The notes beneath the pieces are model-generated. The model worked only from the letters and a program-made list of their open reading frames with translations, did not search any database and was not told the origin of the DNA. The position numbers and the translations under genes were made by a program. From Flavobacterium limnophilum (GTDB lineage Bacteria; Bacteroidota; Bacteroidia; Flavobacteriales; Flavobacteriaceae), in assembly GCF_027111315.2 (NCBI RefSeq), contig NZ_CP114289.2:2976001-3040000 (forward strand): DNA of 64,000 nt, given 5' to 3'. Below, in pieces: positions 1-64,000 of this stretch (within the stretch, counting starts at the first letter, position 1; the number at the start of each line of letters is the position of its first letter).

Positions 1-91
1 CTTCGGATGCCGTCCACATTAATTTCTCTGGAACTCGATTTTCGTCCAATTCGATGCTTAACTTAATTTCTGATGTATTTGTAATTGCCAT
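1..91 (-). CDS. gldC: Gliding motility protein GldC, N-terminal fragment
   Basis: Only the first 30 codons lie in the window; the gene runs off the left edge on the minus strand. The start ATG at 91-89 overlaps the last base of the gldB stop (TAATG), so the two genes are translationally coupled. The visible residues (MAITNTSEIKLSIELDEN, then RVPEKLMWTASE) match the conserved N-terminus of GldC as I recall it from gliding flavobacteria. GldC is a small protein needed for gliding and is encoded next to gldB in that group. Identity rests on this short stretch plus the neighbour. Confidence 0.8.
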   Translation of the reverse strand, partial: MAITNTSEIKLSIELDENRVPEKLMWTASE

Positions 92-1050
92 TATTTCTTT
101 GGTTTATATTTAGATTTTTCAAATATTTCTTTAGCATTCATTTTTAATAGTTGCTCAATAGGAACATCGTTGTTTTTTGCATAGGAACGAACAATTTGCC
201 AACCTATCCAGCCCCCCACTCTTCCTGGCGATTCATTGTCAATTTCAAGATAAAACTTGGAAAAAGGCGCCGGATTCACAAATCGGTTACCCAATTTAGA
301 ATCATGACTGTACAACATTTCCTTTTCCAGAAAATAACGCCACATATAACTTTCGTTTTCTTCACACCATTTAATTTGTTCTGGCGTATATCCCATTTTG
401 TCTGCATCGCTATACTCAGGTAAAAGCAGGTCTTTCAAGTACAATTGCTTTCCAGAATAAATCATTTGGCTCAACAAATCATTATCGGTTAAAGGAGCTA
501 TTTTATTGACAGAAAAAGCCGAAACCACATCCGGCATCATCTGTTTTTCTTCGAAATTTTGCTTTAAATAACTTGGAAATTGGTAGAATTTATGTTCTTT
601 TCCTAAATACAATTCAAGAGAAACAATCAACAAGCTGTCGGCATAAATCACCTTGCTATTATAATCCATTTCAGAGATTACGGTAATTACTTTGGGCGTT
701 TTGGTTTTGGGGAAATTATATTTTATGTGTTTAAAAAGTGTTTCCAATTCTTTTTGAACCGGTTCGAAATTGGAGTATTTTTTTTGAACTTCAGTATACA
801 ATTCTCTCCAAAGCGGATTTTGCATTTTCTCCAACCAAACGTTGTCGTCATTTCCAGCCGGAAAGAAAAAAGGAAATTCTTTCTTTAATTTCCCCAAATC
901 TTTTGGAGCTGTTTCGAAAAAAAGTTTATCAAAACGCTCCACTTTAATTTTTACAGGAATTGATTCAACCTCTTTCTCAACTTTTGATTTATTATCACAA
1001 GAAGCAATAACCAACATTAAGGTAATTATAAAAATTATTGTTTTTTTCAT
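91..1050 (-). CDS. gldB: Gliding motility lipoprotein GldB
   Basis: A 319-residue protein with a lipoprotein signal peptide: Lys-Lys, a hydrophobic stretch, then IASC with the lipidated cysteine at residue 18. It matches the GldB family, an envelope lipoprotein essential for flavobacterial gliding and linked to the type IX secretion and motility machinery. The body is typical: an RFDKLFFE segment near residue 40 and the GRVGGWIGWQIVRSY signature near the C-terminus. It is followed by gldC with a 1-base overlap. A minus-strand -7 box (TATATTTG) at 1157-1164 would give a leader of about 100 nt. Function is by family; no catalytic role is known. Confidence 0.93.
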   Translation of the reverse strand: MKKTIIFIITLMLVIASCDNKSKVEKEVESIPVKIKVERFDKLFFETAPKDLGKLKKEFPFFFPAGNDDNVWLEKMQNPLWRELYTEVQKKYSNFEPVQKELETLFKHIKYNFPKTKTPKVITVISEMDYNSKVIYADSLLIVSLELYLGKEHKFYQFPSYLKQNFEEKQMMPDVVSAFSVNKIAPLTDNDLLSQMIYSGKQLYLKDLLLPEYSDADKMGYTPEQIKWCEENESYMWRYFLEKEMLYSHDSKLGNRFVNPAPFSKFYLEIDNESPGRVGGWIGWQIVRSYAKNNDVPIEQLLKMNAKEIFEKSKYKPKK

Positions 1051-1148
1051 TTATATTTTTTTTGAGGCCCAATTTCATTATTCTCGCATTTCTTGTCGGA
1101 ATAAGCGAACTTAATTTGAAATGAAATAGATACTGTCTATAAAATTAT

Positions 1149-1164
1149 TATTTTTGCAAATATA
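1149..1164. promoter_or_regulatory. Face-to-face promoter -7 boxes of gldB and nadE
   Basis: TATTTTTG at 1149-1156 reads rightward toward nadE. CAAATATA at 1157-1164 is TATATTTG on the minus strand, reading leftward toward gldB. Both fit the Bacteroidota -7 consensus TAnnTTTG. They abut with no gap and point across each other, so RNA polymerase could occupy only one at a time and the transcript starts would overlap. Seen directly; promoter use is inferred. Confidence 0.55.
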
Positions 1165-1195
1165 CAATTCCTACTTTTCAAAAACCCAAAGTATC

Positions 1196-2002
1196 ATGAC
1201 TAAAAAAAGTACGCTCCAAGTTGAAAAAGTGAATACTCATATTGTAAATTGGTTAAAAACTTATGCAGAAAACGCAAAAGTACAAGGTTTTGTTGTGGGG
1301 ATTTCTGGCGGAGTCGATTCAGCAGTTACATCTACTCTTTGTGCACAAACCGGCTTGACCACTTTATGTGTTGAAATGCCCATACATCAAGCACCAAGCC
1401 ACGTAAGCCGAGGACGAGAACACATCGAACAACTGAAAAAAAGATTCCCTAACGTTAAAAATATTGAAGCTGATTTGACATCCGTTTTTGAAGATTTTAA
1501 AAAAATTGTGCCAAACAATTTTGAAATCGACAAAGTAAACCTATCTTTGGCGAATAGTCGTGCTCGTTTGCGCATGACCACTTTATATTATTTTGCTGGA
1601 GTCCATAGCTTGTTAGTTGCAGGAACCGGAAACAAAGTAGAGGATTTTGGCGTAGGCTTTTATACAAAATATGGCGATGGTGGTGTTGATTTGAGTCCAA
1701 TAGCTGATTTAATGAAGTCAGAAGTATATTCTCTTGGAGAATTTTTAAAAATCCCAACATCCATTTTAGTTGCTTCTCCAACCGATGGTTTATTCGGCGA
1801 CGAAAGAACGGACGAAGACCAACTTGGCGCCAGTTATGATGAACTGGAATGGGCTATGCTTGAGGATGAAAAAGAAAAAAAGTCAGAAAATTACACCGAA
1901 AGAGAAAAAAAAGTGATACAAATATATAAGCGATTAAACGCGATTAATCAACATAAAATGAATGAAATACCCGTTTGTTTAATCCCTGAAGAATTTAAGT
2001 AG
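1196..2002 (+). CDS. nadE: NH3-dependent NAD+ synthetase NadE
   Basis: A 268-residue protein of the NAD synthetase family, making NAD from deamido-NAD, ATP and ammonia in the cytoplasm. The N-type ATP pyrophosphatase P-loop SGGVDS is at residues 37-42. The NRARLRM-like helix (NSRARLRMTTLYYFA), the GTGNKVEDFGVGFYTKYGDGGVD-type stretch and DLMKSEVY follow in order. There is no glutaminase domain, so ammonia or a separate amidotransferase must supply nitrogen. The ATG at 1196 is preferred over an upstream TTG at 1154, because that TTG lies inside the -7 box at 1149-1156. Divergent from gldB. Confidence 0.95.
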   Translation: MTKKSTLQVEKVNTHIVNWLKTYAENAKVQGFVVGISGGVDSAVTSTLCAQTGLTTLCVEMPIHQAPSHVSRGREHIEQLKKRFPNVKNIEADLTSVFEDFKKIVPNNFEIDKVNLSLANSRARLRMTTLYYFAGVHSLLVAGTGNKVEDFGVGFYTKYGDGGVDLSPIADLMKSEVYSLGEFLKIPTSILVASPTDGLFGDERTDEDQLGASYDELEWAMLEDEKEKKSENYTEREKKVIQIYKRLNAINQHKMNEIPVCLIPEEFK

Positions 2003-2092
2003 TATTTTTCTATTGACTTTCTGTAATTTACAGATATTATTTACTAACTTTACATTTCGAAAGAGATAAACAATTCTAAAATTAAAAAAATT

Positions 2093-2722
2093 ATGATAAA
2101 AGTTTGTTTAGCCGATAACCACCCTGTTGTACATTTTGGAGTAAAATCTTATTTTAAAGATCACGATGACATTTCAATTGTTGCCAACGTAGGGAATTTT
2201 ATGATGGTAAGAGATATTCTTCTTACCAAAGAGATTGATGTTTTAATCTTGGATCTAGAGTTAGAAGGACTCTCAAGTATTTTTGAAGTTAAAAATATTT
2301 TGAAAAATTTTCCAAAGACAAAAATCATCATCTTTAGCGACCTTTCAGAGCAGATTTATGCGCCTAATGCCATCAAAGCAGGTGTTGCTGGTTTCATTTC
2401 TAAAAAAGAGAAACTAGAAACTTTAGGCCAATCCATTATCAAAGTACATCAAGGAAAGATAATCATAAATGAAACTGTTAAGAAAAACCTTGCCTTAATT
2501 GCAAAACAAAACAAAAGCGAACGTTTGTACAGAAAACTGTCCAATCGTGAAGTGGAAGTTTTACGCTATTTAAGTGATGGTAAGAAAAACAACGAAATCT
2601 CTAAAATACTGGGACTCAACGAAAAAACAATCAGTACTTATAAATTAAGGCTGTTGCAAAAATTGAATGTTACCAATCTAGTAGATTTGGTAAACAAGGC
2701 AAAAACATTGGAAATAGTTTAA
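2093..2722 (+). CDS. LuxR/NarL-family response regulator
   Basis: A 209-residue two-domain response regulator. The receiver domain occupies about residues 1-120, with acidic D8, phospho-acceptor D54 (LILDLELEG) and the switch lysine in GFISKKE. A C-terminal LuxR-type helix-turn-helix spans about 145-209 (LSNREVEVLRYL, then NNEISKILGLNEKTISTYK). It should bind DNA as a dimer after phosphorylation. No histidine kinase is adjacent, so the partner is unknown. A box TAACTTTA at about 2045-2052 is one base off the -7 consensus. The gene overlaps the end of convergent dnaG by 4 bases. Similar small regulators are common in flavobacteria; the target genes cannot be told from here. Confidence 0.88.
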   Translation: MIKVCLADNHPVVHFGVKSYFKDHDDISIVANVGNFMMVRDILLTKEIDVLILDLELEGLSSIFEVKNILKNFPKTKIIIFSDLSEQIYAPNAIKAGVAGFISKKEKLETLGQSIIKVHQGKIIINETVKKNLALIAKQNKSERLYRKLSNREVEVLRYLSDGKKNNEISKILGLNEKTISTYKLRLLQKLNVTNLVDLVNKAKTLEIV

Positions 2723-4698
2723 TTACTATAACGCGACATCACTCTTCCCAATTTTTTGGAAAAAGAGTTGATTAGTTTAGAATAATCCATTGCCATAGAC
2801 AAAGGCTCTATATTATCTGACCCAGGCTCAGAAGATATAGAGCCTTTTATTTCTTCGATAATTCTATCGACCAAATACCAACGCATTGTCAAGATGGTTT
2901 CAGACACATATTGACTAATCGTGTCCGTTTTTGTCTTTGGAAAAATATTTTGCCCTTCCCAATTGTGCAAGACAACCCTTTCATCTTCCATCAAAATATC
3001 GGTTACTTCTTGGGCCAAATCAGGATGCAAATGCATTAAATATTGCTCAATATTAAAATTTTCGTTTTGTAAATAATAATTAACCAAACCGTTGAATATA
3101 TCCCGAAACAAGGGATTTGCCAACTCTACTTCATCTTCCTGCAAACTCAAATAGATGCGTTGAAACACTTTGTATTGCTTCTTTTCGATTACATTTTCGA
3201 TCTCTCCTTCTTCATTCGCCTTCAAAAGCACGTCTTCAAATTCTTCTGTTTTGTTACCGTACAACAAAAGGACTTCTATAATTTTTCTTTCCAATCCATA
3301 GAGAATATCTATTTTCTGAACTTGGGCTGGCGCATCATTCTTTACAACTTCAAAAGCTTTTTGCTCTTGTTTCTGTTTTTTTCCAATGTCGGCAACATCT
3401 TTTTGAACCAATTGCGCCAAAGTACTCACCAAAACTTGCTCCGAAATATCCATGATTCGGGAACATTCCTGAATGTAGATTTCGCGTTGAATTCTATCCG
3501 GAATTTTGGAAATACTCACCACCATGTCCCGAATCAAATCGGCTTTTTTTATAGGATCATTCTTCGCATCATTCATCAACAAAGACGCTTTGAACTGGAT
3601 AAAATCTTTGGAATTTTTCTCTAAATAATTAACCAATTCTTCATAAGGCGTTTTCTTGGCAAAACTATCCGGATCTTCTCCGTCAGGAAATGCACAAACT
3701 TTCACGTTCATTCCTTCCTCCAGAATCAAGTCGATTCCTCGAATGGAAGCGCGCAATCCCGCAGCATCACCGTCAAAAAGAACGGTTATATTTTTGGTCA
3801 ACCTGTTGATTAAACGAATTTGGTCTGGCGTCAAAGCTGTTCCTGAGGAAGCAACCACGTTTTCTATTCCGGCTTGATTGAACTGAATCACATCAGTGTA
3901 ACCTTCGACTAAATAACAATTATTTTGTTTGGCAATGGCTTGTTTTGCCTGGAAAATTCCATACAAAACCTTGCTCTTGTGGTAAATGTCACTTTCGGGC
4001 GAATTGAGGTATTTTGCAGCTTTCTTGTCGTTGGCCAAAATTCGTCCACCAAATCCCAAAACTCTTCCCGACATACTTTGTATAGGAAACATCACTCGCC
4101 CTTTGAAACGGTCAAACGGCCTGTCGTCTTTAGGAATGGTCAAACCCGTGCTTTCCAGAAATTCTAATTTATAGCCTTTTCCCAGAGCTTCTTTGGTAAA
4201 AGCATCCCAAGCTTCGGGAGAATATCCTAGGGAGAATTTTTTTATGGTTTCGCCCGTGAAACCTCTTTCCTTGAAATAAGAAAGACCGATGGCTTTTCCT
4301 TCTTCCGAATGCAACAACGTGTTGTGGAAATAATCTTTGGCAAATTCAGAAACCAAATACATACTTTCGCGAACATCGGTATTGGCTTTTTCTTCGTCGG
4401 TTTGCTCGGTTTCCTCGATTTCGATATTGTATTTTTTGGCCAAAAACCGAATGGCTTCCGGATAGGTAAAATGGGAATGTTCCATCAAGAAAGCCACTGC
4501 ATTACCGCCTTTTCCAGAACTGAAATCTTTCCAAATCCCTTTGGCAGGCGAAACCATGAACGATGGCGAACGCTCATCCGAGAATGGACTCAATCCTTTG
4601 AAGTTGCTTCCAGCTCGTTTTAACTGAACAAAATCACCAATAACCTCCTCTACACGAGCAGTTTCGAAAACAGTATCTATGGTGGCTTTTGAAATCAA
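2719..4698 (-). CDS. dnaG: DNA primase DnaG with cysteine-free zinc-finger domain
   Basis: A 659-residue bacterial primase that makes RNA primers for replication. Residues 1-100 are the CHC2-type domain (NFKGLSPFSDERSPSF, then DFSSGKGGNAVAF). About 120-250 is the primase N-domain (KERGFTGETIKKFSLGYSP, FKGRVMFPI, GFGGRI). TOPRIM follows at 260-350 (YLVEGYTDVI, FDGDAAG, FPDGEDPDSF). The C-terminal region, about 450-659, is a helicase-binding-type domain. The four zinc ligands of CHC2 primases are replaced by S37, S40, D58 and S61. The start is TTG at 4698: no in-frame ATG lies before the upstream stop, and a -7 box TATCTTTG at 4727-4734 sits about 29 nt ahead. Convergent with the response regulator, 4-base overlap. 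Confidence 0.95.
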   Translation of the reverse strand: MISKATIDTVFETARVEEVIGDFVQLKRAGSNFKGLSPFSDERSPSFMVSPAKGIWKDFSSGKGGNAVAFLMEHSHFTYPEAIRFLAKKYNIEIEETEQTDEEKANTDVRESMYLVSEFAKDYFHNTLLHSEEGKAIGLSYFKERGFTGETIKKFSLGYSPEAWDAFTKEALGKGYKLEFLESTGLTIPKDDRPFDRFKGRVMFPIQSMSGRVLGFGGRILANDKKAAKYLNSPESDIYHKSKVLYGIFQAKQAIAKQNNCYLVEGYTDVIQFNQAGIENVVASSGTALTPDQIRLINRLTKNITVLFDGDAAGLRASIRGIDLILEEGMNVKVCAFPDGEDPDSFAKKTPYEELVNYLEKNSKDFIQFKASLLMNDAKNDPIKKADLIRDMVVSISKIPDRIQREIYIQECSRIMDISEQVLVSTLAQLVQKDVADIGKKQKQEQKAFEVVKNDAPAQVQKIDILYGLERKIIEVLLLYGNKTEEFEDVLLKANEEGEIENVIEKKQYKVFQRIYLSLQEDEVELANPLFRDIFNGLVNYYLQNENFNIEQYLMHLHPDLAQEVTDILMEDERVVLHNWEGQNIFPKTKTDTISQYVSETILTMRWYLVDRIIEEIKGSISSEPGSDNIEPLSMAMDYSKLINSFSKKLGRVMSRYSN

Positions 4699-4726
4699 TT
4701 TGTTTAAGGTTGAAGTTGGAAAGGCT

Positions 4727-4734
4727 CAAAGATA
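4727..4734 (-). promoter_or_regulatory. dnaG promoter -7 box TATCTTTG
   Basis: Exact match to TAnnTTTG on the minus strand, 29 bases upstream of the TTG start of dnaG. Its position supports that TTG start and a short leader of about 24 nt. Confidence 0.6.
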
Positions 4735-4904
4735 CAAAGTAAGACTATCAATGGCAATGGTAATATCGAAAATCAATTCATCATTTCGTGGCTTTGAGAC
4801 ATTGCAAACTTCCTAACCGAAAACTTTCGGTTAAATAAATTTTCTTACGAAAGATGAATGTTATTTTTGCACATATTTTACAATCTCGTAAAAAGAGTTT
4901 TTAG

Positions 4905-5495
4905 TTAGCTTTTATTCTTTTTCTTTTTAGTAGTTGTTGTAGTAGTTGAACGAATGCCATTTGGATTTATAATTATTTTTGTTTTTCCTTTATCAATAAC
5001 AGTCGAATGAGTACCGTCGGGATTTACAATTATTTTTGTCGTTATGTTGTCGATTACGGTTGAATGAGTACCGTCAGAACTTATAATTGTTTTTGCCGCC
5101 CCGTTGTCAATTACGGTAGAAGGAGTGCCGTCAGGATTTACAATTGTTTTTGTCGTCCCGTTGTCGATTACGGTTGAATGAGTACCGTCAGGATTTACAA
5201 TTGTCTTTGTCGTTCCGTTGTCGATTACGGTCGAATGAGTACCGTCAGGATTTACAATTGTCTTTGTCGTTCCGTTGTCGATTACGGTCGAATGAGTACC
5301 GTCAGGATTTACAATTATCTTTGTCGTTCCGTTGTCGATTACGGTTGAATAAGTACCGTCAGGATTTACAATTGTTTTTGTCGTCCCGTTGTCGATTACG
5401 GTTGAATGAGTACCGTCAGGATTTACAACAACTGTTTGGGCTTGTACGCTATGCAATACAGCTAAAAATGTAAAAATCAATAATGTCTTTTTCAT
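4905..5495 (-). CDS. Secreted 19-residue tandem-repeat protein
   Basis: Not assignable to a named family. From the ATG at 5495 it is 196 residues: a signal peptide (MKKTLLIFTFLAVLHSVQAQ), eight 19-20 residue repeats of the type TIVNPDGTHSTVIDNGTTK, and a ninth degenerate unit ending in six Thr and a Lys-rich tail. Each repeat can be read as two beta strands with a turn at NPDG, so a solenoid or strand stack at the cell surface is plausible. An upstream in-frame ATG at 5528 would put 11 residues ahead of the signal peptide and is less likely. It is last in the apparent sigma/anti-sigma/outer-membrane gene run. Confidence 0.72.
   Translation of the reverse strand: MKKTLLIFTFLAVLHSVQAQTVVVNPDGTHSTVIDNGTTKTIVNPDGTYSTVIDNGTTKIIVNPDGTHSTVIDNGTTKTIVNPDGTHSTVIDNGTTKTIVNPDGTHSTVIDNGTTKTIVNPDGTPSTVIDNGAAKTIISSDGTHSTVIDNITTKIIVNPDGTHSTVIDKGKTKIIINPNGIRSTTTTTTKKKKNKS
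4977..5435 (-). repeat. 57-bp coding tandem repeat array, 8 full units
   Basis: Eight head-to-tail units (first 60 bp, others 57 bp) encode the 19-residue repeats of the secreted protein. The central units are nearly identical at the DNA level; the units at the protein's C-terminal side (low coordinates) diverge more. This looks like recent unequal expansion from the middle. All units are in frame. There are no spacers, so this is not a CRISPR array. Confidence 0.9.
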
Positions 5496-5585
5496 ATTTT
5501 TTTTAATAGTGATTCTGTCGTTAGTCAAATTAACGCTAATGTTTAAATTTGTATGTCATCATTCTTATTGTCATTATTTTTTAAA

Positions 5586-6623
5586 TCAATTAAAATCCCA
5601 ACGAACTCCAAGAGAAATATTGTTTTGATCTATTGCATTATTTTCGAATAATGGATTTAAATCGTATTTCAAATACAAGCTCGTTTCCTTGTAACCAAGG
5701 TAAGTACTCACGCCATAAATAAAATCATTTGCATTAAAATCGCCTTTGGTTTTTATTCTAATTTTATCATCGTCGATGTTGTAATACATTTTTTGTTTTG
5801 ATTTGATGCGGAAACCTCCATAACCTCCAATTCCGAAACGAACTCCTTTGTGAGAAGAAAAACTGGAATTTCCATGGTTTGATTTTTTTCCTGAAAAATC
5901 AAATTCTAGATGCAAAGGAGCAACCAAATAGACATTTTTAAAACGGGAATCTTCCAATTCATAAGGGAAAACTTCAAGATTGGTTTGGCTATTTGGAGCC
6001 GGTACAAAATAGCGATTATCAGTTGGGCAAATGTTATTGTACATCACTGAAAACCCATATTTCAAATGCAATAAATTATGATTTTTTAAAATTCTGGTAT
6101 TTTCAGTAAACCCCCATTCGAAGAAATGAGATTGCCAATAATAAAAATCCGAGTTGGCAACAGCTTTATTTGTCACTAGATTATTGACTCCGAACGCTAA
6201 AACAAACTGCGAAGTGGTTCTTTTTTCAGTTTTATCATTTTTGTTTTTTATTTTCATTGCTGGAAAGTAGAAAGCATATGAAGTGTGAGTTGAATCAGTT
6301 ACTTTTATTTTTCCATCTACTTTTTGTTGAACAAGATTTTCTAGTTTTTGTTGTTCGATAGCCACTCTATTTTCAATATTTTTAGCTCTGGTTTCGGCTA
6401 ATTTTTGTTTTTTTGCTTCAGCATCTTCTTTTGTTATAATGCCGTTTTCTAATTCTACATTTACGGCTTCAACTTCAATTTTTAGTGCTGATTTTTCTTC
6501 TTTTGTAATGTTTTCAATCTCGGATGAGATTGATTTTACCTGAGATTCAAAGCTTTTTTGCGCATATATTTTACTCATAAAAAGCAGGATAAATACCGTT
6601 AGATAAAAGATAATTTTTGTCAT
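5586..6623 (-). CDS. Outer-membrane beta-barrel protein with N-terminal coiled coil
   Basis: A 345-residue protein with a signal peptide (cleavage after KIYAQ). A charged, heptad-like helical segment runs over about residues 25-105, rich in Glu, Lys and Ala. A C-terminal part of about 200 residues has alternating aromatic strands and ends in RWDFN, typical of an outer-membrane barrel. The periplasmic helix could form a coiled coil or contact peptidoglycan. It lies 41 bases after the anti-sigma gene on the same strand. Together they suggest an envelope-stress regulon member. No specific family is recognised; barrel topology is inferred from sequence pattern only. Confidence 0.7.
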   Translation of the reverse strand: MTKIIFYLTVFILLFMSKIYAQKSFESQVKSISSEIENITKEEKSALKIEVEAVNVELENGIITKEDAEAKKQKLAETRAKNIENRVAIEQQKLENLVQQKVDGKIKVTDSTHTSYAFYFPAMKIKNKNDKTEKRTTSQFVLAFGVNNLVTNKAVANSDFYYWQSHFFEWGFTENTRILKNHNLLHLKYGFSVMYNNICPTDNRYFVPAPNSQTNLEVFPYELEDSRFKNVYLVAPLHLEFDFSGKKSNHGNSSFSSHKGVRFGIGGYGGFRIKSKQKMYYNIDDDKIRIKTKGDFNANDFIYGVSTYLGYKETSLYLKYDLNPLFENNAIDQNNISLGVRWDFN

Positions 6624-6664
6624 AATGTTAAGATTTTAATTGTTCGATTTTTGATTGATGATGA

Positions 6665-7339
6665 TTATTGATTATTTCTGTTGGCCAAAGCTTCTCTGGC
6701 TTCTTTGTATTTTCGGGTTATTGTGTTTAATGCTTTTTCTCTAAAAGAAAGTTGCAATTCGCCGTCAACTTGATTTAATAAATCTTTTGAATGGATTTTT
6801 ACGGATGGATTTTTAACACCTGATTTTTGATTTTTTTCTACCGAAGCCATTAAGCTGTCAATGTTTTCTGGACTTATATTTTTATGTTCCGCAATTGCTA
6901 AGTTTTGATTATTATATTGAATTTGAGTTACAATAGTTTCCTGATTTTTTAGGGTTGAATTTTCGACCTTGCTTTTAGTGCTTTTTTGAGTTTGTACCAA
7001 AGGTTTTGTTTCTGACTTTAAAATGGTTTTAGAAAAATTCGGCTCTGATTTTATTGATTTAATTTCAGTTTTTGAATTTTCTTTTGGGATTGAATTTTCG
7101 ATTACAACTGCATTTTTTTTGATGTCAATTTTGTTTTCTTTTTGAGTAAAATATAAAGTCACAACGAGTAAAAACCCAACAAAACTTGCAGCAATATAAA
7201 TCCAAGAAAATTTGTTCTTTGACTTTTTCTCTTCGGCTGTCAACATAGCGTCAAGTTTATCCCAAGCCATATCCGATGGTTTGATTTCACGAGAATTCAA
7301 CTGCTCCCTGAATTGTGTTTCTATATTATTCCGTTCCAT
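6665..7339 (-). CDS. Putative membrane anti-sigma factor
   Basis: A 224-residue protein with a cytoplasmic N-terminal segment (about 1-42, with PSDMAWDKLDAMLTAEEKKSK), one transmembrane helix (about 44-64, WIYIAASFVGFLLVVTLYF) and a long, low-complexity periplasmic tail rich in Lys, Ser, Thr and Asn. This is the layout of flavobacterial anti-sigma factors. Its start overlaps the upstream ECF sigma gene by 14 bases, so the two are translationally coupled. No zinc-binding HxxxCxxC motif is seen. Role assigned by architecture and neighbour. Confidence 0.72.
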   Translation of the reverse strand: MERNNIETQFREQLNSREIKPSDMAWDKLDAMLTAEEKKSKNKFSWIYIAASFVGFLLVVTLYFTQKENKIDIKKNAVVIENSIPKENSKTEIKSIKSEPNFSKTILKSETKPLVQTQKSTKSKVENSTLKNQETIVTQIQYNNQNLAIAEHKNISPENIDSLMASVEKNQKSGVKNPSVKIHSKDLLNQVDGELQLSFREKALNTITRKYKEAREALANRNNQ

Positions 7340-7886
7340 TGCTGTAATTTTTTAGCTTTACTATTTGCTCTTTCAATATTTTTCTGGCGTGGGACAATTG
7401 CGACTTTGAGGTACCTTCTTTGATTCCCAACATACTCGCAATTTCCTGGTGTTTATAACCTTCAATTGCATACAAATTGAAAATGATTTTGTAGCCGTCC
7501 GGCAAACCGTCAATCAAAGACTGGATATCTTCTACCGAAATTTGACTTTCAATATTGTTGAAACTATCTTCAGAATAATTCTCGTCCTCAATAAAACTCA
7601 GTTTCTTTTGAACCCTGATCTGTGAAATACACTCATTGACCATAATCCGTCTTATCCAACCTTCAAAACTTCCTTTTTTTTCAAAATTTTTCAAATTGGA
7701 GAACACTTTCATGAATGCCGTTATCATGATGTCTTCGGCTTGATGAACGTCCTTCATATATTGTCGGCAAACACTTAACATTTTCGAAGAAAATTGGACG
7801 TAAATCTTTTGTTGGGCAGATCGATTGTTCTCGATGGCCAAACGTATGATTTCATTTTCTTCTTGATTTAAGTAAAGTACTTTCAA
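7326..7886 (-). CDS. ECF-type RNA polymerase sigma factor
   Basis: A 186-residue sigma-70 family ECF factor. Region 2 is at about residues 20-90 (NRSAQQKIYVQFSSKMLSVC, then AEDIMITAFMKVF and FEGWIRRIMVN). Region 4 is at about 120-175 (LPDGYKIIFNLYAIEGYKHQEIASMLGI in two blocks, then SKSQLSHARKIL). It redirects RNA polymerase to envelope or stress promoters and is presumably held by the overlapping anti-sigma factor. The start is a TTG at 7886; the next in-frame Met is residue 36, inside region 2, so TTG is the only sensible start. No clear TAnnTTTG box is upstream, consistent with autoregulation from its own promoter type. Confidence 0.9.
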   Translation of the reverse strand: MKVLYLNQEENEIIRLAIENNRSAQQKIYVQFSSKMLSVCRQYMKDVHQAEDIMITAFMKVFSNLKNFEKKGSFEGWIRRIMVNECISQIRVQKKLSFIEDENYSEDSFNNIESQISVEDIQSLIDGLPDGYKIIFNLYAIEGYKHQEIASMLGIKEGTSKSQLSHARKILKEQIVKLKNYSNGTE

Positions 7887-8025
7887 ATTCTTTTTATAAA
7901 GTGTTTCTATAAGTAAGACGAATCTGCTTGCAAAAAGGTTGCATCGGCAATTACATTTTTAAACAAAAAAAACAAAAACCTCAATAAAATCAAGGCTTTA
8001 GAAGATATATTTATAAGTGAAAAAA

Positions 8026-9003
8026 TTATTTTTTTCTTTCGATAACGTAATTAACCATCAAAATCAAGGCGTCTTTAAACTCTGATTGGGGATAATTATC
8101 CAGAAGCAGAAGCGCTTCTTGCTGGAATTGGGCCATTTTTTGTTCGGCATACAACAAGCCGTTATGGTCTTTCACGAAGTTAATCACTTCTTTTACTCGT
8201 TTCTTGTCTTTATTGTGGTTTTTTATGGAATTGATGAGCCAAGATTTTTCTTTGGAAGTACAATTATTCAAAACGTGAATAAGCGGCAAAGTCATTTTTT
8301 GTTCCTTGATGTCGATTCCAGTGGGTTTTCCAATGGCATCGTCGGTATAATCAAACAAATCGTCCTTGATTTGGAAAGCCATCCCGATGAGTTCCCCAAA
8401 TTTGCGCATATTCTCCACCTGAACTTCATCTTCAACCACCGATTTTGCCCCCAAAGCGCAACAAGCGGCAATTAAGGTAGCAGTTTTTTTTCGGATGATT
8501 TCATAGTAAATATCTTCGGTAATGTCGAGTCTTCTGGCTTTTTCGATTTGCAATAATTCGCCTTCACTCATTTCACGCACGGCGACGGAAATAATTCTCA
8601 ACAAATCAAAATCGCCGTTATCTATGGATAGCAACAACCCCTTTGACAATAAATAATCGCCAACAAGGACGGCAATTTTGTTTTTCCAAAGGGCATTGAT
8701 GGAGAAAAAACCTCTTCGACGATTGCTGTCATCCACCACATCATCATGTACCAATGTTGCGGTATGAATCAGTTCGATTACCGATGCTCCACGGTAGGTT
8801 CTTTCGTTTACCATTCCTCCAGAAACCATTTTGGCAGTCAAGAAAACAAACATTGGACGCATTTGTTTTCCTTTTCGATTCACTATATAGTAAGTAATCC
8901 TGTTCAGCAAAGCCACTTTGGAAGTCATCGATTCATAGAACTTTTTTTCGAAAAGTTCCATCTCGTTGAAAATGGGCTGCTTTATTTGAGAAGTGATATT
9001 CAT
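8026..9003 (-). CDS. Polyprenyl (octaprenyl-type) diphosphate synthase
   Basis: A 325-residue trans-isoprenyl diphosphate synthase that extends farnesyl diphosphate with isopentenyl diphosphate for quinone side chains. The first aspartate-rich motif, HDDVVDDSNRRRG, is near residue 90, preceded by GKQMRPMFVFLTA. The second, FQIKDDLFDY, is near 215, followed by GKPTGIDIKEQKMTLP. Length fits IspB-type long-chain synthases; the chain length made cannot be read from the sequence. The -7 box TATATTTG at 9011-9018 lies only 7 bases before the ATG, so the mRNA leader would be about 4 nt. Confidence 0.92.
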   Translation of the reverse strand: MNITSQIKQPIFNEMELFEKKFYESMTSKVALLNRITYYIVNRKGKQMRPMFVFLTAKMVSGGMVNERTYRGASVIELIHTATLVHDDVVDDSNRRRGFFSINALWKNKIAVLVGDYLLSKGLLLSIDNGDFDLLRIISVAVREMSEGELLQIEKARRLDITEDIYYEIIRKKTATLIAACCALGAKSVVEDEVQVENMRKFGELIGMAFQIKDDLFDYTDDAIGKPTGIDIKEQKMTLPLIHVLNNCTSKEKSWLINSIKNHNKDKKRVKEVINFVKDHNGLLYAEQKMAQFQQEALLLLDNYPQSEFKDALILMVNYVIERKK

Positions 9004-9232
9004 TAGAGTCCAAATATACTATTTTTAGAATAGAAAAAAACAACTCTTTTCGCACGGCATTCGCTTTTAAAAAAAAATTAACACAAATTTCACCAATTCA
9101 TAAAAATGGTAAATTCGTGAAAATTCAATTTTATAATCAATAAAATTTACTTCGTCAGTTCGCTAGTGTGGGCTAATTCGTGTCTGAAAATTTTAAATGC
9201 GAATGCCTTGCTTTTTTCGGGAAGTGAAGTTT
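9004..9232. other. Intergenic region with imperfect inverted repeat
   Basis: No gene is seen. Bases about 9085-9125 hold an imperfect inverted repeat: AAATTTCACCAATTCAT against ATGGTAAATTCGTGAAAATT. The sequence style (CACRAATT runs) resembles the perfect 21-bp inverted repeat at 48252-48314, so it may be a decayed dispersed repeat. No strong terminator is visible after rlmN. Confidence 0.4.
9011..9018 (-). promoter_or_regulatory. -7 box TATATTTG of the polyprenyl synthase gene
   Basis: Exact TAnnTTTG match on the minus strand, separated from the ATG by only GACTCTA. The leader would be only a few nucleotides long. Confidence 0.6.
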
Positions 9233-10273
9233 TTATGCTTCTTTATTGGCCAATTGACCGCAAGCCGCATCGATGTCTTTTCCGCGACTTCTTCTCACTT
9301 TTACCACAATTCCGGTGGCTTCGAGTGCTTTTATGTAGGCGTTGATAGATTCTTCCGAAGCTTGTTGGAATTCGCCGTCATCAATGGGATTGTACTCTAT
9401 CAAATTGACTTTGCAAGGAACATATTTGCAGAATTTGACCAAGGCGTCTACCGAAGCCTTGTTGTCGTTGATTCCTTTCCAAACCACATATTCATAAGAA
9501 ATCTTGCTTTTGGTTTTTCGATACCAATATTCCAAAGCTTCTCTCAAATCAGCCAAAGGAAAATTTTCGCTGAAAGGCATAATCTTGGAACGAATTTCAT
9601 CTATTGCGGAATGCAACGAAACTGCCAATTTGAATTTTACCTCATCATCGGCCATTTTCTTGATCATTTTTGGAACACCGGAAGTCGAAACCGTGATGCG
9701 TTTTGGCGACATTCCCAAACCTTCGTTTGAAGTAATCATTTCGATGGCTTTCATCACATTGTTGTAATTCATGAGTGGTTCGCCCATTCCCATAAACACA
9801 ATATTCGACAAAGGATGATTGTAATACAAACGGCTTTCCTTGTCGATGGCTATAACTTGGTCGTAAATCTCGGCAGGTTCCAGATTTCGCATTCTTTTCA
9901 GTCGTGCCGTGGCGCAAAAATTGCAATCCAAGCTGCAACCCACTTGACTCGAAACACAAGCCGTTGTTCTGGTATTGGTTGGAATCAAAACACTTTCGAC
10001 CACCAAGCCATCGTGCAAACGAACCGCATTTTTGACCGTTCCGTCTTCACTTCGTTGCATCGTATCGACCTTTATGTGATTGATGACAAAGTTGTTTTCG
10101 AGCATCGTTCGAGTTGCTTTCGCCACATTGGTCATATCTTCAAAACTGTGTGCACCTTTGCTCCACAACCATTCATAAACTTGGTTTCCGCGAAAAGCTT
10201 TATCGCCATTGGCAACAAAAAAATCGCGTAATTGTTCTTTAGATAAGGCTCGAATGTCTTTTTTCTCCATCAT
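9233..10273 (-). CDS. rlmN: Dual-specificity RNA methyltransferase RlmN
   Basis: A 346-residue radical SAM enzyme that methylates C2 of A2503 in 23S rRNA and A37 in some tRNAs. The [4Fe-4S] cysteines are C113, C117 and C120 in VGCSLDCNFC. The second catalytic cysteine is C338 in DIDAACGQLA. MGMGEPLMNY and the ISYEYVVWKGIND segment are also typical. RlmN is favoured over Cfr because this is a chromosomal single copy of standard length. A minus-strand -7 box TAACTTTG at 10278-10285 is only 4 bases from the first ATG, so the transcript may begin at or next to the start codon. Two ATGs stand in tandem. Confidence 0.95.
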   Translation of the reverse strand: MMEKKDIRALSKEQLRDFFVANGDKAFRGNQVYEWLWSKGAHSFEDMTNVAKATRTMLENNFVINHIKVDTMQRSEDGTVKNAVRLHDGLVVESVLIPTNTRTTACVSSQVGCSLDCNFCATARLKRMRNLEPAEIYDQVIAIDKESRLYYNHPLSNIVFMGMGEPLMNYNNVMKAIEMITSNEGLGMSPKRITVSTSGVPKMIKKMADDEVKFKLAVSLHSAIDEIRSKIMPFSENFPLADLREALEYWYRKTKSKISYEYVVWKGINDNKASVDALVKFCKYVPCKVNLIEYNPIDDGEFQQASEESINAYIKALEATGIVVKVRRSRGKDIDAACGQLANKEA

Positions 10274-10277
10274 AGTG

Positions 10278-10285
10278 CAAAGTTA
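10278..10285 (-). promoter_or_regulatory. -7 box TAACTTTG of rlmN, near-leaderless
   Basis: Exact TAnnTTTG match on the minus strand, followed by CACT and then ATGATG. With transcription starting about 4 bases after the box, the first ATG would be at +1 or +2. Confidence 0.55.
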
Positions 10286-10337
10286 ATTACAATTTTGAAT
10301 TATATTGAATTTTTCTAAGCCCCAAAATTATATTTTG

Positions 10338-10345
10338 TAACTTTG
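10338..10345 (+). promoter_or_regulatory. -7 box TAACTTTG of the first TA operon
   Basis: Exact TAnnTTTG match, 20 bases before the antitoxin ATG at 10366. It is divergent from the rlmN promoter. Confidence 0.6.
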
Positions 10346-10365
10346 TTTTTGAAAAATGAAAAGGT

Positions 10366-10650
10366 ATGGGACTTCCAGAATTAAAACAGAAAATCCAGAT
10401 GCAAATCGAAAATGCGGACGAACGTTTGTTGCGTATCGTTTCTTCGGTTTTTGATAATTATTTGAGTGAAGATACAAATACCGAAAATGTTGTTTCAGAG
10501 CCTACTGTTGCCTATGATATAAATGGAAAACCTTTGACATTAAAACAATACAACAAAGAAATTGACAAAGGAATCGATGATTTTAATAATGGAAGATTTA
10601 TCTCCCAAGAAGATTTAGAAAAAGAAATAGATAGTTGGTATGATGAATAA
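10366..10650 (+). CDS. Putative antitoxin of a RelE/ParE-type TA pair
   Basis: A 94-residue acidic protein. The N-terminal half is helical (ELKQKIQMQIENADERLLRIV). The C-terminal half carries YDINGKPLTLKQYNKEIDKG and FISQEDLEKEIDSWYDE, an ending seen in antitoxins that pair with RelE/ParE toxins in Bacteroidota. It would neutralise the downstream toxin and probably repress the operon. Its stop lies inside the toxin reading frame (11-base overlap), as is usual for coupled TA genes. Assigned from partner and pattern; no DNA-binding fold is obvious. Confidence 0.72.
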   Translation: MGLPELKQKIQMQIENADERLLRIVSSVFDNYLSEDTNTENVVSEPTVAYDINGKPLTLKQYNKEIDKGIDDFNNGRFISQEDLEKEIDSWYDE

Positions 10651-10912
10651 ATTTAAAATAATTTGGTCATCAGAATCAATAAAAGATTTGAAAAAAATTA
10701 AAAATAATGTTTCAAAATCTAAATTAAAAAACATTGCAACAGCTCCCAAACAAATAATCTTTGGAGAACAATTTCAAATTGATGAATACAGAAAAGATTG
10801 CAGAAGAATAATCGAAGGCAACTACAAAATCTTATATCAATTTAAAAACGATGAAATCAGGATAGTCAAAATTTTCAATTCACTTCACGACCCAATAAAA
10901 AGTTTATCTTAA
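10640..10912 (+). CDS. RelE/ParE-family toxin
   Basis: A 90-residue basic protein with the RelE/ParE fold pattern: FKIIWSSESIKDLKKI at the N-terminus, then FQIDEYRKDCRRIIEGNYKILYQF and IRIVKIFNSLHDP. The last strand ends in an HDP motif common in ParE-like toxins. It may cleave ribosome-bound mRNA or poison gyrase; the sequence does not decide. It overlaps the antitoxin by 11 bases, and its stop overlaps the start of the next gene (TAATG at 10910-10914), so an O-methyltransferase is co-translated behind it. Confidence 0.82.
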   Translation: MMNKFKIIWSSESIKDLKKIKNNVSKSKLKNIATAPKQIIFGEQFQIDEYRKDCRRIIEGNYKILYQFKNDEIRIVKIFNSLHDPIKSLS

Positions 10913-11553
10913 TGCACTTCATTTCCCAAGAACTAGAAAATTATATCGAGCAACATTCCGAAAAAGAACCTGAATTGTTGGCGGCTTTGAACAAGGAAAC
11001 CTATCAAAAAGTTTTGCTGCCTCGAATGCTGAGCGGGCATTTTCAAGGACGCGTTTTGAGTATGTTGTCCAAATTGATTCGTCCCTTAAATATTCTCGAA
11101 ATCGGAACTTATACCGGTTATTCGGCTTTGTGTTTGTGCGAAGGAATGCAGGAAAACGGCACGCTTCACACGATTGACATCAAGGAAGAATTGGTCGATT
11201 TTCAGCGCAAACATTTTGACAAATCGCCTTGGGGAAACCAAATTGTGCAACATCTTGGCGAGGCTTTGGACATTATTCCGACATTAGACACGAAATTTGA
11301 CTTGGTTTTTATTGATGCCGACAAGGAAAACTACATTAACTATTTTGAATTGATTGTTCCAAAAATGAACAAGGGCGGCATTATTCTTTCGGATAATGTG
11401 TTGTGGAGCGGAAAAGTTCTGGAACCCTTGAATCCTAAAGACATTAGCACTAAAATATTATTGGAATACAATCAATTGCTGAAAAACGATCCGAGAGTGG
11501 AAACGGTTTTATTGCCTATTCGGGATGGATTGACGGTAAGTCGGGTTTTGTAA
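10912..11553 (+). CDS. Class I SAM-dependent O-methyltransferase
   Basis: A 213-residue methyltransferase of the COMT-like (methyltransferase_3) family. SAM-binding motif I is ILEIGTYTGYSALCL at about residue 60. Next come GTLHTIDIKEE, then FDLVFIDADKENYINYF (metal- and substrate-binding region) and IILSDNVLWSGKV. Such enzymes methylate catechol-like hydroxyls using Mg2+; the bacterial substrates are mostly unknown. The ATG shares one base with the toxin stop codon. It has no promoter of its own that I can see, so expression probably depends on the TA promoter at 10338. Confidence 0.9.
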   Translation: MHFISQELENYIEQHSEKEPELLAALNKETYQKVLLPRMLSGHFQGRVLSMLSKLIRPLNILEIGTYTGYSALCLCEGMQENGTLHTIDIKEELVDFQRKHFDKSPWGNQIVQHLGEALDIIPTLDTKFDLVFIDADKENYINYFELIVPKMNKGGIILSDNVLWSGKVLEPLNPKDISTKILLEYNQLLKNDPRVETVLLPIRDGLTVSRVL

Positions 11554-11583
11554 AATAATTAGAAGCATATAGCTTCCTTGCTT

Positions 11584-12156
11584 TTAATAAATTCCAGTAG
11601 AAAAACTTCTCTTCAGTGCTATTTGATACAATTTGAACATCAAAAAAGCCAATATTGCACCACACAAATACCCAGAAATTATATCCAATGGATAATGCAA
11701 TCCTAGATATATCCTGCTGTAAGCGAAGATTAACGGCCACAGAAACAGTAACCAAAAGTATTTGAAATCCCTTTTAAAAATAAGATATAAAAATGTGGTA
11801 ACCGCCATTGAACTTGTGGCGTGACCCGAGAAAAAACTAAAAGAATTTCTGGATTGTACAATTCGTATGAAAGAATTTATTTCCGGATTATTGCATGGTC
11901 GCAATCTTTGGACTCCGTTTTTGAACAAATTGGCGATTTGGTCAGTACAAACTAATAAAATTGCCACGAATAACATCAAAAAAAGGGCTTGCTTCGCTCC
12001 CAATTTCCTAAAAACGAGATACAACAAGAACAAAAAAAGTGGCGTCCAATAGATTTGTTTGGTAATAATCAACCAAAGACCGTCATAAGTATCTGATCCC
12101 AAGCTATTCAAGAAAACAAATAATTTGACATCAAGCGACAATATTTTTTCCAGCAT
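11584..12156 (-). CDS. PAP2-family membrane phosphatase
   Basis: A 190-residue integral membrane protein with several hydrophobic helices. It has the PAP2 phosphatase motifs in order: KNGVQRLRPC (KxxxxxxRP variant), FSFFSGHATSSMAV (SGH, containing the catalytic His) and SRIYLGLHYPLDIISGYLCGA (RxxxxxHxxxD). It probably dephosphorylates undecaprenyl diphosphate or lipid phosphates at the outer face of the inner membrane. Its ATG overlaps the tatA stop codon (TAATG), so the two form an operon. Confidence 0.92.
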   Translation of the reverse strand: MLEKILSLDVKLFVFLNSLGSDTYDGLWLIITKQIYWTPLFLFLLYLVFRKLGAKQALFLMLFVAILLVCTDQIANLFKNGVQRLRPCNNPEINSFIRIVQSRNSFSFFSGHATSSMAVTTFLYLIFKRDFKYFWLLFLWPLIFAYSRIYLGLHYPLDIISGYLCGAILAFLMFKLYQIALKRSFSTGIY

Positions 12157-12557
12157 TATTTGGTGCGTTTTATAGGTCCAATGGCATCCTCAATTTCTTC
12201 TTGAAGCTTATCAACTTGAGGAGTTGCATCTTCTAACACGCTACTTTGAACTTTGCTGATTTCAGACGAGAAAGAATCCGACATTCCTTTCAATGGATTT
12301 GTGTCACCCAGCAAATTAGCTTTGGCACTATTGATTTCTGAAGTAATATTTCCGGTTAAATCATTCAACATTTTTTTGTCGAAACCATTGTCTTCGGCAC
12401 CTTTTTGAATTTCGCTTTTTATATCGTTGGTGGCATTTTTCAATTGCGCCATTGCTTTCCCCATGGTACGGGCAATTTCCGGCACTTTGTCAGACCCAAA
12501 AAGCATCAAGATGATAAACAAAATGAAAATTAATTCGCCTCCTCCTATTCCAAACAT
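12156..12557 (-). CDS. tatA: Twin-arginine translocase subunit TatA/TatB-like
   Basis: A 133-residue protein with one N-terminal transmembrane helix (GGGELIFILFIILMLFG). An amphipathic helix (SDKVPEIARTMGKAMAQLKN) begins straight after it, the hallmark of TatA/Hcf106 proteins. The long charged tail (about 60-133) resembles TatB in length. Bacteroidota usually have TatA-type proteins plus TatC; tatC is not in this window. It forms the protein-conducting part of the Tat export system. A -7 box lies at 12576-12583. Coupled to the PAP2 gene by a 1-base overlap. Confidence 0.88.
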   Translation of the reverse strand: MFGIGGGELIFILFIILMLFGSDKVPEIARTMGKAMAQLKNATNDIKSEIQKGAEDNGFDKKMLNDLTGNITSEINSAKANLLGDTNPLKGMSDSFSSEISKVQSSVLEDATPQVDKLQEEIEDAIGPIKRTK

Positions 12558-12575
12558 AATCTATTTTTTAGATTG

Positions 12576-12583
12576 CAAAGTTA
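12576..12583 (-). promoter_or_regulatory. -7 box TAACTTTG of tatA-PAP2
   Basis: Exact TAnnTTTG match on the minus strand, 18 bases before the tatA ATG. Confidence 0.6.
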
Positions 12584-12648
12584 CAAAGATGTACAGTTAC
12601 AAAATATTCTAATTAATAATTAATTAACGAAAAATCGATTCTTGATTT

Positions 12649-13395
12649 TTATTTTTCAAATGTAGTAAATCTTTTGAATTCCTCGTTTTTGATGACCAGA
12701 AATTCAATTAACTCAAATTCGGCTTCGGGTTTTAGGAGCGCTTTCGATTTGGGATCGTTTTCGCAATAAATCAGGAAAAGCCCAATTTCATCCTCTTTCA
12801 GCTTCAATGTATTGGTAAAAAAAAAGGGATGGATTCGTTTTGGGACAATTTCGGTAAAATCGCCATAGTCAACTTCTTTATCCTTATAGACATTCTCTTT
12901 GAAGAACGATTTCCATATCATTTTCCCTATTCGATCAACGTCCATTCCGTATTTTATCTCCGTTGGCATCAAGGGATTGTCCGGCGAAGACTGTTTGTCA
13001 TCAAAATATTCCGTGTCAATAATGTTTTGAATATTGCCTAGATTTGGTTTTATGACCGTATTGGTAACAACAACTTCTTTTAATGGATTTATGAGTGTGT
13101 TCATTTTTATTATTAATACCGAAACAGCAAAATCCTTTTCAGACAAGACAATTTTCTTCGGCTTTAACCCCATACTCGAAAAAAGCAAGGTATCGTTTGT
13201 TTTTGCCATGATATCGAAAAAACCTTGAGTTTTTATAAATGCCCTTGAATTTGAATTCACGTTAAGAACATAACCACTTTGAATACTGACCGAATCGTTT
13301 ACAACCATACCGTGTAATGGTTTCCTGGTCAATGTTTGTCCAAAACAAAACTGACAAAACAAACAGAAAGCAAGAATTATGTTTTTAGTTTTCAT
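12649..13395 (-). CDS. Secreted carboxypeptidase-regulatory-like protein (paralogue 1)
   Basis: A 248-residue protein with a signal peptide ending in FCFGQ. A beta-sandwich of the carboxypeptidase regulatory-like type covers about residues 20-120: HGMVVNDSVSIQSGYVLNVN, then TNDTLLFSSMGLKPKKI, then LKEVVVTN. A C-terminal half of unknown function follows. This N-terminal module is the one seen at the front of TonB-dependent receptors, but no receptor barrel follows. It is the most divergent of three tandem paralogues: the GISPSG-KHRT block of the other two is replaced by MPTEIKYGMDVDRIGK. Function unknown. Confidence 0.75.
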   Translation of the reverse strand: MKTKNIILAFCLFCQFCFGQTLTRKPLHGMVVNDSVSIQSGYVLNVNSNSRAFIKTQGFFDIMAKTNDTLLFSSMGLKPKKIVLSEKDFAVSVLIIKMNTLINPLKEVVVTNTVIKPNLGNIQNIIDTEYFDDKQSSPDNPLMPTEIKYGMDVDRIGKMIWKSFFKENVYKDKEVDYGDFTEIVPKRIHPFFFTNTLKLKEDEIGLFLIYCENDPKSKALLKPEAEFELIEFLVIKNEEFKRFTTFEK

Positions 13396-13582
13396 CTTGA
13401 AATGATTTCGTTAAATTAGTTGACCAATACAACATTCGTGAGGCATTGGTGTTTTTTTTGAGAACACAAAGAAGAAATACGATACAGTATTCAACCATAG
13501 GAAAGTTACGAAAATTACCTGAACTAATCAACAGGAATTCTTGCAACTTCCCAATAATTTGTTCAAAGAAAAAATATGCATT

Positions 13583-14347
13583 TTATTTATTCTCGGCAGC
13601 GATAATTAGATTATATTTTTCTGCCAAAGACACCATCACAAACTCTATTTTAGTTTTGTTTTTGGATTTCAGAACTGTAATAAATTTTTCGTTCTCAACA
13701 ATATAATATTGAAAACCTTTTACATATTCCGTTGGGATTTTTAGGGTATTTACATAATATTCGTCTTCAAAAAGGAGGTCTGTTTTTTCCAACAAACTTA
13801 TTTTATTTTCCAATTTTATCAATTTCTTAGTCATTGCCGTTCTACCATTTACACTATTCAAGAAGGCATCGACATCCAAAGACCCGCCTAAAAGACCTAA
13901 CAAATCAATAGGTTTAAAATCACCCGCCGTGTACAACCTCCTTTCCATTTGGGTTCGATGCTTTATTCCTGAGGGAGAAATCCCCAAGTCGACGGCATTA
14001 ATTTCAAAATGTTTATTGACTACCACTTCATCGAGCTCGGTGGTTTTTGCCGTTAACTTAATAATTAAAACCTCTGTTTTCAAATCTTCCTCCTCGATTG
14101 ATCTGCGATAATATTCCAAATTCACGGAAGAAAAAACCAACAAATCATCGGCTTTCGCCAAAATAAAAAAGTCGCCATTGTTGTCACTTACCGCGCTTTT
14201 TTCGTTAACCAAATTAACAATGTTAACTCCAGCGACATTCCCTGATTCAGTCACTGTTTTTCCGTGAATCAATTTCTCGCCAGTTGCTTGACCAAAAGTA
14301 ATTTGAAAAAATAAACCCAAAACAAATAGTATAATTTTACTTTTCAT
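13583..14347 (-). CDS. Secreted carboxypeptidase-regulatory-like protein (paralogue 2)
   Basis: A 254-residue protein with a signal peptide (to TFGQA). The regulatory-like sandwich covers about 25-115 (LIHGKTVTESGNVAGVNIVN, DDLLVFSSVNLEYY, ELDEVVVNK). Then come the shared block GISPSGIKHRTQMERRLYTAGDF and a C-terminal domain with YVKGFQYYIVENEKF and VSLAEKYNLIIAAE. These last blocks recur in the next gene, so the two are recent duplicates. Its start overlaps the end of paralogue 3 by 11 bases. No catalytic residues are recognisable. Confidence 0.75.
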   Translation of the reverse strand: MKSKIILFVLGLFFQITFGQATGEKLIHGKTVTESGNVAGVNIVNLVNEKSAVSDNNGDFFILAKADDLLVFSSVNLEYYRRSIEEEDLKTEVLIIKLTAKTTELDEVVVNKHFEINAVDLGISPSGIKHRTQMERRLYTAGDFKPIDLLGLLGGSLDVDAFLNSVNGRTAMTKKLIKLENKISLLEKTDLLFEDEYYVNTLKIPTEYVKGFQYYIVENEKFITVLKSKNKTKIEFVMVSLAEKYNLIIAAENK

Positions 14348-15053
14348 CCGAGATAATTAGGTTGTATTTTTCTGCCAAAGAAACCATCCCAAACTCGATT
14401 TGAGTTTTGTTTTTAGATTTCAAAATAGAGGTAAATCTTTCGTTATCAACAATGTAATATTTAAAACCTTTAACATATTCTGATGGAATTTTTAATGTTT
14501 TTCTAAAATAATCTTCATTAAACATATTGTCAATTTGATCTATGAAAGACAATTTACCTTCTACTACTATTTCCTTTTTGAGCATGGCTGTCCTGCCTGA
14601 CATAAAATTTAAAAGGGCATCGCCTGCTGTTGAAGTTGCGGTGTACAATTTCCTTTCTTCAGGAGTTCGATGTTTCATTCCGCTTGGTGAAATTCCCATA
14701 TCAACAGCATTAATATTGTCATATCTTTTAACAACGACCTCTTTTAAACTGGTAATTCTGGATTCCATTTTAACGAGAAACTCGGTTTGAAAATCTTTTT
14801 TTTCCAAAACAACCCGAATCTCTTTGAGATGTATCGCCGAAAACAAGAGCGTATCACCCGGAATGGCAGCTATCGAAAAATAGCCGTCTTTTTCGGTTAT
14901 GGTGGATTTTTCGGTTTTCAAGTTGATTACATATATCCCTTCAAGATCAATAGTATTGGCATTGATTTTACCATTCAAGGCAGTCCCGCCTGATTCTTGA
15001 GCCAAAACTATATTGGCAGCCAAAATAAAGAAGAGGCATAATTTTATTTTCAT
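14337..15053 (-). CDS. Secreted carboxypeptidase-regulatory-like protein (paralogue 3)
   Basis: A 238-residue protein from the ATG at 15053, chosen over 15068 because MKIKLCLFFILAANIVLAQ is then a clean signal peptide. The layout equals paralogue 2: a sandwich with GDTLLFSAIHLKEIRV and LKEVVVKRYD, the block GISPSGMKHRTPEERKLYTA, and a C-terminus with SEYVKGFKYYIVDNERF and EFGMVSLAEKYNLII. It is the first gene of the tandem run and overlaps paralogue 2. A box TACTTTTA at about 15082-15089 is one base off the -7 consensus. Confidence 0.75.
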   Translation of the reverse strand: MKIKLCLFFILAANIVLAQESGGTALNGKINANTIDLEGIYVINLKTEKSTITEKDGYFSIAAIPGDTLLFSAIHLKEIRVVLEKKDFQTEFLVKMESRITSLKEVVVKRYDNINAVDMGISPSGMKHRTPEERKLYTATSTAGDALLNFMSGRTAMLKKEIVVEGKLSFIDQIDNMFNEDYFRKTLKIPSEYVKGFKYYIVDNERFTSILKSKNKTQIEFGMVSLAEKYNLIISDEK

Positions 15054-15297
15054 CAACAGGATAGTCAAACATTCTTAGGTGTAAAAGTATCGCAATGCCT
15101 TCCAAATTAAGTATTAAGGACTTGGTAAATATATGTTAATTAAAAGCCATAAAAGTCTCAATAAAAAACACGATTTTATACCTTTAACCCAAACTTATTT
15201 TGTTCAAATAAAATGAAATCGAAGACTACTTCGTTCGTTCGCCTTTTAGGCTCGGGTCACGAATTCCAAAAAAAAAAAAAAACAATTTTAAAATTTT

Positions 15298-16008
15298 ATG
15301 AGTAAAAATTTAATTATTGCCAGCACATCCACGCTTCACGGAGGAGATTATTTAGAGTATTTATTACCCGAATTAAGTGTTCATTTCAAACATTGTAAAA
15401 CAATATTATTTATACCATTTGCAAGACCTGGCGGAATTTCACACGAAGAATACACTGCAAAAGTTGCTTCGGCTTTCGCCAAAATAAATAAAAAAGTTAA
15501 AGGCATTCACGAATTTGAAGATTTATCCACAGCAATCACCAATGCACAAGGAATTTTTACCGGTGGAGGAAACACTTTTTTGTTGGTAACCCAATTGTAC
15601 AAGAACAAGATTATGACCGTTCTTGCCGAAACCGTAAAAAGAGGAACTCCTTATTTAGGCACAAGCGCTGGAAGCAATATTTGCGGACTGACAATGCAAA
15701 CCACGAATGACATGCCCATTATTTATCCACCCAGTTTTGTAACATTGGGATTGATTCCTTTTAATTTGAACCCTCATTATCTTGATCCAGATTTCGACTC
15801 AACACATATGGGAGAAACCCGTGAAATGAGAATAAACGAGTTTCATTCGTTCAATAATGTTCCCGTTTTAGGACTTAGAGAAGGAAGTTGGCTGGAAGTA
15901 AAAGGAGACAAAACAACTTTGAAAGGCACACTGCAGGCTAGACTCTTTATGCCGAATCAAACTGCAGTGGAAATTAAAAGCGGAATGGACTTGAGTTATT
16001 TAAAATAA
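15298..16008 (+). CDS. pepE: Peptidase E (alpha-aspartyl dipeptidase)
   Basis: A 236-residue serine peptidase of family S51, which splits Asp-X dipeptides in the cytoplasm. The nucleophile is S123 in GTSAGSN, in the GxSAG elbow typical of the family. FTGGGNTFLLV (about 87-97) lies ahead of it. PHYLDPDF and the downstream LREGSWLEV block fit the substrate and catalytic His/Glu regions. Length matches the family (about 230). The 229 bases upstream hold no clear -7 box; a poly-A run precedes the ATG. A hairpin terminator at 16007-16036 follows. Confidence 0.9.
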   Translation: MSKNLIIASTSTLHGGDYLEYLLPELSVHFKHCKTILFIPFARPGGISHEEYTAKVASAFAKINKKVKGIHEFEDLSTAITNAQGIFTGGGNTFLLVTQLYKNKIMTVLAETVKRGTPYLGTSAGSNICGLTMQTTNDMPIIYPPSFVTLGLIPFNLNPHYLDPDFDSTHMGETREMRINEFHSFNNVPVLGLREGSWLEVKGDKTTLKGTLQARLFMPNQTAVEIKSGMDLSYLK

Positions 16009-16036
16009 AAAACCCCAAACGTTTGTTTGAGGTTTT
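16007..16036. terminator. Hairpin between pepE and tRNA-Gly, probably bidirectional
   Basis: AAAACCCCAAAC pairs with GTTTGAGGTTTT (one mismatch) around a 4-base loop, with A and T runs on either side. It can end pepE on the plus strand and the tRNA transcript on the minus strand. Confidence 0.6.
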
Positions 16037-16038
16037 GG

Positions 16039-16111
<73 letters not shown>

Positions 16112-16151
16112 ATTATTTTGTAAATTTATATTTGCTTTTAAAAGACAAATA

Positions 16152-16179
16152 AAAACCCCACACTTTCGTTTGAGGTTTT
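16152..16179 (-). terminator. Hairpin between the two tRNA-Gly copies
   Basis: AAAACCCCACAC against GTTTGAGGTTTT, two mismatches. It is the counterpart of the hairpin at 16007-16036, duplicated together with the tRNA. Confidence 0.4.
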
Positions 16180-16181
16180 AG

Positions 16182-16254
<73 letters not shown>

Positions 16255-16388
16255 ATTACTACGGTGCAAATATACTTAATCATTCAGTTTATTTGCAAGT
16301 TTTTTTTTGATTATTTTTTTGAAAACACCAACTTTGCCATAACCGTTTTAAAACTAAATTGTTAGAAATTCATTATTTTTATACCATT

Positions 16389-16835
16389 ATGGCAATTATA
16401 AAAAAAATAGCAACCACAGAGACCTATCCTGTAAGGCTTCCCGTGCTTCGAAAAGGAAAACCTGTAGAGAGTTGCCGCTTTGATGGTGACGACTTGGAAA
16501 CAACTCTTCATTTTGGACTTTTTTTGGATCAGGAATTAGTTGGCATCGTTTCATTGTTCAAAAAAAACAACCCTGTTTTCTTGGAAAAAAACCAGTTACA
16601 AATTCAAGGTATGGCTGTTTTGGAAAATCACAGAAAAAAAGATTTTGGCAAAGCACTCATCATCCAATGCGAAGAAGAATGCAAAAATCAAGGTGCGGAC
16701 TTGATTTGGTTCAATGCGAGAATGGAAGCCTGCGGATTCTATGAAAAAATGGGATACCAAAAAACAGGCACACCTTTTGCAATTCCCGATGTTGGAGAAC
16801 ATATCATAATGTTTAAAAATAATAAAAATGAATAA
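16389..16835 (+). CDS. GNAT-family N-acetyltransferase
   Basis: A 148-residue acetyltransferase. The acetyl-CoA binding core reads LQIQGMAVLENHRKKDFGKALIIQCEEE, with a variant of the R/QxxGxG/A motif (RKKDFGKA). IWFNARMEACGFYEKMGYQKTG is the usual final GFYxKxGF block. The donor is acetyl-CoA; the acceptor is unknown. The ATG at 16389 is used rather than an upstream in-frame start, which would add ten residues with no family similarity. Its end overlaps the next gene by 8 bases. Confidence 0.88.
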   Translation: MAIIKKIATTETYPVRLPVLRKGKPVESCRFDGDDLETTLHFGLFLDQELVGIVSLFKKNNPVFLEKNQLQIQGMAVLENHRKKDFGKALIIQCEEECKNQGADLIWFNARMEACGFYEKMGYQKTGTPFAIPDVGEHIIMFKNNKNE

Positions 16836-18414
16836 ATTTTTTATTTTATTTCTGATATTCAATGTTTTCAGTTGTGAAAAAGAAGTAACAAAAAAGAAAG
16901 CAACTCTTAGTTCATCAACTCCAATTCCGGCAATTCAACCAGAAGCAAAAACATTTCTGGTCGACAGTGCTTTGGTACAATCTTTCAAAAACAAATTACT
17001 CAATGAGTTGTATAAATCTACCGATCATAAAATTATTTGGCTATCAGGAGAAAACAGAAAAATTATCTTGGAAGAACTCTACAATTCCGAAGACGAAGGA
17101 CTAAATCCCGCTGATTACAATGTAAATAAGTTGAGAAAATTTGAAAGAAAAATCACCAGTCTAAACAATCAGGAAATGGCAAATTATGACATTTTACTTT
17201 CTCAAAGCTTTCAAAAATACATTTCACACTTATCCAATGGAAGGTTAAATCCCCGAGAATTGTACAAAAACTGGGATTTGAAAGAAAACAAAATAGACAT
17301 TAACAAAACAATAGTCAATCTACTTAAAAGTGACTCGTTGGCCTATAAAATTGAACTTTTGAAACCCCAGCATCTTGTTTACAAAAAACTAAAAAAAGCC
17401 CTCAAAATAATTAACACTTTACCAAAAGATGCTTTTAAAAGAATAGAAATAACAAATAAAATTGTTCAAAACGACACCAATCCCTCTTTAATTGGCATCA
17501 AAAAAAGACTAATTTATTGGAAAGACATGCAATCAAAAGACAGCTTGACACCTATTTATGACGAAGAAACCGCCCAAGCCATAAAAAAATTTCAAACTCG
17601 CCACGGATTGGCGGCGGATGGAGTTATTGGAAAAGGAACTGTTGCATCGCTTAACTTTTCGAAAAAACAGCGTAGAGAGCAAATCATTGCCAACATGGAA
17701 CGATGGAAATGGTTTCCAAAAGAAATGGGAAACGAATATATAATCATCAATATTCCTGATTATAAATTAACCTTGGTTAAAAATCAAGACACGATCAGGA
17801 CGCATAAAGCAATTGTTGGAAGAGCTAAAAGAAAAACTCCAGTTTTGACTTCAAAGTTGACACAAGCGATTTTTAATCCTACTTGGACCGTTCCTCCAAC
17901 TATTCTGAGAGAAGACGTAATCCCGGCCATTTTAAAAAACCGAAACTATTTAGCCCAAACAAACATCAAATTATATGACAAAAACGGAAACTTAGTTCCT
18001 GCAAGCAATTGGAGATTATCCAATGCAAATAGCTATCGTTATGTACAAAGCCCCGGAACCTTTAATTCGCTGGGAATGGTCAAGCTGACTTTTCCTAATC
18101 GTTTTTCTGTGTATTTACACGATACAAATCATAAAGAATTTTTCACAAAATCCGAACGTTCCTTGAGTTCAGGCTGTATCAGGGTTGACAATCCATTAGA
18201 ACTAACCGAATATTTATTAGACGACGCAGCCTATTGGAATTTAGAAAAAATTACCGAAACGCTCCAAAGCGAGAAAACGAAACAGATTAACATAAAAAAA
18301 CAAGTCCAAATCCATGTCCTATATTGGACAGCTTGGAGCGAAAAAAACACCCTGATTTTTAGAGATGATATCTACGATCTGGATGCCGATTTGTATGACA
18401 AACTAAGAAGCTGA
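16828..18414 (+). CDS. L,D-transpeptidase lipoprotein (YcbB/LdtD type)
   Basis: A 528-residue murein L,D-transpeptidase with a lipoprotein signal (FNVFSC, Cys about 16). Order: a YcbB scaffold (about 40-230, with EDEGLNPADYNVNKL), a peptidoglycan-binding domain (about 245-280, AIKKFQTRHGLAADGVIGKGT) and a YkuD catalytic domain (about 305-480). The catalytic C450 sits in LSSGCIRV, with the partner His in YLHDTNH. It makes 3-3 crosslinks or attaches proteins to peptidoglycan in the periplasm. Size and layout match the LdtD group. The start overlaps the GNAT gene; the end overlaps a second, unrelated transpeptidase-like gene by 12 bases, convergent. Confidence 0.92.
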   Translation: MNKFFILFLIFNVFSCEKEVTKKKATLSSSTPIPAIQPEAKTFLVDSALVQSFKNKLLNELYKSTDHKIIWLSGENRKIILEELYNSEDEGLNPADYNVNKLRKFERKITSLNNQEMANYDILLSQSFQKYISHLSNGRLNPRELYKNWDLKENKIDINKTIVNLLKSDSLAYKIELLKPQHLVYKKLKKALKIINTLPKDAFKRIEITNKIVQNDTNPSLIGIKKRLIYWKDMQSKDSLTPIYDEETAQAIKKFQTRHGLAADGVIGKGTVASLNFSKKQRREQIIANMERWKWFPKEMGNEYIIINIPDYKLTLVKNQDTIRTHKAIVGRAKRKTPVLTSKLTQAIFNPTWTVPPTILREDVIPAILKNRNYLAQTNIKLYDKNGNLVPASNWRLSNANSYRYVQSPGTFNSLGMVKLTFPNRFSVYLHDTNHKEFFTKSERSLSSGCIRVDNPLELTEYLLDDAAYWNLEKITETLQSEKTKQINIKKQVQIHVLYWTAWSEKNTLIFRDDIYDLDADLYDKLRS

Positions 18415-19131
18415 ATCAAAAATTTCTTTAAAAGTTCTTGAAGGATGATATATAAACAAACAGGATTTGTTTTTTATCGTGTTAACGATTTCACTGAGTA
18501 CTTCTTGCGGAATAGCTGGACAACCCAGGCTTCTTCCCAATCTTTTATTACACTTGATAAATGCGTTTGAAACATAATTTGCCGAATGCATTACCACGCC
18601 TCTTTCTCTGGCATTGTCGTTCACACCTTTTTCTAGACCGTCCAATTTCAAAGACATTCCATGTTTTCCTTTATATACTTCACCCGTGACATAAAATCCC
18701 AAACTACTTTTAAAGGATTTATTGGCATTCGAAAAACTGTTGGCAAACTCCTCGCCAGTATTTCGTCCGTGGGCAACCAAGGAATTATACAAAATGGTAT
18801 TTGTACCTAAATCAATCACCCAAAGCCTTTTAACATTAGAAGACAAACTAAAATCCACCAAGGTTATTATGTTTTTTTGTATCAATCCTTTTTCTTTCAA
18901 AAGATAAAACCCTTTCAAGGCTTCTTTAAAACTTTCGATATTAGGCAAGGCAAATTGATTAGTATTAAGCGACTTATAAATCACTTCTACATTAGACTCG
19001 AAGCTAGGTTTAGACACAATGGCAACTTCTGGCTTTTTGGAATTTTCGGGATTGGTAAATTTTTCTTCTTTGAAATAAAACGAAAACAAAAGAAACAAAA
19101 CAGCAAGAAACATCTTATAAATCATTGACAA
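18403..19131 (-). CDS. Murein L,D-transpeptidase catalytic-domain family protein
   Basis: A 242-residue secreted protein with a hydrophobic N-terminus. The core matches the YkuD-like_2 family rather than YkuD proper: LWVIDLGTNTILYNSLVAHG, then ANSFSNANKSFKSSLGFYVT, then MHSANYVS and LGRSLGCPAIP, with catalytic Cys in SLGCP and His in VVMHSA. It probably acts on peptidoglycan. A minus-strand -7 box TACATTTG is at 19162-19169. It is convergent with the LdtD-type gene, so two peptidoglycan enzymes of different families are neighbours. Confidence 0.87.
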   Translation of the reverse strand: MSMIYKMFLAVLFLLFSFYFKEEKFTNPENSKKPEVAIVSKPSFESNVEVIYKSLNTNQFALPNIESFKEALKGFYLLKEKGLIQKNIITLVDFSLSSNVKRLWVIDLGTNTILYNSLVAHGRNTGEEFANSFSNANKSFKSSLGFYVTGEVYKGKHGMSLKLDGLEKGVNDNARERGVVMHSANYVSNAFIKCNKRLGRSLGCPAIPQEVLSEIVNTIKNKSCLFIYHPSRTFKEIFDSAS

Positions 19132-19161
19132 CGTATAGGTTACACTTCAAACTAAGGACTG

Positions 19162-19169
19162 CAAATGTA
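19162..19169 (-). promoter_or_regulatory. -7 box TACATTTG of the L,D-transpeptidase-family gene
   Basis: Exact TAnnTTTG match on the minus strand, 30 bases before the ATG at 19131. Confidence 0.55.
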
Positions 19170-19287
19170 TTACATAAATGCAATTTTTCTCAAAAATTAA
19201 GAAAAAAATATGATTTAGACAGCCAAATTACGCCAGCCTCTTTGCTGTAAAAATTCACATTTTATTTGCTTTTTGTGTTAATTTTAC

Positions 19288-19295
19288 TATTTTTG
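19288..19295 (+). promoter_or_regulatory. -7 box TATTTTTG of the DUF5916 gene
   Basis: Exact TAnnTTTG match, 20 bases before the ATG at 19316. Confidence 0.6.
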
Positions 19296-19315
19296 CTTAA
19301 CCATAATCATAATAT

Positions 19316-21709
19316 ATGCCGAAGTTTTACTCTTCAACTCTACTTATTTTGATTTTTATCAATTTTAGCTCTTACAGCCAAAAAAAGATACTTCAGGCAA
19401 AATCGACTATGGAAAACATCGTCATTGACGGAAAAAGCAACGAAGAAACTTGGAAATCTGCCCCAATTGCGACAGATTTTGTTATGTATGAACCTGATAA
19501 TGGAAAACCCATCAGCGACAGCAAGAAGACAGAGGTAAAAATTCTCTATGACAATACCGCCATTTATGTATTGGCCATATTACGCGATGAGGAACCCAAT
19601 AAAATTTCAAAAGAATTAACTAATCGTGATGTTGCCGGAATTTCAGATCAATTTATGGTTTCCATCAATGGATACAATGATGGTCAGCAGGATTTCAGGT
19701 TTTATGTAAGTGCCGCCGGCGTTCAAATGGATTGTTTGGCCATAGAAGACAACGAGGATTATACCTGGGACGCCATTTGGAGCAGCGAAGTAAGCCTAAC
19801 CGATTTTGGATGGGTTGTAGAAATGAAAATTCCTTATGCTGCATTACGATTTTCAAAAGCCGAAAAACAAACTTGGGGCATCAATTTTATGCGCGAGATA
19901 AAACGGGATTTCCAAAAATATACTTGGAATCACATTGATACCAAAATAGGTTCCATAATTACGCAAGAAGGAATTCTGGAAGGAATTGAAAACATAAAAA
20001 CGCCTACCAGACTTTTCTTTATACCATATACTTCGGCTTATTATCAACAAAATGGATCCGATTCCGACAAAACGTTTAAAGCAGGAATGGACATCAAATA
20101 TGGAATAAACGATGCATTTACACTTGACGCCATATTAGTTCCTGACTTTGGACAAACCAAGTTTGACAATGCCATTTTGAATCTGGAGCCTTTCGAGCAG
20201 CAACTCAACGAAAACAGGCCTTTTTTTACCGAAGCAACCGACTTGTTTGCAAAAGGCGGCTTGTTTTATTCCAGAAGAATTGGTGGCGAACCATTTATCG
20301 AACCCGAAACAAAGGTTAACGAAGAAATTACCGACTATCCAAGCACTGTCGATTTAATCAATGCCGTAAAAGTTTCAGGTCGGACATACAAAGGTTTAGG
20401 AATTGGAGTTTTGAATGCCGTTACCGAAAAAACATATGCCACCATTCGCGACACCATAACAAATGTATCAAGAAAAGAGGTTATTGAACCATTGGCCAAT
20501 TATAATGTTTTGGTTTTTGACCAACGCTTTAATCAAAACTCATCCGTTTCCTTTGTGAATACAAATACCGTTAGAAATGGCAGTTTTCGTGATGCCAATG
20601 CTTCAGCTTTATTGTTTGATTTGAACACAAAATCCAATACATACAATTTGTTTGGAGACTTTAAATATAGCTACATCAATGAAGAGGAAGATTATGACGG
20701 TTTCAAAACAGCCCTGAATTTTGCGAAAACCAGTGGAAAATTCAGGTATTTGTTTTCGACAAAATACCTGTCCGAGAATTACGATATTAATGATTTGGGA
20801 ATCATTTTTGTTACAAATTACCACGCCGCTTATGCCGAAACAAGTTATAGAATCGTGAACCCGACAAAAGTTTTTAATACTTTCAAAGCCTCTCAAAACA
20901 TAAATATTGAAAGACAAAATACGACTGGTAAAACCCAGGAAGCCTGGTATCAGATTATTGCCAAAGCAACGACATTAAAAAACCATTATCTTGAATTTCT
21001 TTTTCAAATCAACCCATTAGATCGATTTGATTTTTACGAACCACGTGAAATTGGGAAATATGTTTACATCCCTAAAAGCGCATCTATATATTCTCGTTAC
21101 GGATCCGACCAAAACAAGAAATTTAGCACTGATATAGACGGAACTATTGAAAAATTTGATGAAGATAAAAGAGCAACATATGCCATATCTCCTGGTCTAA
21201 AATACCGATTTAACGATAAATTTTCATTGTTTTACAACTTTGCATACACTCACATGATAAATGACAGAGGCTGGGTTGGTTTTGACAATGACGACATTAT
21301 TTTTGCTGAACGCAATCGAGAAATTGTGCAACATGATTTAACGGGCAAATATTCCATTACCAACAAAATGACTTTTAATCTTATTGCAAGATATTATTGG
21401 TCCTATTCTGAAAACCACGAATTTTTCACACTTCAAGACGATGGTTATTTAACGCCAAACCCAAGTTATTCAGAAAACAAAAACAGAAATTTCAACTCAT
21501 GGAATTTAGATTTTTCCTACTCTTGGTGGTTTGCCCCAGGAAGCGAACTTTCTGTCTTATATAGAAATTATGCACAAGAAAGCACAAACCTTGTCGAAAA
21601 AAATGCACATACAAACCTTGAAAATGTTTTTGACGGCAACTTGACCAATATTTTTTCGATCAGCCTACGCTACTACATTGACTACAATTCCCTGAAAAAC
21701 AAACGTTAA
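19316..21709 (+). CDS. DUF5916 outer-membrane protein with CBM9-like domain
   Basis: A 797-residue protein with a signal peptide (about 1-21, SSYSQ). A carbohydrate-binding family 9-like sandwich spans about 28-205: IVIDGKSNEETWKSAP, TEVKILYDNTAIYVLAILRDE, then TWGINFMREIKR. A long C-terminal DUF5916 region follows (about 230-797), rich in aromatic beta strands and ending in a strand pair that fits an outer-membrane barrel. Landmarks are DIKYGINDAFTLDAILVPDFGQ and ENRPFFTEATDLF. Function is not established; the family is common in Bacteroidota. It stands alone with its own promoter. Confidence 0.88.
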   Translation: MPKFYSSTLLILIFINFSSYSQKKILQAKSTMENIVIDGKSNEETWKSAPIATDFVMYEPDNGKPISDSKKTEVKILYDNTAIYVLAILRDEEPNKISKELTNRDVAGISDQFMVSINGYNDGQQDFRFYVSAAGVQMDCLAIEDNEDYTWDAIWSSEVSLTDFGWVVEMKIPYAALRFSKAEKQTWGINFMREIKRDFQKYTWNHIDTKIGSIITQEGILEGIENIKTPTRLFFIPYTSAYYQQNGSDSDKTFKAGMDIKYGINDAFTLDAILVPDFGQTKFDNAILNLEPFEQQLNENRPFFTEATDLFAKGGLFYSRRIGGEPFIEPETKVNEEITDYPSTVDLINAVKVSGRTYKGLGIGVLNAVTEKTYATIRDTITNVSRKEVIEPLANYNVLVFDQRFNQNSSVSFVNTNTVRNGSFRDANASALLFDLNTKSNTYNLFGDFKYSYINEEEDYDGFKTALNFAKTSGKFRYLFSTKYLSENYDINDLGIIFVTNYHAAYAETSYRIVNPTKVFNTFKASQNINIERQNTTGKTQEAWYQIIAKATTLKNHYLEFLFQINPLDRFDFYEPREIGKYVYIPKSASIYSRYGSDQNKKFSTDIDGTIEKFDEDKRATYAISPGLKYRFNDKFSLFYNFAYTHMINDRGWVGFDNDDIIFAERNREIVQHDLTGKYSITNKMTFNLIARYYWSYSENHEFFTLQDDGYLTPNPSYSENKNRNFNSWNLDFSYSWWFAPGSELSVLYRNYAQESTNLVEKNAHTNLENVFDGNLTNIFSISLRYYIDYNSLKNKR

Positions 21710-21826
21710 AATACATTTATTTCAAGAAAAGACCGCTTCTCCGACACAATTTGCATTATTTTCAATTCTTAACTTAAAAATGCACAATAGTGATTTTTAT
21801 CATCTAAAACATTTTTAGAAATGCTT

Positions 21827-21834
21827 TATCTTTG
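21827..21834 (+). promoter_or_regulatory. -7 box TATCTTTG of gpmI
   Basis: Exact TAnnTTTG match, 17 bases before the ATG at 21852. Confidence 0.6.
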
Positions 21835-21851
21835 CATAAAAACACTTCACA

Positions 21852-23369
21852 ATGAACAAAAAAGTAATCCTCATGATCCTGGACGGTTGGGGAAAATCTC
21901 CAGACCCGAAAGTTTCAGCAATTGACAATGCAGACATTCCTTTCATCAATAGTTTATATACAAAATACCCAAGCGCACAGCTTCGAACCGACGGCTTGAA
22001 CGTGGGCTTGCCAGAAGGACAAATGGGAAATTCTGAGGTTGGACACATGAACCTTGGCGCAGGAAGAATTATATACCAAGATTTGGCCAAAATAAATCTT
22101 GCCGTAGAAAACAAAACATTAAACACCGAACCTGTATTAGTTGACGCCTTCCAATATGCCAAAGACAAAAATGTGGACGTGCATTTTCTTGGATTGGTTT
22201 CAGATGGCGGCGTGCATTCCCATACTTCTCACTTAAGAGGTTTGATTGACGCAACCCAAGATTTTGGATTGCAAAAAGTCTTCGTTCACGCCTTCACGGA
22301 TGGTCGCGACGTAGATCCAAAATCAGGAGCAAAATATATTCAAGATTTAGAAAATTATATTTCAAAAACAACGGTAAAAATTGCATCGGTAGTTGGAAGA
22401 TATTATGCCATGGATCGTGACAAACGTTGGGAAAGAGTTAAAATCGCCTATGATCTATTGGTAAACGGAACCGGAACCCATTCGAAAAACGTTGCAAAAA
22501 ACATCGAAGAAAGTTATGCAAAAGACATAACCGACGAATTTATCGATCCAATTATTGCCGTTGACGAAAATGACAAACCGTTATCTACCATAAAAGAAGG
22601 TGATGTCGTGATTTTCTTCAACTTTAGAACGGATAGAGGACGTGAATTGACCGAAACTTTGTCGCAACAAGATTTCCACGAGCAAAACATGCACAAACTT
22701 AATTTGTACTATGTTACGCTTACCAACTATGACGAAACCTACCAAAACGTAAAAGTGGTTTACAACAAAGACAATATCACCGAAACCCTTGGTGAAGTTT
22801 TGGAAAAAGCAGGCAAAAAACAAATAAGAATCGCCGAAACAGAAAAATATCCTCACGTTACATTCTTCTTTTCTGGAGGTAGAGAATTACCTTTCGAAGG
22901 TGAAAGCCGAATCCTGAAAAACTCTCCAAAAGTAGCCACTTACGATTTGCAACCAGAAATGAGTGCTTATGAACTGGCTGATGCATTAGTACCAGAATTG
23001 GAAAAAGGCGAAGTGGATTTTGTTTGCCTCAATTTTGCCAATGGAGACATGGTAGGACATACTGGAGTGATGAGTGCGGCAATAAAAGCGTGTGAAGCCG
23101 TTGACAAATGTGTCGAAAAAGTAATCACTGCGGCTTTGGCCAATGGTTACACAACATTGGTGATTGCAGACCACGGTAACTGCGAAACGATGATAAATCC
23201 TGATGGAAGTCCAAACACGGCGCATACCACAAATCCAGTTCCTTTTATTTTAGTTGATCCAGAATTAAAAGAAGTTCACGACGGAGTTTTGGGAGATATG
23301 GCCCCAACCATCTTGGAATTGATGGGAATTGAAAAACCCGCAATTATGACCAGACATTCACTACTATAA
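21852..23369 (+). CDS. gpmI: 2,3-bisphosphoglycerate-independent phosphoglycerate mutase
   Basis: A 505-residue glycolytic enzyme that interconverts 3- and 2-phosphoglycerate through a phosphoserine intermediate using two Mn2+ ions. Metal ligand D11 is in MILDGWG. The nucleophile S61 is in QMGNSEVGHMNLGAGR. Later ligand motifs include FTDGRDVDP, NFANGDMVGHTG and IADHGNCE, and HTTNPVPFIL near the end. Length matches the family (about 510). A strong -7 box is just upstream and a hairpin terminator follows at 23392-23416. Confidence 0.97.
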   Translation: MNKKVILMILDGWGKSPDPKVSAIDNADIPFINSLYTKYPSAQLRTDGLNVGLPEGQMGNSEVGHMNLGAGRIIYQDLAKINLAVENKTLNTEPVLVDAFQYAKDKNVDVHFLGLVSDGGVHSHTSHLRGLIDATQDFGLQKVFVHAFTDGRDVDPKSGAKYIQDLENYISKTTVKIASVVGRYYAMDRDKRWERVKIAYDLLVNGTGTHSKNVAKNIEESYAKDITDEFIDPIIAVDENDKPLSTIKEGDVVIFFNFRTDRGRELTETLSQQDFHEQNMHKLNLYYVTLTNYDETYQNVKVVYNKDNITETLGEVLEKAGKKQIRIAETEKYPHVTFFFSGGRELPFEGESRILKNSPKVATYDLQPEMSAYELADALVPELEKGEVDFVCLNFANGDMVGHTGVMSAAIKACEAVDKCVEKVITAALANGYTTLVIADHGNCETMINPDGSPNTAHTTNPVPFILVDPELKEVHDGVLGDMAPTILELMGIEKPAIMTRHSLL

Positions 23370-23391
23370 TAATTAGTGATTTTTCATAAGG

Positions 23392-23416
23392 AGTCCCGCA
23401 ACTTGCGGGACTTTTT
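23392..23416 (+). terminator. Rho-independent terminator of gpmI
   Basis: AGTCCCGC-AACTT-GCGGGACT followed by TTTTT. The T run overlaps the stop codon of the convergent CoA-transferase gene. Confidence 0.85.
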
Positions 23417-24689
23417 ATTTGGCATTTATCAAACTGTAATATTCCCTGTCAATCCATTCTTGATGGTTTGGATGTGCAATTTTGGTCATTTCAATGGCGC
23501 GTTGTTTCAGCGTTTTGCCATATAAATCAGCGATTCCGTTTTCGGTGATAATATATTGTACGTGGGAACGTGTCGAAACCACGCCCGCTCCTTGTTTTAA
23601 AAAAGGGACAATTCTGCTATCCCCATTTTTTGTTATGGAAGGTAGCGCAATAATTGCTTTTCCACCGTCGCTCAATGAAGCACCGCGAATAAAATCCATT
23701 TGACCGCCGACGCCGGAATACATTCTTGCACCAATGGAATCGGCGCAAACTTGACCCGTAATATCCACTTCTATGGCTGAATTGATGGCAACCATTTTTG
23801 GATTTTTTCGAATTCTTGCCGTATCATTGACATACGATGACTCCTTCATTTCTATAAAAGGATTGTCATGTACAAAATCATACAATCGTTGGGAACCAAT
23901 CAAAAAAGTGGCCAATGCCCTGCCCCTGCCCGTTCCTTTATAATTGCCGTTAATGACGTTACTTTCGATTAAATCAATCACGCCATCGGTAAACATTTCG
24001 GTGTGCAATCCCAAGTTTTTATGATTGGACAATTTAGACAAAGCTGCATTTGGTATGGAACCAATTCCCATTTGCAAAGTGCTTTCATCTTCAATCAAGG
24101 AAGCTATATAATTGCCTATTTTGTCTTCCAATGGGGAAATTTTTTCCGTTTCGTGACCGTAAATTGGCGTATTAATTTCAACCAAAAAATCAATTTCGGA
24201 AATATGAAGAATGCCGTCTCCAAAAGTTCGCGGCATTTGCGGATTCACCTGAGCAATTACTTTTTTGGAACTTTCAATTGCCGCCAATGTAGCTTCTACC
24301 GAAACTCCAAGAGAACAATATCCGTGGCTGTCCGGTGGCGATACGTGAATAAAAACCACATCCAAGGGCAATACTTTTTTCCTGAAAAGATAAGGCAATT
24401 CACTTAAAAAAACCGGCGTGTAGGAACCATTTCCCGAAACTAGGGTGTGCCTTACATTTGTCCCGATAAAAAAAGAATTCACGTGGAAACTGTCGGCCAA
24501 TTCTGGATTCGCATAACGCGCTTCGCCTTCTATGTGTAAATGACATATTTCTACATTTCTTAATTCTGAAGCTCTTTCTGTCAAGGCATTTGCCAATAGT
24601 GTAGGTGCGGCGGCGGCGGCTTGAAGATATATTCTGTCACCTGATTTTACAACTTTCACTGCTTCTTCGGCAGTCACATATTTGCTCAT
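23415..24689 (-). CDS. Acetyl-CoA hydrolase/transferase family protein
   Basis: A 424-residue family I CoA-transferase, of the acetyl-CoA hydrolase/4-hydroxybutyrate CoA-transferase group. Seen: VFIHVSPPDSHGYCSLGVSVE, the glycine-rich LQMGIGSIPNAALS, and LGLHTEMFTDGVIDLIE with the likely catalytic Glu. GVGGQMDFIRGASLSDGGKAIIA and VVSTRSHVQYIITENGIADL close the C-terminal domain. It moves CoA between short-chain acids, often acetate; the true substrate pair is not readable. A TAACTTTA box about 18 bases upstream is one off consensus. Confidence 0.9.
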   Translation of the reverse strand: MSKYVTAEEAVKVVKSGDRIYLQAAAAAPTLLANALTERASELRNVEICHLHIEGEARYANPELADSFHVNSFFIGTNVRHTLVSGNGSYTPVFLSELPYLFRKKVLPLDVVFIHVSPPDSHGYCSLGVSVEATLAAIESSKKVIAQVNPQMPRTFGDGILHISEIDFLVEINTPIYGHETEKISPLEDKIGNYIASLIEDESTLQMGIGSIPNAALSKLSNHKNLGLHTEMFTDGVIDLIESNVINGNYKGTGRGRALATFLIGSQRLYDFVHDNPFIEMKESSYVNDTARIRKNPKMVAINSAIEVDITGQVCADSIGARMYSGVGGQMDFIRGASLSDGGKAIIALPSITKNGDSRIVPFLKQGAGVVSTRSHVQYIITENGIADLYGKTLKQRAIEMTKIAHPNHQEWIDREYYSLINAK

Positions 24690-24894
24690 AAAGACTAAAT
24701 TTGGATTAAAGTTACATCATTATTACCCAAAAAAAAAAAGACATAACTCATATCCAATCAAATATTTATATAATCGGTTTTTTGACCGTATTCTTTTGTG
24801 CAAACTAGCCGAATAATTTATTTCTAAATTATGCCACAAGTATTCTTTTTATATTAAATAAAAGTTAAAGTCTCAATATTAAAAGTAATACTAT

Positions 24895-24902
24895 TATATT
24901 TG
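24895..24902 (+). promoter_or_regulatory. -7 box TATATTTG of the TetR-ABC-HlyD-TolC operon
   Basis: Exact TAnnTTTG match, 18 bases before the ATG at 24921. A TTG inside it is not a credible start codon. Confidence 0.6.
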
Positions 24903-24920
24903 CAACTTAATACATTGGAA

Positions 24921-25595
24921 ATGGATCAAATTTTATCAAATATAAAAATTCAATTAAACGAAAAGCTCTATGTAAAAGATCCTGAAACTTCTGCATTAGG
25001 CAAGAAAATTATTCAAGAAAGTATCCTTTTGATTGACAATATCGGCTTTGAGGAATTTACATTTAAAAAACTGGGAGAAAAAATTGGTTCCAATGAAAGT
25101 TCTATCTACCGTTATTTCGAAAATAAACATAAATTATTAGTCTATTTATCATCGTGGTATTGGAGTTGGATTGAATACCGATTAGTTTTTGCTACATCAA
25201 ATTATTCTGATTCTTTGGAAAAACTAAAAAAAGCCATTTCAATAGTCACTGAAAAGGTAGAAGACGACCAAAAAACACTGCACATCAATGAATCTATTTT
25301 GAACAAAATCATTATTGCAGAGTTTACCAAAACTTTCCACACCAAAGAAGTGGACCAAGAAAACAAAGAAGGTTTTTATTTTATCTACATCAGGGTCATT
25401 AATAGAATAACATCTTTTATAAAAGAAGTAAACCCAGAATATTTATATGCCAAAAGCCTTGCCTCAAGTATTGTTGAAGGAGCTTTACACCAGCACTTTT
25501 TAAAAGATCACATGCAATCTGTCACCGATTGTAACCAGACGACAAGTCCAACAGATTTTTATTTCAACCTTATTGAAAATTTACTCAAAAAATAA
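24921..25595 (+). CDS. TetR/AcrR-family transcriptional regulator
   Basis: A 224-residue regulator. The N-terminal helix-turn-helix lies at about 25-70: KKIIQESILLIDNIGFEEFTF, then LGEKIGSNESSIYRYFENKHKLL, the classic TetR recognition helix. The larger ligand domain is helical and not matched to a known inducer. As first gene of an export operon it probably represses its own promoter at 24895-24902. The ATG at 24921 is chosen because the earlier TTG is in the -7 box. Only 4 bases separate it from the ABC gene. Confidence 0.88.
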   Translation: MDQILSNIKIQLNEKLYVKDPETSALGKKIIQESILLIDNIGFEEFTFKKLGEKIGSNESSIYRYFENKHKLLVYLSSWYWSWIEYRLVFATSNYSDSLEKLKKAISIVTEKVEDDQKTLHINESILNKIIIAEFTKTFHTKEVDQENKEGFYFIYIRVINRITSFIKEVNPEYLYAKSLASSIVEGALHQHFLKDHMQSVTDCNQTTSPTDFYFNLIENLLKK

Positions 25596-25599
25596 AAAT

Positions 25600-27258
25600 A
25601 TGACTTCATTAAAACGACTTTACAATCTTTTAGAATTAGACAAAAAAGATGTTTCACAAATTTTTTTCTATGCCATCTTTGCCGGTATCGTGAGTTTGTC
25701 TTTGCCACTGGGCATTCAAGCCATAGTAAATTTCATTCAATCCGGGCGAGTTAGCGCATCTTGGATTGTCTTGATAATACTGGTAGTTATTGGTGTAGTG
25801 TTAGTTGGTATTTTGTCATTAATGCAATTGCGAATCACGGAGAACCTGCAACAAAAAATATTTGTACGCTCTTCTTTTGAATTTGCCTCTCGATTACCCA
25901 AAATAGAATTCAAAGAACTTTACGACCAGTATCCCCCAGAATTAGCCAATAGATTTTTTGACACACTTACCATTCAAAAAGGGACTTCAAAATTATTAGT
26001 CGATTTTTCAGCAGCTATTTTACAAATTGTTTTTGGAGTTGTTTTATTGTCGTTATACCATCCTTTCTTTATTGTTTTCGGAATTTTATTGCTGATCCTT
26101 TTATATATTATTTTTAAATTTTCGTACAATAAAGGAATCGAAACCAGCTTAAAAGAATCCAAAAACAAATACAAAACAGCGAACTGGCTACAAGAAATAG
26201 CCAGAAACAATTTTAGTTTCAGAAACGAGCTCAACTATGATTTTGCATTAGAAAAAAACAATGCAATAATAAAAGATTATTTATACAGTCGCGAAAACCA
26301 TTTTAATGTAATCAAAAGGCAATTCAGCCACTTGATTCTTTTCAAGGTAATCATTACGGCGAGTTTACTAATCATTGGTGGTTATTTAGTATTGAATCAG
26401 CAAATGAATATTGGGCAATTTGTCGCAGCAGAAATCATCATTTTATTGGTAATCAATTCGGTTGAGAAAATCATCCTTGGCCTGGAGACTTTCTACGATG
26501 TATTGACGGCAGTGGAAAAAATTGGGCAAGTTACCGATATGGAATTGGAAGAAGAAGTTGTCATAGTGAACAAAAGTTGTTACACCGATATCAGCCTTGA
26601 AACAGAAAATATGGAGTTTCAATTTCCGGAAACTACTTTTGGAATTTTAAAGAACATCAATGTAAAAATAAATCCAGGAGAGAAAATCATAATTGACGGA
26701 GAAAACGGATCTGGAAAAACAACCTTGATTCGAGTACTTTCAGGTTTGTTGCATCCAAGCTCGGGCAACTTTTTTATCAACGATGATACCTTTAAAAAAA
26801 TAGATGTTAAACAATACCGTTCCAGAATAGGAAGTATTATTCAAGGAGAAACCCCTTTTGAGGGAACTATTCTCGAAAACATCACTTTCAACGACAAAAA
26901 CATCAGCTCCGAAGATTTAAAATGGGCATTAGATGCCGTTCAACTTACTCCATTTATCAAAACTTTACCCAAAGGATTGGATACTAAAATTCTACCTGAA
27001 GGAAAAGAGTTGTCTGCTTCAAACGTCCAAAAAATATTGTTGGCGAGAAGCATTATTCACAAGCCCAATATTTTATTTTATGAAGAACCAACAGATAAAA
27101 TGGATGTGAAAGTAGCCAATGAAATTATCGATTTTATTACTTCAGAAAAAAACAAATGGACGGTAGTCGTTTCGTCTCAAAACCCACATTGGATTACTAA
27201 ATGCACCAGAGAAATCACAATGCAAAAAGGAACCATATTATTTGACACCAAAAAATAA
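25600..27258 (+). CDS. ABC transporter, fused membrane and ATPase domains (type I export)
   Basis: A 552-residue half-transporter. About 20-300 holds the six-helix exporter domain. About 335-552 is the nucleotide-binding domain, with Walker A GENGSGKTT and a Q-loop (IGSIIQGETPFEGT). There is no C39 peptidase domain. Several motifs depart from canon: the signature is LSASN instead of LSGGQ, Walker B reads ILFYEEP with Glu where the Mg-binding Asp should be, and the switch His is absent (VVVSSQNPHW). With the following HlyD and TolC genes it should form a three-part exporter; the cargo is unknown. The ATG at 25600 follows the TetR stop by 4 bases. Confidence 0.88.
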   Translation: MTSLKRLYNLLELDKKDVSQIFFYAIFAGIVSLSLPLGIQAIVNFIQSGRVSASWIVLIILVVIGVVLVGILSLMQLRITENLQQKIFVRSSFEFASRLPKIEFKELYDQYPPELANRFFDTLTIQKGTSKLLVDFSAAILQIVFGVVLLSLYHPFFIVFGILLLILLYIIFKFSYNKGIETSLKESKNKYKTANWLQEIARNNFSFRNELNYDFALEKNNAIIKDYLYSRENHFNVIKRQFSHLILFKVIITASLLIIGGYLVLNQQMNIGQFVAAEIIILLVINSVEKIILGLETFYDVLTAVEKIGQVTDMELEEEVVIVNKSCYTDISLETENMEFQFPETTFGILKNINVKINPGEKIIIDGENGSGKTTLIRVLSGLLHPSSGNFFINDDTFKKIDVKQYRSRIGSIIQGETPFEGTILENITFNDKNISSEDLKWALDAVQLTPFIKTLPKGLDTKILPEGKELSASNVQKILLARSIIHKPNILFYEEPTDKMDVKVANEIIDFITSEKNKWTVVVSSQNPHWITKCTREITMQKGTILFDTKK

Positions 27259-27262
27259 GAGT

Positions 27263-28612
27263 ATGCTAAACATATCCAATAAAAACAAATTGAACAATGA
27301 AGCTCTTGAAAAATATTCTACTGTCAAGAATTTGGGCAACAGACCACATTATAAAATATTGAATCGAATAATTCTTGCGGTTTCCATACTTACCTTAATA
27401 GCACTTTTCTTGCCTTGGACACAAAACATCTCAGGTTCAGGAGCAGTTACAACTTTAAAACCCAATCAAAGACCCCAAACCATTCAATCCGTAATCTCGG
27501 GTCGAATAGAAAAATGGTATGTACAAGAAGGTAATTATGTTGAAAAAGGCGATACAATTCTTTTTATATCTGAAATCAAAGAAGACTATATGGATCCCAA
27601 TTTGGTAAAAAACACTAAAAACCAAGTAGATGCCAAAAAACAATCATTAGAATCATATGGTTCTAAAGTAGCAACACTTTCGAATCAAATGCTGGCAATA
27701 GAAAGAGAAAAAGTATTGAAACTCAAACAAGCCGAGAATAAAATAAAACAAGCTCGTTTGAAAATAAAAAGTGACAGCATAGATCTTGTCGCCGTGAAAA
27801 CGCAATTAAAAATTGCCAATACCCAATTCAATCGTTCTTTACAATTAAACAAAGAAGGCTTAAAAGCTTTGTCGGACGTGGAAGAAAAACGACTAAAACT
27901 TCAGGAAGTTGAAGCTAAAATCATCACTCAAGAGAATAAATTTTACACCAGCAAAAATGAATTCATCAATGCCGAAGTAGAAATCAACAGAATTACTGCC
28001 GAGTATTCCGAAAAGATTTCCAAAGCACAGAGCGATCAATATACAGCAATGAGCAACCAATACGACACCGAAGCTCAAGTAAGCAAATTGGAGAATCAAT
28101 ACGCTAATTACAGCATTCGAAATGGACTGTATTACATCAAAGCGCCACAAAGCGGATACATCAATAGAACTTTGCAATCGGGCATTGGCGAAAACATCAA
28201 AGAAGGAACCCCAATTGCAACAATTATGCCTTCTAAATATGATATTGCCGTTGAATCATTTGTAGATCCAATTGATTTGCCTTTAATCAAAAAAGGAGAA
28301 AAAGTGAGAGTATGGTTTGACGGATGGCCGACAATCGTTTTCTCGGGATGGCCAGATATGTCTTATGGCACTTTTGGCGGTGAAATTGTAGCTATTGAAA
28401 ACTTTATCAGTGACAATGGAAAATTTAGAATCCTAATTGCCCCAGACAAAAACGAAGCGCCTTGGCCTAAACAATTGAGCATGGGATCAGGTGCGCAAAC
28501 TATGGCTTTGCTAAATACAGTTCCGGTTTGGTTTGAATTCTGGAGAACCCTTAATGGTTTTCCGCCTAATTATTACAAGGAAAAAGAGAAACCTTCAAAA
28601 GAAAAGAAATAA
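27263..28612 (+). CDS. HlyD-family periplasmic adaptor of a type I exporter
   Basis: A 449-residue membrane-fusion protein. One transmembrane helix at about 32-52 (RIILAVSILTLIALFLPW) precedes a barrel-sandwich half-lipoyl segment (IQSVISGRIEKWYVQEGNYVEKGD). A long helical hairpin of about 110 to 280 residues carries KQ- and QL-rich heptads. The second lipoyl half, YYIKAPQSGYINRTLQSGIG, and a C-terminal barrel follow. It bridges the ABC protein and TolC across the periplasm. It starts 4 bases after the ABC stop; its own stop overlaps the next ATG. Confidence 0.93.
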   Translation: MLNISNKNKLNNEALEKYSTVKNLGNRPHYKILNRIILAVSILTLIALFLPWTQNISGSGAVTTLKPNQRPQTIQSVISGRIEKWYVQEGNYVEKGDTILFISEIKEDYMDPNLVKNTKNQVDAKKQSLESYGSKVATLSNQMLAIEREKVLKLKQAENKIKQARLKIKSDSIDLVAVKTQLKIANTQFNRSLQLNKEGLKALSDVEEKRLKLQEVEAKIITQENKFYTSKNEFINAEVEINRITAEYSEKISKAQSDQYTAMSNQYDTEAQVSKLENQYANYSIRNGLYYIKAPQSGYINRTLQSGIGENIKEGTPIATIMPSKYDIAVESFVDPIDLPLIKKGEKVRVWFDGWPTIVFSGWPDMSYGTFGGEIVAIENFISDNGKFRILIAPDKNEAPWPKQLSMGSGAQTMALLNTVPVWFEFWRTLNGFPPNYYKEKEKPSKEKK

Positions 28613-30021
28613 TGAAACAACTTCTTTTTATACTAGTCTTGATAGGAACTACCATTTACGGTCAGTCAAATGACGAATCTACATTACCAACAAATTCCAA
28701 AGAACTGAGTTATAACGAGTACTTGGGTTTTGTGAAAAAATACCATCCATTAGTCAAAAACGCCAACTTGGAAATCAGTAAAGCGCAAGCCAACTTGATG
28801 ATGGCACGTGGTGGCTTTGACCCAAAATTGGAATTGGACTACAACAAAAAACAGTTTCAGGGAACCGAATATTATTCTATCCTAAACAGCAGTTTCAAAA
28901 TCCCGACTTGGTATGGAATCGACATAAAAGCAGGATTTGACGAAAACGAAGGTTATTATCTCAATCCACAAAACAAGACGCCAAGCAATGGATTGACATC
29001 GCTCGGAATAAGTGTTCCTCTTGGACAAGGATTGCTCATTAATCAACGAATGGCCGATTTGCAAAAAGCAAAAATTCAAGTAAAGTTAAGTCAAGCGGAA
29101 CAAAAACTGGAAGCGATTGCGATTTTATACAACGCTTCTGTTGCGTATTTCAATTGGAAAAAAAACTACGAAGAATATTTGTTGTACGAAAGCTATACTA
29201 TCAATGCGAAAAAGCGATATGCAGGAATCGAATCGCTGATAAAAGAAGGCGACAAACCAGCAATTGACAGCATTGAAGCGGGGATTGTGGTTAAAAATAG
29301 ATTGCTCGCTCTTGAAGATTCAAAATTAAAATTAACCAAAGCCAAACTGGATTTATCGAATTTTCTTTGGATTGAAAACAATATTCCATTAGAACTTGCA
29401 GATGTTATTATTCCCGAGAAAAGCCTAAATCAGACCATTCAAGAAACTTTGAACATAAGCGATTTAGTCAATCCTGAATTTTCAGTACTGAATCATCCAA
29501 AAATTGAAGCTTTACAAAGTAAAATAGACTTATTGACCGTAGAGAAAAAAATGAAAGCTAACATGCTATTGCCAAAAATAGATGTTGGATACTCCTATTT
29601 GGCCCAGCCAAATCCAGCCATACCCAATAATTCGGATAATTACAAAGTGGGCGTTGATTTTTATTTCCCCTTGTTTTTAAGAAAAGAAAGAGGCGGTTTG
29701 AAACTAGCACAATACAAAATCCAGGAATCCGAGTTCATACGAGATGTAGAAAAAGTACAATTGACAAACAAAATCAGTGCCCAAAAAACCGAAATCCAGT
29801 CCTTGACCAAACAACAAAAATTAATAAACAAATTGGTTTCAGATTACGATATAATGTTAAAATCCGAGGAGCGATTATTTATATTAGGAGAGAGTTCGCT
29901 ATTTCTAATTAATACCCGTGAAAATAATTTAGTCAGCGCACAACTTTCCCAAATTGCTTTAGAAAATCGTTTTTACACTTCCAACTCCGAACTCTATAAA
30001 ATAATGGCTAATCCTAATTAA
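28612..30021 (+). CDS. TolC-family outer-membrane efflux/secretion channel
   Basis: A 469-residue protein with a signal peptide (to IYGQS). The two long helical repeats of outer-membrane efflux proteins are visible: YLGFVKKYHPLVKNANLEIS with KAQANLMMARGGFDPKL, and later LNHPKIEALQSKIDLLTVEKK with MKANMLLPKIDVGYSYL. It forms the outer-membrane tunnel of the exporter encoded just upstream. The ATG shares a base with the hlyD-like stop (TAATG). It is the last gene of the TetR operon, since map has its own promoter. Confidence 0.92.
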   Translation: MKQLLFILVLIGTTIYGQSNDESTLPTNSKELSYNEYLGFVKKYHPLVKNANLEISKAQANLMMARGGFDPKLELDYNKKQFQGTEYYSILNSSFKIPTWYGIDIKAGFDENEGYYLNPQNKTPSNGLTSLGISVPLGQGLLINQRMADLQKAKIQVKLSQAEQKLEAIAILYNASVAYFNWKKNYEEYLLYESYTINAKKRYAGIESLIKEGDKPAIDSIEAGIVVKNRLLALEDSKLKLTKAKLDLSNFLWIENNIPLELADVIIPEKSLNQTIQETLNISDLVNPEFSVLNHPKIEALQSKIDLLTVEKKMKANMLLPKIDVGYSYLAQPNPAIPNNSDNYKVGVDFYFPLFLRKERGGLKLAQYKIQESEFIRDVEKVQLTNKISAQKTEIQSLTKQQKLINKLVSDYDIMLKSEERLFILGESSLFLINTRENNLVSAQLSQIALENRFYTSNSELYKIMANPN

Positions 30022-30036
30022 ATAATTTTAAAATTG

Positions 30037-30044
30037 TATTTTTG
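30037..30044 (+). promoter_or_regulatory. -7 box TATTTTTG of map
   Basis: Exact TAnnTTTG match, 18 bases before the ATG at 30063 and downstream of the TolC stop. The TTG start seen at 30042 lies inside it. Confidence 0.6.
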
Positions 30045-30062
30045 CCGTCTGAAAATTCAAAT

Positions 30063-30881
30063 ATGATTATCCAAAAAACAAGAGAAGAAATAGAATTGAT
30101 GCGCGAAAGTGCTTTAATCGTATCCAAAACTTTAGGAATGATTGCTTCGGAAATCAAACCCGGAGTTACCACCTTACACCTAGACAAATTAGCCGAAGAA
30201 TTTATTCGTGACCACGGTGCAGTACCAAGTTTCCTTGGTCTGTACGGCTTCCCAAACTCGCTTTGCATGAGTCCGAATGCACAAGTGGTACACGGAATCC
30301 CAAACAACAAACCATTGGAAAGTGGCGACGTGATTTCAGTTGACTGTGGTGCCTATAAAAATGGATTTCACGGAGACCATGCCTACTCATTCGAAATTGG
30401 CGAAGTGGCTCCAGAAACCAAAAAGTTGTTGCAGGTTACCAAAGAATCTTTGTATGTTGGAATCCGTGAATTCAGATTAGGGAACCGAGTGGAAGATGTG
30501 GGAAATGCCATCCAGAAATACACCGAAGCACACGGTTATGGCGTGGTTCGTGAATTGGTGGGTCACGGTGTTGGTCAAAAAATGCACGAAGATCCAGAAA
30601 TGCCCAATTACGGCAAAAAAGGTCGTGGAAAATTATTCGTCGAAGGAATGGTTGTCGCCATCGAACCGATGATTAATTTGGGAACCAAAAACATCAAACA
30701 ACTCAAAGACGGCTGGACAATCCTCACCGCCGACGGAAAACCAAGCGCCCATTTCGAACACGACGTAGCCATCATTGACGGAAAACCAGAAATTTTATCA
30801 ACGTTTGCCTATATCTATCAAGCATTGGGAATCGAGAGTAATGAAGAAGATGAATTTAGAAAAATCCCATTGGTTTTATAA
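30063..30881 (+). CDS. map: Type I methionine aminopeptidase
   Basis: A 272-residue enzyme that removes the initiator methionine. The five metal ligands of the pita-bread fold are in VISVDCGAYKNGFHGDHAYSF (two Asp), ELVGHGVGQKMHEDPEMPNY (His), GMVVAIEPMI (Glu) and the final SAHFEHDVAI (Glu). Length fits bacterial MetAP1. It overlaps the following methyltransferase gene by one base (TAATG), so the two are co-transcribed. Confidence 0.96.
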   Translation: MIIQKTREEIELMRESALIVSKTLGMIASEIKPGVTTLHLDKLAEEFIRDHGAVPSFLGLYGFPNSLCMSPNAQVVHGIPNNKPLESGDVISVDCGAYKNGFHGDHAYSFEIGEVAPETKKLLQVTKESLYVGIREFRLGNRVEDVGNAIQKYTEAHGYGVVRELVGHGVGQKMHEDPEMPNYGKKGRGKLFVEGMVVAIEPMINLGTKNIKQLKDGWTILTADGKPSAHFEHDVAIIDGKPEILSTFAYIYQALGIESNEEDEFRKIPLVL

Positions 30882-31645
30882 TGAAGAAACTTTTTAAACT
30901 CATCCTCAATACCATTCCTCGTCCACTATTAATTCGTTTGAGTTATGTGGCGCGACCAATTATCGCTTTTTCGTTAAAAGGAGACAAATTCACCGATCCA
31001 ATCGACGGGAAAAGTTTCAAATCGATGTTGCCTTACGGGTACGAAAAACAACGCAACAATGTGCTTTCGCCAAGCACGCTTTCGTTGGAAAGACATCGTT
31101 TGTTGTGGCTATATCTAAACGAACAAACCGATTTTTTTACGGCACCAAAGAAAGTATTGCATTTTGCTCCAGAACAAGCTTTTTACAAATTGTTCCGCAA
31201 GCAAAAAAACCTGGATTACACCACAACCGATTTGTTTTCGCCACTAGCAGACGTGAAAGCCGATATTTGCAATTTGCCTTTCGAAGACAATCAATACGAC
31301 GTCATTCTCTGCAACCACGTTTTGGAACACATTCCGGACGACACCAAGGCTATGAAAGAATTATTCCGCGTCTTGAAACCAGGTGGAATGGCAATTCTCC
31401 AAATTCCGCAAGACTTGAAAAGGGATGTGACATTTGCCGACGATTCCATTACCGACCAAAAAGAACGCGCCAAAATATTTGGGCAATACGACCACGTTCG
31501 CATTTATGGCCGCGATTATTTTGACAAACTGAGAAGCATTGGTTTTACAGTTGTCGAAGAAGATTACACCAATAAAATAGCTCCTGAATTGGTCGAAAAA
31601 TATTGCTTGGCCAAAGGCGAAATTATACCGGTTTGTTTTAAGTAA
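30881..31645 (+). CDS. Class I SAM-dependent methyltransferase
   Basis: A 254-residue methyltransferase_11-like protein. The SAM core is about 90-200: VLHFAPEQAFYKLF stands where motif I is expected but lacks the usual glycine-rich loop. Then DLFSPLADVKADICNLPFEDN, YDVILCNHVLEHIPDDTKAM and ELFRVLKPGGMAILQIP follow, the latter standard. The unusual motif I is typical of one Bacteroidota subfamily as I recall it. The substrate is unknown. Coupled to map by a 1-base overlap; the next gene starts 6 bases later in the same frame. Confidence 0.87.
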   Translation: MKKLFKLILNTIPRPLLIRLSYVARPIIAFSLKGDKFTDPIDGKSFKSMLPYGYEKQRNNVLSPSTLSLERHRLLWLYLNEQTDFFTAPKKVLHFAPEQAFYKLFRKQKNLDYTTTDLFSPLADVKADICNLPFEDNQYDVILCNHVLEHIPDDTKAMKELFRVLKPGGMAILQIPQDLKRDVTFADDSITDQKERAKIFGQYDHVRIYGRDYFDKLRSIGFTVVEEDYTNKIAPELVEKYCLAKGEIIPVCFK

Positions 31646-31651
31646 TTACAT

Positions 31652-34558
31652 TTGAAAACCGAAAATTCTTTTCAGTTCTGCTTTGATGTTAGTTTCGAAA
31701 AAAGGCTAAACACGTATATTCCGACTGCTTATATTGTCGAACATTCTCAAGCTATAACATATCTGGACAAGAAAGCGAGTCCCGAAGTACTTCAGAGTTT
31801 TGGTGTAATTATTGAAAATTTAGACACCAGCACTAAAAAAGTTTTAGCCATTTGTGAAGCTCTCAAACCGGAAATAATTTTCAAGAAATTCAGCAAAAAC
31901 AGTAAATCATCCAAAAACATCGAAGATTTACTGAAAGACAGCAAACTGGAGTTTGGAATTCGACAATTTGTAAAAACAAATTTAGACCAATTTTACACTT
32001 TGGTTTGTCAAAATAAAATCCCGCTCTCATTGAATCTGGGAAAAGAAAAAGATTTTCGCATTAGTCGAATTGCGACTGAAAATTCAATATTAGAAACCCG
32101 TCTTGAATTTGACAAACACGAAAACGGAATCTCCTACACCCTACTATTAAAAGAAGAAACAACCGTATTCCATCCTTCAAATACAGCTATTACGCTACTT
32201 TTGGATGAACCAGGATGGCTAGTCGCCTACCATAAATTGTATCTCCTAAAAGATATTAACACTAAAAAAATCACGCCCTTTTTAAAAAACAAAACCATTG
32301 AAATTCCTTCAAGAATGGTTTCGGAATACTTTGAAAAATTTATTAAGGATGTGGCAAAAAAAGCAGACATAAAAGCCACAGGATTTGCAGTAGAGCTAAA
32401 GAACAGAATCACATCCTGTTCGCTCCAGTTGGCTCACGATTTTTTCAAAAATGTATATTTCATTAACCTTTTATTTGACTATGACGGTTTTAGTTTTGAC
32501 AATAGCAAAACCAAGAAAATCCATTCTGAAATTGACACTCGCAATTTGGATGAAATCAAAGTAATTCAATATAAAAGAACATCCGAAGAAGCAGCATTTG
32601 AAAACAAATTACTGGAACTCGGCTTTATTAAAACTGAAACAGGTTTTTTCGGGCTTTCGCCAGAAGCAGAAAAACAAGATCCATACACTACCATTCAATG
32701 GGTAATAGAAAATCGAGGAATTCTCGAATCCTCCGGTTTCACAGTTAATAATCTAAGTATCGACAGCAAGAAAATTGACACCCAAAAAGTAAGCATTCAA
32801 TTCTCGAATGAAGTCAAAAGCGATTGGTTTGACATCAAAATGACAGTGGTTTGCGAGTCATTTGAATTTAGTTTCAGCGAACTGATTTCAAATATAAAAA
32901 ACCGAAACCGCCTTTTTCTTTTACCAAACGGCAACTACTTTTTGATTCCCGTTGAATGGATGACACTTTACGCTTCAATGGCAAAATTGGCGAAAGTCCA
33001 AAACGGAAATCTTACTTTACTTAAAAGCAATTTTGCAGTTTTAGAAGACATTGCTGAACTTAAGAATACTGTAAATTTACATACAGTGCAGGAATACCAA
33101 TCATCACCCTTGGTAAAAGCTACATTGAGACCCTATCAAATTGAAGGAGTCAAATGGCTTTTGGAACATTATAACAATGGCCTAGGCGCGTGCTTGGCTG
33201 ATGATATGGGATTGGGGAAAACACTGCAAACCCTATCCACACTTGTCGCCGTACAAGAACAATTGGATTTTGAAAAAGCCGAAAACGTTCAGTTGGATTT
33301 GTTTGGAAACGAAATCCCTGTTGCAAAAGAATACCTAAAAGCATTGATTGTTCTGCCTTCTTCTTTGGTTTTTAACTGGTACAATGAAGCCCGGAAATTC
33401 ACACCGCATTTTCGAAGAGTACAATACATTGGTAACGACCGAAAAATACTTTCGAAAAAACTAGAAAAATACGACTTGATTTTTACCAGTTATGCTGTCG
33501 TCTCCAGAGATGTTTCTATTTTGGAAAAATACAATTTCAGATATTTGATTTTGGACGAAAGTCAATACATCAAAAACAAAAACTCCAAAATATTTAAGGC
33601 CATCAATCAAATAAAAGCGAGCCATAAAATATCATTGAGCGGAACTCCGATAGAGAATTCGCTTGATGATTTGTGGTCGCAAATGCAATTTATCAATCCG
33701 AATATCTTGGGGAGTCATGCTTTTTTTGTCGAAAATTACAAACTCCCAATAGAGAAAAAACAAGACGAAAACAGTTTATTGGAACTAAAAAACCTCATCA
33801 GTCCTTTTATCTTAAGGCGTACCAAAGAACAGGTTTTAAAAGACTTACCGGAACTTTCAGAACAGGTTTTCTATTGCGAAATGGAGTCTGAACAGGAAAA
33901 ACTGTACGAAGAAGAAAAATCAAAAGCGCGAAACTCGTTATTAAAAACGGATGGTTCTGCCGTGGATAAAATCAATATCATCAACACCCTGATGCGCTTG
34001 AGACAATTAAGCAATCATCCCAAAATGATTGATTCCAAGTCCGAAATGGATTCGGGGAAATATATTGCCGTTACGCGCTATTTGGAGACTTTAGTGCAAT
34101 CCAACCAAAAAACGATTGTTTTCAGTTCATTTGTGTCCAATTTGAATTTTTACAAAACGTGGTGCAAGGAAAACAAAATCGATTTTTGTGAACTCACGGG
34201 AGAAACCCCTTTGAAAGAACGGGAATCTCAAGTCAATCGTTTTCAAGAACAAAAAAAACCATTGCTGTTTTTTATCTCTTTGAAAGCTGGCGGTGTTGGA
34301 CTCAACATCACCAAAGCATCTTATGTCGTTTTCTTGGATCCTTGGTGGAATCCATTTTCGGAGAAACAAGGAATTGGACGTGCGCATCGAATTGGACAGA
34401 TGAACAAGGTAAATGTCATTCGGTTCATTACCAAAAACACCGTGGAAGAAAAAATCATCCGCCTGCAGGAAAGCAAAAAACTATTGGCCGGTTCTCTTTT
34501 GAATGAAAATTATATAAGTTCAGAAATTGAAGAGAATTTGGATTTTATATTGGAATAA
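31652..34558 (+). CDS. SNF2-family DEAD/DEAH-box helicase
   Basis: A 968-residue Swi2/Snf2-type ATPase. An N-terminal region of about 480 residues is family-specific. Then come Walker A (ACLADDMGLGKTLQTLS), motif Ia (ALIVLPSSLVFNW), a Walker B variant LILDESQ and motif III (LSGTPIENSLDDLWSQ). The C-terminal helicase domain has VFSSFVSNLNFY, LKAGGVGLNIT and GIGRAHRIGQ. It should translocate on double-stranded DNA and remodel protein-DNA complexes. The start is TTG at 31652: the upstream stop of the methyltransferase is two codons earlier in the same frame, and no ATG exists for hundreds of bases. Confidence 0.92.
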   Translation: MKTENSFQFCFDVSFEKRLNTYIPTAYIVEHSQAITYLDKKASPEVLQSFGVIIENLDTSTKKVLAICEALKPEIIFKKFSKNSKSSKNIEDLLKDSKLEFGIRQFVKTNLDQFYTLVCQNKIPLSLNLGKEKDFRISRIATENSILETRLEFDKHENGISYTLLLKEETTVFHPSNTAITLLLDEPGWLVAYHKLYLLKDINTKKITPFLKNKTIEIPSRMVSEYFEKFIKDVAKKADIKATGFAVELKNRITSCSLQLAHDFFKNVYFINLLFDYDGFSFDNSKTKKIHSEIDTRNLDEIKVIQYKRTSEEAAFENKLLELGFIKTETGFFGLSPEAEKQDPYTTIQWVIENRGILESSGFTVNNLSIDSKKIDTQKVSIQFSNEVKSDWFDIKMTVVCESFEFSFSELISNIKNRNRLFLLPNGNYFLIPVEWMTLYASMAKLAKVQNGNLTLLKSNFAVLEDIAELKNTVNLHTVQEYQSSPLVKATLRPYQIEGVKWLLEHYNNGLGACLADDMGLGKTLQTLSTLVAVQEQLDFEKAENVQLDLFGNEIPVAKEYLKALIVLPSSLVFNWYNEARKFTPHFRRVQYIGNDRKILSKKLEKYDLIFTSYAVVSRDVSILEKYNFRYLILDESQYIKNKNSKIFKAINQIKASHKISLSGTPIENSLDDLWSQMQFINPNILGSHAFFVENYKLPIEKKQDENSLLELKNLISPFILRRTKEQVLKDLPELSEQVFYCEMESEQEKLYEEEKSKARNSLLKTDGSAVDKINIINTLMRLRQLSNHPKMIDSKSEMDSGKYIAVTRYLETLVQSNQKTIVFSSFVSNLNFYKTWCKENKIDFCELTGETPLKERESQVNRFQEQKKPLLFFISLKAGGVGLNITKASYVVFLDPWWNPFSEKQGIGRAHRIGQMNKVNVIRFITKNTVEEKIIRLQESKKLLAGSLLNENYISSEIEENLDFILE

Positions 34559-34633
34559 AACAATTAACATCCGTTATAGGATATAAATCAATAATATGTG
34601 TTAATTTGCATATTTACTATTTAGAATTTTCCA

Positions 34634-35881
34634 ATGAAAACAATTGCTGTCTTATTTTTTTTCCTGTTTTTTGCTTCGGCTGTTGCACAAACAGAAATCG
34701 AGGTGGTTCCGCCTTACAATATCAAAACGGCAACCTTTGTGCTAAACAATGAAAACGTGGTTCCCATATTCGAATTGGGTTCGGGATTCCAGTTTCAATT
34801 TGATGATTTGTTCGGAAATGAAGCCAATTATTATTACGAAATCGTGCATTGTGACTACAATTGGAAACCAACGGACATTCCAAAAACCGAGTATTTAAAA
34901 GGTTTTGACGGACAACGTATTCAAGAATACGAGAATTCCTTTAATACGTTGCAAACTTATTCGCATTATAAATTACCCATTCCAAACCAATACACGCAAT
35001 TGCGAATCAGCGGCAATTACGTCCTGAAAATTTTGGACGAAAACAAAGACATCGTATTCACCCGAAAATTTATTCTTTATGAAGATTTAGTTACGGTTCC
35101 CATGCAAATTAGACGCGCCCGAACTGCAAATTATTTAGATTACAAGCACAATATCGAATTTTCTGTACGTTCGCTCGTTCTCAACTTTCAAAATCCCTTG
35201 AAAAACGTAAAAGTAGTGTTGTTTCAAAACGGCCAATTCAACACCGCTATCAAAAACATTGCTCCTCAATACACCATTGGCAACGAATTAATTTATAAAT
35301 ACGACACCGAAACCCAATTTTGGGCAGGAAACGAGTTTTTGTATTTTGACAACAACAACATCAGGTCTGCCGCCAACAACGTTTCACGGATAGATTCCAG
35401 CAACGGGATTTACAACTCCAATTTATACACCAACAATGCCAGAGCCAATTATCCCTATTCCGTGATACCGGATGTCAACGGAAATTTCGTGGTTCGCAAC
35501 ATCAATACCGAGAAAAATGAAATCGAAGCCGATTACGCCTGGGTTTATTTCAGTCTTTCAGCTCCTGCTTTTATGTCGAAGAAAGGTATTTATGCTACAG
35601 GAATGTTCAACAATTACAGCCTGTCGCCAGAGTATAAAATGGATTTCAATCCCAAAAACAATCTTTACGAAAAAGCCATTTTAATAAAACAAGGATTCAC
35701 CAATTACCAATATCAAATTGCTGACGATAAAGGAAATGTGGATGCCGAAAAAGCAATAGACGGCAATTTTTGGCAAACCGAAAATGATTATTCCATACTC
35801 GTTTATTATCGTGAAAATACCGCTAGATACGATCGGGTTATTGGTAAAGCAACCGCTAATTCGAATGTAATTACCAACTGA
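34634..35881 (+). CDS. T9SS plug-family protein (DUF5103)
   Basis: A 415-residue protein with a signal peptide (FFASAVAQ). The N-terminal domain (about 25-150) has the family landmarks VVPPYNIKTATFVLNNENVVPIFEL in two parts, FEIVHCDYNW-like YYEIVHCDYNWKPTDI, then TEYLKGFDGQ. A C-terminal beta-sandwich follows. The family is now named type IX secretion system plug protein: one member blocks the SprA translocon pore from the periplasm. Whether this copy is the SprA plug itself or a paralogue is not certain. The window is a gliding flavobacterium, so a role in T9SS fits. Confidence 0.85.
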   Translation: MKTIAVLFFFLFFASAVAQTEIEVVPPYNIKTATFVLNNENVVPIFELGSGFQFQFDDLFGNEANYYYEIVHCDYNWKPTDIPKTEYLKGFDGQRIQEYENSFNTLQTYSHYKLPIPNQYTQLRISGNYVLKILDENKDIVFTRKFILYEDLVTVPMQIRRARTANYLDYKHNIEFSVRSLVLNFQNPLKNVKVVLFQNGQFNTAIKNIAPQYTIGNELIYKYDTETQFWAGNEFLYFDNNNIRSAANNVSRIDSSNGIYNSNLYTNNARANYPYSVIPDVNGNFVVRNINTEKNEIEADYAWVYFSLSAPAFMSKKGIYATGMFNNYSLSPEYKMDFNPKNNLYEKAILIKQGFTNYQYQIADDKGNVDAEKAIDGNFWQTENDYSILVYYRENTARYDRVIGKATANSNVITN

Positions 35882-35923
35882 AAAACATTTTTTTAAAAGC
35901 GCAAAACAAAACCCATTTTTTTG

Positions 35924-35931
35924 TAAATTTG
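35924..35931 (+). promoter_or_regulatory. -7 box TAAATTTG of apaG
   Basis: Exact TAnnTTTG match, 31 bases before the ATG at 35963. Confidence 0.6.
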
Positions 35932-35962
35932 CGATTATTAAACTCATTAGTACCTTCTTACT

Positions 35963-36349
35963 ATGGTTTCACAAATAACAAGGGGCATAAAAATATCTGT
36001 TTTGACTAGTTTTGAAGGCACCTACTTCAAAAACTACAAGATTCATTTTGCCTTCAGTTATCAAATCACCATCGAAAACCACAGCAAGGATTCCGTGCAA
36101 CTAGTTTCTCGCCACTGGGAAATTTTCGACTCCCTAAACAACAGGGAAATTGTGGATGGCGAAGGCGTAATTGGCAAAAAACCAGTTCTTAGACCAGGCG
36201 AATCCCATACCTATAATTCCGGTTGTTTGCTGGCCTCACCTTATGGTGCCATGAAAGGATTCTTTAACATGGTCAATTTTACCACCACAAAAACTTTCAA
36301 GGTAATCGTGCCGACATTTCGTTTGTCAGCCCCCTTTGCGTTGAATTAA
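35963..36349 (+). CDS. apaG: ApaG protein
   Basis: A 128-residue single-domain ApaG, a fibronectin III-like beta sandwich. Diagnostic segments are FAFSYQITIENHSKDSVQLVSRHW (as FSYQITIENHSKDSVQLVSR), EVVDGEGVIGKKPVLRPGES (here REIVDGEGVIGKKPVLRPGE) and SGCLLASPYGAMKGFF. The family is linked to Co2+/Mg2+ homeostasis and resembles the ligand domain of F-box proteins. Biochemical function is not settled. It stands alone with its own promoter; a dispersed repeat follows. Confidence 0.93.
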   Translation: MVSQITRGIKISVLTSFEGTYFKNYKIHFAFSYQITIENHSKDSVQLVSRHWEIFDSLNNREIVDGEGVIGKKPVLRPGESHTYNSGCLLASPYGAMKGFFNMVNFTTTKTFKVIVPTFRLSAPFALN

Positions 36350-36370
36350 ACAATTTTTATTTAATTTTCA

Positions 36371-36515
36371 GGAGCTAATCCAGCTGTCCATTACAACTCC
36401 TCGTTCCAAAAGCTTTTTTTCTACTGCAATTGCAGGAGCTTCCTTTGGTCGCTCTGCCCTTGCAAGAAAAAATAGCTTTTCTCACTGCGGGGTTTTCATT
36501 CCCATCTGGGCTAAA
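36371..36515. repeat. Flavobacterial dispersed intergenic repeat (GGAGCTAATCC...GGGCTAAA type)
   Basis: The 266-bp gap between apaG and pruA holds no gene. About 145 bp of it runs from GGAGCTAATCCAGCTGTCCA to CATTCCCATCTGGGCTAAA, with a relatively G/C-rich body. I recall very similar intergenic sequences in many Flavobacterium genomes. A second element of the same style is at 46615-46702. Ends are only weakly inverted. Whether it is a mobile, RNA or protein-binding element is unknown. Confidence 0.5.
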
Positions 36516-36574
36516 TGCAAAACTAGACAGATCGATTTCCAGCACCAATTACATTTTTTTAAAACAATCCTTTG

Positions 36575-36582
36575 TACTTTTG
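36575..36582 (+). promoter_or_regulatory. -7 box TACTTTTG of pruA
   Basis: Exact TAnnTTTG match, 33 bases before the ATG at 36616. Confidence 0.6.
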
Positions 36583-36615
36583 TGAAAATTTTCAAATTCA
36601 CAAAAATAAAAAGAT

Positions 36616-38244
36616 ATGCTTAAAGGATTTTTCAATGTGCCAAAAGCCGTAAACGAACCCGTAAAATCGTATGCGCCAAATTCTCCGGAAAAAGCCGCCG
36701 TTCTTGCAGCTTACAAACAAATGTGGAATACCAAAATAGATGTCCCCCTATACATTGGAAGCGAAGAAATTAGAACTGGAAACACCCGAAACATGACGGC
36801 ACCACACGACCACAAACACATCGTGGGAACCTATCATCTTGCCGAAAAAGCGCATATCGAAAAAGCCATTGCCAATGCATTGGATGCCAAATCAAAATGG
36901 GCCAACATGGCTTGGGAACAACGCGCCGCCATTTTCCTGAAAGCAGCCGAATTAATTGCCGGACCATACAGGGCAAAGATAAATGCTGCAACCATGATTG
37001 CGCAATCCAAAAATATTTACCAAGCCGAAATTGATGCTGCTTGCGAATTCATAGATTTCTTGCGTTACAACGTGGAATTTATGACCCAAATTTACGGTGA
37101 CCAACCCAAATCCAGTTCCGACGTTTGGAACAGATTGGAATACCGTCCGCTGGAAGGTTTTGTTTATGCCATTACCCCTTTCAACTTCACGGCCATTGCA
37201 GGAAATCTTCCGGCAAGTGCTGCCATGATGGGAAATGTCGTGATTTGGAAACCCAGCGACAGCCAAGTTTTCTCTGCCAAAATCATCATCGACATCTTCA
37301 AGGAAGCTGGACTTCCCGATGGTGTCATCAACGTGGTTTTTGGCGATGCCTTGATGATTACCGATACCGTATTGGCAAGTCGCGATTTTGCAGGAGTACA
37401 TTTTACGGGTTCCACTCACGTATTCAAAGATATTTGGGCAAAAATTGGAAGCAACATTCACCACTATAAAACATATCCAAGAATTGTAGGCGAAACAGGC
37501 GGAAAAGATTTTGTTGTAGCTCATCCAAGTGCCAACGTAAAACAAGTTTCGACCGGAATTGTTCGTGGCGCTTTCGAATTTCAAGGGCAAAAATGTTCGG
37601 CCGCTTCGAGAGCTTATGTTCCACAAAGTATGTGGCCAGAACTCAAAAAACAACTAATTACCGACGTGAAATCAATGAAAATGGGTTCGCCGGAAGATTT
37701 TGGCAATTTCATCACCGCCGTAATTCACGAAGGTTCATTCGACAAATTGGCTAGTTTTATTGACCAAGCCAAAAAAGATGGCGATGCCGAAATTATTGTG
37801 GGTGGAAATTATGATAAATCGGTGGGATATTTTGTTGAACCAACGATAATCGTGACCACTAATCCGCATTACGTTACAATGGAAACTGAATTATTCGGAC
37901 CAATCTTAACGCTTTTCGTTTACGAAGACGATCAATGGGAAGCTACATTAAAACTAGTTGACACTACTTCGGAATATGCCTTGACTGGAGCAATTTTCAG
38001 CCAAGATCGTTACGCAATTGAAGAAGCTACAATTGCTTTACAGAACTCCGCAGGAAATTTCTACATCAACGACAAACCAACTGGAGCCGTTGTGGGAATG
38101 CAGCCTTTTGGCGGTGCCAGAGCTTCCGGCACCAACGACAAAGCAGGTTCGGCATTGAACTTGTTGCGTTGGGCTTCGCCAAGAACCATCAAGGAAACTT
38201 TTGTAACTCCGGAAGATTATAGATACCCGTTTTTAGGAGAATAG
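36616..38244 (+). CDS. pruA: 1-pyrroline-5-carboxylate dehydrogenase
   Basis: A 542-residue aldehyde dehydrogenase that oxidises glutamate gamma-semialdehyde to glutamate with NAD+, the last step of proline breakdown. Seen: FVYAITPFNFTAIAGNLPAS, VIWKPSD, FTGSTHVFKDIW, catalytic Glu in RIVGETGGKDFVV and catalytic Cys in FEFQGQKCSAASRAYV. METELFGPILTLFVY and the C-terminal GGARASGTNDKAG with FVTPEDYRYPFL are typical of monofunctional P5CDH. Length fits the family (about 540). No proline dehydrogenase gene is next to it. A strong hairpin terminator follows. Confidence 0.96.
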   Translation: MLKGFFNVPKAVNEPVKSYAPNSPEKAAVLAAYKQMWNTKIDVPLYIGSEEIRTGNTRNMTAPHDHKHIVGTYHLAEKAHIEKAIANALDAKSKWANMAWEQRAAIFLKAAELIAGPYRAKINAATMIAQSKNIYQAEIDAACEFIDFLRYNVEFMTQIYGDQPKSSSDVWNRLEYRPLEGFVYAITPFNFTAIAGNLPASAAMMGNVVIWKPSDSQVFSAKIIIDIFKEAGLPDGVINVVFGDALMITDTVLASRDFAGVHFTGSTHVFKDIWAKIGSNIHHYKTYPRIVGETGGKDFVVAHPSANVKQVSTGIVRGAFEFQGQKCSAASRAYVPQSMWPELKKQLITDVKSMKMGSPEDFGNFITAVIHEGSFDKLASFIDQAKKDGDAEIIVGGNYDKSVGYFVEPTIIVTTNPHYVTMETELFGPILTLFVYEDDQWEATLKLVDTTSEYALTGAIFSQDRYAIEEATIALQNSAGNFYINDKPTGAVVGMQPFGGARASGTNDKAGSALNLLRWASPRTIKETFVTPEDYRYPFLGE

Positions 38245-38285
38245 TTTTTAAGGTACGAGGTTAGATATACGAAGTACGATATTTA

Positions 38286-38328
38286 AAAACCCACAAGAAT
38301 TCAAGTAGTTTGAATTCTTGTGGGTTTT
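38286..38328 (+). terminator. Strong hairpin terminator after pruA
   Basis: AAAACCCACAAGAATTCAA pairs perfectly with TTGAATTCTTGTGGGTTTT around a short loop (GTAGT or less). It has A and T runs at the two ends, so it may work in both directions. Confidence 0.85.
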
Positions 38329-38423
38329 GATTTTGGAATCTAAGACAACTTTTTGAAAGTGACTAAAAAAAACCAAGAATAATAGTTGTTTCACGAGAAT
38401 TGTGTAAACAAACATATATTTTG

Positions 38424-38431
38424 TAATTTTG
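38424..38431 (+). promoter_or_regulatory. -7 box TAATTTTG of the YafQ-type TA operon
   Basis: Exact TAnnTTTG match, 44 bases before the antitoxin ATG at 38476. Confidence 0.5.
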
Positions 38432-38475
38432 ATGAAAAAGGAGAGAATGGTAACTTTAATAATAAATAGCTAATT

Positions 38476-38682
38476 ATGGAAATAGTGCTAAAAATTGACC
38501 AACGTAAAAAAGAAGCCAAGGCGTTAATTGAATATTTAAAAAATTTACCTTTCGTAGAAATTGAAAATATGTCGAATAAAAAACGTTATAATACACAAAC
38601 AGAAAAAGCTATTGATGATGCTCGTGTAGGAAAAACATACGCTACTAGTTTAGAGGAATTAAGAAAACAACTTTATTCTTAA
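38476..38682 (+). CDS. Antitoxin partner of YafQ-type toxin
   Basis: A 68-residue protein. An N-terminal part (EIVLKIDQRKKEAKALIEYLKNLP) precedes KAIDDARVGKTYATSLEELRKQL, a C-terminal toxin-binding helix pattern common in small antitoxins. Its stop codon is followed at once by the toxin ATG (no gap). No DNA-binding motif is obvious, though short antitoxins of this kind may repress through a ribbon-helix-helix or with the toxin. Assigned mainly by partner. Confidence 0.75.
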   Translation: MEIVLKIDQRKKEAKALIEYLKNLPFVEIENMSNKKRYNTQTEKAIDDARVGKTYATSLEELRKQLYS

Positions 38683-38955
38683 ATGTATAATTTAGAACAA
38701 ACAGGAAAATTTAAAAAAGATTTAAAACTTGCAAAAAAGAGAGGTTTAAATATGCAATTGCTTGACACAATTGTAACTTCACTTGTCTTAGAAGGAAAAC
38801 TTCCACCAATAAATAAACCACATTTATTAAAAGGAAATTATATGGGTTTCTGGGAATGCCACATTCAGCCTGACTGGCTACTTGTTTGGGAGCAAAACGA
38901 AACCATTAAATTAATAACTCTTGTAAGAACCGGAACCCATAGCGATTTGTTTTAA
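38683..38955 (+). CDS. YafQ-family mRNA interferase toxin
   Basis: A 90-residue basic toxin of the RelE superfamily, YafQ branch. The diagnostic core is fully present: a basic helix FKKDLKLAKKRGLNM, LPPINKPHLLKGNYMGFWECHI, PDWLLVWEQNE and the C-terminal LVRTGTHSDLF. The histidines and aspartate of ECHI-PDW and the TGTHSDLF ending match the known active site of E. coli YafQ, which cuts mRNA on the ribosome. It abuts the antitoxin. A hairpin terminator follows. Confidence 0.92.
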   Translation: MYNLEQTGKFKKDLKLAKKRGLNMQLLDTIVTSLVLEGKLPPINKPHLLKGNYMGFWECHIQPDWLLVWEQNETIKLITLVRTGTHSDLF

Positions 38956-38957
38956 AA

Positions 38958-39003
38958 CAAAACCCACAAAAACCAAGGCAATTGAGTTCTTGTGGTTTTT
39001 TTT
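38958..39003. terminator. Hairpin terminator between yafQ-type toxin and rsmG
   Basis: CCACAA and TTGTGG arms inside A- and T-rich flanks, ending in eight T on the plus strand and an A-rich side facing rsmG. It probably serves both convergent genes. Confidence 0.55.
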
Positions 39004-39024
39004 ATCCTTCGTAACTCCTAATTC

Positions 39025-39654
39025 TCAATTCGTAAATTTAAGTGGCAAATGAACCACTTTCTTAGTCTCAAAAAACTCATCTTCAAAGAAATCAGATAAA
39101 TTATATTCTGTAGCTTTCGGGAAATCTTTTAATTCTTCGGTTAAATCACCGCCTTTTAGATAGAGAATTCCGTTTTTGAGTTCGTGTTTGTTTTTCTTTT
39201 TGATTTTGTCTTTTATCCAAGACACAAAATCGGGCATATTGGTCACGGCACGACTCACGATAAAATCGAAATCGCCTTTTACCAATTCGGCACGCAATTG
39301 TTCGGCTTTCACGTTTTTGAGTTCCAATGCTTCGGCGACAGCCTGAACTACTTTTATTTTTTTGGCAATGACGTCAATCAAGTAAAAACGGGTTTCCGGA
39401 AAAAGAATCGCCAAGGGAATTCCGGGAAATCCTCCGCCGGTTCCAACATCCAAAACAAAGGTTCCTGGTTCGAATTTGATGACTTTGGCAATTCCTAACG
39501 AATGCAAAATGTGTTTGGTGTATAATTCGTCGATATCTTTTCGGGAAATGACGTTGATTTTGGCATTCCAATCGTGGTATAAAAAATCCAGTTTTGCGAA
39601 TTGTTCTTTCTGAATATCAGTTAAATAAGGAAAATACTTTTGAATCTCGTCCAT
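39025..39654 (-). CDS. rsmG: 16S rRNA (guanine527-N7)-methyltransferase RsmG
   Basis: A 209-residue methyltransferase (GidB) that modifies G527 of 16S rRNA. Conserved segments: KINVISRKDIDELYTKHILHSL, then SAM motif I FVLDVGTGGGFPGIPLAILFP, and FDFIVSRAVTNMPDFVSW. The ATG at 39654 is used; the TTG at 39672 lies within the -7 box at 39670-39677. Divergent from the desaturase gene, with the two promoters about 55 bases apart. Confidence 0.95.
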   Translation of the reverse strand: MDEIQKYFPYLTDIQKEQFAKLDFLYHDWNAKINVISRKDIDELYTKHILHSLGIAKVIKFEPGTFVLDVGTGGGFPGIPLAILFPETRFYLIDVIAKKIKVVQAVAEALELKNVKAEQLRAELVKGDFDFIVSRAVTNMPDFVSWIKDKIKKKNKHELKNGILYLKGGDLTEELKDFPKATEYNLSDFFEDEFFETKKVVHLPLKFTN

Positions 39655-39669
39655 CGTTATAAATTTTAA

Positions 39670-39677
39670 CAAAAGTA
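39670..39677 (-). promoter_or_regulatory. -7 box TACTTTTG of rsmG
   Basis: Exact TAnnTTTG match on the minus strand, 15 bases before the ATG at 39654. Confidence 0.6.
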
Positions 39678-39732
39678 CAGTTTTTAGTTTTGAATTTTAA
39701 CGCAATTTTGCATATTGAAAATTTATAATAAT

Positions 39733-39740
39733 TATCTTTG
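39733..39740 (+). promoter_or_regulatory. Promoter of the desaturase gene (-33 TTG, -7 TATCTTTG)
   Basis: Exact TAnnTTTG match, 20 bases before the ATG at 39761. A TTG at 39708-39710 lies 22 bases upstream, fitting the -33 element. Confidence 0.65.
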
Positions 39741-39760
39741 CGCAATATTCAAATTTAACA

Positions 39761-40849
39761 ATGAACAACGTCGCCCCTACATTTGCGAAGCAAGACAATC
39801 TAAAGTTCTTCAGAACGCTTAACTCTCGGGTGAACAGCTACTTCAAAGACAACAACATACCCAAAACCGGCAACTGGAAAATCCATTTGAAGACCATAAT
39901 TCTTTTTACCGTTTTTTTGGTTCCGTATTTTTTGATACTTACACTACCTATGCCTTTTTGGGCACATCTTTTATTGACCATTGTTATGGGAATTGGAATG
40001 GCGGGAATTGGAATGAACGTGATGCACGACGCCAATCACGGCTCCTATTCAACCAAAAGCTGGGTCAATAAATTCATGGGAGGAACGATTTATGTTTTGG
40101 CGGGAAATGTTCATAATTGGCAAGTGCAACACAACGTTTTGCACCATACTTACACGAACATCATCGGTCACGACGAAGACTTGGAAGCAGGAAGAATTAT
40201 GCGTTTTTCCAAAGAAGCCGAATGGCATAAATTCCATAAATTCCAGCAATATTATGCCGTATTTTTATATGGCTTATTGACTTTCAATTGGGCAATTACC
40301 ACCGATTTCAAGCAAATGAGCAGTTACCTCAAAAGAAAACTGTCTTATGGCGAACCAAAAAGCCCTAAAATACTTTGGACCACATTAATCATTACAAAAA
40401 TCATTTATTTGGCCATCTGGATTGTTTTGCCAATTGTTATTGGAATCACTTGGTGGAAAGTTTTGGTTGGATTTTTCGTGATGCATTACACAGCCGGATT
40501 AATCTTGAGTATCGTATTCCAATTGGCACACGTGGTCGATGAAGCTGCCAATCCACAACCCAACGAAAATGGCGAAATGGAAAATACTTGGGCAGTTCAT
40601 CAATTATTTACCACAGTTAATTTTGCGCCAAAAAACAAAATTGTAAATTGGTACACTGGAGGATTAAACCACCAAATTGAGCACCATATTTTTCCGCACA
40701 TCAGTCACGTACATTATAACAAAATTTCGAAAATCGTAAAAGAAACGGCCAAAGAATGCCAATTGCCTTATTACGAATACAAAACAATGACTGCGGCAGT
40801 TATTGCTCATTTCAAACATTTGAAAGAATTGGGAATGCGTCCCGCTTAA
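39761..40849 (+). CDS. Membrane fatty acid desaturase, front-end type
   Basis: A 362-residue integral membrane di-iron desaturase. The three histidine boxes are HDANHG (about 88), HNVLHH (about 123) and QIEHH (about 302). Hydrophobic pairs flank them (TIILFTVFLVPYFLILTLPM, IVLPIVIGITWW). Gln in place of the first His of the third box (QxxHH) is a mark of front-end (delta-5/6-like) desaturases, but there is no cytochrome b5 domain, so an external electron donor is needed. It introduces double bases into membrane acyl chains, perhaps for cold adaptation; regiospecificity is not readable. Confidence 0.92.
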   Translation: MNNVAPTFAKQDNLKFFRTLNSRVNSYFKDNNIPKTGNWKIHLKTIILFTVFLVPYFLILTLPMPFWAHLLLTIVMGIGMAGIGMNVMHDANHGSYSTKSWVNKFMGGTIYVLAGNVHNWQVQHNVLHHTYTNIIGHDEDLEAGRIMRFSKEAEWHKFHKFQQYYAVFLYGLLTFNWAITTDFKQMSSYLKRKLSYGEPKSPKILWTTLIITKIIYLAIWIVLPIVIGITWWKVLVGFFVMHYTAGLILSIVFQLAHVVDEAANPQPNENGEMENTWAVHQLFTTVNFAPKNKIVNWYTGGLNHQIEHHIFPHISHVHYNKISKIVKETAKECQLPYYEYKTMTAAVIAHFKHLKELGMRPA

Positions 40850-40902
40850 CAATAAAAAACAGATAACACAAAATAGACTTTATAAATCAAAATTACATTT
40901 CA

Positions 40903-42093
40903 ATGAACAATTTGCTTTCAGACAGAATTAACAATTTAGCCACCTCACAAACATTGGCAATGGCTGCATTAGCCAGAGAATTAAAAGCGCAAGGAAAAGA
41001 TATCATCAGTTTAAGTTTGGGAGAACCAGACTTCAATACTCCTGATTTTATCAAAGAAGCTGCCAAAAAAGCTATCGACGACAACTACAGCACTTATTCT
41101 CCAGTTGATGGATACGGTGATTTGAAAGAAGCAATTTGCAGAAAATTCAAAAGAGACAACGGATTGGATTACAAACCATCTCAAATTGTAGTTTCAACAG
41201 GAGCAAAACAATCATTGTACAACATCGCACAAGTAATGTTAAATGACGGTGACGAAGTTATTTTGCCAGCACCTTACTGGGTTTCTTACTTCGAAATCGT
41301 GAAATTATCAGGTGGAGTTCCTGTAGAAGTTCCAACTTCTGTAGAAACTGATTTCAAAATCACGCCAGAACAATTAGAAGCTGCCATCACGCCAAAAACA
41401 AAAATGATGTGGTTCTCTTCTCCATGTAACCCATCAGGATCGGTTTACAACAGAGAAGAATTGACTGCTTTGGCTAAAGTATTGGAAAAATATCCAAATA
41501 TTATTGTTGTTGCAGACGAAATCTATGAGCACATCAATTTCTCTAGGACTTTTTGCAGCATCGGATCTATTCCGGGAATGTTGGAAAAAACAGTTACCGT
41601 AAATGGAGTTGCCAAAGCTTTCGCTATGACAGGATACAGAATCGGTTACATTGGAGCACCAGAATTTATCGCAAAAGCCTGTACCAAAATTCAAGGTCAA
41701 GTAACTTCAGGAGCAAATTCTGTGGCACAACGTGCTACAATTACTGCTGTAGATGCCGATCCAAGCGTATTGAATCATATGGTTCAAGCCTTCCACAGCC
41801 GTAGAGATTTAGTAGTTGGATTGTTGAAAGAAATTCCAGGAATCAAAATCAACGTTCCAGAAGGCGCATTTTATGTTTTTCCGGACGTTTCTTCTTTCTT
41901 CGGAAAAACATTGAAAGGAACTGAAATCAAAGATGCGAATGATATGGCAATGTATCTTTTAGCCGAAGCTTGTGTGGCTACTGTAACAGGAGACGCTTTT
42001 GGAAACCCAAATTGCATCCGTTTCTCTTATGCAACAAGCGAAGAGCAATTAATCGAAGCATTAAAAAGAATCAAAAACGCTTTGGCTGGATAA
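40903..42093 (+). CDS. Pyridoxal-phosphate aminotransferase, aspartate aminotransferase type
   Basis: A 396-residue class I aminotransferase of subgroup I-gamma (prokaryotic AspC type). The PLP Schiff-base lysine is K238 in VNGVAKAFAMTGYRIGY. Other landmarks are SLGEPDFNTP, STGAKQSLYN, APYWVSY, SSPCNPSGSVY, VADEIYEH and the arginine in CIRFSYATSEEQ. It most likely exchanges aspartate and 2-oxoglutarate; prephenate or aromatic substrates are also possible in this subgroup. A hairpin terminator follows at 42121-42149. No clear -7 box is seen upstream. Confidence 0.93.
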   Translation: MNNLLSDRINNLATSQTLAMAALARELKAQGKDIISLSLGEPDFNTPDFIKEAAKKAIDDNYSTYSPVDGYGDLKEAICRKFKRDNGLDYKPSQIVVSTGAKQSLYNIAQVMLNDGDEVILPAPYWVSYFEIVKLSGGVPVEVPTSVETDFKITPEQLEAAITPKTKMMWFSSPCNPSGSVYNREELTALAKVLEKYPNIIVVADEIYEHINFSRTFCSIGSIPGMLEKTVTVNGVAKAFAMTGYRIGYIGAPEFIAKACTKIQGQVTSGANSVAQRATITAVDADPSVLNHMVQAFHSRRDLVVGLLKEIPGIKINVPEGAFYVFPDVSSFFGKTLKGTEIKDANDMAMYLLAEACVATVTGDAFGNPNCIRFSYATSEEQLIEALKRIKNALAG

Positions 42094-42120
42094 GCTAAAC
42101 TGCTATTTTAACACCAAAGG

Positions 42121-42149
42121 CCTCAAGATTTTTCTTGGGGTTTTTTTTT
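42121..42149 (+). terminator. Rho-independent terminator of the aminotransferase gene
   Basis: CCTCAAGA-TTTT-TCTTGGGG followed by nine T. The 20-base hairpin core is identical to the one at 44504-44523. Confidence 0.85.
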
Positions 42150-42270
42150 GGATTAACTCAAAAAAAGGACCTAAAATACAAACCATTACGGAAGAACAAC
42201 CGGAACAGTACAGTACAGGATAGCACGACTTTTTTTTATACTTATTTTTAGCAAAAACTAACCAAACATT

Positions 42271-44475
42271 ATGAATAAAAAAAATACTGTTATTAATTTG
42301 AAACTTAAACCCAATCTATTCAAAAAACTCGCCCTTATACTTTTATTACTATTGGGCACATCATCCCAAATATATGCACAGCGCACAGTGGAAAAGCTCA
42401 ATTGCGGATTAGTCGCGATGCGTTTAAATGCCAATCAAGTCTATGTTGGATGGAGAATGTTGGGAACAGAGCCCACAGATGTGAGCTATAATTTGTATTG
42501 TGACGGCGTAAAAGTAACAGGAAGCCCTTTTACGACAAGCACCAATTTCACTCACAACATTACAACCAACGGAGCTTATACCGTTCGTGCCATCATTAAC
42601 GGCACCGAAGAACCTGCTTCCGAAACCGCTACGGTTTGGGCAAACCAATATTTAGACATTCCAATGCAAATTCCACCCAGCGGAACCAATCGAGACGGAG
42701 AAGTTTATACCTATAACGTAAATGATTGCAGTGTGGGCGATGTAGATGGCGATGGACAATATGAACTGTTTGTAAAATGGGATCCATCCAACTCAAAAGA
42801 CAATTCTCAACCAGGTTTTACCGGCAATGTTTACATTGATTGTTATCGTTTGGACGGAACACGTCTATGGAGAATCGACATGGGGAAAAACATCCGTGCC
42901 GGTGCCCATTATACCCAATTTATGGTATATGACTTGGACTCTGATGGCAAAGCCGAAATGGCTTGTAGAACAGCCGACGGAACGATAGATGGAACCGGGA
43001 TGGTTATTGGTGATAAAGATGCCGATTACAGAAACACCTCTGGTAGCAAAACTTCAACAAGTACTTATGGCGCTGTTATATCTGGTCCTGAATTTTTTAC
43101 TATTTTTAACGGACTAACAGGAAAAGCAATGGCTACCACCAATTATTTGCCTGCACGCGGAACTGCATCCTCTTGGGGTGATAGTTATGGAGGCCGTTCG
43201 GAACGTTTTGTTGCCGCAGTAGCTTATCTCGACGGTGAAAAACCAAGTTTAGTGATGGGTCGTGGTTATTACACAAGATTAGTGCGTGTAGCTTGGGATT
43301 GGAGAAACAACACCCTTTCCCAACGATGGATTTTCGACAGCAATACTTCTGGAAATTCCGCTTATGCCGGTATGGGAAACCACCAAATGACCGTGGGCGA
43401 TGTTGACGGAGATGGCAAAGACGAAATATTCAATGGCTCCAGTGGCATTAATGACGACGGCACCAAATTATATGCCAACACCCTAGGACATGGAGACGCC
43501 TTGCACATGAGCGACATGGATCCTGACCGCCCGGGACAAGAAATATGGCAATGCCTGGAAGAACCAACCAAATACAAAACCAACGGTTTGGTGTTTTTGG
43601 ATGCCAAAACAGGCAGCACTTTATGGGGAATAAATGGAACAGGAGGCGATATTGGACGCTGTAACGCTGCAGATATTGATCCACGCTACAAAGGCTACGA
43701 ATGTTTTGGAAGCGCAGGCGGCGTAAACTATTTAATGGACTGTAAAGGGAACCTTGTCAGCAATAAAAAACCAAGCCAAAATTTCTCAATATGGTGGGAT
43801 GGAGATTTGAACCGCGAACTATTGGATGGAAAAAAAACAGGAGTAGATCCTAATTTTTATTATGTCCCGGTAATAGATAAGTGGAATTACGTGAATGGAA
43901 ACACAACTAATATGTTAACCGCTACAGGTTACCTTGCAAACAATACAACCAAAGCAACTCCTTCTTTGAGTGCCGACCTCTTCGGAGATTGGAGAGAAGA
44001 ACTAATCGTTCGCAAAGACGATAACTCATCCATTAGAATTTATACTACCAACATTCCTACGACGCATAAATTATACTCTTTGATGCACGACACACAATAC
44101 AGAGTAGCAATTGCCTGGCAAAACTCGGGTTACAACCAGCCGCCGCATCCAAGTTTCTACTTGGGAGTCGATATGGCAGCACAAGCAAAACCAAATGTAG
44201 TTATTGCAGGTGTCAATTTGTCTAACGAAGATTTTTCGAATGCAAAAAAATCAGCAAACGCAATTCTTTACCCAAATCCTGCCAGTCAAACTTTTACAAT
44301 TCTCGCAGAGGGCAAATTCACTTACACTATTCACAATCTAATAGGACAAGAACTAGGTACTGGAAAAGGGGAAAACCAAATAGAGGTAGGCCAAATTTCT
44401 GCTGCTTCTGGAGTATTTATTATCACCGTGAAATCCGAAAAAGGAACCACATCCATCAAACTGATTAAAGAATAA
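42271..44475 (+). CDS. Rhamnogalacturonan lyase (PL11) with T9SS sorting domain
   Basis: A 734-residue secreted polysaccharide lyase. It has a signal peptide (to QIYAQ), then an N-terminal Fn3-like domain (about 40-125). The PL11 eight-bladed propeller follows, with repeated Asp-rich calcium loops (VGDVDGDGQYELFVKWDPS, VYDLDSDGKAEMACRTADG, VGDVDGDGKDEIFNGSSG). Residues about 655-734 are a type A T9SS C-terminal domain (ILYPNPASQTFTI and the end IKLIKE). It should cleave the rhamnogalacturonan I backbone of pectin, on the surface or after release. It stands alone, with no SusC/SusD pair or other pectin genes here. Confidence 0.92.
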   Translation: MNKKNTVINLKLKPNLFKKLALILLLLLGTSSQIYAQRTVEKLNCGLVAMRLNANQVYVGWRMLGTEPTDVSYNLYCDGVKVTGSPFTTSTNFTHNITTNGAYTVRAIINGTEEPASETATVWANQYLDIPMQIPPSGTNRDGEVYTYNVNDCSVGDVDGDGQYELFVKWDPSNSKDNSQPGFTGNVYIDCYRLDGTRLWRIDMGKNIRAGAHYTQFMVYDLDSDGKAEMACRTADGTIDGTGMVIGDKDADYRNTSGSKTSTSTYGAVISGPEFFTIFNGLTGKAMATTNYLPARGTASSWGDSYGGRSERFVAAVAYLDGEKPSLVMGRGYYTRLVRVAWDWRNNTLSQRWIFDSNTSGNSAYAGMGNHQMTVGDVDGDGKDEIFNGSSGINDDGTKLYANTLGHGDALHMSDMDPDRPGQEIWQCLEEPTKYKTNGLVFLDAKTGSTLWGINGTGGDIGRCNAADIDPRYKGYECFGSAGGVNYLMDCKGNLVSNKKPSQNFSIWWDGDLNRELLDGKKTGVDPNFYYVPVIDKWNYVNGNTTNMLTATGYLANNTTKATPSLSADLFGDWREELIVRKDDNSSIRIYTTNIPTTHKLYSLMHDTQYRVAIAWQNSGYNQPPHPSFYLGVDMAAQAKPNVVIAGVNLSNEDFSNAKKSANAILYPNPASQTFTILAEGKFTYTIHNLIGQELGTGKGENQIEVGQISAASGVFIITVKSEKGTTSIKLIKE

Positions 44476-44501
44476 ATCAACTTTAAATTCGAAACGTCAA
44501 A

Positions 44502-44531
44502 AGCCTCAAGATTTTTCTTGGGGCTTTTTTT
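44502..44531 (+). terminator. Rho-independent terminator of the PL11 gene
   Basis: AGCCTCAAGA-TTTT-TCTTGGGGCT followed by T7. It shares its 20-base core with the terminator at 42121-42149. Confidence 0.85.
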
Positions 44532-44691
44532 GTAAGTGTGTTCAACAAAAAAACCACAACAAACAACAATTTTCCAAAAAATCCATTCCCGAATTAGAAA
44601 TCCCGAATTATTTATAAGACCTTTGCAAACTTTTTGGCGAAAGCCGATAAAAACCTAAACCATTAAAAACAAAACAATTATCATCCCCTCG

Positions 44692-46563
44692 ATGAAGAAA
44701 AAAATAGAAATACTGGCTCCTGCCAAAGACTTGATTCACGGAATGGCCGCCATCAACAGCGGTGCCGATGCGGTTTATATTGGAGCTCCTTTATACGGCG
44801 CTCGTTCCAATGCCACCAATTCGATTGAGGATGTTGCAAAATTGGTGGAATACGCCCATTTATTCAACGCCCAGGTTTTTGTGGTTGTCAACACCATTTT
44901 GTACGACAACGAATTGGAAGACTGCCGTCAAATGATTTGGAAATTATACGACATAGGCGTAGATGCCTTGATTGTACAAGACATGTCGATTATGGAAATG
45001 GACATTCCTCCTATCGTTTTGCACGCCAGTACGCAAGCCAACAATCGCGATGCCGACAAAATCAAATTCCTGAAAGATGCCGGAATGAAACGTGTGGTTT
45101 TGGCTCGTGAATTGAACCTTCATCAAATCAAGGAAATCAGCGAAGCGAGTGATGTAGAACTGGAATTTTTCGTGACGGGAGCGCTTTGCGTTTCTTTCAG
45201 CGGAAATTGCTATATGAGTGTGGCCAATGGTGAACGCTCTGCCAATCGAGGTTCTTGTGCACAAAACTGTCGTTTGCCGTACAACCTCATCGACGGTCAC
45301 GGCGATACTTTAATCAAAAATAGTCACTTGCTTTCCATCAAGGATTTCGATGTTTCCGACCAACTTCCGAATCTGATTGAAGCTGGAATTTGCTCTTTCA
45401 AAATCGAAGGCCGTTTGAAAGACATTGTTTACGTAAAAAACAATGTTTCTTACTTACGTCAAAAACTGGATTCTTTTCTGGAAGGCGCAGGTAGCGACAA
45501 ATACGCCAAAGCTTCTTCCGGAAAATGCACCTATACTTTTGACTCCTCGCTTGATAGAAGTTTCAACCGTGGTTATACCGATTATTTTGTCAACGAAAGA
45601 CATCAATCCATTGGTTCTTGGGAAAGTCCAAAATCGAAAGGGCAATACATTGGAAAACTCATCAAAACCGTTGGAAACGCTTACGAAATCGAAAACGGCG
45701 AATTCCTGAACAATGGTGACGGACTTTGTTTCATCAACGAAAACAACGAAGCCGACGGAATTTATGTCAACAAAGTCGAAAATGGTTTGGCTTATCCAAA
45801 TGTGTTGAAAGAAATAAAACCAGGAACTTTCATTTACCGCAACAACGACGCTGCTTTCATCAAAATCGTGGAACGCGAAGACAGTGCAGTTCGAAAAATC
45901 AGCACCACTTTATTGCTAACCGAAAACGAAAATGGTTTTGAACTTATCGCCACTGACGAAGACGGAAATGTGAGCAGCGTGCAATTGGTTCATCCAAAAG
46001 AAAGAACCAAAAACAACGAATCTATAGAGGCCAATTTCAAAATCAATTTGGCAAAAACAGGTTTCACGCCTTACACAGCCGATGAAATAACCATTATGTT
46101 CTCCGAAAATTGGTTTCTTCCCATTTCTAAAATCAACGAAATGCGAAGAACGGTTTTCGAACAATTGTCCGAAATTCGTTTAGCAAACTACAAGGTCAAA
46201 GAACACCAATTGGTCAAAACATCACATCCATATCCGGAAACCAAACTGGATTTTATGTACAATGTTTCTAATAAATTGGCACGCAAATTCTACGAACGTC
46301 ACGGTGTTACCGAAATTGAAAAAGCCTTCGAATTGCAATGGGATCCTGGAAAATCACGCGTGATGACCACCAAATATTGCATCAAATACGAATTGGAAAA
46401 ATGTCCAAAATACCATCCTAATATGGATGGCAAACTCAAAGAACCATTAATTTTAAAGCAAGGCGAATTAGAATACAAACTCAAATTCAATTGTAAACCC
46501 TGCGAAATGGAAATCTGGGAAAAAGATGCCGAATTCGAAATCGAGGAAGATCACTTCCATTAA
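44692..46563 (+). CDS. U32-family peptidase, RlhA/TrhP-like RNA hydroxylation factor
   Basis: A 623-residue U32 protein. The N-terminal barrel domain reads IEILAPAKDLIHGMAAINSGADAVYIG (in the family's APAG form, here APAKD). The U32 signature follows: ELEFFVTGALCVSFSGNCYMS, then SANRGSCAQNCRLPY, with cysteines likely to bind an Fe-S cluster. A C-terminal domain of about 230 residues ends with TKYCIKYELEKCP and FNCKPCEMEIW, four more cysteines. Length and layout fit E. coli RlhA (23S rRNA hydroxylation) better than the shorter TrhP (tRNA). Protease activity is doubtful for this group. A terminator follows. Confidence 0.88.
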   Translation: MKKKIEILAPAKDLIHGMAAINSGADAVYIGAPLYGARSNATNSIEDVAKLVEYAHLFNAQVFVVVNTILYDNELEDCRQMIWKLYDIGVDALIVQDMSIMEMDIPPIVLHASTQANNRDADKIKFLKDAGMKRVVLARELNLHQIKEISEASDVELEFFVTGALCVSFSGNCYMSVANGERSANRGSCAQNCRLPYNLIDGHGDTLIKNSHLLSIKDFDVSDQLPNLIEAGICSFKIEGRLKDIVYVKNNVSYLRQKLDSFLEGAGSDKYAKASSGKCTYTFDSSLDRSFNRGYTDYFVNERHQSIGSWESPKSKGQYIGKLIKTVGNAYEIENGEFLNNGDGLCFINENNEADGIYVNKVENGLAYPNVLKEIKPGTFIYRNNDAAFIKIVEREDSAVRKISTTLLLTENENGFELIATDEDGNVSSVQLVHPKERTKNNESIEANFKINLAKTGFTPYTADEITIMFSENWFLPISKINEMRRTVFEQLSEIRLANYKVKEHQLVKTSHPYPETKLDFMYNVSNKLARKFYERHGVTEIEKAFELQWDPGKSRVMTTKYCIKYELEKCPKYHPNMDGKLKEPLILKQGELEYKLKFNCKPCEMEIWEKDAEFEIEEDHFH

Positions 46564-46568
46564 AATAT

Positions 46569-46603
46569 AAAACCGATGTAACTTAAACGACATCGGTTTT
46601 TTT
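46569..46603 (+). terminator. Hairpin terminator after the U32 gene
   Basis: AAAACCGATGT pairs perfectly with ACATCGGTTTT around a 10-base loop, followed by a T run. Confidence 0.85.
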
Positions 46604-46614
46604 ATTAAATTTGG

Positions 46615-46702
46615 GCGTGAGCACAAGGGTCGGGCTTTCCGTTGCAATCTTCTGTTTTTTAAAGAAAAAAAACAAAAGGATTTCCTCTGCAATCCCTCAC
46701 GC
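46615..46702. repeat. Palindromic dispersed intergenic repeat (GCGTGAG...CTCACGC)
   Basis: An 88-bp element with perfect 7-bp terminal inverted repeats GCGTGAG/CTCACGC. Nested inside are arms around a poly-T/poly-A centre (CTTCTGTTTTTT, then AAAAAAAACAAAAGG) and paired TTGCAATC/CTGCAATCC motifs. Similar elements are, to my memory, spread through Flavobacterium intergenic regions. It is related in style to 36371-36515. No coding capacity. Confidence 0.55.
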
Positions 46703-46778
46703 GAAAACGTTATCAGATTAAGCATTTGTCAATTTGAATTGAGATAAAGCTTGCAACAGAAAACCTTTAAAAAATAAA

Positions 46779-46994
46779 ATGATTATAGAAAAAAATAAAA
46801 TAAAAATTTGTGATGAATGCAAAAGTGAATTTAAAAAAGACACTTCAGAAATGGAAAGTCTTTGTCCAGAGTGTTCATCAATTTTATATGGTTATCAAAA
46901 TTGCGAACATCATTTCATAGAAAATAGATGTGAAAAATGTTATTGGAATGGAAACTCAAGTGAATATATCAAACAAATAAGAAACAATAAATAA
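46779..46994 (+). CDS. Small zinc-ribbon protein, unknown function
   Basis: A 71-residue protein with eight cysteines arranged as CxxC pairs: CDEC, CPEC, then a single C and CEKC (KICDECKSEF, LCPECSSIL, NCEHHFIENRCEKCYW). The pattern allows two zinc sites, one perhaps using the His pair. No family is recognised. It is flanked by a dispersed repeat and purT. Base composition is more AT-rich than its neighbours, which suggests foreign or fast-evolving origin. No clear promoter. The regular Cys spacing makes it likely to be a real gene. Confidence 0.65.
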   Translation: MIIEKNKIKICDECKSEFKKDTSEMESLCPECSSILYGYQNCEHHFIENRCEKCYWNGNSSEYIKQIRNNK

Positions 46995-47082
46995 AACTTA
47001 ACCACAACCTCGGTTTGGTAATATGACTTCTCGGAATTTAATAGCATTACCTTACGCAAACCCAATACAAAAAACATTTAGA

Positions 47083-48243
47083 ATGAAAATACTCCTCCTC
47101 GGCTCCGGCGAATTAGGCAAAGAATTTGCAATCGCTGCACAGCGCATCGGGCAAACTGTAATTGCAGTAGATAGTTATGAAAACGCACCTGCTATGCAAG
47201 TGGCACACGATTTTGAAGTCATCAATATGCTCGATGGCGAAGCGTTGGACCGCATCGTTGCCAAACACCAACCCGACTTTATCGTTCCCGAAATAGAAGC
47301 CATCCGCACCGAACGTTTTTATGATTACGAAAAACAAGGCATTACCGTAGTTCCTTCGGCAAAAGCGGCGAATTTCACAATGAATCGTAAAGCCATTCGG
47401 GATTTGGCTGCTAAAGAACTTGGACTAAAAACGGCCAATTACCGTTACGCCACCACTGCAGAAGAATTGCAAAAAGCAGTTCAAGAAATTGGAATTCCTT
47501 GTGTGATAAAACCTTTAATGTCTTCCTCTGGAAAAGGACAATCAACAATCAAAACGGAAGCTGACATCGAAAAAGCTTGGAATTATGCCGTGGAAGGTTC
47601 GCGTGGCGACGTGGTAGAAGTAATCGTGGAAGCTTTCGTGAAATTCAATTCCGAGATTACTTTATTGACCGTGACCCAAAACAATAATCCGACGTTGTTC
47701 TGCGCGCCAATTGGTCACAGACAAGAGCGCGGCGACTATCAGGAAAGTTGGCAACCCGCCCTAATTTCGGACGCAGATTTATACGAAGCGCAAGATATGG
47801 CCGAAAAAGTAACCGAAGCCTTGGGTGGCGCAGGACTTTTTGGAGTCGAATTTTTCTTGACGGATGATGGCGTGTATTTTTCGGAATTGTCTCCAAGACC
47901 ACACGATACCGGAATGGTAACTTTGGCAGGAACGCAAAATTTCAACGAATTCGAATTGCATTTGCGCGCTATTTTAAGCCTGCCCATTTTCGAAATTACA
48001 TTAGAAAAAACGGGAGCCAGTGCCGTGATTTCCGCTTCGGAAAGCAGCAACAATCCCACTTATTCTGGTCTCGAAAAAATTGCTGCTTTACCCAAAACCG
48101 ATTTCAGAATCTTCGGAAAACAAACTTCTCGTCCGTATCGCCGAATGGGAGTCGCATTGGTAAACGACAGTCTAGAAACTCCAGTAGAAGAAGTGGTTGA
48201 AAAAGCTAAAAAAGCAGCAGCATTGGTACAAGTAAATTATTAA
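47083..48243 (+). CDS. purT: Formate-dependent phosphoribosylglycinamide formyltransferase
   Basis: A 386-residue ATP-grasp enzyme that makes formyl-GAR from GAR, formate and ATP in purine synthesis. Seen: [20 protein letters not shown], then [20 protein letters not shown] (in the family's AVDRY form), [41 protein letters not shown] and [28 protein letters not shown] (two parts). The ATG at 47083 gives the usual length and puts the nucleotide-binding strand at the N-terminus. An in-frame ATG at 47023 would add 20 residues without family similarity. It is followed by a 21-bp perfect inverted repeat. Confidence 0.95.
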
Positions 48244-48251
48244 AAAAACTC

Positions 48252-48314
48252 ACCACAAATTACACAAATTTTTAGTACAGATAAGAGTTTGTGAAAATTT
48301 GTGTAATTTGTGGT
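48252..48314. repeat. Perfect 21-bp inverted repeat between purT and crp-like gene
   Basis: ACCACAAATTACACAAATTTT (21 bases at 48252-48272) is matched exactly by its reverse complement at 48294-48314, with a 21-base loop. It lies 12 bases before the Crp/Fnr start codon. It lacks a T run, so it is not a standard terminator. Candidate roles are a dispersed palindrome or an operator/attenuator of the regulator gene. The region at 9085-9125 looks like a decayed relative. Confidence 0.75.
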
Positions 48315-48326
48315 TAAATAAAAACT

Positions 48327-48902
48327 ATGCCGCTAATAATTGACAATCTCTCCAAACACATTAGCCTGACTCCACAAGAGCAGGAACTTTTTTTGTCCAA
48401 GACGGAAATCCTTCAGTACAAGGCGAAAACGGTTTTGCTTAACGCTGGCGAAATTTGCAAGAATTCCTATTTCGTGAATTCGGGTGTGTTGCGAAGTTTC
48501 AACATCAACGACAATATCGTGGAACACGTTTTGAGTTTTGCCTGTAGTGGTTGGTGGATTAGCGATATGTACAGCCTGCTTTCGCAGAAACCGGGCAATC
48601 TTTTCATCCAAGTTATTGAAGATGCCGAAATAGTGGTTTTGTCCAAAGAAAACCAGGAAATACTGTTTCGAGAAATTCCCAAACTCGAACGTTTTTTCAG
48701 GATTTTAACCGAAAATTCATTGGTGGCACATCAGGAACGATTGATGGATAATTTGAGTTTAACCGCCGAGGAACGTTTCGAAAAATTTTGCAACAAACAC
48801 AACGACCTGATCCAGAAAGTACCCCAAAAACAAATTGCCTCCTATCTGGGCGTGACTCCAGAATTTTTCAGCAAAATGAAAAGCAAAATGTTGCGAAAGT
48901 AG
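48327..48902 (+). CDS. Crp/Fnr-family transcriptional regulator
   Basis: A 191-residue regulator. The N-terminal cyclic-nucleotide-binding-like jelly roll covers about 10-115 (KTVLLNAGEICKNSYFVNSGVLRSF as two stretches). It lacks the phosphate-binding cassette of true cAMP receptors and has no Fnr-type cysteine cluster. The C-terminal winged helix (about 140-190) has LTAEERFEKFCN, then VPQKQIASYLGVTPEFFSKMKSKM, the recognition helix. It probably senses another signal and may control the pirin, GNAT, YjdI and YceI genes downstream, where a shared palindrome stands at -41 (48967-48982 and 50851-50866). An inverted repeat precedes its start. Confidence 0.9.
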   Translation: MPLIIDNLSKHISLTPQEQELFLSKTEILQYKAKTVLLNAGEICKNSYFVNSGVLRSFNINDNIVEHVLSFACSGWWISDMYSLLSQKPGNLFIQVIEDAEIVVLSKENQEILFREIPKLERFFRILTENSLVAHQERLMDNLSLTAEERFEKFCNKHNDLIQKVPQKQIASYLGVTPEFFSKMKSKMLRK

Positions 48903-48966
48903 TTTTCAGTCGCAGTTTTCAGCCAAAGCAAGTGCAAACTGCGACTGAACACTGGTTACTAATTTT

Positions 48967-48982
48967 CTTAATCTACATTAAG
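48967..48982 (+). promoter_or_regulatory. Candidate activator site upstream of the pirin gene
   Basis: CTTAATCTACATTAAG, a 6-4-6 palindrome, starts exactly 38 bases before the -7 box at 49005. Its centre would be near -41.5. The same motif at the same distance stands before yceI. There is no TTG at the expected -33 position, as in activator-dependent promoters. Confidence 0.6.
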
Positions 48983-49004
48983 TGACTTTTGTTGACTTCG
49001 AACT

Positions 49005-49012
49005 TATCTTTG
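49005..49012 (+). promoter_or_regulatory. -7 box TATCTTTG of the pirin gene
   Basis: Exact TAnnTTTG match, 30 bases before the ATG at 49043. Confidence 0.65.
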
Positions 49013-49042
49013 TATAACTAAAAACAACAAAATTTATACATT

Positions 49043-49759
49043 ATGAAAACTACAGTTTTACACAAAGCAGATACAAGAGGACACGCAGATCACGGATGGC
49101 TAAACGCTTACCATAGTTTTAGCTTTGCCAGTTGGTACAACCCGGATAGAATTCAATTCGGAATGTTGCGCGTTTTAAACGACGACACCGTGGCTGCTGG
49201 GATGGGTTTTGGCACGCATCCGCATGATAATATGGAAATTATTACCATTCCGTTGGAAGGCGATTTGGCCCACAAAGACAGTATGGGAAATGCCGAAACC
49301 ATAAAAACGGGCGACGTACAGGTGATGAGTGCGGGAACTGGAATTCAACACTCTGAATTCAATCCAAATGCAGATCAACGCACTAAATTATTTCAGATTT
49401 GGGTATTTCCAAAAGTAAGAAATGTAGAACCTCGTTACCAACAAATCACTTTGGACACTACGGAACAAAAAAATAATTTTGCCCAAATAGTGTCTCCAAA
49501 TCCTGATGATGCCGGAGTTTGGATTCATCAAGATGCCTGGTTTCATTTGGCCGATTTTGATGCTGGATATACCAAAACATACGAATTGAAAAAAGAAGGA
49601 AACGGACTTTATGTTTTTGTAATTTCGGGAACCATCACCGTTGATGGTCAAGAATTGGAAACCCGTGATGGATTGGGAATAACCGATTTCAAAACATTGG
49701 ACTTCAAAGCAACAACCGATGCCAAATTTTTGTTGATGGAAATCCCGATGAAACAATAA
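49043..49759 (+). CDS. Pirin-family bicupin protein
   Basis: A 238-residue pirin/YhaK-like protein with two cupin domains. The N-terminal signature is present: HADHGWLNAYHSFSFASWY, then FGTHPHDNMEIITIPLEGDL, with the metal-binding histidines (H in FGTHPHDN and the later GIQHSEFN with its Glu). Members bind Fe or Zn and some act as quercetin dioxygenases or redox sensors. It is the first gene after the Crp/Fnr regulator and carries the candidate operator. It is followed by the cloverleaf element and then the yjdJ/yjdI pair. Confidence 0.93.
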   Translation: MKTTVLHKADTRGHADHGWLNAYHSFSFASWYNPDRIQFGMLRVLNDDTVAAGMGFGTHPHDNMEIITIPLEGDLAHKDSMGNAETIKTGDVQVMSAGTGIQHSEFNPNADQRTKLFQIWVFPKVRNVEPRYQQITLDTTEQKNNFAQIVSPNPDDAGVWIHQDAWFHLADFDAGYTKTYELKKEGNGLYVFVISGTITVDGQELETRDGLGITDFKTLDFKATTDAKFLLMEIPMKQ

Positions 49760-49788
49760 ATAGTTTTCTTTAAGTTAAGATATTTGAA

Positions 49789-49927
49789 TCGTCTCTTCGA
49801 GTGATTTCAAATAGTAATGCGACAGCTTTACTATTTGAAATTGTATCGAGAAGCCTGTAATGTTGAGTTCTCGATACATTTTATTAAAAAAGCTATCGCA
49901 TTTTTAATAAAACACTCGAACAGACGA
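49789..49927. repeat. 139-nt perfect four-way cloverleaf with complementary loops
   Basis: Outer stem 49789-49803 pairs with 49913-49927 (14 of 15 pairs). Hairpin 1 is 49804-49841: a 14-bp perfect stem with 10-base loop TGCGACAGCT. Hairpin 2 is 49842-49878: 11 bp perfect with a 15-base loop. Hairpin 3 is 49879-49912: 12 bp perfect with 10-base loop AGCTATCGCA. No base is left unpaired at the junction. Loops 1 and 3 are complementary in 9 of 10 positions, allowing a kissing contact. It lies between the pirin stop and the GNAT start. Whether it acts as RNA, as DNA cruciform or as a mobile palindrome is unknown. Confidence 0.8.
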
Positions 49928-49961
49928 AACCTTAACATAACGATAAAAAAATTAAAAAATC

Positions 49962-50249
49962 ATGAACGAAGAAATAATAGGATTAGAATTAAACGGTTCG
50001 AAAGGTTACTTTTATGTTTCGGTTGATGGAAAACAAGAAGGCAAAATGACTTTTGTTTTCGCTGGCAACGACAAGATTATCATTGACCACACCGAAGTGA
50101 ATCCAGGCAATAACGGAAAAGGTTATGGCAAAAAAATGGTCGCCAAAGCGGTAGAATATGCCCGAGAAAAGAACATCAAAATCATTCCGCTTTGTCCTTT
50201 TGCGAAAAAGGTGTTTGACAAAACTCCTGAGTTCAGCGATGTTTTATAA
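49962..50249 (+). CDS. YjdJ-type small GNAT acetyltransferase
   Basis: A 95-residue protein of the GCN5-like COG2388 group. The short acetyl-CoA-binding core reads MTFVFAGNDKIIIDHTEVNPGNNGKGYGKKMVAKAVEYAREKN, broken here as IDHTEVNPGNNGKGYGKKM. The last part, KIIPLCPFAKKVFDKTPEF, has the typical CPFAKxxF ending. It is next to a YjdI-type ferredoxin-like gene, the same pairing as yjdJ-yjdI in E. coli. Acceptor unknown. No -7 box is visible directly upstream, so it may be read through from pirin, across the cloverleaf. Confidence 0.9.
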   Translation: MNEEIIGLELNGSKGYFYVSVDGKQEGKMTFVFAGNDKIIIDHTEVNPGNNGKGYGKKMVAKAVEYAREKNIKIIPLCPFAKKVFDKTPEFSDVL

Positions 50250-50266
50250 ATTTAATTTCAAAAATT

Positions 50267-50491
50267 ATGGACTCCAATAATTTAAAAAAAGAATATACCA
50301 ACGGCGAAGTGACCGTGGTATGGCAATCCGCTAAATGCATTCATTCTGCCAATTGTGTTAGAAATAATCCCGACGTTTTTCAACCCAAAGAAAAACCTTG
50401 GATAAAAATTGATGGTTCTTCAACAGAAAAAATTATTGAGACTGTACAAAAATGTCCTTCGGGTGCTTTGACGTTTTACAAAAATGAATAA
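50267..50491 (+). CDS. YjdI-type (4Fe-4S) mono-cluster protein
   Basis: A 74-residue protein of the divergent 4Fe-4S mono-cluster family. Cysteines are in SAKCIHSANCVRNNPDVF and KCPSGALTF, together with the WIKIDG segment. It probably binds one iron-sulfur cluster and may serve as an electron carrier or sensor. It starts 17 bases after the YjdJ-like GNAT gene and is likely co-transcribed with it. Members are often found with stress or redox genes, in line with pirin and YceI here. Confidence 0.92.
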   Translation: MDSNNLKKEYTNGEVTVVWQSAKCIHSANCVRNNPDVFQPKEKPWIKIDGSSTEKIIETVQKCPSGALTFYKNE

Positions 50492-50581
50492 ATCAATTCC
50501 ATCCTGGGTCATTAGCAAAGAGCGATTCGTCTTTTTGGAAAATCAAAAACAATAATTGACAATCCTTCTTTGCTCTTAGAC

Positions 50582-50749
50582 GCTCTAAATCCGCTGTCAA
50601 AAGCTTTAAATCCACTATCTGAAGCACAAAATCAGCTGTTAGAAGCACAAAATCAGCTGACGGAAGATCAAAATCGACCAACGGAAGCATTAAATCAGTT
50701 GACGGAAGCTCTAAATCTTGACACAGAAGCATTAAAGAAGCCGACAGAA
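50582..50749 (+). repeat. 21-bp tandem repeat (minisatellite), 8 units
   Basis: Eight contiguous 21-base units of the form GCNNNAAATCNNNTNANGAA, for example GCACAAAATCAGCTGACGGAA (21 bases, shown one short: GCACAAAATCAGCTGACGGA). In one plus-strand frame they read as seven-residue units ALNQLTE or AQNQLTE, a heptad suited to a coiled coil. A TTG at 50570 could open an 82-residue frame, but no ATG or promoter supports it. It may be a degenerate coiled-coil gene or a non-coding minisatellite. Confidence 0.85.
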
Positions 50750-50850
50750 GCTCTCGGGAAGGCATTATTGAAGCTACTTTATTCAGAACAATCCTTTATA
50801 TATCAATACTTTAGATAAAATAACTATAAAAACAGGCAACTAATTTCGTT

Positions 50851-50866
50851 CTTAATCTAGGTTAAG
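50851..50866 (+). promoter_or_regulatory. Candidate activator site upstream of yceI
   Basis: CTTAATCTAGGTTAAG, nearly identical to the site before the pirin gene and also exactly 38 bases ahead of the -7 box. Shared context extends to TTCTTAATCTA-NN-TTAAGTG. No TTG stands at -33. Confidence 0.6.
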
Positions 50867-50888
50867 TGTCCAATCGTTAGTGTCGCCG

Positions 50889-50896
50889 TAAATTTG
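50889..50896 (+). promoter_or_regulatory. -7 box TAAATTTG of yceI
   Basis: Exact TAnnTTTG match, 38 bases before the ATG at 50935. Confidence 0.65.
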
Positions 50897-50934
50897 CCTT
50901 ATCAAAATGAAATAAACAATTAAAAAATAAAATT

Positions 50935-51462
50935 ATGGCAACTACAAAATGGGCAATTGACCCGACACACTCAGAAATTGGTTTTAAAGTAAAACACATG
51001 ATGTTTACCAACGTTTCAGGAAAATTTGGAACTTACGATGCAACAATCGCAACGGAAGACGACAACTTCGAGAATGCAAACTTCGAATTCTCGGCAGACA
51101 TCGATTCTATCAACACTAATAATGCTGACAGAGACAATCACCTGAAAAGTGGCGACTTTTTCGACGCTGAAAACCATCCAAAACTAACTTTCAAAGCAAC
51201 GTCTTTTACCAAAGATGGAGATGATTACGAATTAACTGGAGATTTGAGTATTAAAGAGGTAACCAAATCGGTGAAATTCCCTGTTGAATTCAGCGGATTG
51301 ATGAAAGACCCTTGGGGAAATACCAAAGCGGGATTGAACATTTACGGCAAAATCAACCGTAAAGATTGGGGATTGAACTGGAATTCGGCTTTGGAAACAG
51401 GCGGTGTTTTGGTTGGCGAAGAAGTGAAATTGAACATCGAATTGCAATTAATAAAACTATAA
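50935..51462 (+). CDS. YceI-family lipocalin-like protein
   Basis: A 175-residue YceI-domain protein, a beta barrel that binds isoprenoid-like lipids. Typical segments are WAIDPTHSEIGFKVKHMMFTNVSG (N-terminal, in two parts), DNHLKSGDFFDAENHPKLTFK and GDLSIKEVTKSVKFPVEF, then KINRKDWGLNWN. No signal peptide is present, so this copy should be cytoplasmic, unlike E. coli YceI. It shares its operator-like motif with the pirin gene. Its original downstream T run and terminator are now split by the IS256 insertion. Confidence 0.94.
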   Translation: MATTKWAIDPTHSEIGFKVKHMMFTNVSGKFGTYDATIATEDDNFENANFEFSADIDSINTNNADRDNHLKSGDFFDAENHPKLTFKATSFTKDGDDYELTGDLSIKEVTKSVKFPVEFSGLMKDPWGNTKAGLNIYGKINRKDWGLNWNSALETGGVLVGEEVKLNIELQLIKL

Positions 51463-51483
51463 ATAATTTCGCAAAACCGTTTT

Positions 51484-51491
51484 TTTTTTTT
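51484..51491. repeat. Left target-site duplication of the IS (TTTTTTTT)
   Basis: Eight T directly before the left inverted repeat, matching the eight T at 52838-52845. Eight bases is the usual IS256-family duplication; because it is a homopolymer the exact limits are uncertain. Confidence 0.5.
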
Positions 51492-51545
51492 GACACTATC
51501 CCAAAAAGTGTGTAAGTTTAAAAATATAGGGGTTTGATTTTTTAA

Positions 51546-52742
51546 TTAAAGTTGAACCCTTTTTTCAAATATAGTTAAGAACTGGTTGAGGATTAATCCC
51601 CAGTTTTGGATTGGCATCGACCATTTTTTGGTTGCCTCTCTCAAAGCCAAATATACAGATTTTAAAACAGCTTCATCCGTTGGGAATGATAATTTGTTTT
51701 TAGTGTATTTTCTGATTTTACCATTGAGGTTTTCGATTAAATTTGTGGTGTAAATTATCTTTCTGATTTCTACTGGAAAGTCAAAGAATACGGTAAGTTC
51801 CTCCCAATTTTCTTCCCAGGATTTAATCGCATAAGGATATTTATTATTCCATTTTTTAGAAAAATCTCCCAGAGATGCTTTAGCAGCTTCTTTAGTTGGA
51901 GCATTGTAAATAAGCTTCATATCTGCCGAAAATTCCTTTTTATCTTTCCAAACCACATAACGAGCTGAGTTTCTAATTTGATGTACTACACAGATTTGGG
52001 TTTGTGATTCCGGGAATACATTTTTGATAGTTTGCGTAAAACCATTTAGATTGTCAGTAGCAGTAATTAGTATATCTTCAACTCCTCTAGCTTTTAAATC
52101 TGTTAAAACGCCAAGCCAGAAACTAGCACTTTCATTCTTTCCTAGCCACATTCCAAGGACTTCTTTTTTACCTTCTCTATTAAGTCCAACGGCTAAATAG
52201 ATGGTTTTATTGACTATTTTTGAGTTTTCTCTAACTTTAAAAACAATTCCGTCCATCCAGACTATCAGATAAACAGCCTCTAAAGGTCGGTTTTGCCAAG
52301 CAATAATATCACTCGAAACCGTGTCGGTTATCCTAGAAATAGTACTAGTGGAAACCTCAAAATTATAAACTTCTCTTATTTGTTCTTCGATGTCGCTATT
52401 GCTCATTCCTTTGGCATAGAGAGAGATTATTACGTTCTCTAAACCATCGAGCATATTTTGCCTTTTGGGCACAATTAAAGGGTTAAATGAGGCTTCTCGA
52501 TCTCTGGGAACTTGAATCTGAGATTCGCCAAATGAGGTTTTTATTTTCTTGTTAGAAAAACCATTACGAGCATTGGATTTTGTAGTTTTCTCGTGCTTAT
52601 CATAGCCTAAATGGGCGTCTAATTCGCCTTCGAGCATTTTCTCTATTCCTCGCTTTTGTAGTTGGGCTAAGAAGCCATAAAGGTCTTCGCCTGTTTTGAA
52701 TTGCTTCAAAAATTCATCGGATAATAAATCTTCCTTTTTCAT
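51546..52742 (-). CDS. IS256-family transposase
   Basis: A 398-residue mutator-type (DDE) transposase. The N-terminal part has [13 protein letters not shown] and [21 protein letters not shown], standard for IS256/IS1249-like proteins. The catalytic triad is the Asp in [10 protein letters not shown], the Asp in [10 protein letters not shown] and the Glu in [26 protein letters not shown] is the conserved C/H motif. The frame is full length and looks active. It is transcribed leftward from the right inverted repeat through a strong hairpin. Confidence 0.96.
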
Positions 52743-52764
52743 AAAATGTGTAAAATATTAAAAT

Positions 52765-52816
52765 TAAGTAAAAAAAGTATTAGGGTTTGCACAAACCCTA
52801 ATACTTTTTTTACTTA
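52765..52816 (-). terminator. 25-bp perfect hairpin ahead of the transposase gene
   Basis: A 25-base arm (TAAGTAAAAAAAGTATTAGG, then GTTTG) pairs fully with its complement around a 2-base loop CA. On the transposase strand the second arm carries a T7 tract. It stands between the right terminal repeat and the ATG at 52742. It could stop transcription coming in from outside. Confidence 0.75.
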
Positions 52817-52837
52817 CACACTTTATAGGATACTACC

Positions 52838-52845
52838 TTTTTTTT
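52838..52845. repeat. Right target-site duplication of the IS (TTTTTTTT)
   Basis: Eight T directly after the right inverted repeat; see the left copy at 51484-51491. Confidence 0.5.
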
Positions 52846-52855
52846 GCAAAAATAC

Positions 52856-52888
52856 AAACCTCCATTCTTCAAAGCATGGAGGTTTTTT
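52856..52888. terminator. Hairpin terminator, originally shared by yceI and the glycosyltransferase gene
   Basis: AAACCTCCAT pairs with ATGGAGGTTT around a 10-base loop, with T6 after it on the plus strand. The IS now separates it from yceI. Confidence 0.75.
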
Positions 52889-52919
52889 ATGTTTTAAAAT
52901 TGTTTCTTTCCTACCTAAA

Positions 52920-55190
52920 TTAAACGGCATTCGCGAATTCGACATCCAAGTGCTTATAATTTTCTTGATTTTGGTTTTTGTATGAATCCATAATCAACTG
53001 TGCCTTAAAAAAACAGAGTGTTGATTCGGCTCCTTGATTAATATTGACATTTTTTTCTTCAAGCCCATCGTAAGAAGCTCCATTTACGGGGTTATAAATT
53101 ATCTGGTTCAGGTGATTATTTCCTAAAAACCATGAAAATGCCACATTCAACTGTTCTTTATATTTGACATTTCCCGTGACTTCATAAAACAAATGCAGGG
53201 TAATAATGGTTGTTGCCACTTCTATGGGTTGTTCTCCATAAGTTTTTTTATGACTGCCTTTGACAAACCAGCCCCGATTTGAAATTACGCTAAGTTCTCC
53301 TTTCATAAAATAATGTGACAAGAGAAAATCAAATGTTATTACTGCGATTTTTTTGTATTTCAAATCCCCTGTCGCCATAAAACTATACATCATTGCTTCA
53401 GGAAGAACGTTATTGGCATAGGTCATGTAATCTTCATACCAGCACCATTCTTCATCGGAATTAATGTGATAATGATTCAGTAATGTATCGGCAAGTCTTA
53501 TTATATTGTTTTTAATTTCTTCCTCAGGATTAACCTGATAGTAGTAATAAAGTCCTTTGAGCGTATAGGCAATTGCCCTTGGAGAAGTAACGAAATCAAT
53601 ATGCACGACAGCCTTATCCCAAGATTTTTGTGCTTTTTGCACTAAATCTATTGGCAGATTTTTTTGATGGGACAATGTATATCCTAAACTCCATAAAGCT
53701 CTTCCGTTCGAATCTTCAAGATTTACCAATTGGTTTTGCTCTGTCAATTGACGATTAAAGTCTTTGTAATTGTCAAACTTTCCTTCTTCTTGCTGAATAT
53801 CGGCAATAAAATTCAAATAAATCGAAGCCAAATTTAAGGCAACAGGATTTGCGCTACTATCATGATACATCACCATGTCAATTAATGCACGAGCATTGTC
53901 ATCCAAAGTATAACCAAACGAAGTATTCGGCTGGCTAAAATTCGAAAATTGAAGAATTCCATAATCGGTTGTTAATTCCTTGATGTGGTCCAATTTAATG
54001 GATGGGTAATTAAATCTTAATTTTTCCTTGCTTTCCGTTACTTCAGCAAACAGGAATCCGTATTTTAGGGCAATATTCTCCCAAGTGGTTTCGTGGGTCA
54101 AAGCATAGCCATTTTGTCCCATTTCCACCCGTTCTTGTTTGTTTTCAACCAGTTTCAATATCGCTTTTTGAAACTCTTCGGGATTGTCAAATCCATCCAA
54201 CAAAATTCCGGTACCCGAGTTCAAAGCCTCGATGGCATGCGGTATTGGGGTTGAAATTATGGCACAACCACAACTCATTGCATAGGCAAAAGTGCCACTT
54301 ACGGCTTGATTTGGATCTTTGGAAGCAAACAAATAAACATCGGACAGGATTAAATAATTGAGCAATTGTTTTAACTCCAAAAATTCATTGACAAAGAATA
54401 CGTTGTTTTCCAGTTTCAGTTTTTTGGTCATCTCAATAAGCATTTCGCGGTAATTCTCGCCATCCCTTTTCAAGATTTCTGGATGGGTTTTTCCAACTAC
54501 CAGATAAATTACTTCCGGATGTTTTGCAATGATGTCGGGCAAGGCATATAAAACAGTCTCGATATTCTTGTTTTCGCTAATTAACCCAAATGTTGACAAT
54601 ACTATTTTGTCTGAATAGTGAAATTCTTTTTTTAAATTCTCTTTTTGATCCAGGAGAACCATGTGGGTTCCGTGCGGAATAAGCATCATTTTAGATTCTT
54701 TACAACCATAATCCCGTATCAAAATCTCTTGGGATTTTTTGGTAAGAACCACAATTTTATTGGACAAATCAATAATTGCCTGCACTACTTTCTTCAATTT
54801 TTCATTTGGATTAGGCAATACGGTATGAAAAACCATTGCAATGGGTTTGTTTAGGGCCAATAAAAAGGAGAGCAAATAATTCCCGTAATCTCCTCCAAAA
54901 AGACCAAATTCATGTTCGACGCAAAGCATTCCAATATCATCGCGATTGTTAATTTTTTCGGCCAAAAGACGGTATTCCTGAATCGAGGAAACGGTTAAGG
55001 TGTAATGCACATCATCACCATATTCGAATTGATTTTCCTGTTTTTGCAAAGCACATACTTCTATTGGGAGTGAATCTCCAAAAACTAATTTTATGGAATT
55101 GACTACGTCACTGGAAAAAGTAGCCAATCCACATTCTCTCGGCGGATAAGAACTCATCAATAGTATCGATTTGTTTTGTTTTGACCTCAT
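52920..55190 (-). CDS. GT4 glycosyltransferase fused to an alpha/alpha-toroid domain
   Basis: A 756-residue two-part protein. About 1-385 is a GT-B glycosyltransferase of family 4: SSYPPRECGLATFSSDVV with its early glycine loop, LCVEHEFGLFGGDYG, VLSTFGLISENKNIE and the nucleotide-sugar site SGTFAYAMSCGCAIISTPIPHAIE. About 400-756 has repeating helices with conserved aromatic and Trp patterns (DDNARALIDMVMYH, GRALWSLGYTLSH, WCWYEDYMTYANNVLPEAM). This fits a glycosidase-like toroid. Its start overlaps the GH130-like gene by 4 bases (ATGA). The pair probably acts on mannosides; the substrate is not proven. The end meets a terminator next to the IS. Confidence 0.85.
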   Translation of the reverse strand: MRSKQNKSILLMSSYPPRECGLATFSSDVVNSIKLVFGDSLPIEVCALQKQENQFEYGDDVHYTLTVSSIQEYRLLAEKINNRDDIGMLCVEHEFGLFGGDYGNYLLSFLLALNKPIAMVFHTVLPNPNEKLKKVVQAIIDLSNKIVVLTKKSQEILIRDYGCKESKMMLIPHGTHMVLLDQKENLKKEFHYSDKIVLSTFGLISENKNIETVLYALPDIIAKHPEVIYLVVGKTHPEILKRDGENYREMLIEMTKKLKLENNVFFVNEFLELKQLLNYLILSDVYLFASKDPNQAVSGTFAYAMSCGCAIISTPIPHAIEALNSGTGILLDGFDNPEEFQKAILKLVENKQERVEMGQNGYALTHETTWENIALKYGFLFAEVTESKEKLRFNYPSIKLDHIKELTTDYGILQFSNFSQPNTSFGYTLDDNARALIDMVMYHDSSANPVALNLASIYLNFIADIQQEEGKFDNYKDFNRQLTEQNQLVNLEDSNGRALWSLGYTLSHQKNLPIDLVQKAQKSWDKAVVHIDFVTSPRAIAYTLKGLYYYYQVNPEEEIKNNIIRLADTLLNHYHINSDEEWCWYEDYMTYANNVLPEAMMYSFMATGDLKYKKIAVITFDFLLSHYFMKGELSVISNRGWFVKGSHKKTYGEQPIEVATTIITLHLFYEVTGNVKYKEQLNVAFSWFLGNNHLNQIIYNPVNGASYDGLEEKNVNINQGAESTLCFFKAQLIMDSYKNQNQENYKHLDVEFANAV

Positions 55191-56662
55191 GGCAGTTCAT
55201 TTTTACTATTTTTCAAAGCATCGAGCAATTCTTTCAAGTCAACCACGGCATAACTGGAGGAATAATCAGAAACGGCATAAGGCAATATAAGACTGTTGTT
55301 GTGAATTATCGACCCACAGGAATAAACCACATTGGGAACATATCCTTCGCGTTCATCTTCTAAAGGACTGAGCAAAGGCTCGGGAAGCCTCCCCAATTCC
55401 TTGGAGGGATCATCCAAATCAAACAAGGATGCCCCTATGCAATAACGCCGCATCGCTCCTACTCCATGAGTAATTACAAGCCAACCCTCTTCTGTCCATA
55501 AAGGCGAACCACAATTCCCAATTTGTGTATATTCCCATGGATATTTGGGTCTTTGAATAATCCGTGGATTTTTCCATTCGTTTGGTCTTACCGAATACAT
55601 CAGATAATTATTGACTCCATCTATCCTGGCGAGCATGGCATATTTGCCGTTTATTTTTTTAGGAAACAAGGCCATCCCTTTTCCTTGCGCCCCTTCTCCA
55701 TACAAAGGCATAATTCGAAACGTATAGAAATCTTCGGTCGTGATTAATTTTGTAAGAATGGAATGCCCGTTATAGGCGGTATAAGTTCCCATTACATTCT
55801 CGGAACCGTCATCGTCAACAAAACGAACAAATCGGGCATCCTCTATTCCTCGGCTTTCGGTATCCGATATTGGAAATATAACACGCTCCGAGATATCGAA
55901 ATCATGGTTGAATTGTATGTCATAAAAGGAATCCATTACCCAAATTACTTCTTCATAAGCTTCCTTTACCTCTTTGCTTATAACTGAATTTGCCAATGCT
56001 GCATTTATCGCACTTTTAAATGCTGAATACTCGAACACGTCAGGCAAATCATTCAGGATAGAAGTATAAATATCCAAGATGTGCATTTCTGCCAATTTGG
56101 ACATAATCCTTTTTTTATTATACATCATTTTGTGCAAAATCTCGGCTTTTTCAATATCAGTACCAATTTTCATCATCCTCAGATTATTATCCTTGTCGAT
56201 GATTCCCCTTCTAAACACGATGGAAGAAACATGTCCTTCTCCAGTGGCTCTAAAAGAAATAACAACACGTTTCTCGTCTTTTTCCAAATTCGATTGATCA
56301 AAATCTTCTATCATCGAAGGGTTAAAAAAAGCCGATGATTCAATGGAATATTCCATGGTAAGATAAGAACCAATAAGCATTTTCTTTTCTTCTGACAACT
56401 CTGTCTCATTGATTTGCATTTCTGCAATTATTGGCTTGATATTATCGTAATGTTTACAAAAAATTGCCGAAATATTTCGATGCCGTTTTGCAAAACCCCT
56501 GTTTATTTGTTCCAAAGTATGGGTAACATCTTGATTGCTCATTGTCAATATACGGCCGACGAGCTCTTTGGTTCGCAAATTTCCACTGTTAAAATATCGC
56601 GCTACGACTCTGCTGGAATCGGGCATAAACTTTACGTTTTTTCGGGTAACGGAAACTTTCAT
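55187..56662 (-). CDS. GH130-family beta-mannoside phosphorylase/hydrolase-like protein
   Basis: A 491-residue protein. An N-terminal helical part (about 1-160) precedes a five-bladed propeller (about 170-490) with GH130 features: VIFPISDTESRGIEDARFVRF, MGTYTAYNGHSI, GQGKGMALFPKKINGKYAMLAR (in two), QIGNCGSPLWTEEGWLVITHG and AVSDYSSSYAVVD at the end. GH130 enzymes cleave beta-mannosides with phosphate or water. The Asp in GIEDAR is the likely catalytic acid. The 4-base overlap with the GT4-toroid gene ties the two as an operon. Confidence 0.87.
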   Translation of the reverse strand: MKVSVTRKNVKFMPDSSRVVARYFNSGNLRTKELVGRILTMSNQDVTHTLEQINRGFAKRHRNISAIFCKHYDNIKPIIAEMQINETELSEEKKMLIGSYLTMEYSIESSAFFNPSMIEDFDQSNLEKDEKRVVISFRATGEGHVSSIVFRRGIIDKDNNLRMMKIGTDIEKAEILHKMMYNKKRIMSKLAEMHILDIYTSILNDLPDVFEYSAFKSAINAALANSVISKEVKEAYEEVIWVMDSFYDIQFNHDFDISERVIFPISDTESRGIEDARFVRFVDDDGSENVMGTYTAYNGHSILTKLITTEDFYTFRIMPLYGEGAQGKGMALFPKKINGKYAMLARIDGVNNYLMYSVRPNEWKNPRIIQRPKYPWEYTQIGNCGSPLWTEEGWLVITHGVGAMRRYCIGASLFDLDDPSKELGRLPEPLLSPLEDEREGYVPNVVYSCGSIIHNNSLILPYAVSDYSSSYAVVDLKELLDALKNSKNELP

Positions 56663-57153
56663 AAAAAAAATTTAATTATGACACATAAAGACATTTAGTT
56701 TTTTGACAAAAAAATCGATTTATTAATCCTGACGAAATACTTGCTGAAAACACTTCAGCTTCTGCATAAAAGACATTATAACTTATTTGGGACCAATAAG
56801 TTTAATTTTTATCAACCTGATTCAAATAATTTGGTTTAGGTTAACAAGGATTTTAAAAAAAAGTTATTGCTTTTGTATAAAAAGTAATATCAAATATACA
56901 AAATTAAAAACATAAAAAATTGATTTTTAGACAATTAAACCTTTTATTTATATTCAAAACCCTAATAAAAACAAAACAACATTTGTAGTCCCGAAGGAAT
57001 AAAAACCCATTCGGCAGAAAAAAAACAGTATGATGGAAGGAAAACTGTTCTTAAACCCAAAAAATTGCTGCTCCTAAAAAAAACACTATTTTTGCATCCT
57101 GATTGAAACTAATATTTTAATCTTTAATTTATTAAAATCTTTAAATCAAAAAT
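56663..57153. other. Intergenic region between GH130-like gene and fabD
   Basis: These 491 bases hold no gene. Seen: a minus-strand -7 box TATATTTG (CAAATATA at 56891-56898) that could start the GH130-GT4 operon with a leader of about 220 nt; a small hairpin CCGAA...TTCGG near 56992-57014; and the fabD -7 box at 57087-57094. The rest is AT-rich with nothing recognisable. Confidence 0.55.
57087..57094 (+). promoter_or_regulatory. fabD promoter (-33 TTG, -7 TATTTTTG)
   Basis: Exact TAnnTTTG match, with TTG at 57065-57067 at 19-bp spacing. It is 59 bases before the fabD ATG. Confidence 0.65.
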
Positions 57154-58026
57154 ATGAAAGCATACGTATTTCCAGGTCAAGGAGCACAATTCACCGGAAT
57201 GGGCAAAGACTTATATGAGAATTCCGAATTAGCAAAATCACTTTTCGAAAAAGCCAATGAAATCTTGGGTTTTCGCATCACGGAAATTATGTTTGAAGGC
57301 ACAGCGGAGGAATTGAAAGAAACCAAGGTTACCCAACCGGCGATTTTCCTGCATTCGGTTATTCTGGCCAAAACCTTGGAAGATTTCAAACCAGAAATGG
57401 TGGCGGGACATTCTTTGGGCGAATTTTCGGCCTTGGTTGCCAATGGCGTTTTGTCATTTGAAGACGGATTACGGTTGGTTTCTCAACGTGCCTTGGCGAT
57501 GCAAAAAGCCTGCGAAATAAAACCATCCACAATGGCGGCAGTTCTAGGATTGGCCGACAATATCGTGGAAGACGTTTGTGCTTCAATTGACGGAATCGTG
57601 GTGGCAGCAAACTACAATTGCCCTGGACAATTAGTAATTTCTGGAGAAACCTCAGCCGTAGAAAAAGCTTGTGAAGCGATGAAGGCTGCTGGTGCAAAAC
57701 GCGCTTTGTTATTGCCTGTAGGTGGTGGTTTTCACTCGCCAATGATGGAACCCGCAAGAGAAGAATTGGCCGCAGCCATTGAAGCGACAACTTTCTCCAC
57801 TCCTATTTGCCCAGTATATCAAAACGTTACGGCAACTGCCGTTTCCGATCCTGCCGAAATCAAGAAAAACTTGATTATCCAATTGACAGCTCCCGTAAAA
57901 TGGACACAATCCGTGCAACAAATGATTGCCGATGGTGCAACTTTGTTTACCGAAGTAGGTCCTGGAAAAGTATTGGCTGGTTTGATTGGAAAAATTGACA
58001 GAGAAGCTGCGACAGCAAACGCTTAA
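57154..58026 (+). CDS. fabD: Malonyl-CoA:ACP transacylase
   Basis: A 290-residue acyltransferase of fatty acid synthesis that moves malonate from CoA to acyl carrier protein. PGQGAQFTGMG is at the N-terminus. The nucleophile is S87 in GHSLGEFSAL. The malonate-binding arginine follows in LRLVSQRALAMQ. The catalytic His is in GGGFHSPMM, and the C-terminal FTEVGPGKVLAGLI is typical. Length is usual. A terminator follows. It stands alone rather than in a fab cluster, as is common in Bacteroidota. Confidence 0.96.
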   Translation: MKAYVFPGQGAQFTGMGKDLYENSELAKSLFEKANEILGFRITEIMFEGTAEELKETKVTQPAIFLHSVILAKTLEDFKPEMVAGHSLGEFSALVANGVLSFEDGLRLVSQRALAMQKACEIKPSTMAAVLGLADNIVEDVCASIDGIVVAANYNCPGQLVISGETSAVEKACEAMKAAGAKRALLLPVGGGFHSPMMEPAREELAAAIEATTFSTPICPVYQNVTATAVSDPAEIKKNLIIQLTAPVKWTQSVQQMIADGATLFTEVGPGKVLAGLIGKIDREAATANA

Positions 58027-58068
58027 AATTAGTGGTCAGTTTTTAGTGATTAGTGTGTCTATAAATAG

Positions 58069-58106
58069 AATCCTCATAAACTTTAAGTTTGTGGGGATTT
58101 TTTTTA
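58069..58106 (+). terminator. Hairpin terminator after fabD
   Basis: AATCCTCATAAACTT pairs imperfectly with AAGTTTGTGGGGATT, followed by T8. Confidence 0.75.
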
Positions 58107-58149
58107 AATTAGAAGTTGGTATATTTACAATGCTAGCTAACATAATACT

Positions 58150-58983
58150 ATGACGACAAGTTATAAAATATACAACGGCACTTTAGACGATGGTGAATAC
58201 CCATCAATTCTATATAAATATCGAGACTGGAATAAAGAATATCACGATAGGTACATCAAGAATCGTGAAATATATATGGCTCCAGCAAGTTCATTTGAAG
58301 ATGAAAATGATTGTAAAATTCCTGTCAGATATGATTTATTGAATGCCAAACAAACTATCGATTTTGCAGTTCGATTGTCAAAGCTTGAAAATCCAGAATT
58401 TACACGCCAACAACATAGAAAAGATGCAAGGAATTGGGCAAAACAGAAATTTCTTAAAAACAAAAAAATTTATGATGATTTCCAAAAGCACTATTTCAAA
58501 GAATCTGATCAAAGAAGAGGCATTCTTTGCTTAACTGAATTTCCTTGTCTTGAAAGAATGTGGAATGAATATGCTAATAACTCAACTGGATTTTGTGTAG
58601 GTTATAATTCAAGAATAATGTTTGAATTTTTAGGTGGTGGCGGAAAAGTTACTTACGACGATTTACCAATCATTTTACCTGAACCTATAATGACACATTA
58701 TGAAATCCATAATAAGCAAGTATTTTATAAACAAAAGAAATGGGATTATGAAAATGAATATCGAACTCATACTTTTTTTGAAAAACCTGCTACAAGAGAA
58801 ATGAGACAAATTGAACTTCCGAAAGAAGCATTTAATAAAGTAATATTAGGCAAAAACATTAGTATCAAAGATAAAAATGAAATAACAGAAGTAGTCAGAG
58901 ATATCATAGGCAACATTCCAATCGAAGAATACAAGAATATTTGTCAAACTACCAAATACCCTAAAAACAATACTATTTATTAA
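58150..58983 (+). CDS. DUF2971-family protein
   Basis: A 277-residue protein with the DUF2971 pattern: LYKYRDWNKEYHDRYI at the N-terminus, then REIYMAPASSFEDENDCKIP, then GILCLTEFPCLERMWNEYANNSTGFCVGYNS (in two blocks, the W-x-x-Y-A and GFCVGY parts being diagnostic). The function of DUF2971 is unknown; such genes are often found in variable, mobile or defence-linked regions. It is AT-richer than fabD and galE and abuts a gene fragment on the other strand, so recent acquisition is plausible. A TATATTTA box near 58118 is one off the -7 consensus. Confidence 0.82.
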   Translation: MTTSYKIYNGTLDDGEYPSILYKYRDWNKEYHDRYIKNREIYMAPASSFEDENDCKIPVRYDLLNAKQTIDFAVRLSKLENPEFTRQQHRKDARNWAKQKFLKNKKIYDDFQKHYFKESDQRRGILCLTEFPCLERMWNEYANNSTGFCVGYNSRIMFEFLGGGGKVTYDDLPIILPEPIMTHYEIHNKQVFYKQKKWDYENEYRTHTFFEKPATREMRQIELPKEAFNKVILGKNISIKDKNEITEVVRDIIGNIPIEEYKNICQTTKYPKNNTIY

Positions 58984-59160
58984 ACTATCCCCCCACCAAC
59001 GCCTAATTCTCTTATGTATTTCAGCCTTGAATTCTTCAGGAGTTAATCCATTTTTAAATTCTTCATCAAAATCAAAAGTGGCTCTATCAATTCCTTGAAG
59101 TTTAATTTTCGAAGTTTCGTAAGCCACAGAAGGCTCTTCAGCTTTGTTTCTTTTTGGATT
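58984..59160 (-). pseudogene. Gene fragment with both ends missing
   Basis: On the minus strand an open stretch reads NPKRNKAEEPSVAYETSKIK, then LQGIDRATFDFDEEF, KNGLTPEEFKAEIHKRIRRW. This well-formed, charged sequence looks like a real protein N-terminal region. It has no ATG after the upstream stop (only a GTG at 59127) and loses sense where the DUF2971 gene ends. I read it as the remnant of a gene cut when the DUF2971 gene arrived. The family is not recognised. Confidence 0.4.
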
Positions 59161-59222
59161 TTATTTTTTAGGATTCACAACCGTTGTTTTACGTAACGAA
59201 TTTACAATTAATTCTTTAAACC

Positions 59223-59264
59223 AAAAAATCCCAAACTATCAACTGATAATTTGGGATTCTTTTT
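59223..59264 (-). terminator. Hairpin terminator of the galE operon
   Basis: On the minus strand AATCCCAAA pairs with TTTGGGATT, with further pairing TATCA/TGATA inside, followed by six T. Confidence 0.75.
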
Positions 59265-59298
59265 AGTCTTAAACTTGATACTAAAATCTTAATACTTT

Positions 59299-60312
59299 TT
59301 AAGAACGAACCTTCTGTTCCCATTTCCAGGCACTTGCCATAGCTTCTTCCAATGTTAATTCTGATTTCCAGCCTAAAACATTATTGGCTTTATCGGTATT
59401 AGCATACGCTTCGGTAATATCGCCTTCTCTGCGAGGCACAATTTTATATGGCAATTTTTGTCCGCTTACTTTCTCGAAAGAATGAATCACTTCCAAAACC
59501 GAGCTTCCTGTTCCTGTTCCTAGATTGAAAATCTCCACTTTGTCCAAATTCTTTTTATCCAATAAGCGTTTCATTGCAATAACGTGGGCTTTCGCCAAAT
59601 CGACTACGTGAATGTAATCGCGAACACAAGTTCCGTCAGGCGTAGGATAATCATCGCCGAAAACTGACAATTCTTTGCGTAAACCCAATCCAGTTTGAGT
59701 GATAAACGGCACCAAATTTTGCGGAACTCCCAAAGGCAATTCGCCAATTTCAGCCGATGGATGTGCTCCAATCGGGTTGAAATAACGCAATAAAATCGCG
59801 TTGATATTGGTTACTTTGGCAGCATCTGTAATAATTTCTTCTCCTATTTGCTTGGTATTTCCGTAAGGAGACATTGCCGTTTGGATGGGTGCATCTTCGG
59901 TAATGGGCATTTTTTCGGCTTGACCGTAAACCGTGCAAGACGAACTAAAAATGAAATTGGATTCCGGTAGTTTTTGCAATTCTTGAAGCAAATAAATCAA
60001 GCTATTGATGTTGTTTTCATAATACTCCAATGGTTTTCCAACACTTTCGCCAACCGCTTTCGAAGCTGCAAAATGAATGACACCCGAAATATCTTGGTGC
60101 TTTTTGAAAAAATCCTGAACTTTTGCTTTCTCGCGCAAATCCAACTTTTCGAAAAGTGGTTTTTTATTCGTAATGGCGGTAATTCCTTTTAAAACTTCTT
60201 CCGAAGAATTCGAAAGATCATCAACAATCACTACTTCAAAACCTTGATTTTGCAATTCGACCACGGTATGGGAACCAATAAATCCCAATCCTCCTGTTAC
60301 TAATATTTTCAT
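59299..60312 (-). CDS. galE: UDP-glucose 4-epimerase
   Basis: A 337-residue extended short-chain dehydrogenase that interconverts UDP-glucose and UDP-galactose with tightly bound NAD+. The NAD loop GGLGFIGSHT is at residues 7-16. S124/S125 and the YxxxK pair Y150/K154 (SPYGNTKQIGEE) form the catalytic site. YFNPIGAHPSAEIGE and the GVQNLVPFI-like GVPQNLVPFI fit the substrate domain; GTGTGSSVLEVI is near the end. It follows a DegT-type aminotransferase after 5 bases, forming a sugar-nucleotide operon. Confidence 0.96.
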   Translation of the reverse strand: MKILVTGGLGFIGSHTVVELQNQGFEVVIVDDLSNSSEEVLKGITAITNKKPLFEKLDLREKAKVQDFFKKHQDISGVIHFAASKAVGESVGKPLEYYENNINSLIYLLQELQKLPESNFIFSSSCTVYGQAEKMPITEDAPIQTAMSPYGNTKQIGEEIITDAAKVTNINAILLRYFNPIGAHPSAEIGELPLGVPQNLVPFITQTGLGLRKELSVFGDDYPTPDGTCVRDYIHVVDLAKAHVIAMKRLLDKKNLDKVEIFNLGTGTGSSVLEVIHSFEKVSGQKLPYKIVPRREGDITEAYANTDKANNVLGWKSELTLEEAMASAWKWEQKVRS

Positions 60313-60317
60313 GTTTT

Positions 60318-61448
60318 TTATTTTAAAAATTCTAGAACGGAATCCGTTATGAATTTGATTTGCTCATCGTCTAATTCAGTGTGCATTGGCAAGGCAATCA
60401 CTTCTTTTGCCAATTGGTTGGTTACTGGAAAATCTTCTTCTTTGTAACGAGAATCCAAATACGCTTTTTGTGAATGCAATGGAATTGGATAATAAATCGC
60501 ACAAGGAATTCCTTTGTCCAGCAAGTGTTGCATCAATGCATCTCGGTCAGCATCGATAATTCGCAATACATATTGATGAAAAACGTGGCAATCACATATC
60601 TCGCAAATACTTGGAGCAATGATATTTTTGTTGCCTTCAAAAGCTGCTGTATATTTTCTGGCAGCATTTTGACGCGCTGCATTGTATTCGTCCAACAAAG
60701 GTAATTTAGCATTCAAAACTGCTGCTTGAATACTGTCCAATCTTGAATTTACGCCAACCACATCGTGATGGTAACGCTCGTACATTCCGTGGTTTACGAT
60801 TCCTCTAATTTTGTGTGCCAAAACATCGTCGTTGGTAAAAATAGCTCCACCATCGCCATAACATCCTAGATTTTTAGATGGAAAAAATGAGGTTGAGCCA
60901 ACATTTCCAATAGTTCCGGCTTTCTTTTTGGTTCCATCTGAAAACTTGCAATTGGCTCCAATAGCTTGTGCATTGTCTTCAATTACATACAAGTTATGTT
61001 CTTTGGCAATAGCCATAATCGCTTCCATATTGGCAGCACGACCAAACAAATGTACTGGCACAATGGCTTTGGTTTTTGGCGTAATCGCTTTCTTGATGGC
61101 TTCGATAGAAATATTCATGTTAAACAAATCAACATCGACCAAAACCGGAGTGAGTTGCAACAAAGCGATTACTTCAACCGTTGCAGCAAAGGTGAAATCG
61201 GCGGTAATAACTTCGTCACCTGGTTTTAAATCCAATCCCATCATGGCAATTTGCAAGGCATCGGTTCCGTTGGCACAAGGAATTACGTGTTTTACGTCGA
61301 GATATTCTTCTAGGTTTTTTTGGAATTGGTGAACTTGTGGTCCGTTAATGTAAGTGTTGGTGTCAAGAACTTCTTGGATTGAAGTATTTACTACATCTTT
61401 TATTTTATCATATTGACTTTTCAAGTCAACCATTTGCAATTTTTTCAT
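60318..61448 (-). CDS. DegT/DnrJ/EryC1/StrS-family sugar aminotransferase
   Basis: A 376-residue PLP enzyme. The cofactor lysine is K192 in STSFFPSKNLGCYGDGGA. PCANGTDALQIAM, DFTFAATVEVI and VIEDNAQAIGA are typical of the family. It transfers an amino group from glutamate to a keto-sugar nucleotide, making an amino sugar for O-antigen, capsule or protein glycosylation. The exact sugar is unknown. It is the first gene of a two-gene operon with galE; a minus-strand -7 box lies at 61515-61522. Confidence 0.94.
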   Translation of the reverse strand: MKKLQMVDLKSQYDKIKDVVNTSIQEVLDTNTYINGPQVHQFQKNLEEYLDVKHVIPCANGTDALQIAMMGLDLKPGDEVITADFTFAATVEVIALLQLTPVLVDVDLFNMNISIEAIKKAITPKTKAIVPVHLFGRAANMEAIMAIAKEHNLYVIEDNAQAIGANCKFSDGTKKKAGTIGNVGSTSFFPSKNLGCYGDGGAIFTNDDVLAHKIRGIVNHGMYERYHHDVVGVNSRLDSIQAAVLNAKLPLLDEYNAARQNAARKYTAAFEGNKNIIAPSICEICDCHVFHQYVLRIIDADRDALMQHLLDKGIPCAIYYPIPLHSQKAYLDSRYKEEDFPVTNQLAKEVIALPMHTELDDEQIKFITDSVLEFLK

Positions 61449-61514
61449 TTAATCTTAAGTTTAAAGTTCATTTAAAACAAAATTCACATGGCGTATCAAG
61501 TTTTAAATTCAGAA

Positions 61515-61522
61515 CAAAAATA
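61515..61522 (-). promoter_or_regulatory. -7 box TATTTTTG of the DegT-galE operon
   Basis: Exact TAnnTTTG match on the minus strand, 66 bases before the ATG at 61448. Confidence 0.5.
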
Positions 61523-61591
61523 GGGATTTTAGGAGAATGATTTTATAGATATTTAAAAGAAAACGTATTTTAGCCGCAGAAATTTTTTGAT

Positions 61592-62821
61592 ATGCTTTTT
61601 CTCTACAACATAATTGTTCAAATTGCGAATTTTTCATTGAAAATCATCGCTAGCTTCAGCCCAAAAATCAAACTTTTTATCGACGGTCGAAAACCTGTTT
61701 TTGATATTTTGGCAACAAAAATCAAATCAACCGACAAAACCATTTGGTTTCACGCCGCTTCGCTTGGCGAATATGAGCAAGGTTTGCCAGTTATCGAAAA
61801 AATTAAAGAAAAATATCCCAGTCATAAAATCGTGATTTCTTTTTTCTCTCCTTCTGGTTATGAAGTCCGAAAAAACAACACCGTTGCCGATGTCACAGTC
61901 TACCTGCCTTTGGACACCAAAAAAAATGCGCAACAATTTTTGAAACTGCTTCATCCCGAAATGGTGTTTTTTATCAAATACGAATATTGGCCGAATTATT
62001 TGAATGAACTCCAAAAACTGAAAACTCCGACCTATTTAATTTCGGGAATTTTCAGGGAAAACCAAATGTTCTTCAAATGGTATGGCGGATTTTACAGAAA
62101 AGCATTGGAAACTTTCACTTATTTTTTTGTACAAAATGAAAGTTCCAAAAATTTGTTATTGCAATTAGACAAAACCAATGTGGCCGTTTCTGGCGACACC
62201 CGTTTTGACCGAGTGGCCGCTATTTTGGAAAAAGACAATTCCCTTGATTTTATTGAGACGTTCAAAAACGAAACCTTGACCATTGTCGTGGGAAGTTCTT
62301 GGCCAAAAGACGAAAGTCTATTGGTTGATTACATCAATCAAACTTCCGAAAAAGTAAAGTTTATCATTGCTCCACACAACATCAAAGCCGAGCAAATTCA
62401 AGAATTGAAAAATTCAATTTCTAAAAAAGTCGTCTTGTTTTCAGAAAAAGAAACCAAAAATCTGGCAGATTTTGACGTCTTCATCATAGACACCATCGGG
62501 ATTCTGACCAAGATTTATAGTTATGCCGATATTGCTTATGTTGGTGGCGGTTTTGGAAACCCAGGCGTTCACAATATACTTGAACCCGCAACGTTCGGCG
62601 TTCCGATTGTTATTGGCCCAAATTTCAGACATTTTGCAGAAGCTACGGCATTGGTAAACATGGATGGCTGTATTTCCATCTCGGACAAAAACAGTCTATT
62701 TGATGCTTTTTCCAATTTAATCACCAATGACGACATCCGACATGAAAAAGGACATATTTGCAGTACTTTCGTGCAAATGAACAAGGGAGCAACGGCTATT
62801 ATCATGAAGAATATTTCATAA
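61592..62821 (+). CDS. waaA: 3-deoxy-D-manno-octulosonic acid (Kdo) transferase
   Basis: A 409-residue GT30 transferase that attaches Kdo to lipid A precursor at the inner membrane. An N-terminal hydrophobic segment (about 1-20) anchors it. The catalytic Glu lies in WFHAASLGEYEQGLPVI; FIKYEYWPNYL, GDTRFDRV, VVGSSWPKDE, APHNIKAEQI and YVGGGFGNPGVHNILEPATFGVPIVIGP (two parts) are all diagnostic. Length is typical. It is divergent from the DegT-galE operon, so LPS core and sugar-nucleotide genes are side by side. Confidence 0.95.
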   Translation: MLFLYNIIVQIANFSLKIIASFSPKIKLFIDGRKPVFDILATKIKSTDKTIWFHAASLGEYEQGLPVIEKIKEKYPSHKIVISFFSPSGYEVRKNNTVADVTVYLPLDTKKNAQQFLKLLHPEMVFFIKYEYWPNYLNELQKLKTPTYLISGIFRENQMFFKWYGGFYRKALETFTYFFVQNESSKNLLLQLDKTNVAVSGDTRFDRVAAILEKDNSLDFIETFKNETLTIVVGSSWPKDESLLVDYINQTSEKVKFIIAPHNIKAEQIQELKNSISKKVVLFSEKETKNLADFDVFIIDTIGILTKIYSYADIAYVGGGFGNPGVHNILEPATFGVPIVIGPNFRHFAEATALVNMDGCISISDKNSLFDAFSNLITNDDIRHEKGHICSTFVQMNKGATAIIMKNIS

Positions 62822-63177
62822 CTTAAATTAAGTAATTTTTGTAGTCCTAATTTTCATTTAAAGACTAAAAAAAACACCCCTAATTAAATAATCACCCCCT
62901 AAAACCAGCATTTTAATAGTAAATAAACCCTGACAGCTTTATCCCACTTCCAAATTAATAGCTATAATTACACCCCCTGACAAAGCTTGACACGACTCTA
63001 TTTTTTGAAAAATTGCGAAATATTTCAGGAGATTACTTTTCTGACTCACAAGTTTGAACAAAGAGAATATTACAAATGAATATTATTTTTCAAAAAAAAT
63101 ATAAAAAAATATTTTACCTATTAAAAAATTTATATCTTTGCCCCGAATTAATAATTAACCTTTTATAATTAAGTAAG
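62822..63177. other. Intergenic region upstream of the small lipoprotein
   Basis: These 356 bases hold no gene. Seen: ACTTAAATTAAGT (62823-62835), three CACCCC(C)T boxes near 62873, 62892 and 62973, and the strong -7 box at 63133-63140. The boxes might be operator sites; nothing else is recognisable. Confidence 0.5.
63133..63140 (+). promoter_or_regulatory. -7 box TATCTTTG of the small lipoprotein gene
   Basis: Exact TAnnTTTG match inside a very AT-rich stretch, 37 bases before the ATG at 63178. Confidence 0.65.
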
Positions 63178-63369
63178 ATGAAAAAAGTATTTTTAAGTTT
63201 AGCTGTTGTTGCTGTTTTAACTGTTGTATCTTGTAAAAAAGAAACTCCAGCTACTGAAGAAGTTGCTGTAGACACTACTGCTGTAGCTGTTGACACTGCT
63301 GCTGTTGCTGTTGATACTGCTGCTGTTGTAGCTGATACTACTGCTGTTGCTGCTCCAGAAGCTAAGTAA
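63178..63369 (+). CDS. Small Ala/Val/Asp/Thr-repeat lipoprotein
   Basis: A 63-residue protein. It has a lipoprotein signal peptide (MKKVFLSLAVVAVLTVVSC, Cys 19), then KKETPATEE and about five copies of the unit VAVDTAA or a close variant, ending in APEAK. The whole mature part is acidic and of low complexity, like a flexible tether or spacer in the outer membrane. DNA of the repeat is a simple 21-bp-like GCTGTTGCTGTTGAYACT pattern. A strong promoter and a tight terminator suggest high expression. No named family, though small lipoproteins of this sort are common in flavobacteria. Confidence 0.78.
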   Translation: MKKVFLSLAVVAVLTVVSCKKETPATEEVAVDTTAVAVDTAAVAVDTAAVVADTTAVAAPEAK

Positions 63370-63390
63370 TTCTAAATTACAGAAAAAAAA

Positions 63391-63418
63391 TAAGCTGCGC
63401 TATGCGTGGCTTTTTTTT
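63391..63418 (+). terminator. Terminator of the small lipoprotein gene
   Basis: AGCTGCGC-TAT-GCGTGGCT (8 pairs, two of them G-T) followed by T8. Confidence 0.75.
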
Positions 63419-63486
63419 ATGTCTATTTTAAATTAATTTTCAAACACACCACCCAAACAATCAAATAGACATTTGTAGGAAAAACA

Positions 63487-63521
63487 AAAAGCCATACACC
63501 GAAAAGTGCCATGGCTTTTTT
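63487..63521 (+). terminator. Second hairpin with T run
   Basis: AAAGCCAT and ATGGCTTT arms with a 15-base loop, followed by a T run. Possibly a backup terminator. Confidence 0.5.
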
Positions 63522-63681
63522 TTATGAAATAAAGTTATATCTTTTTATTTTTTTTTTAAAATGTAGTAATCCGCTTTCGACATAATTTTAGACTACCAAA
63601 TATTTATGATTAAATTTTGTAGTTCCACAGGTTTTAGGATTGATCCCATGATTTTCAAAAGAAGAAAACCATAAAACAAAC

Positions 63682-63728
63682 AAAAAAAAAAAAAAAACCG
63701 CAAAGAATTAAAAATTAATTCTTTACGG
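63682..63728 (-). terminator. Terminator of the tRNA-Gly/tRNA-Leu transcript
   Basis: On the minus strand CCGTAAAGAATTAA pairs with TTAATTCTTTGCGG (one mismatch), followed by about 16 T. It lies just past the 3' end of tRNA-Leu. Confidence 0.85.
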
Positions 63729-63736
63729 CTTCCTAG

Positions 63737-63822
63737 TACTCAGAGCGGGACTTGAACCCGCACGAACATTGCTGTTCACTGGATTTTAAGTCCAGCGTGT
63801 CTACCAATTTCACCATCCGAGC
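63737..63822 (-). tRNA. tRNA-Leu (anticodon TAA)
   Basis: An 86-base class II tRNA on the minus strand. Acceptor GCTCGGA/TCTGAGT, D-arm with TGGTAGACAC, anticodon stem CTGGA/TCCAG with loop CTTAAAA (anticodon TAA), a long variable arm (TGAACAGCAATGTTCG) and T-loop TTCAAGT. CCA is not encoded. Confidence 0.95.
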
Positions 63823-63875
63823 ATTTTGCTTTTCGATGTTATATCTAATTTAAAAAAAAAATTAATTAAATACAG

Positions 63876-63890
63876 CACCATCCGAGCATT
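63876..63890 (-). repeat. 15-bp duplicate of the tRNA-Leu 5' end
   Basis: CACCATCCGAGCATT is identical to 63811-63825, which covers the first 12 bases of tRNA-Leu and 3 bases ahead of it. The rest of the tRNA is not present. It stands between tRNA-Leu and tRNA-Gly and may be a leftover of a tRNA duplication or of an integration event. Confidence 0.7.
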
Positions 63891-63901
63891 GCATGGTTTT
63901 G

Positions 63902-63974
63902 AGCGAAAAACGGGGCTCGAACCCGCGACCTCGACCTTGGCAAGGTCGCGCTCTACCAACTGAGCTATTTTCGC
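63902..63974 (-). tRNA. tRNA-Gly (anticodon GCC)
   Basis: A 73-base cloverleaf on the minus strand. Acceptor GCGAAAA/TTTTCGC, D-arm GCTC-AGTTGGTAGA-GC, anticodon stem CGACC/GGTCG with loop TTGCCAA (anticodon GCC), T-loop TTCGAGC. No encoded CCA. Transcribed ahead of tRNA-Leu. Its arms differ from the tandem TCC copies at 16 kb, so it is a separate isoacceptor. Confidence 0.96.
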
Positions 63975-64000
63975 ATTTCATTCTAAAAAGAACCGCAACA

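Follow-up and report, generated by a model that had tools for sequence, protein, structure and literature searches.

The window analysed here comprises 64,000 nucleotides of Flavobacterium limnophilum (positions 2,976,001 to 3,040,000 of contig NZ_CP114289.2). Between a pirin gene and a YjdJ-like gene it contains a stretch of 139 bases that can fold into an outer stem enclosing three perfect arms, arranged as a cloverleaf (Table 1). A base-by-base check confirmed the pairs that the original prediction had counted in each of the four stems, as well as the absence of any gap between them, the four-way junction having zero free bases. The claim that such a fold lies beyond chance also held: the RNA minimum free energy of positions 49780-49940 is -61.6 kcal/mol, whereas 200 shuffled sequences gave -24.1 ± 3.5 (z = -10.6) and none folded as well. 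The opposite strand of the element, folded with DNA parameters, has a z of -12.6. We could not find any Rfam match to the element at gathering score; when E values up to 1 were admitted, seven matches were listed, each below the gathering score of its own family.

Table 1. Features of the element, its flanks and other structured sequences of the window (window coordinates).
Feature	Position	Strand	Remarks
Whole REP dimer	49789..49927	.	head-to-head inverted pair; the cloverleaf of the original prediction
Outer stem	49789-49803/49913-49927		14 of 15 pairs; exception C49795.C49921
Arm 1	49804-49817/49828-49841		14 pairs, perfect
Arm 2	49842-49852/49868-49878		11 pairs, perfect
Arm 3	49879-49890/49901-49912		12 pairs, perfect
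Monomer A, C-type	49790..49853	+
Monomer A, CGTC tag	49790-49793	+
Monomer A, closing base C	49795	+	faces C49921 as outer-stem mismatch; pairs with G49853 in the monomer fold
Monomer A, TTCGAGTG	49796-49803	+
Monomer A, own hairpin	49804-49841		corresponds to arm 1
Monomer A, TGTATCGAGAA	49842-49852		followed by G49853
Monomer B, G-type	49867..49926	-	in minus-strand order: CGTC tag, then G opposite C49921, TTCGAGTG, the hairpin of this monomer, TGTATCGAGAA and C opposite G49867
Monomer B, own hairpin	49879-49912		corresponds to arm 3
C49921	49921	+	faces C49795 as outer-stem mismatch; partner of G49867 when monomer B folds
Loop 1, TGCGACAGCT	49818..49827	+
Loop 3	49891-49900		loop 1's type on the opposite strand
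Tail-to-tail spacer	49854..49866		most of loop 2; sequence varies, length near constant in 13 aligned own-genome copies
Flank TTAAGTTAAG	49770..49779	+	by eye like the flanks of copies L032, L038 and L039
Flank CCTTAACATAA	49930..49940	+	contains CTTAACA; possible counterpart of 49770-49779
Flavo-1 RNA (RF01705)	46624-46707	-	61.2 bits, above gathering score
Inverted repeat ACCACAAATTACACAAATTTT	48252-48314		21 bp, perfect; by eye like a palindrome in the pirin intergenic stretch of genome G315
Inverted repeat	52765-52816		25 bp, perfect, 2 nt between arms; adjoins ORF 51546-52742 (-), presumably an IS256-type transposase

The element is one of many. A blast search of the same genome with the element and its short flanks returned at least 14 further near-full-length copies of 84-92% identity, plus shorter ones, and the pattern TTCGAGTG-N20-50-TATCGAGAA, allowing at most one mismatch, recovered 56 monomers against 1 for a reversed-pattern control. 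By our reading, 38 of these 56 monomers form 19 pairs with their tags outside. The general order of a unit is CGTC, N2, TTCGAGTG, a variable body and TATCGAGAA, and a dimer consists of two such units in inverted orientation with the tags at its outer ends. The alternative put forward in the original prediction, a family of palindromic DNA, was right in outline, since the element belongs to a large set of scattered copies, each an inverted pair. Arms 1 and 3 are the bodies of the two monomers, while the outer stem corresponds to head pairing with head and arm 2 to tail pairing with tail.

This anatomy also bears on two contacts that had been proposed between loops. Loops 1 and 3, thought to kiss, do match in 9 of 10 positions, but they are complementary because one loop type is read on opposite strands in two inverted copies. 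There is no covariation between them, the most variable loop position having a Watson-Crick match in 5 of 13 copies (our reading), and we reject docking as a selected feature. Similarly, the letters TGTTGAG (49861-49867) and CTTAACA (49931-49937) are both present as described, but the former lies mostly inside the spacer that differs among copies, and we rejected their pairing for this reason. The CCTTAACATAA tract downstream resembles the flanks of a few other copies.

The same organisation extends well beyond this genome. Of 299 genomes of the genus, 85 carry the strict monomer motif, and a pattern like it turned up in 17 of 60 relatives (genus and order level); a scan of named genomes gave at least 118 stretches with the pattern. 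Among the 80 stretches listed from that scan, most are, by their titles, what we take to be Flavobacteriaceae; some matches in unrelated taxa have no tag and look like chance. No match to the pattern was found in plasmid and phage records, and 16 viral contigs (L328-L343) carry it. A short-body version of the pattern was dropped, its matches being about as numerous as those of reversed controls in many genomes. REP monomers, in tandem as well as in alternating orientation, also make up an array in the own genome (G000:C1:1773574-1776972, in part within locus L041), and similar arrays lie in G007:C12 (L050) and G017:C24 (L042).

The loci gathered from these searches contain 417 distinct units, 359 of them with a CGTC or TGTC tag, and 80 distinct tag-outside dimers. 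Neighbouring units are oriented with tags outside in 193 cases, tags inside in 61 and in tandem in 10, counts that are not deduplicated. The bodies are roughly 15-60 nt long and in many cases bear no relation to one another, the 401 unique inserts falling into 135 clusters; here and in the counts of closing pairs, partners and wobbles given below, the figures describe the gathered loci, which are no complete inventory and include related, hence non-independent, copies. Among the 106 inserts of the 80 listed loci from the genome collection, 65 are matched by at most 3 of 60 shuffles in folding as well, and the other 41 by more than 3 of 60, so that not all bodies are good hairpins.

Relatives differ in where they carry the element. 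We could not find any strict copy in the pirin loci of 29 relatives, chosen for their top scores among 290 matching genomes; 18 of the 29 keep both neighbour genes, and one of the 29 loci (L176) has a single match to a loose REP pattern. The pirin intergenic stretch is collapsed to a few bases in G251 and G112, and in other relatives it holds different palindromes, as judged by eye. The dimer of a second locus (L037) is absent in G315, G251, G295, G112 and G226, whereas both copies at a third (L031) have matches in G315 at corresponding places. Where the L037 dimer is missing in G315, G112 and G226 (loci L383, L386 and L387), differing palindromes or short REP-like sequences stand instead, and sites of this kind look as if palindromes turn over.

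A flanking inverted repeat is significant in 5 of 13 dimers, one of the five (L041) lying inside a REP array, and is not significant at the copy described here, where 88 of 300 shuffles were as good. At L035 and L031 in the own genome (G000), and at L344, L351 and L358 in G315, the dimers share conserved flanks that can be read by eye as an imperfect outer inverted repeat (around TTTTACTGG), which makes the repeated unit at these sites longer than the dimer itself. The idea that the outer palindrome represents an empty target was not supported, the pattern being present in 1 of 299 genomes (G079), around a short CGTC-containing core.

Two folds can be drawn for every dimer, a cloverleaf and a pair of monomer hairpins, and these make different claims about which bases should vary in step. 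We compared them in 13 own-genome dimers, aligned from 16 listed stretches after leaving out one disrupted copy, one truncated copy and one further array copy. Compensated pairs number 2 in arm 1 and 5 in arm 3, 0 in arm 2 and 1 in the outer stem, the last falling at column 5, where 7 of 13 copies have no pair. At column 6 of the outer stem the C is without a pairing partner in 12 of 13 copies, and a mismatch follows arm 2 in 13 of 13. The covariation that the original prediction asked for in all stems and in the loops thus appeared in arms 1 and 3, but not in arm 2 or the loops, and in the outer stem at that one mostly unpaired column. The monomer fold has 97.4% of its cells paired and a covariation score of 0.124, versus 93.6% and 0.093 for the cloverleaf, an advantage to be read in view of the fact that the monomer fold omits poorly paired columns by construction; both folds are better than all of 500 shuffles. 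Where the two folds disagree, the variation tracks the monomer fold.

The columns on which they disagree hold the closing pair of each monomer, formed by the base before TTCGAGTG and the base after GAGAA. This pair is Watson-Crick in 353 of 417 units, 193 being expected under independence, and its commonest exception is C.C (32 of 417). The two partners of a dimer are moreover of opposite kinds: 63 of 80 dimers join a C-G-closed unit with a G-C-closed one, and 7 of 80 join two of one type. With insert clusters as the unit of counting, this partner rule holds for 28 of 39 pairs, and 6 join one type. A cluster is paired with itself in 3 of the 39, identical inserts are found in 0 of the 80 dimers, and nine insert clusters contain units of both closing types. 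The two mismatches of our copy, C49795.C49921 in the outer stem and G49853.G49867 beside arm 2, are thus the signature of the partner rule, since the partners oppose each other at the closing position. The rule may have descended from one ancient pair, the nine mixed clusters notwithstanding. In terms of folding energy, by contrast, the whole dimer is preferred over two separate monomers in 79 of 79 dimers with both RNA and DNA parameters (edge rules differ from those of the closing-pair count, hence 79 rather than 80). The cloverleaf would form only because the two partners are mutually inverted, and the four-way shape probably comes about as a by-product of their pairing.

We therefore favour, with a probability of about 0.7, the reading that two CGTC-tagged REPs, joined head to head, make up the element, likely a non-autonomous mobile DNA, in which each partner would be recognised by an enzyme as a folded single strand. 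Each partner would present constant ends (CGTC-N2-TTCGAGTG and TATCGAGAA) that bracket an interchangeable hairpin, and the pair would move as one unit. An enzyme acting in trans may recognise one folded single strand per partner, and the opposite closing pairs, C-G in one and G-C in the other, should counter pairing from partner to partner, which might be the reason for the partner rule.

The closest known kind of element is the CGTC-tagged REPs (Di Nocera, De Gregorio and Rocco, 2013; PMC3733652). As far as the available part of that paper describes them, these share with the present family a CGTC or TGTC end tag and a palindromic body, tag-outside dimers among which heterodimers are frequent, sites between co-directional or convergent genes, nesting in larger palindromes, and the lack of a linked transposase, which in our case concerns the Y1 family only. 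However, their stems are of 8-9 bp and their loops of 4-5 (same part of PMC3733652), whereas the body here varies over roughly 15-60 nt; because of this difference in stem and loop size, the Flavobacterium element appears as a variant outside the four CGTC REP families described there. Moreover, most dimers here obey the C-G/G-C closing rule, which does not appear in the available part of PMC3733652. G. forsetii is named there as CGTC-positive, and may carry this REP family. A further possible overlap concerns the RepRanger catalogue, where a table in the available part names two Flavobacterium species among those rich in REP-like sequences (PMC12306157). In the literature covered, supplements lying outside its scope, we recognised no paper describing this REP family.

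Among the alternatives, template switching would be purely mutational: the correction of quasi-palindromes would keep the hairpins perfect without selection, and would yield compensated changes in the bodies of any sequence, as is observed in arms 1 and 3. It offers no reason, however, for an asymmetry between strands. On the head-to-tail strand of the main insert type, G.U departures outnumber A.C ones by 23 to 3 over all cells, with 18 other mismatches, and across 298 inserts with at least six pairs the numbers are 61 and 19 when only departures flanked by two Watson-Crick pairs are counted. The excess is present in both partner types (29 versus 12 and 13 versus 3) and when distinct sites are counted inside clusters (45 versus 19). 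Nor does template switching give any reason for the opposite closing pairs of the partners, and we regard it as a rather unlikely explanation of the family. It may nonetheless contribute, since the wobble test per cluster is not significant: 13 clusters lean to G.U and 10 to A.C, and a few large insert clusters carry the asymmetry. For the preferred reading of a mobile REP pair, the asymmetry lends support, not proof, to one strand of each unit being the folded substrate.

A more familiar way of spreading would be that of a classic REPIN moved by a RAYT, a Y1 HUH transposase of the same genome. The inverted pair of REPs, the tag, the hairpin and the conserved internal mismatch all recall the substrates of TnpA-REP, which according to the available part of PMC8266576 takes the single-stranded REP, not its complement, and needs an internal mismatch. 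As in a REPIN or BIME, two inverted REPs make up the apparent unit, and a folded single strand of one orientation is a plausible substrate. By this analogy we suppose that the element may work like a TnpA-REP target, with one strand taken and an internal mismatch needed. The own genome has four PF01797 (Y1) matches, which would suit such a mechanism, but we could not find a REP within about 2 kb on each side of any of the four. Y1 matches were found in 67 of 85 motif-positive and 157 of 214 motif-negative genomes of the genus, which indicates no co-occurrence (Fisher p = 0.38; Y1-negative genomes being those of the 299 that are absent from the list of Y1 matches). The 18 motif-positive genomes without a Y1 match include one with 12 monomers (G090). 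Among the Y1 loci of other genomes that were scanned, two (L054 and L078) have a loose REP pattern match, and that of L078 is a listed monomer about 1 kb from the Y1-like gene. Finally, the tag is CGTC or TGTC, unlike the GTAG of REPIN/BIME elements with a RAYT in the same part of PMC8266576. We thus rejected a RAYT link, for which the odds are poor, on the absence of REPs at the own Y1 loci and of co-occurrence over 299 genomes, negatives that concern the Y1 family only.

An equally improbable alternative is a transcribed 3'-end element, in which the dimer would stabilise or terminate the messages of upstream genes. The genomic context would agree with it. Genes were called with a simple ORF caller, by which 12 of 13 own sites are free of any called gene and the remaining one falls on a doubtful ORF of 116 aa. 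At 12 sites both neighbours were called, and there the flanking genes are co-directional in 8 cases, convergent in 4 and divergent in 0. The neighbours themselves are mostly ordinary, 9 of 10 ORFs scanned in three dimer neighbourhoods belonging to such families and one having no family match; the families near dimers include an AraC-type regulator, RhaT, TauE, HMGL-like proteins, UDP-sugar dehydrogenases, FecR, a TonB-dependent receptor and SusD. Tolerance of G.U would also fit RNA. However, the G.U excess is shared by the two partner types, although a dimer has them on opposite strands, a pattern that fits single-stranded DNA better than one transcript; in addition, by our reading, the C-type partner is not always upstream.

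Selection on the four-way junction itself is in our view very doubtful, whether as an RNA cloverleaf or as a DNA cruciform that promotes recombination or binds protein. The fold is indeed very stable, its junction is perfect, and as a whole it is better than shuffled and slid controls. On the other hand, 7 of 8 compensated pairs fall in arms 1 and 3, columns 5 and 6 of the outer stem are often unpaired, arm 2 is uncompensated with a mismatch after it in every copy, and most dimers have opposite closing pairs; with covariation largely confined to arms 1 and 3 and none in the loops, selection of the junction is not demonstrated. An attenuator of the pirin/YjdJ-like pair, or a riboswitch-like RNA peculiar to it, has the location between these genes in its favour but can be dismissed, since the 29 pirin loci of relatives hold no strict copy, the intergenic stretch is collapsed in G251 and G112, other copies adjoin unrelated genes and the Rfam matches remain below gathering score.

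Returning to the mobile REP pair, a bolder version of it is tentative, and we hold it to be less probable than not by a good distance: the Flavobacteriaceae may harbour a class of mobile DNA recognised by its shape, handled by an enzyme unlike known REP transposases. In such a class the body would be freely swappable because two constant half-sites bracket any self-complementary hairpin, and units of opposite kind (C-G with G-C) would pair up, an arrangement that would let each unit form its own hairpin instead of folding with the other.

As a matter of caution, the locus illustrates that a striking predicted cloverleaf can come from an inverted duplication, and that one mismatch can tell the two folds apart. 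For the REP families more broadly, the opposite closing pairs provide a testable explanation for the heterodimer preference of CGTC REPs, which in the available part of PMC3733652 is without an obvious explanation, protection from clearance being suggested, and where the spread of these REPs is posed as an open question. The combination of constant half-sites with a freely varying body would, in turn, make sequence separable from shape in the recognition of these elements.
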